Positions 1 to 64,000 of a stretch of DNA of 64,000 bases are shown piece after piece. The notes below the pieces were generated by a model. That model was not told where the DNA came from and did no database searches. It saw only the letters and a program-made list of their open reading frames with translations. Made by a program: the position numbers and the translations under genes. The stretch covers positions 1-64,000 of the forward strand of contig JABYQR010000004.1 of NCBI GenBank assembly GCA_022592445.1, in the 5' to 3' direction. Position 1 is the first letter of the stretch; every line of letters begins with the position of its first letter. Origin of the DNA: Cytidiella melzeri (taxonomy: Eukaryota > Basidiomycota > Agaricomycetes > Polyporales > Irpicaceae).

Positions 1-448
1 GAGCGTATTGCTGACGTAATGTCGCCCAAAAGAGAGATGGTTTGGCCTAAGGGCACAATGCCGAGCTAATGTCGCCGCAAGGTGAAGATCGAGAGGGTGT
101 GTGCCTAGAGCGCGGGGCTCATAACCTGTTGTTTTTTGCAGGGTTTTGATGCGCGCACGGAAAGGGGGCTCGAAGGGATGAACACAATGTTATTAAAAGC
201 TACAAAAATACAGGGTTTTTATAATATTTTAGAGAAACAGATAGGTCAAAACGGGAATGTCAAAGCTAGTAATCCGCGTGGAATGACAAAGGCGGGCGGC
301 AGGAACAAGCGGATATAAACAAAAATCAGGTGGAAAACTTAAAATAACAACAGCTTGTGTGTCATCTGGATAATTTAAAGTCTCACTTTTTCACACTGCA
401 CCCAAAACAAGTGGAATTTTTAGTCAGCCAGATTACACATGCCCTGCA
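1..448. other. AT-rich intergenic sequence, no gene seen
   Basis: No convincing coding region. The short open frames here have no recognisable domain. The stretch runs into the left arm of the inverted repeat that starts near 449. Confidence 0.5.
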
Positions 449-960
449 TAGGCCCCAGTTTGAATCCTGTGTTGTGCATTCTGTTAATTTGACTTTCTGT
501 CCAAGTGGGCTAAGTGTAATTGATGGAAGTAACAAAATCCTAATGTAATGGATACTTCATAAGTCTATAACAAAAGGGATAAGCTGAGGTTCAATCTGAG
601 TCTGAGCAGTCTTTTTAGGTAATCTGGCCATAACTTCCTCACTCCTTCTTTGAATTGAAAGCACTTGTTACCAGCACATTGGCCAGACATAGAGCTATTC
701 AATGGTGTATGATATGTGTCCATTTGTCCATTTGCAAACTTTGAAAATGAAAAAACTATGTTTTGATCAGAAGATATGATCCAATACAAAGTTTTGAAGG
801 GTTGGTAATAAAGTCAGTGTGGTGCCATCAATTCACTTCATTATAATGATACAGGAACTGTGACTGAGTGTACTTCCCATCAAATTCCCACAATTTGGGG
901 GACAGTTGTGTTACACCTCAGGGGACATTGAAGCAGTTGTCTGCACTGGAACAATTCTAC
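449..960 (+). repeat. Left arm of a long inverted repeat
   Basis: Read along the plus strand, this arm matches the reverse complement of about 3960-4506 with scattered mismatches and small indels. Landmarks in both arms, in the same order, are a block around GGCCCCAGTTYGAATCCTG, the stretch reading GCTGAGGTTCAATCTGAGTC, a GCACTTGTTACCAGCACAT-like block, and GGTGCCATCAATTC. Arms are ~510-550 bp, separated by ~3 kb. The arms could be long terminal inverted repeats of a decayed DNA transposon or two copies of one repeat inserted head to head. No target-site duplication was identified. Confidence 0.7.
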
Positions 961-968
961 TTCATTCT

Positions 969-1361
969 TCAGGAATTATAACAGTTCCATGTCTGTCTTG
1001 ATGGCAGTTGAAACAGCAACATTTTGCCAGGTCTGTGATGGATCAGCTTCTTGATGCCACCACAATTTCCGCAGATCTCATGCATGGCTTTGCAGTCTGC
1101 AGTGAGGTGTCTTGTGGCAATGCTCTGACACTTGAGGCACCTTCTGGACTCCAGTAAGTTTTTCCTCGCTTGTAGCAACTTACCACAGATGCTGATCCCA
1201 GCATCCCTTATGAACTTGTTTCCTGTTTCTGGTGTTGAGATCTGAAGCGATAGAAGGGCAGTATGCTGTTGTGCTATACGGTGTTCTAGGAGTTTGATCC
1301 AGTGTGCATCTGTGATTGTTCCTTTCACCAGCTTGTTCTGCTCTTCTAATTGTCTTAACAT
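969..1361 (-). pseudogene. Eroded retroelement ORF1/gag-like fragment with zinc knuckle
   Basis: A 130-codon minus-strand open frame. Its C-terminal half has a CCHC-type pattern, CLKC then six residues, H, four residues, C, followed by CGNCGG. Such knuckles are typical of ORF1 (gag-like) proteins of non-LTR retrotransposons and of LTR gag proteins. There is no intact element around it, no reverse transcriptase nearby, and the frame is closed on both sides, so this is best read as a relic. It lies inside the large inverted repeat. The class (LINE rather than LTR) is inferred from the spacing of the cysteines and is not certain. Confidence 0.5.
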
Positions 1362-2189
1362 GTTTTGGTCTTGAACTGTGAAGTGGATTGAAGTGAAAAT
1401 CTCTCAGTAGTTGGTATGTTTGGTTTCAAATGTTACCTCTCCTCCTCTCCTGAAGTGCTCTAAGAAGGAGTGTCAGGTCTCCAGGCTGTTGGCCCACTTC
1501 GCGCTCACCACTGACTTCATCTTGTATAAGAGCTCTCCATTGCCTGTTTGCCACAGTCCCTTGAATGTCACAGGATCTGATGCCTGCATCAGTTGAAGAG
1601 CCAGATTAGCCTTCTTCAGCAAGATCTCCTCTGTGAGTGGTTCTTCGGATTTGTTTCAGGCGTAGCCATCAATGATCACCTGCCTGTTGCTGATTTCCGC
1701 ATGTGCAATGGTGCTAGCATGGGCAGAGGGGAGCACATTTCCATTGGCCAGAGCAGCTAATTGTGTGTTGGAGGTTGGTGTTGTCTGGGTATAGAGCTAA
1801 GAGGTGTGCTCTGTGAGGAACTTAGATGCCTGCATAATTTTTGTGATTGTCAGGATCACAACCAAACTCAAGGATGAGCAAGGAAGTGACAGGGAGGAAC
1901 AGCAAGAGAAATCATGGAAAATGACAAAGGAGATGTGTATGATGAGGAGAAGTAGGGATGCGACAACATGGGATAAGCCAACAGTGAGGTGAATGTTACC
2001 TATAGACCAGGAGGTAGAATTTGAGGTCTTTAGGTAGCTACAGAGTGGGTTTATATACATCTCAGACAAGAAACCCTGGTACTGGGTCTGTACTCCTAAC
2101 AATGCCGTGGAAATGTATGGTGTGCTATGGTGTGATGTTCTACAAAGACTAAAATGTTCCAGTACCTTCTATGATCATGTGAACAGCCT

Positions 2190-2300
2190 GTCACATATAC
2201 TTGATCACATGCAGGAGCCATGTGCCATCAATAAGATAAGATAAGGAAAAGAAAAAGAAAAGAAAAGATAAAAGTGCACATGTTTGTGACAGTGATGCCC
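2190..2300. repeat. Dispersed direct repeat, copy 1, with (GATAA)n tail
   Basis: Matches 7545-7640 in the same orientation: both read TACTTGATCACATGCAG, then AAGCCATGTG- or GAGCCATGTG-, then ATCAATAAGATAAGATAAG, an A-rich run and AAAAGTG. The A-rich GATAA tail is what non-LTR elements and SINEs often end with. The two copies are 5.3 kb apart. Confidence 0.6.
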
Positions 2301-2419
2301 AATACTGATCTGTCTTGCTTGCCTGCCAGAGACATTGCTGTAGTGGTGACCTTGTCTGCCATGCTGCTGAGCTTGTTGGTGCAAGTGTCAATATGCTGGA
2401 TGGTGCATTCCAGGTTTTC

Positions 2420-2668
2420 TCAAACTAATTTTGCAAAGTAGTATGCCTGGTAGTTTCTTTCAGTAGCTTTGGGGTATTCTGCTAGTGCCAGAATGCATTT
2501 CTTGATTGTGGCCAACTTCATGCCAGGTGCAATGTGCAGTAGCGCGGTGGTGAGGTCTTCTGTTGCAGGAGGACTGTCTGGTACTAGGCTCTGTCTGGTG
2601 AGAAAATTGTGCACCTCTTTGAAGGTCAAAGGTGCAGTGCCGGAGTCATCATGTTTGGGTGAGTCCAC
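2420..2668 (-). pseudogene. Retroelement-derived ORF fragment
   Basis: An 82-codon minus-strand frame that reads like the N-terminal part of a transposon-borne structural protein (a stretch around FKEVHNFLTRQSLVPDS and an acidic/Thr-rich linker). It is the same strand as the zinc-knuckle fragment at 969-1361 and the fragment at 8061-8456, with which it may once have formed a related ORF. No domain could be recognised with certainty, and no start or splice site was chosen. Confidence 0.35.
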
Positions 2669-3675
2669 CTCTCAGCCCCTGGATTGCGCTTGAGTGTGCA
2701 CTTTGGCGTAACTTATGCTGTCCCGCCCTGTCTAAAATTCTGTAACTAGGTATAGATGTTTCTGTACAATAGCCCTATGGTGTTCTCAGGTGTTCTTAGA
2801 GCATCTGAGTTGTGAACGACCTCTTTGCTGCAAGACTTGATGTTTCACAAGTAGGCATTCATAACTACCAGAATCACCAGTCCATATATACCTGCTTGTC
2901 TTGCAGGTCAACTTGTCACAGAACATAAGCTACACAAGACTTCTCTGACAAGCATATAGTAGGAGGACTATTAAAGTATTTGAGACAGGAATTTTGCAAG
3001 ATAGAACTACTTGATGAGATTACTCCAAGGTGCAGGCAGTATTACCCAGAATCATTTGATATCATCATTTCAACATGCTAGAGTATAGATTATTTACCCA
3101 AGTCTATGCCAGGAAGGCTACATTGGAATAGAAAAGATGTTTATAGTATTGAAGATCCCTTCAAAGAAGCAGACTTGGCAAGTACTGAACAAAACTAAGA
3201 TAAACAATAACCACAAGACAGTCAATCAGACATCAGAAAATCAACCAAGTAGATATGTAAATTCTACAGTAAGTAATTTTGTACCTGCTCAAGGTACAGT
3301 TAAAATCAGACACCTCAGTGAGGTGCAAGGTATGAAACTAGCCAAAACCAAAGAAATGACTTGGGAAAAAGCAAAACACCCAAGCAAAGGTGTAAGAAAC
3401 AAAAAACAAACTTAATTTGAACGACATCAGTGCCATCTGCAAAATCTACTATATGGCAGTATACCAAGAATAGCTGGAAGAATAAAGTCAAACACATTGG
3501 CTTCTGCAACGCATAAATTATCTCAGAGTGGATGCACACACTCATGCCATTACATTAAAGAAAAAGTGCACTACATGTCACACATATACAGAACTACTGT
3601 ACCGGTTGTCAGGGTGCACCTTCTGTTCTAGCAGTAATATTAGATAATGACATTGTCTTCAACTTTGAAAGTACT

Positions 3676-3909
3676 ATGCAGGCTAGTGGATATGAATTCA
3701 AGTTACATAGAATTATCTACCATGGTGACAATCAGTTCAATTGCTTTATCATTGATAACAATGGTCATATATGGTTTCATGATGGAATACATACTGGTAG
3801 ACATATTGAGTACAATGGTCATATTACAGGAATAGATGTTGATGTGTTAATGACAGGTAAGCAAGGGCACAGATGTTCAGTTGCAATATATACATGCTCT
3901 ACCAACTAA
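3676..3909 (+). pseudogene. Transposon-derived fragment with a YHGDNQF..WFHDGI motif
   Basis: A 77-codon plus-strand frame with the pattern HRIIYHGDNQF then about ten residues, IWFHDGI, TGR. This resembles the end of large fungal transposon proteins in which a Y-H-G-x-x-F block is followed by W-x-H-D-G-I, a layout reminiscent of the last strands of ubiquitin-protease-like folds. Only this short piece survives. The identification is from memory and weak. It sits between the arms of the large inverted repeat, so it could be a leftover of the element's internal gene. Confidence 0.35.
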
Positions 3910-3959
3910 CAGCTCTTTTAATTCAAGATGCACAACATATTTGTAGCATTTACAATTCC

Positions 3960-4506
3960 TGAAGAGGAAGTAGAATTGTTTCAGTGCAGGCAACTGCTTT
4001 GTTCTCCCTGTAGATGTAACGCTACTGTCCCCCAAGGTGTGGGAATTTGGTGAGCAATACACTCAGTAACATTTCTCGTATATGTAAAATGAAGGGAATT
4101 GATGGCACCGCACTGGCTTTGTAACCAACCATTCAAAACTTTGTATTGCATCACATTTACCAATCAAAATACAGTTTTTGATCATTACAGCTTACAAATG
4201 GACACAGATGGAGACGTGTTACACACCATTGCATAGTTTTATGTCTTGCAAATGTGCTGGTAACAAGGACTTCCAATTTGGAGAAGAATTGAGGAAGTTA
4301 TGGCCATATTACTGAGAAAGACTGCTCAGACTCAGATTGAACCTCAGCTTAATCCCTTTTGTTATAGGCTCATGAAGTATCTATTAGCATTTGGCTACTG
4401 CCATCAATCACATTAATACATGGGTATATCAATCATACTGAGCCTACTTCAAATAAACATTGAGAAAAAAATGCACAAGGCAGGATTCGAACTGGGGCCT
4501 CACACT
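3960..4506 (-). repeat. Right arm of the long inverted repeat, with a tRNA-like B box
   Basis: Reverse complement of the 449-960 arm (see that entry). On the minus strand it contains GTTCGAATCC, the consensus of a tRNA/SINE B box, about 15 bases upstream of a run of seven T. That is the arrangement of an RNA polymerase III unit. No full tRNA cloverleaf can be folded around it, so a SINE relic is more likely than a tRNA gene. Confidence 0.65.
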
Positions 4507-5340
4507 AGGGGCAAACACCAATTTCACATGCCTTGAAATTTGCATGATTACCCACTTAAATGTTAACTATTGGCAGATAATCCATAAGCAATTTTGGGCT
4601 TGGACTTGTTTCTTGATGTTTGAGAATACAAAATAATGCTATCCAAATTCTGTGCCTTCTCAGGGGCAGGAATTTCTGTTTTTTGAGTAGTAGTTAAATC
4701 AAAATGAAAAATGAAAGGAGGTTTACCTTTCAAGGCTCAGAGAACCAAGTGGAAAAGATGCCTTCCACGGATTCAGCGGGGTGTGGGAAAAGTGCATGAA
4801 AAAAACCAGAAAAGGAAAGAGTGGGTAGAATTTCTGGCGGCCTACCTTGTTGCATGCACGTGTTACTGAAAAGTTCTGGAAAGTTGTTTGCCACATTATG
4901 TTTGCCATCACCTGACACACATGGGAAATCTGTTGTTTTTTTACAATTTTAGGTAGGTTGGAAATCTGCCCGAAAGATCAATATTCACACAGATTTTTGG
5001 AGCGCAGAAAGGCTGCCAGTAGATAGGCTTGAAAATTTGTAGAAAAATCACAAAAATGTCTTTGATTGTATATTAATCTAACCCCCAAACATAACCAGAT
5101 ATTCACGGGATTTTTGACATATCAAATAACTCTCACAAAGATTCCACGCCATGTGAAATTGGCCTTTGCCCGCAGTGTCGGGGCCTCTGCAGGGCATGTA
5201 CAATCTGTCTGAGTGAAAAAATTGCCTTTTTTCAGGTGCAGTAAGAAAAAGGCAATTTTTTTCTCAGCCAGATTACACTCTTGGCCCGGCAACTCTGTGA
5301 CTGTGTGATTCACTGAGTTGTTATGGAGTTGTGTAATTCT
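4507..5340. other. AT-rich intergenic repeat sequence
   Basis: No gene seen. Around 5178-5210 the minus strand repeats part of the left inverted-repeat arm (CATGCCCTGCA followed by GAGGCCCC), and CAGCCAGATTACAC at about 5265 repeats the same arm on the plus strand. Pieces of one repeat family are therefore present at least three times here. Confidence 0.45.
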
Positions 5341-6700
5341 GGCACATTGGTAACACAATTTGTCACAAGTAACAAAATTACTTATCACAATAAGTATTCC
5401 TGGCAAGTTACTAATGAAAGGTGTTACTAGTGACACAATTACTTATCAAAGTAAGTATTCTGAGTATGTTTGTAATGAAATTTGTTACTAGTAACAAAGA
5501 TTACTTATCAAAGTAAGTAATCCTAACAATGTACTAAAGAAAGCTGTTACTAGTAACAAGATTACTTATTAAAGTAAGTATTCTGAGCATGTTGGTGATG
5601 AAAGTTGTTACCAGTAACAAAATTACTTATCAAAGTAAGTATTCCCAACAAGTTACTAATGAAAGTTGTCACTAGTAACAAAATTACTTGTCCAAGTAAA
5701 TGTTATAGGCAAATGAGTTACAAAAGCTTTTAGCCTAACAGAAATTACCAATAAAAGTAAGCATTCCTGGCAAGTTAGTTACATAGGATGTTATAAGGAA
5801 TAAAGGTACTTTCTGGAGTGAGAATTCATAATTAATTGTAAAAGTGAGTGATATGACAAGTTAAAAACAAAACCTGGTATTAATGGTGAGATTTAAAAAG
5901 TATGTAACACACGCAAGACAGGCAAAAGTGATTATTGCCAATAAAATTACCTCAAAAGATAAAAGTTCAAAATCACTTATGAAAGTAGGCACTTTGGGCA
6001 ATTAGATAACAACTACTCATAAAAGTAAGTATTCAGGGTAAATTGAAAACAAAATTAGCAACCACTGACAAGATGGCTAATAAATGTCATGCTTCAGAAT
6101 TAGGGCATGTTAGTAACAAACTTTCTTTGAATATTTGACAATTAGTTATTGTGGGTAAGTTAGGAACAAGGCAAGTTGGTGGAATTCAAGCATTCCAGTG
6201 AAATTTGTAACAAACTTGGGTAAAGTAGACATAAAAATTGTTATCAGTAACAAAATTACTCAAAAAAAGAGGATTCAAACTTCATTGAACAAAAGTATTC
6301 TGTGCATGTTAGTAACCAAGGTTGTTATCACCAACAAAATGATCTATAAACCTCATATTGATATTCAATGCAAGTTAGTCTGCAAGATTGTTATTGGTAC
6401 CAAAATTACTTATAACAGTAAGTTTTCCTGACAGATTAGAAGTAAAAGCTGTTACCAGTAACAAGGTTACTTGTCAGGTTAAGGGTTCACAATCACTTTT
6501 GGAAGTAACCATTCCAGGCATGTGAGTAACAAAAGTTGTTATCACTCTGAGGATTGCTTATAAAACTAAAGATTTTGAACCTGTTAATCACGAATGTTGT
6601 TACCTGTAACAAAGTCATACTCATAACAGCAAGAATTCCATTCTACTAATGGAAGCAGTTGTCAATTATTGGTCATGAATGTCGTTACTAGTAACAACAA
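5341..6700. repeat. 61-bp minisatellite with palindromic core
   Basis: Tandem array. The core GTTACTAGTAAC (a perfect 12-bp palindrome) or a one-base variant starts at 5362, 5423, 5484, 5546, 5607 and 5668, giving a period of 61 (once 62). Each unit then has ACTTATCAAAGTAAGT, a second inverted repeat with a 5-bp stem. After ~5730 the units become degenerate but the GTTACYAGTAAC core reappears near 6451, 6598 and 6684, so the array probably spans ~1.3 kb. No coding function is expected; the short frames across it are by-products of the repeat. Confidence 0.85.
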
Positions 6701-8060
6701 CAGAGTATATTGTGTCACAGGCAATAGGGACAGTGGCTGTTGGGAAAATGGGGAACTGTAGGACCGTAGCAACAAACTTAGGGAGCAGTTTGAGTTGCAG
6801 AATCACAGTGAGAGGTACGCAGTTGCAGTTAACTCAACACAGTTGCAAAGAAAAGGGGAAACTCTGGGGAGTTGTATTTTCTGGCAAAGATTTACAATGC
6901 AACTTGGCTTTTATAGCTATACTACATCTCCTAACTTAAGCCTTCTCTGACTATGTCCAATGTGCGAGCAACAGCCAAGACTCTAGACCTCTCGGCTCAG
7001 CGGAGACAAACACAGCAGAGCAAATTGGCAAACAACGTGACACAGCCTGCATGTGGACAGGGTATGGGTTGCAACTCCTAAACTTGTGCGAGTTTCAGTC
7101 TGCTGTGTATCCCGTGGAATGCCAATGGGGTGACACCCGGCAACTGGCAATAGGGGTCGTCTTGAAACACAACTTGAGTGCTAAGGATTCACCATTGGTG
7201 TTCTGCCGTGGTTCTAAGGAGTGTCTCGTTGTCCCAGTTCTTACCCGTTGGTCAGTCAGGCACAGCTTGCTGTGATCATGTGAGCCAGATGTGTTGAAGG
7301 TTGCAATGCCATCGGCAGTTGTACCAAAGTCCCTGAGTAAATCCTTGGATTGTCATTTGAAGCTCCCGAGGTTTGGCCAATAATCATTCCCAAAGCCTGC
7401 CGCTGCACTCGGGCATTCTCGCTCCACTTCTCAGACAGAGCGGTTCCACGCGATGAAGTTGTTAAGCCTGCGACAAAGTCGATTAGCACGCAATGGAGTT
7501 GGCCCGCAGGCCTGTGCAATTTCCAGTTGTTATCAACGGTCTGTAACATGTACTTGATCACATGCAGAAGCCATGTGTCATCAATAAGATAAGATAAGAA
7601 AAATAAGAAATAAAAGTGTGCATGTTTGTGATAGATAGATTCTCTCAGAGGTAGAGGTCTGGGCATAGGCCAGACAATAGCTATTGTTCTCCTTTAGGTA
7701 GTTCTTTTGTTCTTTCTTCACATACGGCTTCATGCCAAGCGTGGTCTGTGCACAGGCTCTGAAGTCTATATAAGCTGCTGTATGTACACTCTTAGCCCCC
7801 ATCTTGACCTCTTGGTCTTTACTGGGCTAGATAAGCAACCCCCTCCTGTACTACATAGCTGGTAGTACCCAATACTAACTTGGTCTTTACTGGGCTAGAT
7901 ATCTGAATAAGGTCTATAGCTGGTGGGAGCATTGTGCTACACGCCTGCCACCTCCCCCCCTCTTGTTGCTGCGTCGAGGTCCATCTCCGTGACAGTCTCA
8001 AGTAGGTCAATTTCACTGTAAGTTGACAAATATGGATGTAGAGCACAAGTGTCTGACTAT
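6701..8060. other. Repeat-rich sequence without a supported gene
   Basis: Contains the second copy of the GATAA-tailed repeat (7545-7640) and a short direct repeat, TTGGTCTTTACTGGGCTAG, at about 7812 and 7880, 68 bp apart. Open frames here are short and show no domain I know. Confidence 0.45.
7545..7640. repeat. Dispersed direct repeat, copy 2, with (GATAA)n tail
   Basis: Second copy of the repeat at 2190-2300, same orientation, with CATCAATAAGATAAGATAAG and an A-rich tail, then GTGCATGTTTGTGA-like sequence in both. Confidence 0.6.
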
Positions 8061-8456
8061 CTAGTGTGTCCCACTACTAGTTCTCCCATAGACACCAGTA
8101 TTGCCATACTTTGTCCATGTCAAAATATGGCCCAAGTTGGGATCAAGCCAGTGTTGGAACTTCCACATGGCCTTTTCTTCATCTGTTGCCAAAGGCGGCA
8201 ACCCTCCACCCAACCGGTGATATTTGACTACCTCTGCCTTTGTTAAATCCCATGCAAAGTCATTTGAATGCAGTCTGGCCAAGATGGCCACTTCATTCTT
8301 TGTAAACATGTTCTCAGGCAGGAGCGCTTGCAAAAGATGCTCCATGTTAATGTTGCTGCCTGTGCCTGTGGTCCGTCTCTGTGCTGGGTTGTGGGAGGCT
8401 GCTGAAGGGAGAAGGATAGAGAGATCCTGGACGGATGTTTGGAATGGCCAACACAT
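8061..8456 (-). pseudogene. Retroelement-derived ORF fragment
   Basis: A 131-codon minus-strand frame with a helix-rich, Trp-rich section (around EVAILARLHSNDFAWDLTKA and EKAMWKFQHWLDPN). The composition is protein-like, unlike its neighbours, but no domain is recognisable and nothing intact surrounds it. Interpreted as another relic of a transposon structural protein, on the same strand as the fragments at 969 and 2420. Confidence 0.35.
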
Positions 8457-11400
8457 TCACTGTATGGAGTGTGCCAGTGATAATGGCAGCAAACAAAAGA
8501 AGAGAGGTAGAGAATTGCATGGCAGTGTAGGATGTTGAATTGTGACAAAGGGGTTTGAGAAGCTGCTAGCTGTAAGAACAGGTTCAGTACAGTGACCAAA
8601 GGCAAGTGCAACACAGACAACAATGTACTGACTGACCAACACTGAAGGAAGCAATGAAAAGATGTGGAGCAACAGTTATTTGCTGAGGTAGGGGTGGCAA
8701 CGGGCTTTATTTATCTTGCGGTTCATGTGCAGTGTTCATGCAAAAGAACCGCGCGTGTGCACAGCAGAGGCAAAAAGACAGGAGTTTTCTCTGTTGCCTT
8801 GAGGACTGCTTGTCTGATGTAGGATGTGTTTGTTTCATCGGCATATAAAAGTAGCTCCGACCGTAGATAGGAGACCAGGAGTGTTTGGATGATGAATCTG
8901 ATCATAACGTGAGCTCGCAACCATGCTGAGACGTCTTCAGGTTTTATCTCAACAAATACTGTCCTGTGGATGTTGTATTTGATGCCTTCCTGCTCTCGCT
9001 GTCCCTCCAGTCGGCCTCCACCAACAAGCGCCATCGCAAATCTTTTGTGAGATCACCTCACTCTACGTTGCATCAACATTAACACCCAGGACGTCCGACT
9101 CTACTCCTTCAACTCTATCACCGTGGTCATCCCTGTCTTGCAGGCACACCGGCTTACAACGACCATCCCCGCTGTTAGGAGTCCCTGGCTCGAGGCCAGG
9201 GGGAGCTCTTGGGCAAATGGAACAGATTATAGCAAAAGAGTACCTTCGTAGGTAAATTTCAAGACGAGTCTGATACAAGGTCCAGCTGGAAGAGAAGTGC
9301 TTGCGCATACAGCTCTCGCGTTTCTCACTGCACATTATTGTTCATCCTGCCTCTCCAGCCTACTCGCTCGCCTCACTCCGAAAACTCCCCATTGCTAGCC
9401 CCGAGGACAGTGTCAGTACTCAAAAACACCTCGCACGCATTTATACTGAACGTCTCACAGAGCCCGCGGTCGCCACGCACTACACTCACCAACATGCTCT
9501 TCCTCAATGCAGGCGATTCTCTCGTTTAATCTTCAAATACCAATCTCACCGAACCACTCACAACCATAACTTCACGCGAGAGCGTCTTTGCGCAAAACAA
9601 GACACCTCTTGCTCACGCAATCCTAATCACGCCTACGCTTCAAATATCGCCCTAGTTCACTGAAATCAGCGCGATCGCTCAACCAAGATTTCGGCGCGGA
9701 TGGCGCGCTCTCAGCTGAATCCCGAACAGCGGTCACTTATGCACTGGCCTCTTCCTGGTTTATAACAACGTCACCTCCCAGCGGACACCGGCGCCCACCC
9801 TCCGGTGGCGCGTCAGGCCACCACACTGTCTGTAAGTGACTACCCCTTCCTCTACCATAGCACAAGCCATCGGAATAGTCAGCTTACAAGTAAAGGCAGC
9901 GCTTCTCCAGACGTACTAGGACCTCGTTGGACTTTCCAGACCTCTTGGACATCGTACTCATTGGGTTTCGAAGGCCTGTTGTTCGAAACTCGAGTATTCC
10001 CTCGCGTGTGGTCAGCCCGCCTGCGCCGATTTTAGTCCCTCCTCGTACACCCTTCAAGCTCTCCGATTGCGATCAAGCCTCTCCGTCAGCTATCAGACAG
10101 CAGTTTCTCGAGACGCCGTGCGCTTTCACTCGTCTCGGCTGGACCTTCTCCTGCCCCTGACGACACCCCCTTGTTCCTCCCGAGAAGTGGCTTGCTTCTC
10201 ACGAGGGCAAGCCGTGCACAGCGGGATTCTGTCTCCATGGGTCGCAATACGAAGCGCTGCGATGGTCTCGCCGCCGTTCAGTGGTATTCTTGAGGCACCG
10301 CCGTCCTCGGCCATGAATTCGGCAGATGTTGTGTCGGCTATCACAGGCGTGCTGTCGATTATACAGGTGGTCAGCGCCTCGAGCTTGCCAGTGAGCCTCG
10401 CCAGCACCGTCGATCAGACGTGCGTACACGGACCCTGTGCCAACTTATCCTTCCTCGTCGGCCGACCACAGGCTGTTGTTTCCCTCAGCTCAATGAGCTC
10501 TCCACTCTGTCTGTCCCTCTTCCGTTGTTGCGCTCTGCGACGCCATCACGATCCTCATCGCCTGCTCCACGTTCGACTTCGCTTCTCAATACGCTCGATA
10601 ACGAGGACCTGTCTGCTAGCTCGATGTTCCACGCAGAACCAGAGGTGGTCCTCTTTCTTTTCACCACGACCGCGTCTCCCTTCTTCCTATGGTCCCACGT
10701 ACTCCGACCAGTGTGGGCGACTTGACCACGCTCCTCATGAGAGCACGAGATGTCTTTGTTTCCTCCGTCACCAGTTCTCACAATTTGTCGGCAGGGCTTG
10801 GCGGATTGCGGTATCCCATGTCAGACTCGTCTTCGCCTCAATTCCAGACGACTTCCGTCAAGTGCAGAAGATTCACGATGGAAAACGATACTCAGTGGAC
10901 GTTCACCTCTTGGAAGCTCCAGTCGGTTGTGTCTACCCCGATCAAGCAGTCGTCGGATCCGTATGGTATTCGGCCGCTCCCTATAATACTGTTCGGACAG
11001 AAATCCCAGAGGGAATGGAGCGGCGGAAACGCTGAGCGCAGATTCTCAGGACTCCGTGATTACGGATTGTTCAAAGCAGGACGCTCCGTTCGATCAGATG
11101 GGTGCTGAGTAGCCTACCAGGTTGACGCTTGATTTACACTTTCACGTTCTGTGGTTCTAGACGACGAATGACTCAGGCGGCCATGGTTGACAATTGCATC
11201 CACTCTTGCAGAGCTCATATATACGGCTAGGACCGTAAGCTGACAGCCTCTGTATCTTTATATGCTGAACATATAGAAGTCGTAGGATGTAGAGACGTTA
11301 AATGTTGCGGATTTCGCGTCATGCGCGGTAGAACAGGTAAAGCCTTATGACCGAAGTGGGCCCCTGGCAAACAACACGTCTCACTGCACCGTATGTCTAG

Positions 11401-12597
11401 CGAAGTATTGAAAGTCAGGTCATACTTGGTGAGCAAGTGAGTGCTTGACAGTCATTCGCATCGAATTTTCTCGAGCACTTTCTGTCGTTGATACTAATCT
11501 TTTGGTCCGAGCTACTGTACTTGACTCCCAGCTCGCCATGTAATGGATTGGAGCTCAAATTGGTCTAGCCAGAGTACGCGTCGGATGTGCCTTGCACGTA
11601 GCCAAATGACTTATCAGCCTAATACCTACGATTGACTGGCACGCGCAAGTTCAGCAAAGGTAGCCTAAGCGCCATGCGAACGATTGCGGTAAGCACGCAA
11701 CAAACTTATAGTTCGTGTATTGACTTGATTCTTTACGGTTTAAAGTCTCAAACGAGGGTGTAACCTCCCGCGACTGGCGGCCTGTGACATTTCCAAGTTG
11801 CAGGCTCACATATCATGGTAACGGCCTTCAGCCGTAAGCTATCAGTACCTACAACTGACTGGTAAGTACGTGGACCATACAGAACCTGATTCTGCTCAGT
11901 GTTGATTGCTTCATTGGTGGATCAAAAGACCGGATAAACTGGGAGAGTAAGCGGGTGTAAAATAGCCGATTATACAAAACCTTTATCGCACGGAGTCAAA
12001 CGGCCTCTCGCCATGGTTGTACCTGCAAGTACGCTCTCTACTTCAGCTGCACTAATGTGTGTTGGCACCGGGTATGTGTGTGTGGTTCACGCATATACAA
12101 TGCGACGACACTGGTTTCCATGCGTCACGCGTTGTATGGCATGGAAAACACCCAGTCTCCTTCTTCAAGGCCTCATTGCGCCGGTGCATGCAAGTCGCCG
12201 CTCTCACTAGCTCGCACAGGTGACCATAATGCTCTCTATCTCTATTCATCTTTTCCATGCTAAATTCTACGTTTCCGACATATCATTCCAATGGGACCAC
12301 ACCAACGCTTGATGATCAATGGGTGCGCAAACAGCGACAAAGCGTACGTGCACCGCTTCATACAGTCGTGGATGCATCGTGCGAGTATGGAGAGCACGAT
12401 ATGTGGGTCGTGTCGAACATAGTTCTACTGGTGGCAATGAGCTGACTCAGAGCTAAATGCAACCACCAAGATCATTTCCAACTACGAGGGCGGTTCTTCA
12501 CGTACTTGAATCCATGCATGGAGGGTGAATGTCGGCACGGTCAGACAGCTGACTGGTCAGCGCTTTTAACATAGATAACGCCCACTCTTAGGAGAGG
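8457..12597. other. Long stretch without a supported gene
   Basis: GC content rises after ~9 kb. The longest plus-strand frame, 10067-11035 (322 codons), has Ser/Arg-rich low-information composition and competes with open frames on both strands, so I do not call it. CCCTGGC..GCCAGGG around 9180-9200 is a short hairpin. From about 11440 the sequence is the upstream part of the duplicated unit described at 11440-16367. A decayed gene may lie at 10420-11110 but I cannot show it. Confidence 0.4.
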
Positions 12598-12605
12598 TAT
12601 ATATA
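12598..12605 (+). promoter_or_regulatory. TATA box of beta-trefoil-like gene 1
   Basis: TATATATA followed by CAACTCA, about 87 bp before the chosen ATG at 12692. The in-frame ATG at 12614 lies only ~10 bp past the TATA box and so would be upstream of the expected transcription start. This is why 12692 was chosen. Confidence 0.6.
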
Positions 12606-12691
12606 CAACTCAGATGAGCCCAGTCGAGTACGCCTCAAAACACTCTCAACAACTCCTGCGAAGTAGTTTCGAACTAATTCAACAGCTTACT

Positions 12692-13438
12692 ATGGCCACT
12701 GGTCACGTCGATGCAACCCATGGAGGCGACAAGTTGATTAACATCACCTTTGATATCAAAATCCAGCACATCCCGTCCCAGCTTTGGGCTGCTTCCCCTC
12801 GCACTCCCAATCCGGACCCTATCATTGTTGAGTCAGAGGACGTGGACGACGAGGTCAACAAGATTGTATGAAATTTTTTGCAACCGTTTACTCGCGTACT
12901 TGGATACTAATATTTCATGATAGTGGAGGGTTACTAGGGTCAAACGCGACGGCAATGGCGGCAGCAACGATGAACATGTTCTCGAAGGCGGCGCAGAATT
13001 ACCAGCTGTCGGCTATTTCCGCATTTTCCAGGACTTGGGTGCGAGAAGGTTCCCCTGGGTCCTTGAGCCGCCGAACGAGCATGTCGAGGTCACACAGAGC
13101 ATCCGCGATAAGGTTTGGAAAATTGCTCGCCAGGCTGGTAACCACTACATGTGAGGTCTCTTGTGCTACTGGTACTGCTATGTCAATCTCATGTTCCGAT
13201 TAGTATTTCGCCTGCTGGAAGCAAGGAGGACGAGCTCTTTTGGACTTCCCTTGATGCAGAAGACACTGATGGCGCTACCAAGCACCAGGTGAGTGCCATG
13301 CATGTTTTTACCGTCTGAGACGTTGGTTTTCAATGTCGAAAATGGGCGCAGGTTACGTTGGAACGCCCCTTGGCCAAGAGGCACCACTGGACTATCCACG
13401 TTATCAAGAGGGACGTTGTTTCTTCGGATACGGAATAA
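12692..13438 (+). CDS. Beta-trefoil-like protein (mushroom inhibitor/lectin-like), gene 1
   Basis: Four exons: 12692-12865, 12924-13150, 13204-13288, 13352-13438. They join in frame to 190 codons ending in TAA. There is no signal peptide, so the product is likely cytosolic. Three internally similar segments end in short aromatic/aliphatic strand patterns: KIQHIPSQLWAA near the start, VWKIARQAGNHYIISPAG then DELFWTS in the middle, and HHWTIHVIKRD at the end. This threefold layout, and especially the NHY-I-PAG..DELFW block, is like mushroom beta-trefoil proteins such as peptidase inhibitors of the I66/mycospin type and ricin-B-type lectins. Seen: the splice sites, frame and repeats. Inferred: the fold; inhibitor or lectin activity cannot be told apart from sequence. 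A paralogue follows at 14947. Confidence 0.65.
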
Positions 13439-14859
13439 GGTATCGTTGGTCGCACTACAGTGCGATTGGAAATCCGAGTTTGGTATATGTCATCGATATG
13501 CGGGCTTTCGTCGAGGTTCGAGAATGGTTTCGAGAGATGCGTGGAAGACGTTTGGAGACTAGTACAGCAGTTCAACTGTGTGAGATACAGCCTTGTTTTG
13601 TTCACCTTATCAAGTTGTATTGTGAGGGTGGTCTACTCGTGTTCGCGGCAACTCTGGATAACATGGCAGAAACTTATGGCGGGAGTCAAAGCTTTAGTTC
13701 CCACGCCACGAAGACGAGCGCCTGACACCCATCATTCTGGCAGTCGCTAATGGTGTGCGCTCAGCTTCAAGTTACTATGTTCGCTATTATCACCTCCTTT
13801 CCCAAGCTCGTGGTAGCGGAAACCATTGCTCTGTGAAGTGCTTATGCTCTCCTCCTACCCACACTATGTGGCTATTCGACACCTTTTCGCAAAAAGTAGT
13901 CGAGTAAACCGCGGCAGAACATACTCGGGATACACCGTGGCTTTGTGAGTAAGTGAGTGTATGAAAGCAGCTACTTGCATCAGCGCTCTATTTGTGTTCA
14001 TTTTGCTGCTGATGCTACCGTGCACAGCATTACCAGGCTCTTTCGCTCCAAAACTCTAAGGCTACCGTACTTGGCTGCTATCTGCCACCTCTTTCTTCAG
14101 CCCCCGTGCAATGAACTGGAGTACGACTTGGCCCGGCCAGAGTACTATTTGCCTCGAAAACGACTTGCTGACCTTATACGCTTGTTCTAAAACCGTGAGT
14201 TTTTGGGTCACCATCTCCCGAACTGTCAGCATCGTGCGGACCCAAGGAGCCTGCCCCCAATGATAACTCCATAGACATCTTCGACAACACGCTATCAGGT
14301 GTTTATTGGCGCGAAAAGTAGCCTTTGCAAAAGCTGCGCGAATGTGTTGATATCTACACATCTCAACTCCGACTACACTCGTTTCCACGCTTCTATCAGC
14401 ACGTTGCATGGCATGGAACGCGTCCAGACTCCTTCTGTATCGCATATGCTTTTTTCAGGCCGCCGATCTCACCGACTGGCTTGGGTGACTTGTGTGGCTC
14501 CCGTCTTTATTCACTCCGACAAAGTTGGTTTCTACGTTTCCGACATAGCATTCCACTGGGGACACTCCAGCGCTCGATGAACTACTGAAGTGTGGGTAGC
14601 AACAAGGCAAACGTGCGCCGGTCCACGCAGCCCTGTGTGTATACTGGTGATGTAGAGTGCATGTGAGCCTGTGGCTGACCACTGTCTGTGTGTAGCTCCC
14701 GACACAACGCAGCTAGGGATGCGGTGACGCCAAGCTAGATGCCACGAGTAAGAACACGAGAGCGGCTCTTGATGCACTTGAGAAGAATGCATGGAGGGTA
14801 AATGTCGGCATGGTCAGGCTGCGGATCGGGCAGCGTTCTCACAAGGCTCGCAACGCATC
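13439..14859. other. Intergenic spacer of the duplication
   Basis: No gene supported. The second half (from about 13940) is the duplicated upstream region of the next gene. The short open frames on both strands have no domain and are not conserved between the two copies. Confidence 0.5.
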
Positions 14860-14869
14860 TATATATATA
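14860..14869 (+). promoter_or_regulatory. TATA box of beta-trefoil-like gene 2
   Basis: TATATATATAA followed by CTCAACC, ~80 bp before the ATG at 14947. Same spacing and same flanking CAACTC/CTCAAC context as in the upstream paralogue, which supports both start choices. Confidence 0.6.
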
Positions 14870-14946
14870 ACTCAACCATTTCCAGTCCAGCAAACCTCAT
14901 ATCGATCGCAGCACCTCACTGTTCGAATTCGCTTACCTGCTCACCC

Positions 14947-16367
14947 ATGGCCGAACACATTGACACTTCTATGAAGTATATTGTTGACGATTTCAAAGAA
15001 CTTAAACCGTATCGCGTGAAGATACAGAACGTTGCAAGCGGACTCTGGGCCTGCGCTCCCGTACCCCCACAGGGCTCAGAGGTTTATGAATATCCTGTCG
15101 TCGTCGAATCTGACAGCTTCAAGTTGCAGTATGACTCATACGACGTGGTATGTCTGTCTGGTTATGTCTTATCCCGGATCAGCAATCTGAATATCTTACC
15201 TCCAGTGGACGGTCGCCTACAGCAATTACAGCAAACACCACTATTACATCTATCACCCTGCCACCAACGACAAATATGCCTGGGTCTCTAAGCCTGGCAC
15301 GAAGGGCGAAAATGTCAAGCTGACTATCCACACGAGGATATGGAAGATTACTCACGTTGGTGATGGGAAGTACAAGTAGGTACATGACTGTGCAGGTCGC
15401 TATGGAGCAGTCAGTGCTCATGTCCCACGACTGTTAGAATCGCTCCAATAGGCGAACAGGAGAAATACCTTTTCTGGACCGACGTCAGTTCGACACCAGG
15501 CCAATCCGTACGTTACTTTTCATGTGCCTGAACGGTGAGCAAAGGTAACATTTCTCCTGCCCTAGATCACGCTTGCGAACCCCAAGAACGACACGATGCT
15601 CTGGAGGTTCCGTGACGTCAACGAAGGCGCGCAAGGCGACAACTTGACCTCAGTGGTCGAGATTCAGCATGTTCCTTGCAAGCTCTTGGCCACTGTCCTC
15701 CCTCCTCTTGGAGATGAAGGTGACACCGACATTCCCGTCAGTGTTGCACCAGAAACCGCGCTCAGACCTTTTTGCCAAACCGTACGGAACATCGTTTTCT
15801 GCGACCAGTTTTTGCACCCAGATCGCTGATGGCCAATGGTAGTGGAAGCTCATGAAGGTTGACCAGGATTGGGTCAATCACAGTGGCGTCTTCCATGGCG
15901 ACCGGATCTATGAAGGCGACATCATACGGAAAGTTGTTCACCACGACTATGTTATCCAGAACGTGCACTCGGGGCTGTACGCCTGGCACGCTGAGCAGGC
16001 GGAGGAGGACATCGAGGTCTTTCAGCGCCAAGAGCCCAGGGTTTGGACGATTATTCGCGTGGCTGGCGACCATTACACGTGAGTTCTGTCGGTGAGTGGC
16101 GCTGTGGCGTGTCTTATTTTCCGATGCAGCATCGCGCCCGCTGGAAAGCAGCAGGACGAGCTCTTTTGGACTGTACATGGCAGGGAATACCCCGTGGACA
16201 ATTCAGATCAGGTATGCACCGTGCAACATACTGTTGGAGATAATGTGTCACAATGGCATTGTGGGAAATATGTTTAGGTCAGGTTGGAGAAACCCTCGGG
16301 CATCCAGCAACACTGGATCATCAGGGCGGTCCAGAGGGATTTTATTCCTCAGAGTGAAGCCACCTGA
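14947..16367 (+). CDS. Double-domain beta-trefoil-like protein, gene 2
   Basis: Seven exons: 14947-15147, 15206-15375, 15438-15507, 15566-15781, 15843-16078, 16130-16211, 16278-16367. They join to 354 codons ending in TGA. The protein is two copies of the domain of the 190-aa neighbour fused head to tail: residues ~1-165 (KIQNVASGLWACAPV, GDGKYKIAPIG, EKYLFWT) and ~166-354 (EIQHVPCKLLATVLPP, AGDHYTIAPAG, DELFWTV, QHWIIRAVQRD). The intron positions repeat between the two halves: in each domain an intron precedes a Trp-initial exon (W-T-V, W-K-L; in gene 1 W-R-V). The second domain therefore arose by duplication of a complete exon set with loss of the stop and promoter between them. No signal peptide. 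Function as for gene 1: inhibitor- or lectin-like, inferred. Confidence 0.65.
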
Positions 16368-16976
16368 GGTGGAAACGGAGTCCGACACGCGATTGATATT
16401 GGACATCATTAAAGCTTGGTGTCTGGCGTTTGGGTTCTCGTAAGACTTGGGGTCGTTCGATGATTATCGTGAGAGATATGCCGAGGAACTTCGACAACCG
16501 AGATATACCAAGCCTGATAGTAGCACGCCTTTGAGCGAAAAATATCGCCTTTCGTTGTTACACACTGTATTTTGGCGAACGATTTACGCAGTTTGCACTC
16601 AGTCGTCGACGTTCGCACGCCACAAACCCAGCGCCTAACGCTCAATCGCACCAGCGCCGGCGCTTTGCTGTTAGCCAAGACTATAGTGGCTAAGCGGCTG
16701 CCAAGTGCTTGTATCATAGTATCAGCGGCCACTACTACAAGTTACCCTCCAAAACTCGTATCAACGCAGAGCTTTCCTCGGCGAAGCTACGGTGAAGTGT
16801 GCTCATATCTGTTCCACCTGCTTCTACGAATCGGATCGAAATCGCTGGTCACCACCAGTCAGACAACACGCCACGGACAGCTTGAGGAAAGGTTTTGAAA
16901 AACTAGTGAGTATCTAGCAGACAATGGCAGCAAGCCCTTATCGCGCTCGGATTGACACTGCTTGTTTTGCTTCAAG
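16368..16976. other. Intergenic, no gene seen
   Basis: Lies between the stop of the beta-trefoil-like gene and the stop codon (minus strand) of the transposon-split host gene. The two genes are convergent. Nothing recognisable apart from short frames. Confidence 0.5.
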
Positions 16977-17009
16977 TCAGGCGGCCGCGTGGCGCAATTC
17001 TTGCTCAAA

Positions 17010-17207
17010 TGTAACGGGTGACCGCCCATCCTCAGCGTCTCAGACCAAACAGGGAAGGTTCCCACGCCACAAAGAGTGGCCGCAGCATAAACGACTGGGC
17101 TGCAAAGTAACGCAGTCCGAAGTTAAGGAGAAGCCTCGTCATCGCAGTACGCAGCAATGATCGGCTCAACTCCTCGTCACTGTGCCGACTTAGCACAGCA
17201 ATAATTA
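17010..17207 (+). repeat. Gypsy 5' LTR, first part
   Basis: Matches 30730-30927 of the 3' LTR. It stops at the 5-bp AATTA that is duplicated around Copia-1. The intact 3' LTR shows the uninterrupted site: AGCAATAATTACACTCC. Confidence 0.9.
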
Positions 17208-17549
17208 TGTTGTTCGATATGACGCTCGGCCATTACGGTCGAGAAGGCATTGATTCGTTCCTCACGACATTAATGATTTCACTCTTCATTTCCCGCCTGT
17301 ATCCGTTTCTTCTTTGTATGTCATTCGTCTGTTACATTCTCTCTATTTCTATGTTTGTATTTCCGCCCCCACTTCACATCCGAAAACCCACATTACAACT
17401 TACATTCTTAACTCCTTCTCGCGCTCTGTATTGGTAGTTCCCGCATTCGCTGGTTATGTATATAAACTACATGTAATTAACGACTTTAATGTATCCTCAT
17501 CATTCGCTCTCGCTCTTTCGTGTTCGCTCGCACACCTGCTCAAACAACA
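17208..17549 (+). repeat. Copia-1 5' LTR
   Basis: TG..CA ends. TATGTATATAAAC near 17454-17466 is a likely TATA box for the element's promoter. Identical to the 3' LTR. Confidence 0.95.
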
Positions 17550-17564
17550 GGTTATGAGCCCCGG
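17550..17564 (+). promoter_or_regulatory. Copia-1 primer-binding site (initiator tRNA-Met anticodon arm)
   Basis: GGTTATGAGCCCCGG directly follows the LTR. Its first 12 bases are the complement of GGGCTCATAACC, the anticodon arm of initiator tRNA-Met. Copia elements of animals and fungi can use a 5' half-tRNA cut in the anticodon loop as primer, and this site fits that mode rather than the usual 3' CCA end. Confidence 0.7.
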
Positions 17565-17693
17565 TCGCTAATAAGTGCAGAACACATTATTTCCTCAAAG
17601 ATTTCTTTGATTTCCATCCAGGCGACAGTACGTCGGCGATACGCCCAATAGGCCTCAACATCCCCACGATCTTGCGATTAGGTCGCCGACAAT

Positions 17694-20600
17694 ATGTCAT
17701 CTACTACCACACCCGCTGTTACCAGCAACGAAGGTTCGGGGACCTACCGTATTGACCCACTAAGGGGAGCCGAGAATTATATTACCTGGCGCATTCAAAT
17801 TACGGATATCTTATCAGACATGGGTCTATTGGGGTACACAGACGGTACGATCACCCGACACGCATCTGATGCCGACAAAATTGCAGAATGGAATAAGAAA
17901 GACCGAAAGGCGCTTACTGCCATCAGACTTCGGATATCAAATGCCATGATGGCTCACGTTCTTAGCGCGACCACTTCCAAGGAAGCCTTCGACGCGCTTG
18001 CAAATATATTCACTACGGAAGGCGCCGTATCTCTTATTGTTCTGCGCCGAAAATTCTTACGCTATTCCATCACGGAAGGTTCCGACCTCGAGGAAGAAAT
18101 CCGGAAGATCAAGGGTCTTTGGCAAGAAATCAATTTGATCCAGAAGACCCCGATTTCGGACCCTGAATTAGCTTCCGTAATCCTCACCGCTTTACCTCAC
18201 AGTTGGGATCCCATGATCTCATCAATTACCCTTGACAATACACAAACCTCCGCCGGTATCATTGCTCGAATCTTACAGGAAGATAATCGCCGCAAGGAGC
18301 GCTCTTCTACCGATACCTCTCTTTATGCCAAGCCCAAGCGCTCGAAATTTCGCTCCGGAGTATTTTGCCATGGATGCAGAAAAGAAGGCCACATTAAGCC
18401 GGAGTGTAGATCGGAGGCGAAGAAGAAAGATGAGAGGGATAGGAAGGATAAGGGCGGAGGGACAAAGGATAGGAAGAGGGAGAAAGGAAAGGGAAAGAGG
18501 GATTACGCTCATGTCGCCGAGGACAGCGACAATGAGCCCGACGAGTACGCCTTCCCAGCCATTGAGAATGCTAACATCGCCACCGAGGGTGTATGGTTAG
18601 CAGATACAGGCACGACATCACACATCGTATCAGACCGATCTCAATTCATCAATTACCGGGAGGCGCCAAGTTCAATTCAAGGCGTCGGTAACTGCCCGAG
18701 TTTAGGCCGCGGCGACGTCAAAGTCATCTTCACCACTAAACATGGCGATTTCCCCATCACTTTGAAGAATGCACTCCATGCCCCTTCCATGAAATTCAAC
18801 CTGATTTCCCTCGGACGACTCACTTCTGAAGGACTCACTTACGAGGGAAGGGAGAAGGTTTTGTTGATCAAAGACGGAAGCAAAATTATTGGACGCGGAA
18901 CAAAGTCCGATAATTTATACCGTATGTCCGTTAAATCCGTGCCTTCGATCGCTTTGATCGCGCAGGACAAGCGCTCCTGGTTTGAATGGCACTGCGCGCT
19001 TGGGCACATCAACAAGCGGCAGCTCGAACAGCTCGTCAAGGACGGCCTCGCCACCGGTATCAACGTCGACACTACATCCGACTCTAACTTCACATGCGAA
19101 ACTTGTATCCAGGCAAAGCATTCGAGGGCCTCATTCCCTCAGAAGACTCTTAGGAAGGTGTCGCAAGTTGGAGAACTAATGTTCTCTGACATCTGGGGAC
19201 CAGCGTCGGTGGAAACTATCGACGGTCACTCCTATATGATCACCTTCACGGATTACTACTCACGTTTTGTCTGGGTCGCCCTCTTGAAAGACAGAGACCA
19301 GGCTCACCTCCGCTTCAAGGAACTCGACGCTTATATCGAAAACCAGGTTGGCCGACGAATCAAATCCATTCGCGTTGACAACGCAAAGGAATACACGCTC
19401 GGAAAGTTCAAATCCTACATTGACTCTCGCGGCATTCAACTCGAACCCACCACACCCTATTCCCCCGAGTATAACGGAATCGCCGAACGTCTCAACCGCG
19501 TGCTCGTGGAACACGCGCGTGCAATGCTCATCGCACACGAACTTCCCAAATTCTTATGGGGAGAGGCTGTCCACTACGCAGCCTACTTGAAGAACCGCTC
19601 GCCCACTCGTGCTCTGCCCGGCCTGACGCCGTTTGAGGCGCTGTGGAAGAAGAAGCCGGACATGAGGGATATACACGAGTTTGGGACTACATGTTTCGTC
19701 AAGGTGAACGTACCATCTTCTAAACTGAACGCAAAGTCTATCAAGCGGAAATTTGTAGGCTTGCGCGAAAGCATTCTAGGCTGGCGGTACTACGTGCCAG
19801 AGACGAGAAAGGTTCTCGTATCGCGCGAAGTCATCTTTCCTTCCAATGACACCCTCCCTGCACCCATCGTCGACTCGACCTCTGGTCTTGAGGGGGAGAA
19901 ATTAACTCACACCACTACGCCGGCACCAACAACACCTACCACAACCAATACAACTGTGCCTACCACGACTACTCAATCCAAGACCGAGATCGAGCCCTCC
20001 TTGGCTGTCACACGCGGACGTCGCAACATCGAACGTGTCGATTATCTCAAAGTCAACGACGGCCCTCAACGTACGCTCAGGTCAATGTCTGCCAAGCCCA
20101 GACATAAAGACATGCATTTGCTTCCGCCTGTATCCGGACTACCGGGACAGGGGGAGATCGACGAATCCTCGATCGACAACTCCAATCTCTGTTTCTCTGC
20201 ACTCGATCTTGACTCACCGCAAACTTTGAAAGACGTTCAAGCTCGCGACGACTGGCCTTCTTGGAAAGAGGCTATGGACAAGGAAATGAACCAACTCAAG
20301 AAGCTGGGCACTTACGACGTCGAAGAACTACCAACCGACCGCAAGGCTGTCGGTTGTCGCTGGGTTTTCGCGATCAAGCGCGACTCGGAAGGAAACATCC
20401 TCAAATATAAAGCACGACTCGTCGCGCAGGGTTTCTCTCAAATCCCTGGGCAGGACTTCTTCGCTACGCACGCTCCTGTTATGCGCCTTGAAACATTTCG
20501 CTTACTCATCGCCATTACAGCTTGCCTTGACCTCGAACTTCATCAAGTCGACGTTGTAGGGGCATATCTCAACTCTCCGCTACAGGAAGCTATCTTTATG

Positions 20601-21758
20601 AAGCAGGCACCTGGCTATGAAGATGGCACTTCACGCGTGTATCATCTCAAGAAGGCGCTATACGGCCTCAAACAAGCAGGACGCGCTTGGCGACAAGAAC
20701 TCGACCGCGTACTACTCGAATCCCTTGGATTCACGCGTTCGCAGGCTGATCCCTGCCTCTACCATCGCATCACGAAGTTTGACCTCGTCCTCATCGGTAC
20801 TCATGTGGACGACTGCCTGATTATCTCCAACGACCTCGACATCATTACTACTCTGAAAGCTGATCTCCGTAAACATTTCGAGATCACCGATCTAGGAGAA
20901 GCCGCGCTTTACGTTGGTATCCAAATCTCTCGCGAACGCCGTTCGCACTCCATCACTCTCAGTCAGGCACACTACATCGACACCATACTATCGCGTTTCG
21001 GCATGGAAACCTGCAATCCCGTCTCAACTCCTCTCGAAGCCAACACCGTCCTTTCACCCGCGACAGAAGACGAAGAACTACTCTCCGACGTCCCATACCA
21101 AGCTCTTATTGGTTCTCTCATGTACGCTTCTGTCGGAACACGACCCGACATCTCATTCGCGGTCCAAACCCTTAGCCAATTCAACACCTCTCACACGACC
21201 ACTCACTGGACGGCAGCGAAACATGTCCTCAGGTACCTCAAGAAGACTCAAGACTATGGTATCACTTATGGCAACGACTCGGACCTCATCATTGCGGGTT
21301 TCAGCGACGCCGACTGGGGTCAAAATCGCGGAGACCGTCGCTCAGTGTCAGGATACGCCTTCCTCATTGGAGGAGGCATTGTTAGCTGGAGCTCGAAGAA
21401 GCAAACTACGGTCGCTCTGTCTACCATGGAGGCCGAGTATGTCGCGTTGGCACACGCAATTAAGGAAGGGATATGGTTAAGGACAGTACTATCCGAGCTA
21501 GGTCTTCTCACTGCAGGACCTACCATCATTGCTACCGACAACCTCGCCGCGATTTCATTCGCTCAAGACCATCAATTTCACTCACGTTCCAAACACATAG
21601 ACATTCGCCACCACTTCGTTCGGGAACGCGTCTTAGACGGAACCATCAAGATACCTCATTGTTCCTCCGAAGAGAACCGCGCCGATATTCTCACCAAGGC
21701 GCTGCCTCGCATCAAACATCAAGAACAACTCGCGCTCATCCACTTGGCAACTCGTTGA
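17694..21758 (+). CDS. Copia-1 gag-pol polyprotein
   Basis: 1354 codons in one frame, no stop or frameshift. Domains in order: copia-type gag (residues ~10-200); zinc knuckle CHGCRKEGHIKPEC coded at about 18366-18407; aspartic protease with DTG at 18603-18611 (WLADTGTTSHI); pre-integrase H-x-H and C-x2-C zinc site (WHCALGHINKRQ..CETC); integrase core with Asp in FSDIWGP, Asp in RVDNAKEY and Glu in YNGIAERLNR; reverse transcriptase with the copia VDD motif at 20805-20813 (THVDDCLI); RNase H with SDADWG, STMEAEYVAL and ATDN. The order PR-IN-RT-RH defines Ty1/copia. All catalytic residues I can check are present. The stop overlaps the polypurine tract. The leader (17565-17693) is short and ATG-free up to the start. 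Confidence 0.95.
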   Translation: MSSTTTPAVTSNEGSGTYRIDPLRGAENYITWRIQITDILSDMGLLGYTDGTITRHASDADKIAEWNKKDRKALTAIRLRISNAMMAHVLSATTSKEAFDALANIFTTEGAVSLIVLRRKFLRYSITEGSDLEEEIRKIKGLWQEINLIQKTPISDPELASVILTALPHSWDPMISSITLDNTQTSAGIIARILQEDNRRKERSSTDTSLYAKPKRSKFRSGVFCHGCRKEGHIKPECRSEAKKKDERDRKDKGGGTKDRKREKGKGKRDYAHVAEDSDNEPDEYAFPAIENANIATEGVWLADTGTTSHIVSDRSQFINYREAPSSIQGVGNCPSLGRGDVKVIFTTKHGDFPITLKNALHAPSMKFNLISLGRLTSEGLTYEGREKVLLIKDGSKIIGRGTKSDNLYRMSVKSVPSIALIAQDKRSWFEWHCALGHINKRQLEQLVKDGLATGINVDTTSDSNFTCETCIQAKHSRASFPQKTLRKVSQVGELMFSDIWGPASVETIDGHSYMITFTDYYSRFVWVALLKDRDQAHLRFKELDAYIENQVGRRIKSIRVDNAKEYTLGKFKSYIDSRGIQLEPTTPYSPEYNGIAERLNRVLVEHARAMLIAHELPKFLWGEAVHYAAYLKNRSPTRALPGLTPFEALWKKKPDMRDIHEFGTTCFVKVNVPSSKLNAKSIKRKFVGLRESILGWRYYVPETRKVLVSREVIFPSNDTLPAPIVDSTSGLEGEKLTHTTTPAPTTPTTTNTTVPTTTTQSKTEIEPSLAVTRGRRNIERVDYLKVNDGPQRTLRSMSAKPRHKDMHLLPPVSGLPGQGEIDESSIDNSNLCFSALDLDSPQTLKDVQARDDWPSWKEAMDKEMNQLKKLGTYDVEELPTDRKAVGCRWVFAIKRDSEGNILKYKARLVAQGFSQIPGQDFFATHAPVMRLETFRLLIAITACLDLELHQVDVVGAYLNSPLQEAIFMKQAPGYEDGTSRVYHLKKALYGLKQAGRAWRQELDRVLLESLGFTRSQADPCLYHRITKFDLVLIGTHVDDCLIISNDLDIITTLKADLRKHFEITDLGEAALYVGIQISRERRSHSITLSQAHYIDTILSRFGMETCNPVSTPLEANTVLSPATEDEELLSDVPYQALIGSLMYASVGTRPDISFAVQTLSQFNTSHTTTHWTAAKHVLRYLKKTQDYGITYGNDSDLIIAGFSDADWGQNRGDRRSVSGYAFLIGGGIVSWSSKKQTTVALSTMEAEYVALAHAIKEGIWLRTVLSELGLLTAGPTIIATDNLAAISFAQDHQFHSRSKHIDIRHHFVRERVLDGTIKIPHCSSEENRADILTKALPRIKHQEQLALIHLATR

Positions 21759-21765
21759 GGGGGAG
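21757..21765 (+). promoter_or_regulatory. Copia-1 polypurine tract
   Basis: GAGGGGGAG immediately before the 3' LTR, overlapping the stop codon. It primes plus-strand DNA synthesis. Copia-2 has the same tract at 36596-36604. Confidence 0.85.
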
Positions 21766-22107
21766 TGTTGTTCGATATGACGCTCGGCCATTACGGTCGA
21801 GAAGGCATTGATTCGTTCCTCACGACATTAATGATTTCACTCTTCATTTCCCGCCTGTATCCGTTTCTTCTTTGTATGTCATTCGTCTGTTACATTCTCT
21901 CTATTTCTATGTTTGTATTTCCGCCCCCACTTCACATCCGAAAACCCACATTACAACTTACATTCTTAACTCCTTCTCGCGCTCTGTATTGGTAGTTCCC
22001 GCATTCGCTGGTTATGTATATAAACTACATGTAATTAACGACTTTAATGTATCCTCATCATTCGCTCTCGCTCTTTCGTGTTCGCTCGCACACCTGCTCA
22101 AACAACA
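21766..22107 (+). repeat. Copia-1 3' LTR
   Basis: Identical copy of 17208-17549, followed by the target duplication AATTA. Confidence 0.95.
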
Positions 22108-22399
22108 AATTACACTCCACTCTCGTATTTTCATAACGCAGTATTGTAAGGTTTCGTCATCCGTAGTACATTAATAATTCTCGTGACTAATAGACTACGG
22201 AATCCTTCATGTATAAATACCTTAGTACACTCTGGGGAAAAGACCCAAGAATCTCATATCGGAAGACTTACACCACTCACACCACTCGTCCGATTAACGA
22301 ATCTTCGACTCTTTATTCAACTTCGTGTTTTACGAACATATCAACGCCCACAAAGCTTAATCAGCAATCCGGACGCCGAACCTTCGTTTTCACGCTACA
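22108..22399 (+). repeat. Gypsy 5' LTR, second part
   Basis: Matches 30923-31213 of the 3' LTR apart from one extra base (TCCGATTAACG against TCCATTAACG) and an A for G at ATATCAACG. Ends in CGCTACA. Followed by a T-rich leader with GAGT..ACTC stem sequence rather than a standard tRNA primer site. Confidence 0.85.
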
Positions 22400-22569
22400 T
22401 TTTTTTGAGTGTAATTTTTTTTACTCTTCGATAACACGATAAACGTGTCGGACTGATCACCCGAACACACCAAGAAAAAGAATATATTCCGGAATAGAAG
22501 TACATAGCTACCTATAATCAGAACGCAAGGACCCTGACCCCAGAACGTAACCTGGAGGGCGGGACGGCC

Positions 22570-25500
22570 ATGCATCAGGAGCTCGACGAAGTGAGCCCCC
22601 AGTTGTTGAATTTCGGCTCGGTAACACCAGCCGAAATTGACGCGTCGACGTTAATGCGAGTCGAGGAAACTCGACAGCCTCCTAAGATCAAGACTGCTAG
22701 GCGTAAGGACGACACGTCTGTCGCTACGCTAGCAGCCAGATGGGGAGCAGACGTCAAGGCCACAATGGATACCGGGCCACGCAGATCGAGTCGAACACGA
22801 CAGGCTGCATCAATGGTGGTACCAGCGGAACAGGCACCTGCTCAAAAGAGCGCGAAGAGCGTTTCAGGCCAGGATAAGGTGGTTAGCACCACGGCTGGAA
22901 CGCAGAGGCATATAAATAACGTACCAGAAGATCAATCACCAACTCAGATTGATGTTCCGGGATCTGGGAGTTCCTGGGAAATCACTAGCACAATGATATC
23001 AGACATAACATCGCTCCCATCCACGGCACCATCAACGGAAATGATGAGAACTCACCTATGTTCTGCATCAACGTCGTCCAGTGATAATGAGGGCGATGAG
23101 GATGACCGTGATGTGGAAGGGATCCTGGGAACGGACATGGAACCTGGGACAGGAAAGGTCAAAACGGAAGAGGACGGTGATAAGGAATGGATATTACCTC
23201 GAAAACCAGGATGGTCCCGAATGATACCCGGTGGTGCAGCACCAACGGAGAGTACATACGGAATACCAGCGACAACAAACTGGTTCGAGCTATTGTCGGT
23301 TTCTGATCAGTTGGGACCTTTACCGAGTGAATGGTTCAGAAAGAACATACCTCGAGTAATAAGAATACCTGAGCAGACGTCCGTTGGGAACGGATGGAGG
23401 GATGTCGAAATGCAACCGCACGAACGACTAGAACAATTTGCTCCCGTGTACAATGATCACGACGAGGATCAGGCGACTATCATAGCCATGAAAAGGTCGT
23501 TGAAGGACTCACCACATGAGCATAATAGAGAAAGAAGGGCAAATTCGAATCTGCATGCCATGGCGACTATCGTCGAGGTGGAGGAATCGAGAGCGACCAA
23601 TAGTAAGGGAGCAACGGAGCCTCCAGTGTCCAGGGAGAAGGGGAAAGAGGCGGAACGAGGTCCGCTTTATGACCCAAACCTCCTGAACCCAAGCAGTGAA
23701 AGTAAGAACGTTCGAAAGAAAAAGAAGGAACGTAGCACACCAGCTCGGGAATTCCTGCAAAGGGAAGCAAGTTGTGAGCCGGAGGGTATTCACACCACAC
23801 GGAAGGAAAATTCGTCAAGGAACGCGCGACGAAGCAAATCCGTCAGGTTCCAGAGGGAAACCTCTCAAATACCGGAGGGCGGGTACTTCAATCAGGCGCG
23901 AGAAGGTCATGGTGGGGGAAGGATCCCACCCGATCCTCCTGGACCACCAAACGACAGTGACGACGAATCATTGTCGTCGTCATCCTCGTCGGCAACCTCG
24001 AGATCGGATTCGTCCACTGAGAGTGAGAGGAGCGAGGAAAGCCGAGACGAAACTGCACGGAAAAAGCGAAAGAAAGATCAGAAAAAGATCAAGAAAGTAA
24101 TGAATGGGGTAAAACTTAAGAATCCGGTGCCATGGGACGGAAGGAGTGACCTCGATGCGTTTGATGAGTTCACCTATGAGTACGATACATGGGTCGAACT
24201 TAACGCGCTGCCCGAGCGACTGGCCTTGAAAGTTATTGTTAACTTTTTGAATGGAAAGGCGCGGAAGTTTTTTATGACTCACGTAGCGACACGACAGCAC
24301 AAATGGACGGTTCCTCTTTTATACGAGGCGCTGTTTGACTACTGTTTCCCTGAGGATTTTAAACTTCGGCTCCGTGAACGGTTAATGAAGTCCACGCAAG
24401 GAATACATACCGTAAGGGACTTTCTTCGAGATATTGAGAAACTGGCGACCCGGTTCTCAGATGTCACAGATTGACAACTCGTTCAGATATTCTGGAAGGG
24501 GATCAGAATGGAGCTGAGACTACACTTAATTGAGAAAGGAAAGGACCCGGAAACAACTCCCCTGGAGAACCTTGTGAAGCACGTGTCTCGAAAAGAGAAG
24601 GCGTTAGCAGCTAAACGGCTGGAAGAACGAGATTTCACGGGGAAGGTACCGGGAAGACAGTGGGGATGATTTGAGAATCGCACATTGGGTCCTAAAACTG
24701 TCGATAAGTCGTCAGCTAGACAAGGGGCTAAGAAAGGATCGAGGAGTGAAACGCAACATACCTTTCAACCCCGGCCCGATTGTTTCGAACGTGCGAAGCC
24801 GAAAGGCAAAGACACTCCTAAAATTCTGACAAAAGAAGAACGGGAAAAGTGTCGCGCAGAAGGACGTTGTTTCAGTTGCAAGGAATTGGGGCATGAATTG
24901 CAAAATTGCCCTGACTGGAAACATGCGAAGGCACCTCGCATGTCAAGCTCGTCTATACGTTTTGAAAAACTCGATCGTCTTGCGGAAACTATACAGAAAA
25001 ATGATGTCAATGTATCAGCGGTTCGCGTAGACTTCAATAACGGAACTCACGCACCTATGCATGAGTGGAGAAGGGCACATCGCGATGACACAAAGCGATA
25101 TATCAAGGCCCTTTTCGACAGCTATGCAGACTCCAGGCGAGAACAAGGGGAATCAAGTCCTGAGGAAAGATTCGAAGTCAGCGATGTAGATGATGAATCG
25201 TTTGAAGTTATTGACTGGGCAACGAATGGGGCGGAATCATACCGAGTCACGTACGATGATCTCGAAGAACCCGACCTATCAGTCCAAGACATAATCATTA
25301 AGAATACCCCACACCCGAATACGCCTACAGACGACAATGCTTACCCGTTTTACACCGACGAGTCAGACGGTGATCACCCAGCCACGGAATGGTTAAGGGT
25401 ACGGATGACAACGGAACTATGGAACAGAGGGGAATTTGATGATGTGGATCGACCGGTGGAAGTCGAAACCCACCCAGAAGGGTACCTGGTATGGATCAAG

Positions 25501-28500
25501 GGACACATCAGATCCATACTAATCAAGCATAGTGACATCAAACGTACCTTTAATCCGGGAGACGTGATTGATCGACACCGGGACGAAGCTGCACGAATCC
25601 GGCGAAATAGCTGGAGGGCGCGTACGCGGCAGGATCTGATACTTGGAGCCGTTAACAAAGGACAGAAGAAAAATACTATGAGTAGCTTACCTGTATTAGA
25701 ACGGAACGCAATGCGCACCAAAGACTTCAGTAGACGACTACTGAAGCCGGTAATAATCACTGTTCGAGTCAATGGAAAACCTATCAAAGCATTGTTAGAC
25801 ACGGGCTCTATGGCGGACTTTGTGTCAACTACAATAGTTGATCAGCTAATGTTGCCCAAGGACGTACTAGCAAAACCTTTACCGGTACAACTGGCCGTCC
25901 ATGGGTCGAGATCTAAAATAAACTTTAGCACCATGGTGCAATTACAGTACCAAGACATCGACTGCAAACGACGATTTGATGTAGTAAATCTCGACAATTA
26001 TGATGCAATACTCGGCACACCTTTCATATTTCAGCACAAGATAGCAATTGCGCTTAATCCAACGAGGATCGCGGTTGGATCGGCCATACCGTTACCGCTT
26101 GAAGGCGAAGAAATCACGACCATTGAGTCGTCAGCAGCGGAGATCCTACAAGACGAACTGGATAAAATACGTCGCATGTTGACTGCTAAGGCAGAGGACC
26201 TATGTCAGGTTGCAGCAAGGGCGGAGCTGCCACCACTACGAGCTATCAATCATAGTATACCGTTGATAGACGAAAATAAGGTCTATAAATGGAGACCATC
26301 TAAATGCCCTGAAGCGTTAAAACCGCTTTGGAGAGAAAAGAAACAAGCATACCTAGACAGCGGAAGATGGAGGATTGCGTCAGGGACCAATGTGTTGCCG
26401 ATGCTGATGATCCCTAAACCCGCTAGAGAAGATGGTAAACTAAGATTGAGAACTGTGTTCGACAAAAGACAGCAAAATGCGAATACTCACAAACTGGCAG
26501 CTCCTTTGCCGGATATTGACGGGATATTGCGTAACGTTGTCCGACACCGATATCGAAGCATAATAGATGGGAAAGACGCGTATGAGCAAATCAGGGTCAT
26601 ACCTGAGCACGTATCGCGCATCATATTCAATACACCCGATGGGACGATGGAAAGCCTGGTATTGCAGCAGGGAGACTGTAACGGTCCAGCCACATACCAG
26701 ACGGTGATGAATCACGTATTCGCTCCGTACATCGGGGTATTCATGGATGTATACCTAGACGATATTGTGATATATTCAGACACAGTTAGCGATCACGTCG
26801 AACACATACGGAAAGTGTTTGACGTACTTCGAAGAGAGAAATTCTTTTTGGGGGCAGACAAGATGCATTTTTTCGAGGCAAGATTGAAGATACTAGGGCA
26901 CATCATAAACGAGAAAGGCATCGTAATGGATTCTCATAAAGTGGATTCAGTGGTTAACTGGAAAGTACCAACGAACAAAAGCTTACTGAGTAGTTTCCTC
27001 GGCACAGTAGGGTTCCTAGCACCTGATTGTGAAGGGATACGAATTCCGATGGGAGTACTAGCACCAATCACAGGAGCTACGAAACCTTGGGAATGGAGAG
27101 ATACTCATCAGCGGGCGTTCGAGCAAGTTAAAGAAACGGTACATAAATGGCGCAACCATCATCGAGTAGCCATTGATTATTCACAGGACGCCGAGACAAT
27201 CAATCTGGTCACGGACGCGTCACTCACAGGAGCTAGTGGATACATTAGCCAAGGAAATGATATTCATAAAGCACGGGTTACCAACTTCTGGTCAGGAAAG
27301 TTTGACTCGGCACAACAGAACTACCCCGTACATGAACAGGAGTTGTTGGCGATTGTTGAGTCCCTGAAGCGATTCCGACCTTTGCTTCATGGAGCTCGCT
27401 TTCGAATATGCACTGATCACAAGGCATTGGAGCATTTGATGAACCAGAAAAATCTATCGCCGAGACAACATCGATGGTTAGACATATTAAACGAGTTTGA
27501 TTATCAAATCCTGTACATACCGGGGGAAACAAATGTACTTGCGGAGGCACTATCTCGGATATATAGTGATGAACCTAGAGGAATTGAGCAAGCAAGCAGC
27601 GAGTACGTTGGGGACGACGGAAGAGAACAATACACTCTTACATCCGTTAATTCGATGGAGGTCCTTAGGCCAGTATACACGGGGGCGACCGCGGTGATTG
27701 ACTTTGAACCAAGGAGGTCAGCCAGGCTCACCGATAAGGTGAAACCGCCAGGAACGTACGAGCGAATGGATAAGGGAATTGACCCGGCTGAGACCGTGAG
27801 CCACGAACCTAAACCAAAACGAGTACGGTCTAAACGATCTAAGAAATTAGTATCAGAGGCAATATCAGAGCCAAACATGACACAAACAGACTCACCGGAG
27901 GTGTCAACTCCTATGGAACACCGCGAGTGGCAGAACAGCGAGTCGGAATCAAATCCGCAGACGTCGGAAGCAGTAAATGCGGAGATAGATAATGAAGCGC
28001 GCCACGTACCCACTAGTCTCATTGTTGCAGCAGAACTAGGTATGCCTATGCCGGATAGCTTGCGCAATAGATATGCGGAAGATATTTTCTTCGTCAATAT
28101 CATGAAGAAGCCTCAGCAGTATAAAGAATTTGAGGAGGAAGATGGATTACTGTACCTAAAGCGCGATGGTCATAGGGTACTATGCATTCCAGACATCCAA
28201 GTCGGAAATAGACGGCTGAGGGAGATCTTGATTCGCCATGCCCATTCGATACTAGCGCACCTCGGGCGATATAAAACCCTTACGTATTTAAGGGAAGAGG
28301 TGTGGTGGAAGACAATGGTAGACGATGTTAGGGAATATTGCAAGACCTGTGGGGTGTGCGCGACGAGTAAGCCGGTGAATACGCAGCCCGCAGGCTTACT
28401 CAAGACGATGCCGGTACCAAGGCGTCCTTGGCAATACATAGCCCTCGACTTTGTCGGTCCATTGCCACAATGTACGCACCGACTGGGCGATTTTGATATG

Positions 28501-29373
28501 ATATGCGTAATAATTGATCAGCTCACGTCAATGGTACACTTGGTACCAACGCAGCAAACTCACGGAGCAAGACAAATCGCAGAAGTCATATTTGAAAATG
28601 TGTATAAGCTACATGGATTACCTGAGCGAATTATAAGCGATAGGGACAGTCTGTTCACCAGCATATTCTGGAAAGCGCTACACTCACTATTGGGAACTGA
28701 ATTGCGGTTATCCTCGGCATACCATCCTCAGACGGATGGAGCGACGGAACGCGCGAATCGAACAATGACGCAGATGTTGCGGCAGTGCGTGAGTCCAGAT
28801 CAGAAAGATTGGGTGCTAAAGCTACCTGCTATCGAGTTAGCGATGAATACGGCACGATCTGAGCTAACCGGATTTTCTCCGTTTTACCTAAACTATGGAC
28901 AATTACCACGTACGTTGGTATGGGATACCCAGTCTGACTATCCAGGGGTGTCGAGCTTCGCACAGAACATGAAAGAAGCGATAATGGCCGCTCATGATGC
29001 TATCATTGCCTCTCGAGTTCTACAGACAACTCAGGCAAATAAGCACAGACGACCCGCGACATTTAAAGAAAAAGATTTGGTATACCTATCAATAAAGAAC
29101 CTGCGAATACCGAAAGGACGTGCAAGGAAGCTGGCTCCAAAATATATTGGTCCGTTTCCTATCGAGAAGGAATTGGAGCCGGGGGCCACTTATCGACTTG
29201 AGTTATCATCGGAATTAAAAGCGCGAGGCATACACGATGCGTTCCATGCATCACTGTTGCGCCCACACATACCGAACGATGATCGTCGATTCCCGGGTAG
29301 GCAGTTTCACCAACTGCCGGGATTTGGTGTACAACCTCAGGAATGGAGCGTAGATCGCATTATTTCGCAGTAG
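22570..29373 (+). pseudogene. Gypsy gag-pol with two in-frame TGA codons
   Basis: A single frame from ATG 22570 to TAG at 29371, broken by TGA at 24472-24474 and 24667-24669. Between and after them the sequence continues in the same frame as typical gag (QIFWKG.., then CCHC knuckle CFSCKELGHELQNC). The 3' part has no ATG at its start; the first codon after the second TGA region that could be called a start is TTG, so the stops are lesions. Downstream: protease DTG at 25798-25806, reverse transcriptase YLDD near 26752-26763, RNase H (VTDASLTG..ATDHKALEHL-type blocks), integrase HHCC site, and core Asp 28447, Asp 28639, Glu 28747 (D,D35E). It ends in EWSVDRIISQ, the start of a chromodomain. Both stops could come from CGA to TGA changes. 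The element cannot make an intact polyprotein. Confidence 0.9.
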
Positions 29374-29500
29374 GAAAGGGTGAATCAGCTGAATTCGAAG
29401 TGCAATGGTCGACAGGGGACGTTACCTGGGCACCATATCACGATGTAAAGCACTTGCAGGCATTGATGAGTATTGCGAGGCGCTAGGTATAAAGGGAATC
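29341..29500 (+). pseudogene. Frameshifted chromodomain at the gypsy integrase C-terminus
   Basis: EWSVDRIIS is in the pol frame. The next block, GESAEFEVQW then GDVTWAPYHDVKHLQAL, is in a second frame starting about 29376. IDEYCEALGIKG is in a third. Put side by side they give the normal chromodomain-like tail of fungal gypsy integrases, which directs integration to marked chromatin. Two indels therefore break it. Confidence 0.7.
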
Positions 29501-29794
29501 AGCCATTTACCACCAAAACCGGAACGAAATGAAATAGACGCACCAGAAATCACAGTAGGCACAGTAACGGCACGACTTACGAGCACAAAGAACATAGCTC
29601 ATGGTGAACGTCGCAAGACCCTAACGAGTGGCGGGAAACAAGGTCAGAGTACGGAGGGACATACCGAGTGGCAACGACGAAAGGCGTATAAAAATTCGTC
29701 GAGTCGAGCATACTCTACTCAACTGATCTTCTACAACTGTCAGTTAACACACAAACTAGACTGTTCGCACTCACACAATCCTGTTCACATCGAC

Positions 29795-30702
29795 ATGCAT
29801 CGCGTTCTCACGGATTACACCGCTGCAGACGGACTCAAATGGGAGCGATACGCAGACCACACTCGCGCTTTTCATGCTGGCAAGGCTCCTCATCCGGGAC
29901 CGCCGCCTGAAGGATATGTTGACGTCTATAAAGGACTGAAACAAAAGTACGCACCGCTTCCAGAGGACGTTCCGTCTCTCTGCTATCCTCGTGCTACGAT
30001 ACCTCCGCCGGCAGTCCAGATGTCGGAGACAGCGTATCACGCCATGATCGACGCGAATACTCGTTTGTCGGACAATTATATGGCGATGGCACGAGAAATT
30101 AAGGAGTTAGCCGTGATGAATATGGGACCCAACTCTCGTAAACCGACTCACCCACACGATGTACACCAAATCGGGAAGGGCAGAGGCGGTAGGATGGAAC
30201 CATATCACCAAGGTAATTTTCGTAAGGAAATGGGAACAAGGTTTCAGAAACCGAGTAACCATTCCTTTCGGAACAGCGGCTTTGCCAACCATGGGGGACA
30301 CCGTAGCCACGGTGTTCCTCGGGATAGTGTTGGCAAGGGCACTCTCGCCGCTCGCCTCGATAACCCAACGATTAGCAAAGGGCATGACGATCAGCAGCTG
30401 AGTAGGGTGGCTAAACGTCGAAGCCAGCGCCGTCGTAAGGAAAAATCTATGGCAGATAAAGTTAAAGGCGGTGAGAAAATAATCCCAGCTATTGAGAAGG
30501 TACTTACCGACGTACTGCAGGAGATACCAAAGCCTGTGAAACAGACAACGTCGAAGGACATACCCAAGAACCTGACCCAATCGTCATCGATGAAGCGGAA
30601 CCCCTTTATGAAGAAAAATCAGTTTCTTTCGGATCTGACTTCTTCGCAGATGAAAATGGGAGACCGTTATTTGGAGACGATGAGATGGCGGGATGAGGTA
30701 AG
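29795..30702 (+). CDS. Gypsy 3' ORF of unknown function with its own TATA box
   Basis: Open frame after pol and before the 3' LTR. The frame is open from 29405 to 30880 but its first third overlaps the broken chromodomain. I prefer the ATG at 29795 because TATAAAAA lies at 29687-29694, ~105 bp upstream. The product begins MHRVLTDYTAADGLKWERYA, has HAGKAPHPGPPPEGY, and ends in a long basic region with SRVAKRRSQRRRKEK. No catalytic domain is recognised. At 30696 the frame runs into GATGAG then GTAAGTG, a perfect splice donor, so the real 3' end may lie beyond or within the LTR. Its own promoter and donor suggest a separate transcription unit, such as an accessory gene or captured host gene. Its role is unknown. 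Confidence 0.45.
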
Positions 30703-30729
30703 TGTTGCATGCAACACTTGGAGGGCGAA

Positions 30730-31213
30730 TGTAACGGGTGACCGCCCATCCTCAGCGTCTCAGACCAAACAGGGAAGGTTCCCACGCCACAAAGAGTGGC
30801 CGCAGCATAAACGACTGGGCTGCAAAGTAACGCAGTCCGAAGTTAAGGAGAAGCCTCGTCATCGCAGTACGCAGCAATGATCGGCTCAACTCCTCGTCAC
30901 TGTGCCGACTTAGCACAGCAATAATTACACTCCACTCTCGTATTTTCATAACGCAGTATTGTAAGGTTTCGTCATCCGTAGTACATTAATAATTCTCGTG
31001 ACTAATAGACTACGGAATCCTTCATGTATAAATACCTTAGTACACTCTGGGGAAAAGACCCAAGAATCTCATATCGGAAGACTTACACCACTCACACCAC
31101 TCGTCCATTAACGAATCTTCGACTCTTTATTCAACTTCGTGTTTTACGAACATATCGACGCCCACAAAGCTTAATCAGCAATCCGGACGCCGAACCTTCG
31201 TTTTCACGCTACA
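30730..31213 (+). repeat. Gypsy 3' LTR
   Basis: Uninterrupted LTR, 484 bp, TG..CA. It is the empty-site reference for the Copia-1 insertion in the 5' LTR. Preceded by the purine-rich GGAGGGCGAA. Confidence 0.9.
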
Positions 31214-32034
31214 GTTGCTCGTTGTATGCAATACATTGCAGAGTGATGCATGGTACGCGACAGCTCCCGGCATCATACTCTGCTCGCACCTTCTGTAGCT
31301 CGCCCCGGTAATCGTCAGTTTTGGCTACCTCCTTGTGCTTTGGCCCCGTGAGGCGTTTCAACAGTGTTGTATCGACGTAGCTGCCTTTACCGTCTTTGAA
31401 CAAATAACATGTTTTGTCAGATGGTGAAGGACTCTAGCACATACGCACAGCCAACTCACCAATTCATCGAACGCCTGCTACTCCTTTCTGCTCAAGTCGT
31501 TGTCCGGCTGGTGTTGAATGACGTACAGCCCAAAATACCTCCAAGCTGGGCTGTCCGGTAAAAAAAGCGCCCGTTCAGTTGGTTCAAAGGATTTCAAATG
31601 ATCCTTCCCTGGTCCTTTCAGTCCGAGAAACAAGTATCCGTGTTGACCAGGAGAAAGCGGCAACCAGGGGTTTGTCTGTTGTTGAGGGTATAAGCAACCA
31701 GTAAACCCATGGGCCAATGCGAGCTGTTTAGGCAACTTGGTGGAAAACCTGTGTCTTGTATGTAGGCAGATGGCCAAAATGACTATGGAAGCAATCACGA
31801 TGCACGTACGTTGCGTCTACTCCCTGAAGGCCACCTCCGAGAGCCGCACTAAACTCTTGACGGGTATATCTCATTTGTCCCGTTGGGAGCTCGGGCACGG
31901 TAATGGCTGGAAACACCTCTAGGATCTCGCGACGGGTCTGTGGTATGCGACTGTACAGAAATGGTGCTGCGACGGCCGTGTTAGGCAATGTGCGAGGTTG
32001 CAGAGTGCTTGAGAGAACATTCATAGGTGGTACC
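31214..32034 (-). pseudogene. Host gene fragment: C-terminal domain exons
   Basis: Exons (minus strand) 31810-32034, 31460-31748 and about 31214-31390. The junctions 31810/31748 and 36958/32034 splice cleanly: VPQQLTIK joins VPPMNVLSS, and GVDAT joins FSTKLPK. Residues typical of the domain: PGQHGYLFLGL, then WRYFGLYVI, then KE-(stop)-QAFDEL, where TAG at 31478-31480 replaces an expected TGG. The last exon runs into the gypsy LTR after TLQCIAYNEQ and continues at 17009 as ELRHAA and a TGA. See the 16977-42318 entry. Confidence 0.6.
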
Positions 32035-32061
32035 CTGAATATACTTAGTCAATGTCGCATT

Positions 32062-32402
32062 TGTCGTTCGCCATGACGCTCGGCCATCTCGGTAGAGAAG
32101 GTATTGATGCGCTCTCACCGTCCTCAATGATTTCATTGTACATTTTCCGCTAGTATCCGCTTTCTCTTTCTATGTCATCCGTCTATTCCATTCTTTGTAT
32201 TTCTATGTTTGTGTGTCCGCCCCCACTTCATATCCGCGTACCCACACCGTCACCTAAGTTCTTAACTCCTTCTCTCGCTCTGTATTAGTATTTTCCGCAT
32301 TCGCTGGTTATGTATATAAACTGCAAGTAATTAACGACTTTAATGTATTCTCATCACTCGTTCTCGCTCTCTTGTGTTCGCTCGCACACCTGCAAAACAA
32401 TA
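32062..32402 (+). repeat. Copia-2 5' LTR
   Basis: Starts TGTCGTTCG, ends AACAATA (TA in place of CA). Contains TATGTATATAAACTG, the likely TATA box. The primer site GGTTATGAGCCC follows at 32403. Confidence 0.9.
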
Positions 32403-32546
32403 GGTTATGAGCCCTGGACGCTAATAAGTGCAAAACACATTATTTTCTCAAAGATCTCTTTGATTTCCATCCAGGCGACAGTACGTCGGCGATACGCCCA
32501 ATAGGCCTCAACATCTCCACAATCTTGCAATTAGGTCACCGACAGT

Positions 32547-35500
32547 ATGTCATCAACTACCACACCCGCTGTTACTAGCAACGAAGGTTCGGGGACCTAC
32601 TGTATCGACCCACTGCGGGGAGCCGAGAATTATATCACTTGGCGCATTCAGATTACGGATATCTTATCAGACATGGGTTTATGGGGGTATACAGACGGTA
32701 CGATCACTCGACATGCATCTGATGCCGACAAAATCGCAGAATGGAATAAGAAAGACCAAAAGGCGCTTATCGCCATCAGACTTTGGATATCAAATGCCAT
32801 GATGGCTCACGTTCTTAGCGCGACCACTTCCAAGGAAGCTTTTGACACGCTTGCAAATATATTCACTACGGAAGGCGCCGTATCTCTTATTGTTCTGCGC
32901 CGGAAATTCTTACGCTACACCATCACGGAAGGTTCCAACCTCAAGGAAGAAATCCGGAAGATCAAGGGTCTTTGGCAAGAAATCAATCTGATCCAGAAAA
33001 CCCCAATTTCGGACCCTGAATTAGCTTCCGTGATCCTCACTGCTTTACCTCAGAGTTGGGATCCCATGATCTCATCAATTACCCTCGACAATACACAAAC
33101 CTCCGCCGGTATCATCGCTCGAATCTTACAGGAAGATAATCGCCGCAAGGAGCGCTCTTCTACCGATACCTCCCTCTACGCCAAGCCCAAGCGCTCTAAA
33201 TTTCGCTCCGGAGTATTCTGCCATGGATGCGGGAAAGAAGGCCATATCAAGCCGGAGTGTAGGTCGGAAGCGAAAAAGAGAGATGAAAAGGAAAGGAAGG
33301 ATAAGGGCGGAGGGACAAAGGATAGGAAGAGGGAGAAAGGAAAGGGGAAGAGGGATTACGCTCATGTCGCTGAGGACAGCGACAAGAGCCCGACGAGTAC
33401 GCCTTCCCGGCCATTGAGAATGCTAACATCGCCACCGAGGGTGTATGGTTAGCAGATACAGGCACGACATCACACATCGTATCAGACAGATCTCAATTCA
33501 TTAATTACCAGGAGGCACCAAGCTCAATTCAAGGCGTTGGTAACTGCCCGAGCTTAGGCCGCGGCAACGTCAAGGTTATCTTCACTACCAAACACGGCGA
33601 ATTCCCCATCACCCTGAAGAATGCACTCCACGCCCACTCCATGAAATTTAACTTAATTTCGCTGGGACGACTTACTTCCGAAGGGCTCACTTACGAGGGA
33701 AGGGGGAAGGATCTGTTGATCAAGGATGGGAGCAAAGTCATTGGAAGCGGAACAAAATCCGACAACTTATATCGTATGTCTGTTAAATCCATTCCTTCGA
33801 TCGCTTTGATCGCGCAGGTCAAGCGCTCCTGGTTTGAATGGCATTGTGCGCTTGGTCACGTTAACAAGCGCCAGCTCGAACAACTCGTCAAGGATGGCCT
33901 CGCCACTGGTATCAACGTCGACGCCAAATCCGACCTCAACTTCACATGCGAGACCTGCATCCAGGCGAAGCACTCGAGGGCCTCATTCCCTCAGAAGACT
34001 CTTAGGAAGGTCTCACGAGTCAGAGAACTCGTATTCTCAGATTTTTGGGGGCCAGCGTCGGTGGAAACAATTGACGGTCACATCTATATGATCACGTTCA
34101 CCGATTGTTACTCACAATTTGTTTGGGTTGCGCTTCTGAAGGAAAGGAACCAGGCATACCTCCGCTTCAAGGAACTTGACGCGTATATCGAGAATCAAGT
34201 TGGCCAACGAATAAAAGCCATTTGCATCGACAATGCAAAAGAGTACACACTTGGAAAATTCAAGACTTATATCGACTCCCGTGGCATTCAACTCAAACCC
34301 ACCACTCCCTATTCCCCTGAGTACAACGGAATCGCCGAACGACTCAACCGTGTTCTTGTTGAACACGCACGTGCAATGCTCATTGCACATGAGCTTCCCA
34401 AGTTCCTATAGGGGAAGCAGTCCATTACGCTGCTTACTTGAAGAACCACTCTCCAACTCGTGCCCTGCCCGGCCTGACACCGTTTGAGGCGCTGTGGAAG
34501 AAGAAGCCGGACATGGGTCACATACACGAGTTTGGGACTGTGTGTTTTGTCAAGGTGAATGTGTCGTCTTCTAAACTCAACGCCAAATCTATCAAACGGA
34601 AATTTGTAGGGTTGCGCGAAAGTATTATAGGGTGGCGATACTACGTGCCGGAAACGAGAAAGGTGCTCGTCTCGCACGAAGTCATCTTTCCATCAAACGA
34701 CACCCTCACCGCGCCCATCATCGACTCGACGTCTGGTCTTGAGGGGGAGAACATCTCTACTATGGCTCCGACGACACCTATCACTACTATGAAGGCACCT
34801 ACCACGACTACTCAATCCAAGACCAACATTGAGCCTCCTCTGGCTGTCACACGTGGTCGCTGCAACATTGAACACGTTGATTACCTCAAAGTCAACGACG
34901 GACCTCAACGCACACTCAGGTCAATGTCTGCCAAGCCCAGACATAAGGACGCGCTTTTGCTTCCGCCTGTATCCAAACTACCGGGACAGGGGGAGATCGA
35001 CAAACCCTCGATCGACAATTCTAATCTCTGCTTCTCCGCATTCAATCCTGACACACCACAGACTCTCAAAGACGTCCAAGCTCGCAACGACTGGCCTCTT
35101 TGGAAAGAAGCTATGGACAAAGAAATGGACCAACTCAAGAAGCTTGGCACTTACGATGTCGAAGAGTTACCAACTGACCGCAAGGCTGTCAGTTGTCGCT
35201 GGGTTTTCGCGATCAAGCGTGACTCCGAAGGAAAAATCCTCAAGTACAAAGCGCGACTCGTCGCGCAGGGTTTCTCCCAAATCCCTGGGCAGGACTTCTT
35301 TGCTACGCACGCTCCTGTTATGCGTCTCGAAACTTTTCGCCTACTCATTGCCATTACAGCTTGCCTTGACCTCGAACTTCATCAAGTCGATGTCGTAGGG
35401 GCATACCTTAACTCGCCTCTACAGGAAGCTATCTTCATGAAGCAGGCGCCTGGCTATGAAGACGGTACTCCACGAGTCTACCATCTCAAGAAGGCGCTAT

Positions 35501-36597
35501 ACGGCCTCAAGCAAGCAGGACGCGCTTGGCAACAAGAACTTGATTGCGTACTACTTGAATTCCTCGGATTCACTCGTTCGCAGGCCGATTCCTGCCTTTA
35601 CCACCGCATAACGAAATCCGACCTCGCTCTCATCGGTACTCACGTGGACGACTGCTTAATTGTCTCTAACGACCTTAACGCCATCACAACGCTGAAATCC
35701 GACCTACGTAAACACTTCGACATTACCAATTTAGGCGAAGCAGTTCTCTATGTTGGCATCCAAATTCTCCGCCAATGCCATTCGCATTCCATTACTCTCA
35801 GTCAGTCACACTACATCGACACTATACTATTGCGCTTTGGCATGGACACCTGCAATCCCGTCTCGACTCCGCTCGAAGCCAATACCATCCTCTCACCTGC
35901 AGCGGAAGACGAAGAACTACTCACTGATGTCCCGTACCAAGCTCTTATCGGTTCACTTATGTACGCATCAGTCGGAACTCGACCAGATATCTCATTCGCG
36001 GTCCAAACTCTTAGTCAGTTCAACACCTCCCACACGACCACTCATTGGACGGCAGCGAAACATGTTCTCCGGTACCTCAAGAAAACTCAAACTTATGGTA
36101 TCACGTATGGGAACGATTCCGAACTCATCATTACAGGTTTCAGCGATGCCGACTGGGGCCAAAATTGCGGAGATTGTCGCTCAGTATCTGGTTACGCTTT
36201 CCTCATCGGAGGAGGCATTGTCAGTTGGAGTTCGAAGAAGCAAACTACGGTTGCGCTGTCGACCATGGAGGCCGAATACGTCGCGTTGGCTCACGCGATA
36301 AAGGAGGGAGTTTGGTTGAGGACATTGCTGTCCGAATTAGGTTTCCTCACCGCTGGACCCACCATCATCGCTACCGACAACCTCGCCGCGATTTCATTTG
36401 CCCAAGACCATCAATTTCATTCACGCTCTAAACACATCAACATTCGCCATCACTTCGTCCAAGAACGCGTCTTAGACGGAACCATCAAGATACCTCATTG
36501 TTCCTCCGAGGAGAACCGCGCCGATATCCTCACCAAGGCACTGCCTCGCATCAAGCACCAAGAACAACTCGCGCTCATTCACTTGGCAACTCGTTGA
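32547..36597 (+). pseudogene. Copia-2 gag-pol, two single-base deletions and a nonsense codon
   Basis: Aligned against Copia-1: gag and the zinc knuckle CHGCGKEGHIKPEC are intact in frame from 32547. One base is lost near 33385 (GACAATGAG became GACAAGAG), shifting the frame to the 33641-34411 piece. At 34409 TGG became TAG and a second base is lost, moving to the 34438-36597 frame (RT-RNase H), which runs intact to the stop. Many Arg codons of Copia-1 are Cys, Gln, His or Trp here, for example RRSH against QCHSH and NRGDRRS against NCGDCRS. The element cannot encode its own polyprotein. Confidence 0.95.
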
Positions 36598-36604
36598 GGG
36601 GGAG

Positions 36605-36930
36605 TGTTGTTCGCCATGATGCTCGGCCATCTCGGTAGAGAAGGTATTGATGCGCTCTCACCATCCTCAATGATTTCATTGTACATTTCCCGCTAGTATC
36701 CGCTTTCTCTTTCTATGTCATCCGTCTATTCCATTCTTTGTATTTCTATGTTTGTGTGTCCGCCCCCACTTCATATCCACGTACCCACACCATCACCTAA
36801 GTTCTTAACTCCTTCTCTCGCTCTGTATTAGTATTTTCCGCATTCGCTGGTTATGTAATTAACGACTTTAATGTATTCTCATCACTCGCTCTTGCTCTCT
36901 TGTGTTCGCTCGCACACCTGCAAAACAATA
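36605..36930 (+). repeat. Copia-2 3' LTR, TATA box deleted
   Basis: Compared with the 5' LTR it lacks 15 bp (TATATAAACTGCAAG) exactly over the TATA box near 36857. Followed by target duplication GCATT. Confidence 0.9.
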
Positions 36931-36957
36931 GCATTGGAGACAGCTTCATTTGCGTAC

Positions 36958-37144
36958 TTGATTGTCAACTGCTGGGGTACTTGAGCAGCAGGGGCGGTTT
37001 TGCTTGTCCCCGGTGGCGCTGGAATTGGCAGTTGGGCAGGGGTAGCTTCAGCACCTGCTGCTGCAGCAGGAGGACCATTACCAAGGGCAGAGGCATCAGC
37101 AGGAACACGTTTCTTGAGCTCTTCAACCTCTTTGCACAGACCTG
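36958..37144 (-). pseudogene. Host gene fragment: middle exon
   Basis: Minus-strand coding sequence GLCKEVEELKKRVPADAS, then an Ala/Pro-rich linker, then VPQQLTIK before a GTACGC donor at 36957. The right-hand end at 37144 is where the 722 bp insertion begins. Heptad-like start, so it continues the coiled coil of the upstream exons. Confidence 0.55.
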
Positions 37145-37866
37145 TCACAGATTTTCAATGTTTCTACAAGACTTGCCTTACCAGGCAACGGTATTATTGG
37201 GAATATTTAAGCGCTTGTCAAGCGCTTATCCAGCGCTTATCCGGCGTCTATTTAGGTGCTTATCCAGCGCTTATCTGGCGCTTATCAGGCGCTTATTCCG
37301 GCGCTTATTCTCAGTGCCTATCAATTGATGCGCTGATGCGCTCCTTTCCTTATATGAGTATCACATGATAGAACTCTCTGGAACCTTGTGGAACATGCTG
37401 GAACTATGATGTCATAGTATAGAACATTCCATTAGATGATGTCATAGTTCTTAGAACCTTCTGGAAAAGTCTAGCCTTGGAACTGGGTCATGGGGTCAGG
37501 TCATGGGGACAATTGCTATTGGTTGATTATTGAAGTGGCACCACTAGGGCATAGGGCATGCTTAGTAAGGTAGATTACTTCGCTTACTCATGTAGGTATT
37601 AGGGGTCTTAGGGTAGTACCTGGGGTCCTCCCCTTCATGTATATATAGAGGCACTCCTGAGGGCATATCCCCTCAGTCTTATCCACTCTGTTGATAAAGG
37701 ACTACTCAGTACTCCCCAGTACTTTGCTCACCACACCTCTCACACTCTATCTCACTCTATCCCCTCAAGTCTAACAACTTATCTGGTGAGTAGTAACCTT
37801 AACTGTTACAAGACCAGTCATCTGGGGTGCACCCCAGTTAGACGAAATCTGACGGTAAGCATTGGC
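37145..37866. mobile_element. Unclassified 722 bp insertion with 11-bp target duplication
   Basis: GCACAGACCTG occurs at 37134-37144 and again at 37867-37877, flanking the block. An 11-bp duplication is too long for LTR elements and fits Mutator-like elements or non-LTR/SINE insertion. The ends (TCACAGATTTTC.. and ..GAAATCTGACGGTAAGC) share only a weak inverted similarity (CAGATTT). Inside: a cluster of GCGCTTATC units at about 37206-37310, and a promoter-like TATATATAGAGG at about 37641. No ORF of note. Classification left open. Confidence 0.55.
37206..37310. repeat. Short-period GCGCTTATC repeat
   Basis: About eight variants of AGCGCTTATCC / GGCGCTTATC spaced 10-25 bases apart. AGCGCT is itself a palindrome. 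Located in the 5' part of the 722 bp insertion. Confidence 0.7.
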
Positions 37867-37874
37867 GCACAGAC

Positions 37875-38033
37875 CTGACTGTGTATAGCGGCACATTTAA
37901 CAGCGAGCTCTAGTTCTCTGTTTTTGGCAGCGTCAAGCTAAGGGTGCTGTTAGAAGTAAATACAGCAGTGAATGGATGATGCATACATACCTCCTTTCGC
38001 GCGACCAATTTCCATACTTTGAGCAGCATCAAG
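37875..38033 (-). pseudogene. Host gene fragment: two LDAA exons
   Basis: Minus-strand exons 37991-38033 (LDAAQSMEIGRAK) and 37875-37937 (LDAAKNRELELAVKCAAIHSQ minus the last residue), both starting CTTGAYGCTGC and so probably duplicates of one another. The first is 43 bases, one too many for its phase, a likely indel. The acceptor of the first is the TAG created at the transposon junction (38034-38036). Confidence 0.5.
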
Positions 38034-38036
38034 CTA

Positions 38037-38086
38037 CTGCCGTTTGCACAATGATATGGAATGCGAGTTTTTTTTTTCGGCCCCAC
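38037..38086 (+). repeat. Left terminal inverted repeat
   Basis: 50 bp, CTGCCG..CCCCAC with T10; reverse complement of 41239-41287. Confidence 0.95.
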
Positions 38087-38214
38087 TTCCAGCGCTTCAA
38101 ACTTCCCGGACATGGTCCAAGGTCTCCAGATGACATCATTGTTACACGTTACGGGCAGTGCCTGTCCCCAGCACGCCGCGGCTGTGCGCAACTCACCCTA
38201 CAACCATACCACTA

Positions 38215-39345
38215 ATGGGACGCACACACAAAGCTCTCAGGTGTTCACACGACCTCAAGGCCCGCATCCCAGTTCTCTTCTATGAACAAGGCTACACAGT
38301 TAAGAAGATTGGACACATCCTTGGTGTGAGCAAGTCGCTTGTATGCAACTCTCTGAACAGCTATGGCTGCTTTGGTGTCGCCCATAATCCCTTCGCTCGT
38401 CAGTGTGGGCATAGGCGTCTAATGACGCAGGAAGACATCAACTACTTACGCAGTCTACTCTCTCACCGGCACTCATATTATCTTGATGAGCTTCAACTCA
38501 AACTACTTGAGCATCGTGGGCTTGACATCTCCATTGCCACAGTCTGTCGTACACTCCGTCGTCTGAGGATTTCCAGAAAGAGAGTATGGAAGAAAGCAGC
38601 AGGTGAGCGTGCATGTGTCATGTTCTACTACTTTATAGCAACTGACGTTATGCAGAACGCAATGATCTGCTTCGCGCAGCCTACTGGAACCACTTCGCAA
38701 CATTGGTACCTGATCCAAACATGCTTATGTTTACGGGTGAGTCTCACAAAGATCAGCGCACACATGATCGGTTGTATGGCTATTCCGAGATTGGAGTTCC
38801 CTGTGTTCAGCGTGCAACATTTGTACGCGGACAGCGTATTAGTATTCTGCCATTGCTGAGTCTTGATGGCATTATAACATATGATCTCATTGAGGGCTCA
38901 GTGACAGCAGCTCGCTTTGCTCGCTTTATCCGTGACCAAGTGGTATGTTCAAACTATTTTTGCAAATTTACAGTATCAGAAACATTGATTATTTATAGAT
39001 TTCCCTCACCACTCCCTATCCTGGCCCTCGAAGTGTACTTGTGCTGGATAATTGTAACATTCACCACTCAGACGAGCTACAAAGGTTGATAGTAGATGCT
39101 GGTAGGTGTTTATTGAGCTAAAAGATGCATATTCTGAACTTGACAATGTTCACATAGACTGCCGCATTCTATATCTTCCACCTTACTCCCCGGACTTCAA
39201 CCCTATCGAGTATGCCTTTTCCTCTGTCAAGGCGTACTTACGTTGCCACTGGCAAGAACGCAATCTTATGAGTATAGTCTATGCACTTTGGAACATTACT
39301 TCAGAGATGTCTGAACAATGGTTCCAAGATGCTGGTTATATGTAG
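38215..39345 (+). CDS. DD34E transposase, first catalytic Asp replaced by Gly
   Basis: Four exons: 38215-38602, 38656-38942, 38999-39101, 39158-39345. They join to 321 codons with intact frame. The N-terminus has a helix-turn-helix (GYTVKKIGHILGVSKSLVCN, residues ~26-45) for end binding. The C-terminal DDE endonuclease has Asp242 in VLVLDNCNIHH and Glu277 in LPPYSPDFNPIE, 34 residues apart as in Tc1/IS630 enzymes. The first Asp should lie in the MLMF-T-D-E-S-H-K-D block but the codon at 38736-38738 is GGT, giving FTGESHKD. Without this metal ligand the protein should not cut DNA. Start chosen at MGRTHK; an in-frame ATG at 38158 would add 19 low-complexity residues. Length is normal for the family. 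Confidence 0.85.
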
Positions 39346-39411
39346 TACGGGTAGCCTATATACAGTATATTATTCCAAGAACTAAGCAGAAATAGCGAAG
39401 TTTGGCGGGAA

Positions 39412-41121
39412 TCAATACACCGAAGCAAAGTCATTAATCCCAGAGTATCCATCTCTGCCAGTGCAATCTGGTGCAGTGAAGCCAAGAGGAATGGGCTTCC
39501 ACTCAAGTGTAGCGGAGTCCTGATACTCTATGAAGTCATCATCAAACTGTCTATCTCCGACAATGAGTGGAACTTCAAACCACGACATTCTCGTGCCATC
39601 AGGCCAACAACCCTTGTAGTGAATACACTTATCTGGCCCATCTCCCAATTGACCTCTTTCGTCTTGCTCAAGAAAAGGATTGAAGTCTACATCCTCCTCA
39701 AAGAGTTCACGAGGCCGCTTTCCCCGACTGTTCCACCACACCGGCGCTGCATTGCGGAAACGTATCGCATCGCCAGGAGTTCGCCCGACATCGAATGCTG
39801 TGAGGTCCTTGATGTCAACCTGATCAAGGATGTCTGGGCCATAACCCTTTGCACTCAGCGATGTACGATAGGTGTGCGCGTTGACAACACCGTGGGTATC
39901 CTTCATGAACTTGAGGAATCGTGGGAGGTCGTTTGGACTCCGAGGAATCAGAACTGACATGTTCGTGGAAGGAAGCGTACCAATCGATGCTGTTTGCGCA
40001 TGCTTCGGGGTACGCAGAGCAGCGGGTACACATGCCCTCTTGGTCAACTCCAAGATAGCAGCTGAGAGCTGTGCGAGAGTAGTACCTTGGTCCAGCGAAG
40101 GCACAGATACAACAGAGGCTGCATGGCGAGCAGCACGGCGGGCATCGAGAACCGGTCGCCGATTGTCGGGGTCAAAAATCTCGGTGTACGGTGGTTCGGA
40201 CAGCGTAGCTACGTTGTCCTTCTGCATATCATTCAAGGTATGAAATGTGTGCTATCGTGAAAGGTGATCCAGCTTACCAAGGCGATAGACCACTCCTTGA
40301 GCATGATTGGGCTCAATTTGAGCTGGTACCCGCTGTCGTAGGTAAACGTGAATCCCCCGTCGCGCTCGTTGGAGTACTTCTTCTCAAGCAGAACGCGGTA
40401 TCCAGCAAGCGCAGACTCGAGCGCATCCATATCCCCCACTCGAATGCGCTGTAAACAGGGACATGTCAGCAAGTGTAGTAGAATCAATATGTGCGGAACT
40501 CACACTATTGGGCCGCTCGTTGTCACTCTCGTCCGCCTTGTCTCCATCTACGCTCTCGCTGTCGGAGGACTGAGCCGCGAGCACAGTTTATTATGATAAC
40601 AACACGTGACAATAAATTGAGTGCGTACCATGTTGGTGTTGGACCGATGGCGCACGGTCTTCTTGATGTCCTCGAACTGGGCGTATATGGTCACCTTCAA
40701 CGTCCCGTTCCGATCGAGTTGCACGATCATATCCATATACTCCTCGAGGGTCTCGACATCCAGCGCGTCCTTTTTCCTGTCAGCAGACATCAGTCAATAT
40801 ACATCCAAGCAGGAATAGCCTCACGCACGCAGCTCTTGCAGGAAGGTACTTGAACGAATAAGGATTTGATGCCTTGACCTTATACAAAGGTTCTCTGTGT
40901 CAATCGAGGATAGTCTGTAAAAGTCGGACGTAGCTGTCCTTGTCGTTGTCGAGTGTGAGAGTAAACAGCTTGTTCTTGCTTTCCTTTTTGTCGAGCTTGC
41001 GGTTCTTCTTTCCAGTCTGTGCCGCGCTCGCCTTGTGAACAACACGTGTAAGTTCAGCCGACAGCTCAAGGACAACCGTGACCTTGTCAACTTCTGCGGG
41101 TGGTTCATTGCAGTCGGACAT
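39412..41121 (-). pseudogene. Transposon partner gene: PB1-like + SAM-like protein, one in-frame TGA
   Basis: Five minus-strand exons: 40829-41121, 40629-40776, 40504-40569, 40278-40448, 39412-40221. They give 496 codons including stop, all junctions with GT..AG and consistent phase. Codon 74 (40900-40902) is TGA, after LLQTILD and before HREPLYKVK, and could be a CGA to TGA change. Residues ~50-135 (KLFTLTLDNDKDSYVRLLQ .. YSFKYLP .. KKDALDVETLEEYMDMI .. LKVTIYA) look like a PB1/ubiquitin-like beta-grasp. An acidic linker follows, then a basic/aromatic segment (VLLEKKYSNERDGGFTFTY). Residues ~323-386 (NDLPRFLKFMKDTHGV .. GYGPDILDQVD .. TPGDAIRFRNA) are SAM-like. The last ~80 residues are Trp/Asp-rich. 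No catalytic motif. Both domain types mediate protein assembly, so a structural or targeting partner of the transposase is my inference. Confidence 0.75.
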
Positions 41122-41238
41122 CGGGTCGAGAGTGAGAGTGGACGAGAGCCGGGTACAGGGCGTTGAGAGGCAAAAATTCGAGCACTGGTTCTACTTACTG
41201 GACATCCCGGGCACCTCTGCGTCACTCGCGCGCCTGAG

Positions 41239-41287
41239 GTGGGGCCGAAAAAAAAACTCGCATTCCATATCATTGTGCAAACGGCAG
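41239..41287 (-). repeat. Right terminal inverted repeat
   Basis: 49 bp, GTGGGG..CGGCAG with A9; reverse complement of 38037-38086 with one fewer base in the homopolymer. Followed by TA. Confidence 0.95.
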
Positions 41288-41343
41288 TAATTGCATAAGG
41301 GCTTTTAGCAGAGTATCTGCAGCAAGAACTGAAAGATGCATAC

Positions 41344-42318
41344 CTCCGCTTTTGCACTCGCAAGCTCCTCGGACCTGTTCCTTACTCTACCCTTGATGTT
41401 CAGTAGTGATTGCGTGAGGCAAGTCTTATCCTTTTCAACCTGTTGTAGGGCGTTTCTAGCACACGAGACCTGTTCCATATACGTACATGTCAGCATTATG
41501 AACTACGCTCGACAACTGTAATGTACCGTTTCATTGGCATGATCTAGCTGTGCTTGCACTCGATCTCGCTCGATCATGGCTTGTAGCAAACATGAATTAC
41601 TTTGCTTATTACTGAGGTTATTGTTCTTGAGACTTGTCTCAGCTTTGTTCAGCTACCCAATTGCAAGGTCAATAGCTGGGACAGGGAGGGTGGGACATGT
41701 ATTAGACGTACCTTCACTTGCAGCTCCTGATTGCGAGCTTCGAGTTCATGAATACGAGAGGCAGACATCGAGATCTCTTGATACACATTGTTAAGCTTCT
41801 TCGTGACGTCCTCATACTTGCTGCAAATTTTCACGCATTGTGCTTCTTTCTCAGACAGCTATGCCAGGGAGGAAAGCGTTCACAGAGTGTCCGTTGTCAG
41901 TTCACGCGCGTCTTCTGGACAATAGCAAAGCAGCATTACCTGGCTTTGTGCCATCTCCAGGCGTTCTTGAAGCGACAGTATTCCCTAGTTTGTAGCTTCG
42001 ACAACTCTGACTGCAATTGCAGCACAACCTTTGGGGTTTGACTCTGCTGGGCTGCCAGTTGCTCTTGTAGCCTCTTCTGTGCAAGGAAGCCAGATGATTC
42101 GCATTCTCGGATGTCCGCGAGCTTTTACAGCAATGTTCAAACACACACTCCTGGTCAACAGAAGGCCCTGAAGGACTCACTGCTTGCTGTAAACCGTCGA
42201 CGGTCTCCTGTAACTTGGCATTCTCTTTGTTCCGCACGACAACCATCTGGCAGAATTCATTCTCCATTTCGGCTGCGGTGAACCCCAGATGAGAGTCGGC
42301 GACCAAAGCTACTCTCAT
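41344..42318 (-). pseudogene. Host gene fragment: 5' coiled-coil exons
   Basis: Five exons from ATG 42318: 42181-42318, 41940-42121, 41712-41858, 41527-41652, 41344-41469, with introns of 53-82 bp. Products: EMENEFCQMVVVRNKENAKL, then LQEQLAAQQSQ.., then EKEAQCVKICSKYEDV.., ELEARNQELQVK, then SEELASAKAE. Glu/Gln/Leu heptads throughout indicate a long coiled coil. One base is missing near 41995: before it the frame reads LSKLQTRE, after it LSLQERLEMAQSQ in another frame. The intron after SAKAE (donor GTATGC at 41343) now contains the whole DNA transposon. Confidence 0.6.
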
Positions 42319-42590
42319 ACCAACTTGAAGCTGTCCAACTTTGTCAGGCGAAGCGAGCAGCGCTTAGTGACGCGAAGACTGCTAGTCCGACGCGTTTGAT
42401 CGCAAATTCTGATTGGATTACGCGTCACGACGCGCTGACATTGAGGACGTTAGTCAGCCGGATCAGAAGTCGCTAGCGGCGACTCTCCGACAACTCAGCC
42501 CCTTCAAAGAAAACTACTTTAGTGAAGCAGGGTATGATATGTCGTCTAGTAGGTCATCCAGCGCATTACGAAGAAACGGTGCATATCAAA

Positions 42591-44214
42591 CTAGAGCATA
42601 AAGGTCAAAGGGTTCTCCAAATAACCCTTGAACGCCGTCAGCCACCTGGCGCCTACTGCACCGTCAACCACACGGTGATCAGAGCTGAGAGTAACCTTCA
42701 TGATGTTGGTGACCTTGAAGCCCTTCTCCTCCTCAGGAGCAGGCACCAGAGTAGGCTGCGTTGAACCGACGGCCAAAATACATGCTTGAGGTGGGTTGAT
42801 GATGGCAGTGAAGTGCGAAATACCGAACATGCCTAGGTTGGAGATGGTGAAAGTACCGCCCTTCATTACCGACTGTCAGCAGGCGGAAAAAGAGACGAAG
42901 TCAAGAAAACCGACCTGGTACTCCTGCGGCTGTAGCTTGCCGTCACGAGCCTTCTTCGCGAGAGCTTTTGATGTTGCAGAGATGGTCGCCAATCCCTTGG
43001 ATCCAACGTCCTTGATAATAGGAGTTATAAGACCAGTTGGGGTCGCAACAGCGATGGAAATATCAGCATTTTTATACCTGTATACCAATTAAAGATTGCG
43101 GCATAGCATGAAAAAACATGAAAATATACGTACTGCCTGATAACTTCGCCCAGCCACGCGGAATTGGCCTCAGGGACATCGCCCAGTGCACGTGCGGTCG
43201 CCTTCACAATGAAATCATTGACACTGAGCTTCGCACTCTTATCCTTGTCTCCCAGAGCCTTGTTGAAAACCTCGCGTAACTTGAGAACCTTGTCCATATT
43301 GATGTCAGCGGTGAGGTAGTAATGCGGGACGTCTTGCTTTGACTGCTGAAGACGGGAGCCAATCACACGGCGCATGTTGCTGACAGGAGTGTCGATGTAG
43401 TCGGGTGAAGGAGCGGCAGGGGTAGGGAATCCTGCGGTAGGACCCGAGGCAGCGGCAGCAGAGGGCTGATATTTTTCGACGTCCTCGCGGAGGATACGAC
43501 CTTCGGGACCTGAGCCCTTCACCTTTGACAAAGGAATTCCACGCTCCAGAGCAATCTTCTTGGCAATGGGAGAAGCGAAGATGCGATCACCTTTGGGAAG
43601 GTCTCCCTTCGTTTCAGAGGGAGGGGCTGAGGGCTCAGACTTTTCTTGTTCAGGCTCCTCGGTCTTGGGAGGTTCTGGTGCCTTCTCCTCAGAGGAAGGC
43701 TTAGACTTCTCCGAGCTAGCCTCTACAGCAAGTTTATCAGCACCGGAGATATCGTCGCCCTCTTCGCCAAGGATAGCAATGGGAGCACCAACTTGCACGT
43801 TTTTGGTGCCGTCGGGTGCCTGTGCGCAGGTTAGTGACGCACAGGGGAATTTGAACCTATACATACAATAATCTTCGCGAGAATGCCATCTTCCTGTGCT
43901 TCAACATCAATCGTAGCCTTGTCAGTTTCCTAAGGAATGACGATTTAGATGAGAGTCGCGCGTCACAAGCAAACAACATACGATCTCGAGCAGCACATCG
44001 CCAGTAGCAAAGGGTTCGCCCTCCTTCTTCTTCCACTGAGCAATACCGCCCTCCGACATGGTAGGGCTCATAGCCGGCATGGTGAACTTTGTAAGGGCGT
44101 GTCTCCTTGCGGAGACATGAAAGCCTATAACAAATCGCTCAGTGGTGTCTCGATCGGTGCGACAGCTATGTGCATACCTCTGGCGAAGACCGTGCGGGCG
44201 AGTGTTGAAGCCAT
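42591..44214 (-). CDS. LAT1: Dihydrolipoyllysine acetyltransferase, E2 of mitochondrial pyruvate dehydrogenase
   Basis: Transfers the acetyl group from lipoate to CoA in the mitochondrial pyruvate dehydrogenase complex. Six exons: 44178-44214, 43982-44124, 43867-43929, 43134-43819, 42915-43077, 42591-42860; 453 codons, normal for fungi. N-terminal presequence [13 protein letters not shown]. Lipoyl domain with the attachment lysine at residue 64 ([10 protein letters not shown]). Ala/Pro/Glu-rich linker. E3-binding domain ~160-200 ([23 protein letters not shown]). Catalytic domain with His426 and Asp430 in DHRVVDGA. The last acceptor was chosen as GAAG then GGCGGT because it restores [13 protein letters not shown]; the alternative CTGACAG would add four residues. 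Ends ENPLTFML. Convergent with nothing; the host gene fragment starts 270 bp downstream. Confidence 0.95.
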
Positions 44215-44426
44215 GAGAGACGACGAGAAAACCGAGCGAGTGAAGGAGAGGTTGAAGTCAAGTTACCCCCCAACTGTTTGAATTTTGTGGTGCCAGCGTG
44301 CGGGCGACCGTCGCGTCAGGTCAGGGTAAAACCACGGTCCGCTTCTTTCCGAGGCGAGCGCGCTCATCTCGATCCAATTGACGCACGAATGATTTACTTT
44401 CGTGGGACGCGTTCACAACCACGGAC

Positions 44427-45171
44427 ATGTCGAGCTCAACTCTCCTGCCTGGCCAACCTATCGCGATTTCTCGAGGGCCAGCACCTCAACTTGGCAGTGG
44501 CATATACTCTCGAGACGGACAAGTGAGAGCAAGTGTTGTCGGCGTGCCACAATTTCAAGGATCCGTTGGTCTTTCTATTCCTGCACTGCTACGGCAACAT
44601 AAGTAATCTCTCCACCCTTGGTCTTGGATATTTGGCCTTGCAGACACTCTCAATCACGCGTACTCGCCCTAATCCACCCTCCCCGAATTCTATAATCCTC
44701 GGGACGGTCACGCGTCTATCTCCGCTACAGGCTACTATCTCCATTACTGTGGTTGACGGTGTACCTCTCCCCGCAGGAGAGGAGTTCAGCGGCGTAATCC
44801 GTGTACAGGATGTTAGGGCCACCGAAAAAGACAAAGTGAAGATAGCAGACTGCTTCCGCGGCGGAGATGTGGTCAAAGGTCAAGTGGTGCGATATGTACC
44901 ATTTTGTATAATGAATTAGCCCTTGACATACGGCTATATAGGTCTCTCTCGGCGACGCTCGCAGCTACTATGTAACAACTGCGAGGAATGACCTCGGTGT
45001 CATCTTTGCCACTAGCGAAGCGGGTCAGTCCTTCGAGCTTCCTATCCTTGTCGCTCTAATCCTCGTCGAATGGCAGGGGCTACTATGCAACCCTATTCGT
45101 GGGTAGAGATGAGGTGTCCGAAGACAGGCAAGATAGAAAAGCGTAAATGCGCTAAGCCAGAAGGCATGTAG
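44427..45171 (+). CDS. CSL4: Exosome complex RNA-binding subunit Csl4
   Basis: Cap subunit of the RNA exosome, which degrades and processes RNA in nucleus and cytoplasm. Four exons: 44427-44564, 44644-44886, 44942-45023, 45077-45171, giving 185 codons, close to animal Csl4. N-terminal barrel MSSSTLLPGQPIAISRG.. with IYSRDGQVRASVVG; S1 RNA-binding domain (IILGTVTRLS..ISITVVDG..FSGVIRVQDVRATEKDKVKI..FRGGDVVKGQVVSLGD); C-terminal LGVIFATSEAG and CPKTGKIEKRKCAKPEGM. First intron uses GTTGGT as donor, chosen by phase. Divergent from PDH E2 with 212 bp between start codons, so the two probably share a promoter region. Confidence 0.93.
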
Positions 45172-45582
45172 GTGGACATTGCGTATAGGGTGCACTATTT
45201 TTTTCTCCTTGTTGTGATAGTGGAACTGTAGCATAAAATTGTTATATATTTATCCATGATTCTGCACAAAAAGACAGGTTCTAAGACATAGCTCTCGTCC
45301 TCTTTGGTGCTTATGCCATAGCTTTGCATCTGAGCAGAAGGTTTTCAGCAAGCTATTTTAGCGCTGAAGCACGCAGTGTACGCGCCGTTTCGCCCCAAAA
45401 AGGAAGGTCGCGTGGCAACGGATAATTGAGACGGTTGAACCGTGACTGACTCTCTCCTGCTCGTCGTCTACTTACTCACTCTTTCCTCTTCTCCAGGTTT
45501 CTCTTCGTCTGTATTCTACATCGGTCTCGGTAAGATGACGGCCGTGCTGCAGCCGGTCGATGTGTTCCGTAGTGACAGGCTG

Positions 45583-47662
45583 ATGGCTCACAACGACGAA
45601 GAGTAAGATCTCGCAGCTCTACCCACTGCCCGTGCGTCCGCTCAACGAATTGCTGGCTGTCACAGTTTTTCCGATTGGAAGTCCAAGTACTATGAGGTGG
45701 CAGATATGCTTCAGGAAACTCGACAGGAGCTGGATGACTTCCAGGTTTCCAGCAGAGAGTTGGAGGAGGAACTGGAGAAGGAGCTGGCGCGAACGGAGAA
45801 AGCGCAGCAGGATCTGAAGGTGAAGGCAGCAAGAGCAGAGCATGAGAGAGATGAGTGGAAGGTAGGAACACTTCATCTGTGCTCGTACTGGTTTGGAGAC
45901 ACTAAACGCGCCTTTAAAGTCGAAATTCGTGACTCTACAAACCACGCATAATACAACTACGACGTCTCTTCAACGCGAACTCGATACACTACGAAAGGAT
46001 TATCAGGACATCAAAGTACAATTCAGGGAGTTGGAGATGGGAAATGATGACTTGGAGAGGAGTGAACGTGCCATATCCTCAAGCTTGGCGGATGTCGAAC
46101 AGAAATATTCGAGGGTGCTGGAGGAGAAGATTTTACTTGAACATGAGCTGCTTGACAAGGCTCATCTCGAAGAGGAATTCCAACGCCTAAAGGATGACCT
46201 GCGAGGTGAGTGTGGCCGAGGTTGTCACACACTTTTGACGCCTTATACTTTATACCTTTTAGACGCAAACGAGGAAATCTCCATACTCAAAGAGCAGCTC
46301 AGCGCTGCGCTGGATCGTGCACCCGTAGAAATTCCACCCTCTGGTGCACCTTCTAGAGCTTCGCAGATCTCGGATACGGACGAAGATTATGCGCATACAT
46401 CAGCACCCTCCGACCTGAAGCTGTCAGAGTTGATAGTGACACCCGCTACACCCACTTCGAAGGGATTGCCTGCACTTAATCTGCGCACAACAGAAACAAA
46501 TGTGTCTTCATCAGGACATGCAGCTGTTCTTCATCGCGCAGGCTTCCATCCTCGTGCAACGCACGCTTCACCATCACTATCAAGTAACGTCCCGTCGTCG
46601 CTTACACGGTCGAACACTACACCTCTGTTTACGCCAACTCGTACCACTGCTCCACGCAACGCTATCACCAAGCCACTGACGAGTCGCAACATATCAAACC
46701 TGAGTACTTCGAGTACAGGCACTGTTGCTGCCAGCAAAGGCGTTCAAATGCTATCAGAGATGCGTGCGCGAGTGGAAGTGCTCGGCCAAAAGATCCACAC
46801 CCGTGTGCCGAGAATACGTATGGGAAGTGTCAGCAATCGTCCAGTTACAATCACTCCAGTTGCCCCCGCTCCTCCCCCTCCTCCGCCCAAGGCAGGTCCT
46901 TCTTCTGTCCGTTCGCCGTCGACATCGACGTCAAGTACGAAGTCCTCACTTCGATCACGTTCGCCTGAGAAGACGGCCACTATCAAGTCGAAGCGACAGA
47001 GTGTGGACTTTGACGACAAGACACGAACTCCTGTAGGGAACTCATCTGGCTGGGTTCTCATTATGGAGGATTCACCATCACCCGCGCGAGAGAAGGAGCA
47101 GCGACGCAGATCTGGCGCAGCGGCACCTTCTGCTTTTCGCCCATTGTCCCAAACGTTCACTTCTTCTGCTCAGTCTCCGACAGACAGTCGTCCTCCCAGC
47201 TCGTTGGCTCATAGTAGCATCCCCACTGGTATACGTAGACCACAATCACGCACATCTGAAGGCAGAAGTAGTATCAGCACGAACGCGACCACCAGCACTG
47301 CCAGCTCTATTGCCACTCCAGTTTCTCGACCAACTACACCCACCTTCCTCCCGGTACCGACAGCTGGTCTTTATCACAGTACAACAGCCCAGAAACGATC
47401 CTCGGGGCCGATGTCTGGGGCATATAGCCAACCGAAACGATCGTCTTTGGGAGCGAGTACAAATCTGCCTGTGAGACAGTCGAACAAGACCGGCTCGCCT
47501 GCTCTTGCTCAAAGCCGGATCGGGCGACCGACTCCACCAAGCAGTCCGGGCAAGCTGAGGACGAACAACGCTGATTTCGCAGATGCACAATTCAAACATG
47601 GTCGCAACAGGGCTGGTAGCGCTGCGCTGCTACTGGGAAGCTTGAGGCTTCAACAAGACTAA
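45583..47662 (+). CDS. NDE1: Nuclear distribution protein NUDE (dynein regulator)
   Basis: Scaffold that links LIS1 to cytoplasmic dynein for nuclear migration along microtubules. Exons 45583-45602, 45666-45861, 45920-46205, 46263-47662; 633 codons. Residues ~5-165 are a continuous coiled coil containing the NUDE signature (ADMLQETRQELDDFQVSSRELEEELEKEL, QRELDTLRKDYQDIKVQFREL). The C-terminal two thirds is Ser/Thr/Pro-rich with little order. A probable 5'UTR intron (GTAAGATGACG..GTGACAG, 45528-45578) precedes the chosen ATG; the upstream in-frame ATG lies inside that intron. Acceptor of exon 3 is TTAAAG. Confidence 0.9.
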
Positions 47663-48704
47663 GTGTGCCAGTCTCAATGGGAAGGAAGACCGCCCCTATA
47701 TCTGCTATTCCCTTTCTCCGTATGCATATATCACTGCTCCAGGTAAGCACCCATAGTTGTTATTGTGAGATTTTTGTCTGACAGTCAGGGCTATGGCAGG
47801 GCTTTCTAGAGAGTTCTAACTTCTACGAGTTCAGCATGGATTTAATGAACTAATGACCCGTGCGTCGCGCACGTTTTGTGGCTGCATCCATACCTACCGA
47901 CCTGTGATGTTGCTTGTACACACACATGCCCCTCCTTTCATGTTTCTATGCTATTGTGACATACCTTCAGAATGCGCTACCCAACATGGCTCGGGTTGTA
48001 ATGGATTCTTGGAATTTGGATGTTAACAGGTGTTCCCTTTGTCTTTACGGAACGCACCTGGCGAGTTGTTCCGCAAGACTTATTCTAATAAGTATAACCC
48101 TCCTTTTATGTAACGTAGATACTTGGTGCTGCTCTGCCTCTCCATGAGCATCGATATATATGTGGTTTTTGCAGGTAGCCGCGAGTGGGACGGCTGGGAG
48201 GATGCTTGCTGGAATAATGGAGGTACATGTGAGTTTGCATTCTTCCGACTCAGCCGTGGCTGTTTTCCACAGACTTGCAAGTTGACGTCGAAGGCCGCAG
48301 CTGCATGGACCACCGTCGAACCCTTGGTCTCCTGACAAATCACGAGATCATTGCGGTTTACTTTGCATTCCAAGTTTTGATTGCGTGCCACCGAGAAGGC
48401 TCGTCTCTCATACATACCATGGGCTACAGCTTGCAACTTCCGCCTCTCTCAGGCTCAGGCTCAGGCGCAGGCTCAGTCTCGGACTTGAAGCTTGACAGCA
48501 TCTCGTGAGTTTCAATGTAACTGAAGTGCCCCAAAGACTCATCCCCGCATTCAAGCATGTCACGGAGGTTCATCGCGACGTCAATGCATCCAGTCGATTT
48601 AGCTCCCGACTGCAGTCACTTTATAAACGATCGGCTCGCCTCCGTCAGCCAGTGAGTTCAACAACCCTCCTCGCTTGCGGCTGTCTCTCTTGTCCTCGCT
48701 AGTC
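47663..48704. other. Intergenic, no gene seen
   Basis: About 1 kb between NUDE and the PL8 lyase. Contains a short CTCAGG-type microsatellite at about 48449-48477. Open frames on both strands are short and lack domains. It probably holds the NUDE 3' UTR and the lyase promoter. Confidence 0.5.
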
Positions 48705-51700
48705 ATGGCTCTCCGCTCCGCCTTCGTATCCGTGGTACTGGCTGTCATGTTTTGTGTAGCATCGGCCGCAGAAGGGACCAGTCCTTCAGTCAGCCTCAGC
48801 CATTCATTACCCTCGCCTTCTTTAGAGTCGAGCTCTTTTGCTTCGAGTAAGGCGCCTGTAGGTGACACCAATGAATCTGTAATTTTTCGCACTCACCCCG
48901 TACACTTTGTTACAGTCTATCTCGTCTTTGAACACTTCAAAGTATCAATTCGCACTCACCTTATACACGTCAGGTTCACCTGCGTTGATTTCCCCTTCCG
49001 TCTCTCACAATGCGACACCTGTAAGCACTCCCCGATTCACAAGTTCTTGCTGGTGCGATCCTTAGCAACTCGTTTCAGTCCGCTCCTTCGTCACTGTCCG
49101 CGAATTCCACAACAGCGTGTGCAACAATAGCCGCTTCCTCTGCTCAACCGAGCAGTACCTTGAATCCTGGTACCCAGAATGACATTGACACTATGACCCA
49201 ACGCAGACTATCATTTATTGTGGCATCAGCAGGAAACCCCTCCAACATCTCTGCATGGTAAGTCAGATAGAGATTCAGGTCAATATGCCACTGGCAGGTT
49301 AATCTAGATTTTCCATAGGCTCTCTACCTTGGGTTCTGATGGTAAATGGCCGGCTGGCGAAGTTGACTACACAACTGGCTGTACCGCGCAGCGTGCGAAC
49401 TGGTTGGTACTTCTGCAACAATTCTCTCAATCTCTGCGTCGTTGACACTTTCAACACAGGCCTGCCCAGACTCATTGGTCTCGTCTTGGTCGGTGCTTCC
49501 ACTTGTATATGAGCTGGATGCTGATTCTTCCGAATAGTTACAATGGCCGCTGCTTGGCACGGAGGCCTTGAGGGAGGGGATGAGTTCGTCAAAGATCCTA
49601 CTCTGTTGGCGGCGGTTAGTAGAGCGATGGATTGGTGGTTCGACAATGATTTCGCGGATCAAGCCTGCTTGGACTCTGGTGGTCTCGCGTCTTGCCCTTG
49701 TGCCACTCCTGGACTCTGGAACACCAATTGGTTCTCAAACGTACGTAATCATTCCTTCTATTCCTCCAGCTATAGATGTACTAAGCAACTCTTCAGATCA
49801 TATTGATACCCAACCTTGTTGCCCAAACATGTTTACTTATCGAAGACGTGCTAACTGATACCGAACACGGTAACTGCACGCACATCACCAGCCGTACCTA
49901 CGGAACATTTGATCACAACATCAACGGAGTTGGAACCCTGACGGGAGCAAACCTGCTCGACGTCGCCAGGATCGGAATAGACGAAGCGCTGCTCAATTCC
50001 AACTCGTCCCAGCTGACAGATGCATACAGACGAATTCATGGCGAAGCGGTGATTCAGAACCGAATAATGGCCGATGGGATTCGTGCGGATGGATCCTTCG
50101 GTCAGCATGGTGGTGTCTTGTACAATGGGAATTATGGCAAGGACTAGTATGTCTAGTGTGCTTTCGAATTCCTTGGTTTTGCTGACTGACAATGGCCACG
50201 GAAATAGCGCGAACGATGTTCTGCTACTCGAAACCGTTGCTGCTGGTACCCCATTTTCAGCTGGACCGAACAACGAAGACGCATTTGCGACGCTCCTAGA
50301 TGGTGACCAATGGATGATCTATCGCAACGTTGACACAGGAGTCTTGCATTGGGATTTTGTGAGTAGAGGTTGGCAAATTCTCAACATGCTATGAGACTGA
50401 TTGATTGATTAGAGCGTGTTGGGGCGGTTCATCAGTTTCCCAGTCATAGATGCACAGTCAGTTTACGACAATCATTCAGGATGTTCTGAGCTGACGGCTT
50501 AACCAGAGCTACAGGGAGCATTAACATCAATCTAACTGAGATTCAACAGTTGGGTGAACTATGGAACTCCTCGACCCTCGCTACTGTATACGCGAAACTT
50601 GCCTCGAACAGCCGCGATGCAAACGTTGGCAGCATCATTGGTAACAGGATGTTTTACGACAATGACTATATGGTTAGTAGAGCCGCTTGAAATCTCCTGC
50701 AACGTCATGTGCCTAATGCTTCTTGTGCTCATTGAAGGTACAACGAGGTCCAGGGTACATGACTTCGGTCAAAATGTATTCCAAGAGAACGACGAACACG
50801 GAATGTTTGAACAACCAAAATGTACGTTACCAAGCTTTATCTCCACAGTCCAATGCTGACAGGCCATGCAGCCACTCGGGTTCCACCTGTCTGACGGTAC
50901 CGTCTATACGTATCTACAGGGCGACGAGTACGAAGATATAGAAGCTGCGTGGGACTGGAACTGTGAGTCCCTGTTGCTATACTCACTTGCCCTGAGCTTA
51001 CGTGTTGACGGCAGTAATCCCTGGTACCACTGTCGATTACAACGCGACCGTGCTCACGTGTGCCCAAACTTCCTTCACCGGTGTCGAATCCTTCGTAGGC
51101 GGTGTCTCAAACGGGAAGACAGGGATAGCGGCCCAGCGTTTCACCAACCCTTTGACTAAATCCCTCTCTTGGCAGAAGACCTGGTTCTTCCTCGAAAATG
51201 ATACGCAGCACGTCATGATTCACATTGTGAGCTCGACGAGCGGTGCACCCGTCTTCTCCGTGCTTGACCAGAAGAGGCACAAAGGGCCCATCTTCGTGGA
51301 CGGACTCGCTTTACGCTCCAGTGGGAACTTCTCCAACCCCTGCTCGCTCTGGCATGATAATGTCGGATACTCATTCAGACCCAACAGCTCATTCGGACTT
51401 TCCGTCGAGGTTGGTCCGAAGACGGGTAACTGGAGCGCCCTTGGGATATCCGCGCAAGGCGTTGAGACAGTCGACCTATTCGTCGCGTGGTTATCCCACG
51501 ACGACAACACCACCACCACCATAACGGCACCTTCGCAGGACCCACTATCAATCTCTTACAGCGTTTTCCCAGCCATCGACAGGAGAACGTTTGAGAAGAA
51601 GGCCGCAAAGACGGGGTCGAGCATGGTTGAGGTTCAAAACGACGGAGAGGTGTCGGCCGTGTACGACGACGCTCATCGAACGGCGTTCTTTGTCTTCTGG

Positions 51701-51946
51701 AACGCTGATGGAGGTTCCGTATCGTTTAAGCCGCCACATTCACGGGGACCGACCACCGTCAGCTCTACCGGGAATGCTGCCATCATTTATTGCCTGGACA
51801 GTGGCAACGTTACAGTCTCCGACCCTTCGCAGACCCTCAGCACTGTCCAAGTCACTGTGCACAGAGACAAGAACCAGCCAAAGACTCTCGTTTTCACACT
51901 CCCCTCAGGCGGTGTGGCAGGCAGTAGCGTTTCTCAATTCCTGTAA
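48705..51946 (+). CDS. Secreted polysaccharide lyase, family 8
   Basis: Thirteen exons: 48705-48857, 48916-49020, 49079-49257, 49319-49402, 49460-49488, 49538-49740, 49797-50146, 50208-50358, 50413-50456, 50507-50672, 50738-50821, 50863-50962, 51015-51946. All junctions keep frame; 859 codons. Signal peptide MALRSAFVSVVLAVMFCVASA, then a Ser/Thr-rich linker. An alpha/alpha-toroid domain from ~residue 110 (MTQRRLSFIVASAG.., THWSRLVTMAAAWHGG) has His355 and Tyr364 in DGSFGQHGGVLYNGNYG, nine apart as in characterised PL8 hyaluronate/chondroitin lyases. The C-terminal beta-sandwich carries SLSWQKTWFFLENDTQHVMIH. PL8 enzymes cleave uronic-acid-containing chains by beta-elimination; the substrate here (hyaluronan-, chondroitin- or xanthan-like) cannot be told. 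Exon 5 is only 29 bp. Confidence 0.92.
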
Positions 51947-52145
51947 CTGACGCATTATATATGTATTAACTTTAACACGACACTCAACAACCATGTCCTC
52001 CAGAGAGAATTGCGCATACCTTCAGTGAGGCACGCGAATGTCAATCGTAATTTCTTGTCAAGCGCACACTGACTGATAATCCTCTGCGAGACGATAGTGA
52101 CTAACGCTATGACAAATACAATGCATACAGCGAAGAATCAAGCAA

Positions 52146-53100
52146 TCAGAACGGCTGTTCAGTTTGCTCGAACTGCTGGGGGTACGCATCCTGTGGTTGG
52201 TATGACGGATCCTCAGCTGCTGGTGCAGTAGGTGGGACGACAGCAGCAGGCTCGCGTTGTTCCGATGTTGGCTCGACAACAATCTTGTCAACAGGAGGCT
52301 CGAGGATCTGAACTGAGTCGGGCAGAGGCTTCTTGGGGCCGATCTGGCCCTCAGGGTCCCAGCCCTTCATGCTAATTTGGACATCAGATTGGATGCGGAT
52401 TACGGAAATAGTGTCGGCACTCACATTTTGACTTTGATACCCAAAACACCCTGCCTGAGCATGACGTGCCTGACGGCGTAGTCAACAAAGTCGTTTACGG
52501 GCTGACCGGAGTGGATCATGAAACCGTCGGTGAACTTCATCGACTTGGCACGAGCAGCGCGGAGCTTGCCCGAGACGACAACCTCACAACCCTTTGCTCC
52601 AGACTCCATGACGAAACGAAGGACGCCGTAGCAAGCCCTACACCACACAAACTTTAGCTGATCGGCACAAGTGTTCCAGGGAATCAAAGACGCACCTGCG
52701 AACGGCAAGACCACCAAGGAGCTTGTAACGAAGAGACTCGCATTGGGCGATGGCAGAGAGACCACGGTATTGAACCTTCTCGGCGTAGAGCTCGAGGGAG
52801 TTTTCGGGAAATTTGAAACGCTTTTGAACGAGCGAGGTGAGCTCACGGATACGGCGACCCTTCTCACCCAAAACTTCTTGCGTGTGAGTAGCACGGATGA
52901 TGATCTGGAAGCTACGTCAGGGGGAAATCATGCGTACACCGCAACAAGGTGAAGCGTACCTCAGTACGAGCGTGGGTCACACGGACATCACAGCCAGAGT
53001 AACCCTCCTCGGAAAGCTCACGCGCCAGGAAATCGTTGAGTTCGGCCCTGAATACACCGTCTGCGACGAACTTGCGCTTCTTGCTGATGTGGCTGGCCAT
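52146..53100 (-). CDS. RPS3: Small-subunit ribosomal protein uS3 (RPS3)
   Basis: Component of the 40S head at the mRNA entry channel. Minus-strand exons 52960-53100, 52696-52904, 52425-52637, 52146-52371; 262 codons. Begins [22 protein letters not shown] domain with [23 protein letters not shown]-terminal domain ending [20 protein letters not shown] and a Gln/Pro-rich tail. A 5'UTR intron is likely (acceptor CTCTATAG 12 bases before ATG, donor GTGCGT at ~53253). The open frame 53146-53406 upstream is probably leader sequence. Confidence 0.95.
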
Positions 53101-53704
53101 TTTGGTGGTAGGCTATAGAGGGTAGCAAAGGCATCTCGATCAGCGTTATCCGTGTAGACGACGAGACATCCACCCCTTCAGAGAGACTCTCAGCGTCGCG
53201 TGAGTCCATCTGAAGGGTAACGAAGCCTCTTTGGGCGTAATACGCACCTTGGTGTGCTTGAAAAGGTCGGTGGAAAGGGCCTGGCGGATGCACTTGACGG
53301 CGTTGAGCTCTCTAACGATACCTGCGATCCGGCACCACGTGGAGGAAGCGCCCATCAGCTTAAAAGGCGCGAAGAAAGGCCATGATTTTCTGTCCTCTTC
53401 CTCCATGGCGTTCGCTATCCCCTGCGCTCTTCGTTGACAGTGAGTGTCGAGTTACTCGTCTTGATGAACTGTTTCTATATGCAAAGACGAGTGTTGTATA
53501 ATCAACCACCACTGGCACCTCTTAGTCGACCCTGTACTTCGTCCGTGAGCTTGCTCCGGGTTGTACCGCTGACATTACTGACTTTTCTGAGCATTTCTCT
53601 TTCGATTTACCTCGTTGCTAAAACTTCTCGTACTGATCCACGTTGAATTTTTACAAGGTCATTTCTGCCTGCGCTACTCGAGTCCAACCCTCTGCCAATC
53701 ATTA

Positions 53705-54063
53705 GGGTCGTTCAAAGTTGGCGCAGCGCCGCCGCTCGCAGTTCGCAGCTCCGGCTATTGAGCCGGTCCGAGGGGCGCTTGTCGCATTAGGTAGTCACGA
53801 AGATGTAACACCGTCCAGCTTTTTTATTACTTAAATCTCGCATTTCTTGATGTGGTTCATAACTATAAAATGGAATGATTGATTTTTATGTATTCTGAAG
53901 GCTGATCTATGTAAGCTACTTGGGCACAAGCAAAAAAATCCCACAACAATGCCAAGCACATTTGTGACGGACTGTGACTGCTTACATCACCTTCCTCTTT
54001 GGGGTGATAGATGCCGGAGCTGCGAACTGCGAGCGGCGGCGCTGCGCCAACTTTGAACGACCC
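53705..54063. mobile_element. MITE with perfect 51-bp terminal inverted repeats
   Basis: GGGTCGTTCAAAGTTGGCGC.. at 53705-53755 is the exact reverse complement of 54013-54063, and TA flanks both ends (53703-53704, 54064-54065). 359 bp with no ORF: a miniature, non-autonomous element of the Tc1/mariner type. Its ends differ from those of the two-gene element at 38037, so a different transposase must move it. It lies between the uS3 promoter and the thiolase 3' end. Confidence 0.9.
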
Positions 54064-54347
54064 TATTATGTCTATTCGCCTTGAACAAATCATCCATATG
54101 TCTCTCCATATATTGCCAGTTCTCTTTGTAAACTGCAATCTGTGCCCTAAATATGTCGCACTGCACCCACCTGAGCCATTCGCACAAATCACGAGGCATG
54201 TCGGTGCTGTGGGTGTTGCCATGCTTCGATTCAGGAAGCTTAATGGTGGTCAATCATTGTACAGGACAGTGCCAGACATTTAGATGAATTCGTCACCCAT
54301 GAGTACATGAGAATTGAGAGGATTGTTGCGTATAGACCGCGCCTTGC

Positions 54348-56104
54348 TCATGAACGTCCTTCATTGACAAACACAGCTGCTCCACCCATACCACTGCCTA
54401 CACACATGCTGGTGCAAAGGAATTTCGCGTCACGCCGACGGAGTTCAGCTAGCCCAGTGACAACTTGTCGCACGCCAGCTTAGATCACGATGTCGGTCAG
54501 CGATAGAGTAGGATACGATATGACGGTTGACTTACTCATTCCTAAGGGATGCGTCAAGGCCATAGAACCGCCGCTGAGCAGATATTAGATATTGAGTTCG
54601 AACCAAACCAATCTTCGACGTACTTCGGATTGATTTTCTCGATAGGAACCTGCAACTCTTCTATACAGTACGCCCATTGTGAGGCAAATGCCTCATTGAT
54701 CTAGCAGTTGCTATGTATGAGTATGTCAAATTTGACATCCTTCAGCGACAGAAACTCACCTCAAAAACATCAATGTCTTCCCTTGTTAAGCCAGTCTGCT
54801 CCAAAATCTTCGGTATAGCGGCGACAGGCGAGATGCCCATGTACCGTGGCTCGACACCTGGCGCAATTAAATCAATCCTTACAGTGAGATTGGTGTCCTG
54901 CTTACCCACGAATGTACTGGCGACATATTTCCCTAGAATCTCGAAGCCTTCAGCCTCAGCCCGCTTCCTAGTGGTTAAAATACAGATTGCTGCCCCGTCA
55001 CCAACGCCTGCTGAATTGCCAGCGGTGCTCCTTCTATCGCCCCATTCAAAGGCGGACTTCAGTCCCGCCAGCGACTCTAAGGTCACGCCTTTGCGAATGG
55101 TGTCGTCGACGGATACAACCTTGCCCTTCAATTCGATGGGAATGATTTCTTCGGCGAAGATGCCTTTCTCAAGAGCCTGAAGAGCGAGACAGAGTCAGAC
55201 TTGTGGCTTAAAAGCCTACCAGATTCGGAATGGAACATACTATCTGTGCGCGTGAATGGGAAAACATTGCATAGTGGTCCTGCTTTTCTCTCGACACATT
55301 ATATGCTTGTGCTACCATCTCTGACGTCCATCCCATAGGCTCCATTACCGATTTGATTAGCTTCACTTGCACATGAACACTCGTCGACTCTCACCTGGAT
55401 GCAATCATCGGCTTGACTATTCGCTTTCACGGCATCAACCACCTCTGGGGTAGGGCGTGGGCTGGACTCACGTATGAGCACATAATGCTACGAAGTAAAG
55501 AGGGCAAGCTTACTTGAGGGACATGCTTTCCACGCCAACAGCCACGCCAAGAGATATACTGCCCATTTGTATTGCCTGAGCGATGCTCCGAATCGCCTGC
55601 AGACCAGACGAGCATAGACGATTCACTGTAGCTATAGGCACCTCTGCAGGAATACCTGACGCAAGAGCTGCGGCACGAGATATATATAAAGGAGATGGAG
55701 GATGGCAAGTTCCTGTACACGCGATGTCGGCGTGAGTGGGGAGGTAGGAGGCACTGCATAAGGCACATACCTACGAAGATATCCTCAATCTTTGCTGGGT
55801 CCAGCTTCGTAGTCTCCAGTGTGGCCTAGTAGGTGAAACTGTGATGGTGTACAAAAGTGCAACATGAGCAATGTATTGTACAAACCTTGAACAGAGCATG
55901 TAACAGTTCGTCAACCGGCGTGTCTTTCAGCTGTCCCTTCTTCGCCCGGCCCATAGCAGTCCGCTTGGCAAAGGTGATAACAACATCCTCTGGGTTCTTT
56001 TGCAGGAGGGCAGAGACACCTTTTGCAGATGTTGAGGCTGCTCGCGAATACGCTGGGGTGCGGCGTGCGAGCACCTTGAGGGCCGTGGGCAACATTACCA
56101 CCAT
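54348..56104 (-). CDS. 3-ketoacyl-CoA thiolase
   Basis: Last step of fatty acid beta-oxidation: splits 3-ketoacyl-CoA with CoA to acetyl-CoA. Nine minus-strand exons: 55886-56104, 55771-55825, 55514-55712, 55395-55461, 55241-55339, 54760-55176, 54624-54700, 54536-54573, 54348-54478; 433 codons. Nucleophile Cys125 in VNRLCSSGLQA; INEAFASQW and ALTHPLGMTGVRQV contain the active-site His; the second catalytic Cys is in CVGSGMGGAAVF. The N-terminus (ALKVLARRTPAYSRAAST) is basic and extended, so organelle-targeted, but no clear PTS2 (RLx5HL) is seen; mitochondrial or peroxisomal location is open. The ATG at 56095 (MLPTALK) is an alternative start. Acceptors at 55461 (CCAG) and 55339 (GGAG) were chosen by frame. 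Confidence 0.93.
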
Positions 56105-56245
56105 CGTGGTTCAGAGAGAAGGGACATTGAAGTCTGAAGCTACTGGTTCACTCGGATAGAAGCGTCGCGAGATACGTGTACGTGATTTCTATACATAGGC
56201 CGTTGTCCTCACCGTGGTCATGAGGGTCATGGTGTGAGCGTACTA

Positions 56246-58745
56246 CCGTCATCAAGTTGACAGATTTATGTCAAAAGCTGCGTTAAGAGCGTGCACAGTT
56301 CATAAAGGCCATCCACTCAGGGCTAACCTCCCGGCGGAGTGGTTGACCAATGATGCCAATTGTTGGATGCCTTTCCCGTTGGGAGCACGACATAACAAAG
56401 TGGATACGCCAATGGCACATATCCATAGAGAAGGGAAGAAAGTTGATGAGACTTTTGACCCCTTACATGATGAAAATTGGCCTGGTAGGCGTGTCCTTGA
56501 CATGTTCCAGGATAGAGTAGTGTTCAACCTGGATGCCCCACCTAAATCCTCTAACGAGTTCAAAGCGTGGATTGATAATGACCTGAAACCGCGTCTGGCG
56601 GTGACAGAGACAAACAATGAGATCAGGTCTGTATGGACAGATGGTTCTCTCATGTGGGACGGGACTGCTAGGCGGCGAAAGTCGGGGGCAGCCTGGACCA
56701 CAAGACATCTGGGTCATACTATCACACGAAAGTCTACCCCAATGGGCAATTCTGGCGTTTACGATGCTGAGATTTGTGCTCTTGCTATGGGTATCAATGA
56801 TGCTGTTTGGCAAGTTCCTGATAGTATCACTGAGATTCATCTGTTTGCGGATAATAAGTCTGCTCTTCAGTCGATTCTGAGCCCCTCCCTTGGGCCAGGT
56901 CAAGCAATGCATTTGTTTGCGTGCCAGAGGGTGCGTGAGTTCCTAAGCGCAAACCCGGAGCGATTTATTGGCCTCCATTGGGTACCTAGTCATGTTGGCA
57001 TTGAACAAAATGAAGACATGGATAAGCTGGCTAAGGAGGCCACTGAAGCTGAACAACCAAGGTTCACGTCTTGGAGTGTTGCTCGACAAGATATTGACGC
57101 CCTTGCTATAAAGCGGTGGCATCGTCTCATGCATGACTTTGACTATAAAGGTCATAGTAATGTCATAAAGACCAGTGAATTCAAGGGTGTGACTCCAGTG
57201 GCAAAGCGACACTGGTGGCTCAAGAACCTGGGAGGTGCAAAGTCAGCATTGTATAGTGTTGACAAGCCTGACAATTCCGTTGGTGTAGCAGAATATGCTG
57301 CTGCCACACGTCTGCTCTCCGGACACTTACCTATTGGTGAGTTCAGGGAGCGATTTCATCTTGAGGGCCGCGTGGAATGTGCATGCGGCGCTCCTGAAAC
57401 CCGAAAGCACTTGCTGGAGGAATGTAACTTGTGGTACCGTGCATGGAGACCACCTGACCCATATAATGAGGGGGAATTAGCAGCCCTCTTCAACATGGAC
57501 CGATCTGATTTCCAGAACTGTACACAGGCATTCGGTCAGAATGACCTACTCACATTCCTGATCATGAATCCCATGGCAGGAACATTTGAATGGGCTAACT
57601 TGTTGGATAATCGGACAACAGACTTGGCTGAAGGAAAGCTCAACTCATATGCAGTTACGCGGACGTGGGTAGAGACTAAACTGAAGCAGAAGGTATTCGG
57701 TGCATACACCAAATGGGTACCTATCAACTATAACCCTGGGGGATATCGAGCGTTCATGCGCGAGATATGGAAGTCAGGGCATGAGTGGGCCATCCGCGTA
57801 CTCATACACAAAGGTGAAGCTTCCGAAGAGCAGAAGCGGGATCCAGTGTTGAAGGTGAGAAAACCAAAGGGGCACATTCCTGCGGCAGATCACCTTGCCA
57901 AGGCCGAGGCTGAGGCACAAGCGAGGTCAGAGGAGGATCGAGTGAAGTTCGTGGAATGGATTTTCAAACACCTTACCGACGAAATGGAGTACAAGTCTCC
58001 AAATTACAGTTGGCAAGAGCCGTTTAGGGAACGGCAATATCTTGCTAACGGGATGCCAGCTAATGCGCTGGATTTTGGGGAAGATGAGTTTCGCACCCCC
58101 GTGCGGAACAGGGATTCCAACCTAAGTTGCAATGGCCATCATGAGGATGGTGGTGGGGTCGACCCCTCGCTGTCAGAATCTGCGCGGTGGCGAGTGAACC
58201 TGAGTCCAGGAGGACGCCTGGATTGGGGGGATCTCACAGATACAGGGTGGGGCTCTCTCTACCCTGAGTCTGGCAGGGAAACCCTCGGTACCGGAGAGTG
58301 AGAGGGAGAACAGGTGCCACGACCTGGCACATTCCAAAAACAGGATTGCGTTCAGGGGGGAGTATTTTCTTTTTTTCTGCGCAGTAGCGACAACGCGCTT
58401 AGACGGGGCTAAGTCATCAGGCCTAGGACATACCACATTCAACCGTCCTGAAAAAACCGTCAGAAAGTAGCAGTTGCAGCGGGCACTCGCAGCCGCAGGC
58501 CATCACGGGGCCGGGAGTCTATATCTCCTTTCCTGTTTCTGCCAAGTACAGGTTGCAACACTCGGGCGGTGATTGAACACCACTGCCTTGCTGTCCGGTC
58601 CATACCACTCATCCGAGGACTGTATAAAGCAACTCACTCTCGGGGCGGGCGCTGGCAGCCGTCCTATGGTTACGGATCACGGTCTCACATGTAACTACGT
58701 TACGCAAGGACCTTAATAAACTAAGATAAAAAAAAATAAAAAAAA
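56246..58745 (+). mobile_element. 5'-truncated non-LTR retrotransposon (LINE)
   Basis: Flanked by a perfect 15-bp target duplication GGTGTGAGCGTACTA at 56231-56245 and 58746-58760. The 3' end is an A-rich tail (AAGATAAAAAAAAATAAAA). The reading frame is open from the very first base, so the 5' part including reverse transcriptase was never inserted, as is usual for target-primed reverse transcription. 3' untranslated part: 58302-58720. Lies between thiolase and bL32m. Confidence 0.92.
56247..58301 (+). pseudogene. LINE ORF2 C-terminal part: RNase H and zinc-finger domains
   Basis: Continuous frame; numbered from the internal Met at 56268 (677 codons). RNase H domain ~120-262 with the four acidic residues Asp125 (WTDGSLMW), Glu168 (YDAEIC), Asp195 (FADNKSALQS) and Asp250 (EQNEDMDKLA), and the SHVGI block. 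About residue 370 comes CACGAPETRKHLLEEC, the H-x4-C type zinc site that follows RNase H in such ORF2 proteins. The remaining ~250 residues are conserved-looking but unrecognised. The frame has no stop, so it is young, but lacks endonuclease and reverse transcriptase. The Met is not a real start. Confidence 0.9.
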
Positions 58746-58760
58746 GGTGTGAGCGTACTA

Positions 58761-59174
58761 ACACCTCCTTGCAAGGCATGCGTTGCCAAGGAACGCCTGC
58801 ACTAAGGGAATAGGTTTGCTCATTGAAACTCAACAATTATGCGTGCGAACAGCGGTCAATTGTGTAGTAACTTATATCGTGACCGCCAGCGCGAATTCAA
58901 TGAGCTTCGCACAGTAGCTCTTACCGCTTCGGTGTCACCGCCCAACGTGAAGGGACAACAAACAGTTTCGTGGTTGAGAATATGTGGACGCGGCGCAATT
59001 AGAACAGTATTAGGGTTCCTAACATGGAGTGCATTTGCTAAGGCACGATGTTGGGCAAGACGACCGAGAACAGCACGCCAAATGCTTGAGTTGCAAAGTC
59101 TTCCTAAAACACACAAAGTTCGTTCAACGCGTAGGAGGTAAATCAACTGTGCGTAACGCACCTATAGCTAGGAC
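58761..59174. other. Intergenic, no gene seen
   Basis: Continuation of the LINE target region. Short frames only. Next gene (bL32m) ends at 59175 on the minus strand. Confidence 0.5.
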
Positions 59175-59646
59175 CTAAGAACCGACAGTAACTTCTGCAG
59201 TCGACCGACCAGCCTGTCGCGCCTGTGCTTTCCATCCTCTATTCAAGCTGGAATAGCAATTCGAGCACAGATGATGTGCCAGCTTCGCCGAACCGCAACC
59301 TGGGCAATGCACAAGATCTGTAAATCCCGGAAGTAGGGCCGCCTGATCAGTGCTACATGGACTATAGAGAGGCAAAAGAAAATTGCGCACTATGTTTGTC
59401 TTTGAGACCCTTGTTCGCGCTGCGCATCGCCTTTCTCGAGTGTGATGTCTTCTTCTTCGGCACGGCTAGTACGATTGGTGGGAAGAGCTCGAGTAGTGAT
59501 TGCAGCGACGCGGGGAGCGTCCAGCTGGATGGTCTTGGTGCCGCCAGGAAAGTTGGGAGGAACATCGCCCCAAGTATCCTCTTCCATTCGGGCATCCTCA
59601 CCACACCAGACAAAGACCGGGCAGAAGGGAGGGTGAGGGCTGCCAT
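59175..59646 (-). CDS. MRPL32: Mitochondrial large-subunit ribosomal protein bL32m
   Basis: Exons 59391-59646 and 59175-59317; 132 codons. N-terminal presequence (MAALTLPSARSLSGVVR..) followed by the mature start VPKKKTSHSRKAMRSANKGLKDK, diagnostic of bL32. The intron (donor GTGCGC, acceptor TTTACAG) joins KH to NLVHCPGCGSAKLAHHLCSNCY, the zinc ribbon with two C-x2-C pairs. Yeast MRPL32 is matured by the m-AAA protease before ribosome assembly. Divergent from NDUFA5, 141 bp between starts, so two mitochondrial genes may share a promoter. Confidence 0.92.
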
Positions 59647-59787
59647 GGCGGTTGTGTAAACGTGAAGCAGGGCGAAAGTCAGAAAGCTTGACAAGCGCGT
59701 CTATTTCCAAATCAGTCCCTACCGACGTTCGTTCGTCCCGACCACCACCACCATTACGACCCCGGCTGTCGAAAGCGCGTCGAATCC

Positions 59788-60247
59788 ATGTTCCGCCTCA
59801 CCCGCCCTGTCTTTCAGGCTCTGAAAACCTCGACAGGTATAACGGGTCTCAAAGTCCACCAGAGCCCGCTCTCAGAACTCGCAAATACATATCAATCCAC
59901 CCTCTCCGCCCTCTCTGCGCTTCCGTCATCGTCCGTGTACCGACAGGGCACAGAGGCGCTGACACAGCGCAAGTTGAACATAGTGCAAAAGGCACAAGGA
60001 GATATCTCCGAGGCTGAGAAGGAGCTAGATGAGGGGCATATAGAGGAGTCGCTAGAGATTGCGCAGGACGAACTACAGCTGGTCTCAAAGATGGCTGAGT
60101 GGAAAGCGTACGTTGGACGTTACATTGCTGATACTCTCCACTAAATATTCATATGATGTCGTTTTCAGATGGGAGCCATTGGAGGAGAAGCCAGAGCCTG
60201 GACAATGGGAGTACGCAGGCAAGACTGCTACAGTATCATCATCATGA
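59788..60247 (+). CDS. NDUFA5: NADH:ubiquinone oxidoreductase subunit NDUFA5 (complex I)
   Basis: Accessory subunit on the peripheral arm of mitochondrial complex I. Exons 59788-60107 and 60169-60247; 132 codons. Family pattern: STGITGLKVHQSPLSELANTY, then YRQGTEALTQRKLNIV, EWKAWEPLEEKPEPGQWEY at the end. The intron has donor GTACGT and acceptor TTTTCAG. Length matches animal and fungal homologues (~115-140). Confidence 0.9.
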
Positions 60248-60750
60248 CCTTGGTCTTGTATCCATCTGCCCACATAATCCTTAGTCCTCTGTTGGAAGTC
60301 TTACCAGACATCAAGGCCAATTCAACAGTCTCAGCGATGAGTGAACACAAAGGATCACTACGAAGTATGTGCATACATATATGCATTCTACGTTCGTCTA
60401 CCGTCTACCGCTTTTTCGTACAACAAGAAGGACGCGATGTTCAATGATGAGCGTGAGTGGACTCAGAGTGACCGGAAGCTAGGCGTAAGGTAGCAGGAGA
60501 AACGCAAACCCTTATGGACCAGAAGGTTGAAGTGTACATCGCGCATCTGATAGTATTTGCAGCGTGGATCTACAGGCCGTTCCGCCAGACTAACCTTCAG
60601 ACCAGGACCCTCAGCCAAGCAACTGCAACCCTCAAATGGTAATATTCAAACCTAAGTACATTACACAACAAGCACACCCCTTGAGTTGAATGAGACGATT
60701 TGTGCAAAGATAGTCTCAACAATATGTACCTTTCGTTGGCGCCATGTTCA
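60248..60750. other. Intergenic between convergent genes, no gene seen
   Basis: Between the NDUFA5 stop and the stop of the minus-strand GNAT gene. Holds both 3' ends; nothing else recognised. Confidence 0.5.
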
Positions 60751-61667
60751 CTAATCCGACTTCTTTTTCTCGTTCTCTTCCCAACGTTTCCTCGTCAAGA
60801 CTCGCGAACGAAGCTTCCATCCTGAAATACCTAGCTTGCCGACAGTCTTGTCAATGACGAATCCTTGCCTCTGAAAGGCGCGAGTAGCCCAACTGTCAAG
60901 CTCATTCTCCGTGGCGCGAATGCTCTTGACTGTCTTTTCAGCCTCGAACACATGCTTGACGGCGTACTCCAGAAGATCTTCTTGGATGTCGGTGCCACGG
61001 TATTCCTCCATAGCGTAAAAATGACGGATGGATGCAGTGCTGGAGGTGCCCTTTCGCCACTTGTTCTGAAGGTACTTCTTGTCATCTTTGTTCGCGTCAT
61101 TTAGCGTCTCCTCAGAAAGCGAGTCCACGGAGGCGTCGATGGCGATGAGAGCGACGAATTTCTCGCCATATTCAAGGATCCAAACGCCAGAAGCGGGAGA
61201 TCGGGTGTAGTATGGCTCGATTTGATACATGTCGGCTCTCCGAAGGACGTTCTCAGCCAGTTGTTCGAAAGAGGGACGGTTGAACCTGTGTACGTCAGTC
61301 GCCAATTGCGGAATTTGACGACGAGAACACTTACCAGTCGATGGCGAACATGATGGGTACAGCCCATGCAGCAAAGATGGGGAGAGGCATGAGCCATGTA
61401 TAAAGTGGCCAACCAGCATGCGGCCAGTAATCCACGTACGAGATGAGCATGCAAGAGAGTGCAAACCATGCGGACAGCGTAATGGGGTGGAAGTAGACTA
61501 TATTTGCATAAGTGCGAGTCAGATGAAGTGCAACGAACGGTGGACATACGTCTGTTGTTGGCGGTCGCAAGTCCGTCTACACATTCCCTCCCGACAGTGA
61601 AACGGACGAGCTTGTCGTCTTCACGGCTATACGGACGAATTTGGGGCATTTTTGCTGGGGTGGCCAT
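60751..61667 (-). CDS. Membrane-anchored GNAT-family N-acetyltransferase
   Basis: Exons 61550-61667, 61335-61497, 60751-61285; 271 codons. N-terminus MATPAKMPQIRPYSREDDKLVRF is the first strand-helix of a GNAT fold. It is followed, unusually, by two hydrophobic segments (residues ~45-95: SAWFALSCMLISYV, WLMPLPIFAAWAVPIMF). The fold then resumes: GVWILEYGEKFVALIAIDA, IRHFYAMEEYRGTDIQEDLLEYAVKHVF (the acetyl-CoA pyrophosphate loop region, with R-G-T-D-I in place of Q-x-x-G-x-G/A) and SWATRAFQRQGFV. An insertion of two membrane spans inside GNAT is also known in NAT8-like enzymes. Acceptor substrate unknown. Confidence 0.75.
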
Positions 61668-62206
61668 GGTAGCAGTGAGAGGCAGGGTCTCTGAAAGTGT
61701 CCGACATGTTTTTCGGTGTAGACACCTCTGCCAGCACTGATCAACACTCTGTGGGATCTCCAAATGCTTTTGGCGCAACGCACGTTGGTCAATTGAGGCA
61801 CAGGAACACTGGGGTTAGGGTTACTGTATGGCCCAGGCTTGATTTTGAACTCTTGTCCAGAACGTCGTCGACGACCTCGTAGTTGTGACAAAACATAGGT
61901 CAGTCGTGGCTGGGTCAACGACTTATATTGTCCTACAGATCCTCCTGTGAGTACTTGCACATCTTCACAGCTGTAATCTCACCAGCAATATATTTCACGC
62001 ATCGCAGTGTGCTGCCATCTGTTCATCTTGTATGCCCGTCTTACTCGACTGGCATGCTCATTTACCTACGGATTACTCATTGTTGCACAGGATACCACGC
62101 ATACCTCGAGCCACCATCAACAGCCGTCAACCTCGTGGTACCTTATATACTCTACATACCCCCCTCAAACCAACTTGATTTTTTCCGACTGTTTCGCCCG
62201 CAGATA

Positions 62207-63519
62207 ATGGACCGCTATCGCTCTCCGCAGTCCTTTACCTCAGCTGCTATCACTATCGGCACTCCACGTCCATTACGCCCTCACGGTCCCGACGAAAGCA
62301 CCACCACCACGAACACCCCAGCCACACGAAACCATGCTCTTCCACGACACACTCCCGTGATTCCTTCCAGAACCCCAATACTCGATGAGAATCGCGAGCT
62401 TCCGCCCGATGAACATGGCGTGTTACAGTCCCTGTACACCCCTGAAGGAGCGGAGATGTTGGAGGAGGATTCGAAAACTGAAACTGCACACCATGAACAG
62501 ATGGACAGAATGACCAGGACAGGTTTCATAGGATCGCTCATGAGTGGTCTCAGGAGGATACCGAAAGCTATGCAGAAGCATCATTCACGGCAGTCAATGT
62601 ATGAGGAATACATGGCGGAAGCACAGGCTGAGGCTATTCGCAGCTCACAGATGAGTCCGAATATGAACCGACGTGCGTATCTGATAAACATACTGCGTCT
62701 ACTACGCTCAGCATATCTATAGCTCTGGATGACATATCAGAGTCTGTCGAAGAAGACAATGCAAACGCTATCGAGCCGCAGCGTAATCAGTCTTCACAAG
62801 ACACATATGATGATGGCACCACCGCAGTCCACCACGACTGGTCGCTTGCTGATTGGCCTCCCATGCGCAGCCCCATACACACAAGCTCACAGCCGGACTC
62901 ACGTCACTCAAATTCAGAGTCCTCCATGAGGCCTTTGCCACCTGAGGATACCTGGGCGTATTATTTCGCCCGTATCGCTCACTTCGCGGCTTGGCTACGC
63001 GACTTGCCTTGGTCAGAGGAACGTATCGTGGCCGACTTCGTTCCTGCCAGGGACGGACGGGGCGGCTTCGGTGCTGAGAGACCTGTGAACGCATGGTACA
63101 AACCCAAAACCCGTAAAGGACAATATGACAACGAGAAAGGTAGCAATTCAATATCGCCTCCTGCTGTTCTCGTCGTCCCTGCGACGCCTCAGTCGGGTCT
63201 TAGCCCCAATTACTACAGCTATGGTGTAGCTCCTGTGCCTCCTCCCCCGATAGCGTCATCCGTGTTACGGTCGCCGTTATCCGACGACGCTGTCACCGCG
63301 ATCAGGCCCATGCGTACCCCCATGACCGCCACCAGCGCAGGACTGCCATACAACTCCCCCGGCATGTCCTCGCATGGTATGGGTCGCCATGAGCTGACGT
63401 ACAGCTGGTACTCAGACTCACCCCAGCAGTGGCCGCCGTATTTATCGCAATTTTCTTCGCCACAGACACAGACGCATACACGATTGGGTACAGAGATTTA
63501 CTTGCCTGATCGCCGGTAG
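62207..63519 (+). CDS. Unrecognised 420-aa protein, probably fungus-specific
   Basis: Exons 62207-62672 and 62723-63519; 420 codons. I do not recognise a family. Visible: a Pro/Thr-rich N-terminus (TSAAITIGTPRPLRPHG, TTTTNTPATRN), a helical segment RTGFIGSLMSGLRRIPKAMQK, an acidic linker, a Trp-rich core (PPEDTWAYYFARIAHFAAWLRDLPW) that looks folded and amphipathic, and a Pro/Ser-rich tail ending GTEIYLPDRR. No signal peptide or catalytic motif. The Trp-rich core with a disordered tail would fit a regulatory or membrane-peripheral protein, but this is a guess. Confidence 0.7.
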
Positions 63520-63802
63520 CACGCGCTACAATCTGTACCTCGTATTATGTATGTGCATTTCTCAATAGCTAGCACCGACTTGTTGTGTACTATCCCGACC
63601 TAAGGATGTTTTCGCTACTGCGCGCTTCTTGTCAGGTTATCGATCTTGTTGATACACAGCGATATTCGCGGCCAATAACGGTGCGGGGAACGGTGAGAGT
63701 CTTGTCTTCAGACTACAACCATCTGCAGTCGGTCGTAAGTGTCTCTATCTACAAGCCCTGTTCTTCAGCTGAAAACATCTTCCTAGCTACCTAACGCAGA
63801 CC

Positions 63803-64000
63803 ATGCTCATCACCAAGACCTACCACGACGTTCCGTCCGCATTGGATGCCAACGGACGTCCAATGCGTATCTTTGTCATCGCGCCAACCATCCCTGGCTA
63901 TCCCAACGCCAAGTTCCCCGGTACGATTGCGTCTGACGACTTGCTCGCTGTTTCATGATCTTCACGGCTCTCTTGACGGTTCCAGGTGTCGTCGTTTTCA
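63803..64000 (+). CDS. Dienelactone hydrolase family protein (5' part only)
   Basis: First exon 63803-63920 (MLITKTYHDVPSALD..MRIFVIAPTIPGYPNAKFPG) and the first bases of exon 2 at 63986, which continue GVVVF. This is the first strand of the alpha/beta-hydrolase fold as in fungal dienelactone hydrolase-like proteins (PGYPNAKFPGVVVFS pattern). The nucleophile Cys and the His/Asp lie beyond the window. A probable 5'UTR intron (GTAAGT at 63736, acceptor ACGCAG 3 bases before ATG) precedes it. Confidence 0.75.

Follow-up and report, generated by a model that had tools for sequence, protein, structure and literature searches.

Does the second gene found inside a Tc1/mariner-type element of the fungus Cytidiella melzeri belong to the element, and what could its product do there? 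Tc1/mariner is the textbook transposon that needs no protein but its transposase, an autonomy often cited as the reason for its spread between kingdoms and its use as a source of genetic tools. The element considered here lies in the window, that is, the whole stretch of 64,000 nucleotides analyzed (contig C334), and is a decayed copy from a lineage of the IS630/Tc1/mariner superfamily that genuinely comprises two genes. In the genome of C. melzeri (49.7 Mb), from which all evidence on co-occurrence was drawn, the second gene, below called the partner, belongs regularly to the element and has been passed down together with the transposase in six subfamilies, with the same convergent layout kept. 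Possession of a transposase gene only is typical of the superfamily, though not strictly defining, and these six subfamilies depart from it.

Structure of the window element

The element occupies positions 38037-41287 and has TA on both sides. Its features are:

38035..38036, no strand: TA target-site copy, left (sequence at the left boundary)
38037..38083, plus strand: left terminal inverted repeat (TIR), 49 nt with TA (common to C76, C45, C179, and short derivatives)
38215..39345, plus strand: transposase gene, 4 exons, 321 aa, DD34E arrangement with the first Asp changed to Gly
39346..39411, no strand: gap of 66 bp between the convergent stop codons (from both gene models)
39412..41121, minus strand: partner gene, 5 exons, 495 aa, TGA at codon 74; homologues known
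41241..41287, minus strand: right terminal inverted repeat (from the comparison of inverted ends)
41288..41289, no strand: TA target-site copy, right (sequence at the right boundary)

The two arms (38035-38083 and 41241-41289, 49 nt with the TA counted in) are 94% complementary, which bears out the repeats of about 50 bp and the TA duplication described in an earlier note on this DNA; the exon models likewise agree with its two convergent spliced genes whose stop codons are 66 bp apart. TA is also found at both ends of three other copies (C76, C45, and C179) and of several short derivatives.

The transposase (exons 38215-38602, 38656-38942, 38999-39101, and 39158-39345; product of 321 aa) matches the Pfam family DDE_3 (PF13358) with E=3.9e-26 and 92.1 bits against a cut-off of 28.6, whereas the score of HTH_23, 23.8 bits, is just under its cut-off of 24.6. 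Residues D242 and E277 give a D2-E spacing of 34. Thus the assignment to the DD34E transposases stands as to family and spacing, but the first catalytic Asp is replaced by Gly157 in the window copy (codon 38736-38738), where C45, C76, and C179 have GAT.

The partner gene is encoded on the minus strand by exons 41121-40829, 40776-40629, 40569-40504, 40448-40278, and 40221-39412. The frame is continuous across all five, in accordance with the product of 495 residues and the in-phase exons claimed earlier, and the SAM-like region of the protein is encoded by the last exon. Codon 74 is TGA (40902-40900) in the window copy and also a stop in C716, and is a sense codon in C76, C45, and C179. The public gene models of two C. 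melzeri proteins of this family (P0001 and P0002) start with residues encoded by the TIR and have a junction that bypasses part of exon 1, so that the likely N-terminus of the partner is hidden in database annotation.

Both genes are located between matching TIRs in the window copy, C76, C45, and C179. Among these four and C716, no copy has both genes open, and the window copy is dead in both. The transposase of C76 has a deletion of 23 bp and its partner one stop; in C45, the transposase is interrupted by a 425-bp insertion and an 8-bp insertion shifts the frame of the partner. In C179 both genes are frameshifted and the partner contains an insertion of about 1.8 kb; C716 is without the transposase half of the element and has stops. 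The short derivatives of about 440 bp consist of about 290 bp of the left end and about 145 bp of the right end. Both ends are present in C301, C264, C342, and C631, and C729, C248, and C190 match the same parts. The existence of such copies, reduced to the TIR regions, implies that the genes are not required in cis. The 425-bp insertion of C45, situated in exon 2 of the transposase, has inverted ends and a TTA duplication and probably represents a non-autonomous element from a different superfamily.

In the four pairs of copies compared, the differences are mainly transitions, many of them in CpG. For instance, the window copy and C76 differ by 101 transitions (74 in CpG) and 27 transversions, as expected for methylated or mutated repeats. 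Synonymous divergence among C334, C76, C45, and C179 (with C716 added for the partner only) is 0.03-0.21 in the partner half of the element versus 0.009-0.042 in the transposase half; the CpG content may account for the higher values, and the transposase half may have undergone conversion.

Co-occurrence of the two genes

The search of the genome with the transposase gave 76 matches at E<=1e-5, which were merged into 38 stretches. They fall into the window's family and five further subfamilies, named B to F from DNA homology between loci; the main matches in the five subfamilies other than the window's are 35-43% identical. A partner relative is present within 13 kb of 23 of the 38 stretches, and the two genes are convergent in all 23. 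Very divergent partners would escape detection, and these counts are lower bounds.

The association is closest for the long stretches. Among those of at least 800 bp, 18 of 21 have the partner, always convergent and 41-152 bp away (19 of 21 if DNA homology is counted, as C20 shares partner-encoding DNA with C204). The two others, C180 and C552, lack the 3' end of the transposase, and no partner was found beside them. Among stretches shorter than 800 bp, the partner accompanies 5 of 17; the remaining 12 include five copies of the MITE type, the rest being partial. With their DDE_3 matches added, two of the latter come to about 830-850 bp and have no detected partner. One, of about 850 bp (C44:444-1296), runs towards a contig end. 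The other, of about 830 bp (C412:139376-140204), is a decayed transposase relative and an unexplained exception.

The reverse count gave 26 merged partner loci, 22 of them near a transposase relative (13 kb). No partner gene in the genome proved to be both complete and free-standing, the other four loci being a half element with stops (C716) and fragments (C112, C190, and C437). The C112 fragment corresponds to partner exon 1 (47% identity over 77 residues) and adjoins DNA that shares 84% identity, along 49 nt, with the right subterminal part of the window element. The earlier note regarded ends that usually lack the partner, or a partner found mostly as a free-standing host gene, as marks of a passenger; in this genome, the partner is neither usually absent from elements with a related transposase nor present as a complete free-standing gene.

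By contrast, no partner lies within 13 kb of 68 of the 90 merged DDE_3 loci, and one of the remaining 22 has a non-convergent neighbor 8.5 kb off. By hand count, 39 of the 68 partnerless loci are matches of at least 429 bp outside the relatives of the window transposase. A second numerous DDE_3 group (C708, C564, C557, C434, and others) contains several uninterrupted frames of about 341 aa and has no detected partner.

A complete element of another subfamily (B) is located at C117:38243-41856. It is 3614 bp long and has 62-bp TIRs (98%), TA ends, and both genes.

Homology and co-divergence of the partners

A single-sequence search with the window partner did not reach the partners of the other subfamilies, and profiles were compared instead: A4 (the window partner with its Lactarius and Panaeolus homologues), A5 (four partners of other subfamilies), and A6 (partners of subfamily B). 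A4 matches A5 with a probability of 94 and E of 1.3e-7, and A5 matches A6 with a probability of 99.5 and E of 4.4e-22. The direct match of A4 to A6 is weak (probability 18, over the corresponding middle region), so the homology of these two groups is transitive; in the control comparison of A4 with transposases, the probability was 0.8. As judged from these profiles, the partners of the subfamilies are homologous.

The partners also diverged in parallel with the transposases. Pairwise identities of the two proteins co-vary with r of 0.947 in eight elements (29 of 40320 permutations as high) and of 0.835 in six subfamily representatives (16 of 720 permutations as high).

Outside C. melzeri, the window partner has homologues in Lactarius hatsudake (34% identity, covering 96% of the query), in L. 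deliciosus, and in Panaeolus papilionaceus. None of the transposase matches listed (120 of 336) lies on a contig equal in length to that of a Lactarius or Panaeolus partner homologue. A tree of 47 of these 120 database transposases and 14 from this genome (C236 and C44 were dropped) was used for grouping only. The window transposase groups with C180 and 30 database sequences, and the other subfamilies of this genome form a separate supported clade together with P0039 and P0068; C180 and C435 are members of the tree with no partner found beside them. If the two clades did not exchange partners, the partner predates their split. Finally, the partner profiles A2 and A5 found no relative in viral_contigs, where the transposase profile A3 found seven loci of 29-49% identity.

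Selection on the partner

The partner of subfamily B is under purifying selection at the protein level. For the three pairs formed by C140, C117, and C101 (323-357 codons), dN/dS is 0.12, 0.13, and 0.23, ratios that are rough given dS of 0.9-1.4; in the last 95 codons, which encode the SAM-like end, it is 0.05-0.12. Exon 1 of the transposase in the same elements has dN/dS of 0.09-0.11 (218 codons). With CpG excluded, the N/S ratio of the partner is 0.31-0.47 of the neutral expectation, and in all three pairs none of 500 simulations was as low.

Selection on the partner in the window's own family is only suggested. The raw dN/dS between its copies is 0.30-0.76 for the partner (10 pairs) and 0.99-2.24 for the transposase (6 pairs). 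The retest without CpG covered 7 of the 10 partner pairs and 4 of the 6 transposase pairs: three partner pairs, all including C179, are below neutral and the other four are not, and none of the four transposase pairs is, in line with their raw ratios of about one or more. The low raw ratio of the partner may be partly a CpG effect. The dN/dS comparison proposed in the earlier note revealed purifying selection on the subfamily B partner; in the window family, with CpG excluded, three of seven partner pairs and no transposase pair fell below neutral. Its argument that the intron structure shows selection is not accepted, because the window copy has a nonsense codon.

Domains of the partner

Neither the window partner nor any of five further partner proteins or fragments has a Pfam family scoring above the cut-off, the two weak sub-cut-off listings being NigD_N (E 0.18) and NT_N (E 0.005). 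This agrees with the reported lack of an enzyme motif, as no catalytic family is among those above the cut-off. A SAM match was not listed by Pfam at E<=10, a range in which HMMER filters drop most weak matches, and a PDB sequence search with the partner gave no match.

Structure prediction points to a SAM-like fold at residues ~300-377 of the Lactarius homologue, with likeness to SARM1, Tric1, and Ste50; RAD51-type HhH domains score close behind. This likeness in fold to SAM proteins is not accompanied by any Pfam or PDB sequence match. On the basis of the predicted fold, the SAM-like domain postulated earlier is moderately supported. The whole low-confidence partner model retrieved nothing at E<=0.001 in Foldseek, and the Cas9 rows that make up most of that list were disregarded. 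In the N-terminal PB1 candidate, strands and a helix follow one another roughly as the fold would require, at a pLDDT of about 26-48 and with no Pfam PB1 match.

The partner groups have in common the predicted SAM-like end and a middle module that ends in a Trp plus Pro-Pro motif. In all seven partners of profiles A5 and A6, the middle module contains C-x2-H ... C ... H. This C-H-C-H motif occurs in five subfamilies and is absent from the window partner, P0004 (L. hatsudake), and P0006 (P. papilionaceus); it is possibly zinc-binding.

Possible role of the partner

The regular presence of the partner, its constant orientation, and the selection on it indicate that it serves the element, and we are highly confident that this lineage has a selected second component. 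Given a fold that is often self-associating or DNA-binding and no enzyme family above the cut-off, a non-catalytic cofactor is the most likely product. Our best explanation, which we regard as fairly probable, is that the window holds a decayed copy of a two-gene lineage whose partner acts, as a non-enzymatic cofactor, in transposition of the element itself. In such a role, the SAM-like C-terminal domain would provide self-association or DNA binding, the middle module (which in five subfamilies has the possibly zinc-binding C-H-C-H motif) would bind either DNA or a partner, and the two would jointly aid assembly or targeting of the transposase-end complex. This particular mechanism is offered tentatively, at rather less than even chances. 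The two-component system proposed in the earlier note thus holds as regards a regular second gene, selected in subfamily B; among the functions suggested there, a polymerising cofactor is the most likely and anti-silencing is a serious rival, as is self-regulation.

According to that rival, the partner is selected to act against host defence (silencing, RNAi, or CpG-directed mutation) and not in the transposition reaction. The prevalence of inter-copy transitions, many in CpG, is consistent with a defence based on methylation or mutation, and the partner's lack of a catalytic family above the cut-off also fits this reading, but Pfam listed no domain of a known anti-silencing factor, and we consider this unlikely. 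To the same low degree, the partner could regulate the element that encodes it, as a repressor or by copy-number control, through binding to the ends or to the transposase. Binding of DNA or protein would be in keeping with a SAM-like or HhH-like domain and with the C-H-C-H motif, and the end segments conserved in short derivatives (about 290 bp left and 145 bp right) might be bound by it; a pure repressor is expected to be lost more often, whereas long stretches with a 3' end mostly keep the partner, which is a weak argument.

Transposons commonly capture host sequence, and the partner might be a host gene accidentally captured in the window's element. Such a passenger is very improbable and is rejected for this genome, given convergent co-occurrence in six subfamilies (23 of 23 in the same orientation), co-divergence with the transposase, and purifying selection. 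Moreover, the 4 of 26 partner loci that have no transposase relative inside 13 kb consist of fragments and one half element with stops. That two separate transposons are nested in or abut each other has a negligible chance and is likewise rejected for this genome: copies with nested insertions exist (C45 and C179), but a single TIR pair encloses both genes in four copies and again in C117, and the ends listed for the window copy include no inner pair.

The cofactor reading can be extended beyond this element, with a likelihood just short of even: a large old branch of IS630/Tc1/mariner in mushroom-forming fungi would be obligately two-component, and its partner would represent a new cofactor family, combining SAM-like oligomerisation with the C-H-C-H motif, that predates the split of the window group from the other subfamilies of this genome and is probably widespread in Agaricomycetes.

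Relation to known systems

A second protein is known in other cut-and-paste transposons, namely maize MuDR (mudrA and mudrB), PIF/Harbinger (transposase and a Myb-like protein), and CACTA. The two genes of MuDR are convergent too, and all three belong to other superfamilies.

Closer to the window element is TIR_1 of Pleurotus ostreatus, likewise a Tc1-mariner element with a DDE_3 transposase, which is listed as 1.6 kb long and described as encoding a transposase (PMC4905642). The elements considered here are 3.25-3.6 kb long and have the second convergent gene. The ciliate TBE/Tec elements resemble them in combining a DD34E transposase with further ORFs, and are described as unlike typical Tc1/mariner (PMC7325037). 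They differ in having three ORFs, in the site-specific recombinase of Tec, and in belonging to ciliates, not fungi. In the open full-text literature searched (Repbase and most subscription journals lie outside it), we found no description of such a partner for fungal Tc1/mariner.

These observations suggest that the partner is a previously unrecognised helper protein for the movement or protection of the element. A selected second protein kept through deep divergence leads to testable roles in end assembly, target choice, escape from silencing, or self-control. In addition, a family of Agaricomycete proteins listed as "hypothetical" obtains a name, and at least three of its members in C. melzeri (P0001-P0003) are transposon genes.

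Other features of the window

Two closely similar copia-type retrotransposon polyproteins are present at 17682-21758 and 32535-36597, as judged by eye from the translations; one is a single open frame of 1358 aa and the other is split into three overlapping pieces. Between them, at 22498-30880, is a gypsy-type retrotransposon with gag-, RT-, and integrase-like regions, also recognized by eye. On the other side of the two-gene element, the minus-strand ORF at 43025-43900 presumably resembles the E2 (dihydrolipoyl acetyltransferase) subunit of pyruvate dehydrogenase.
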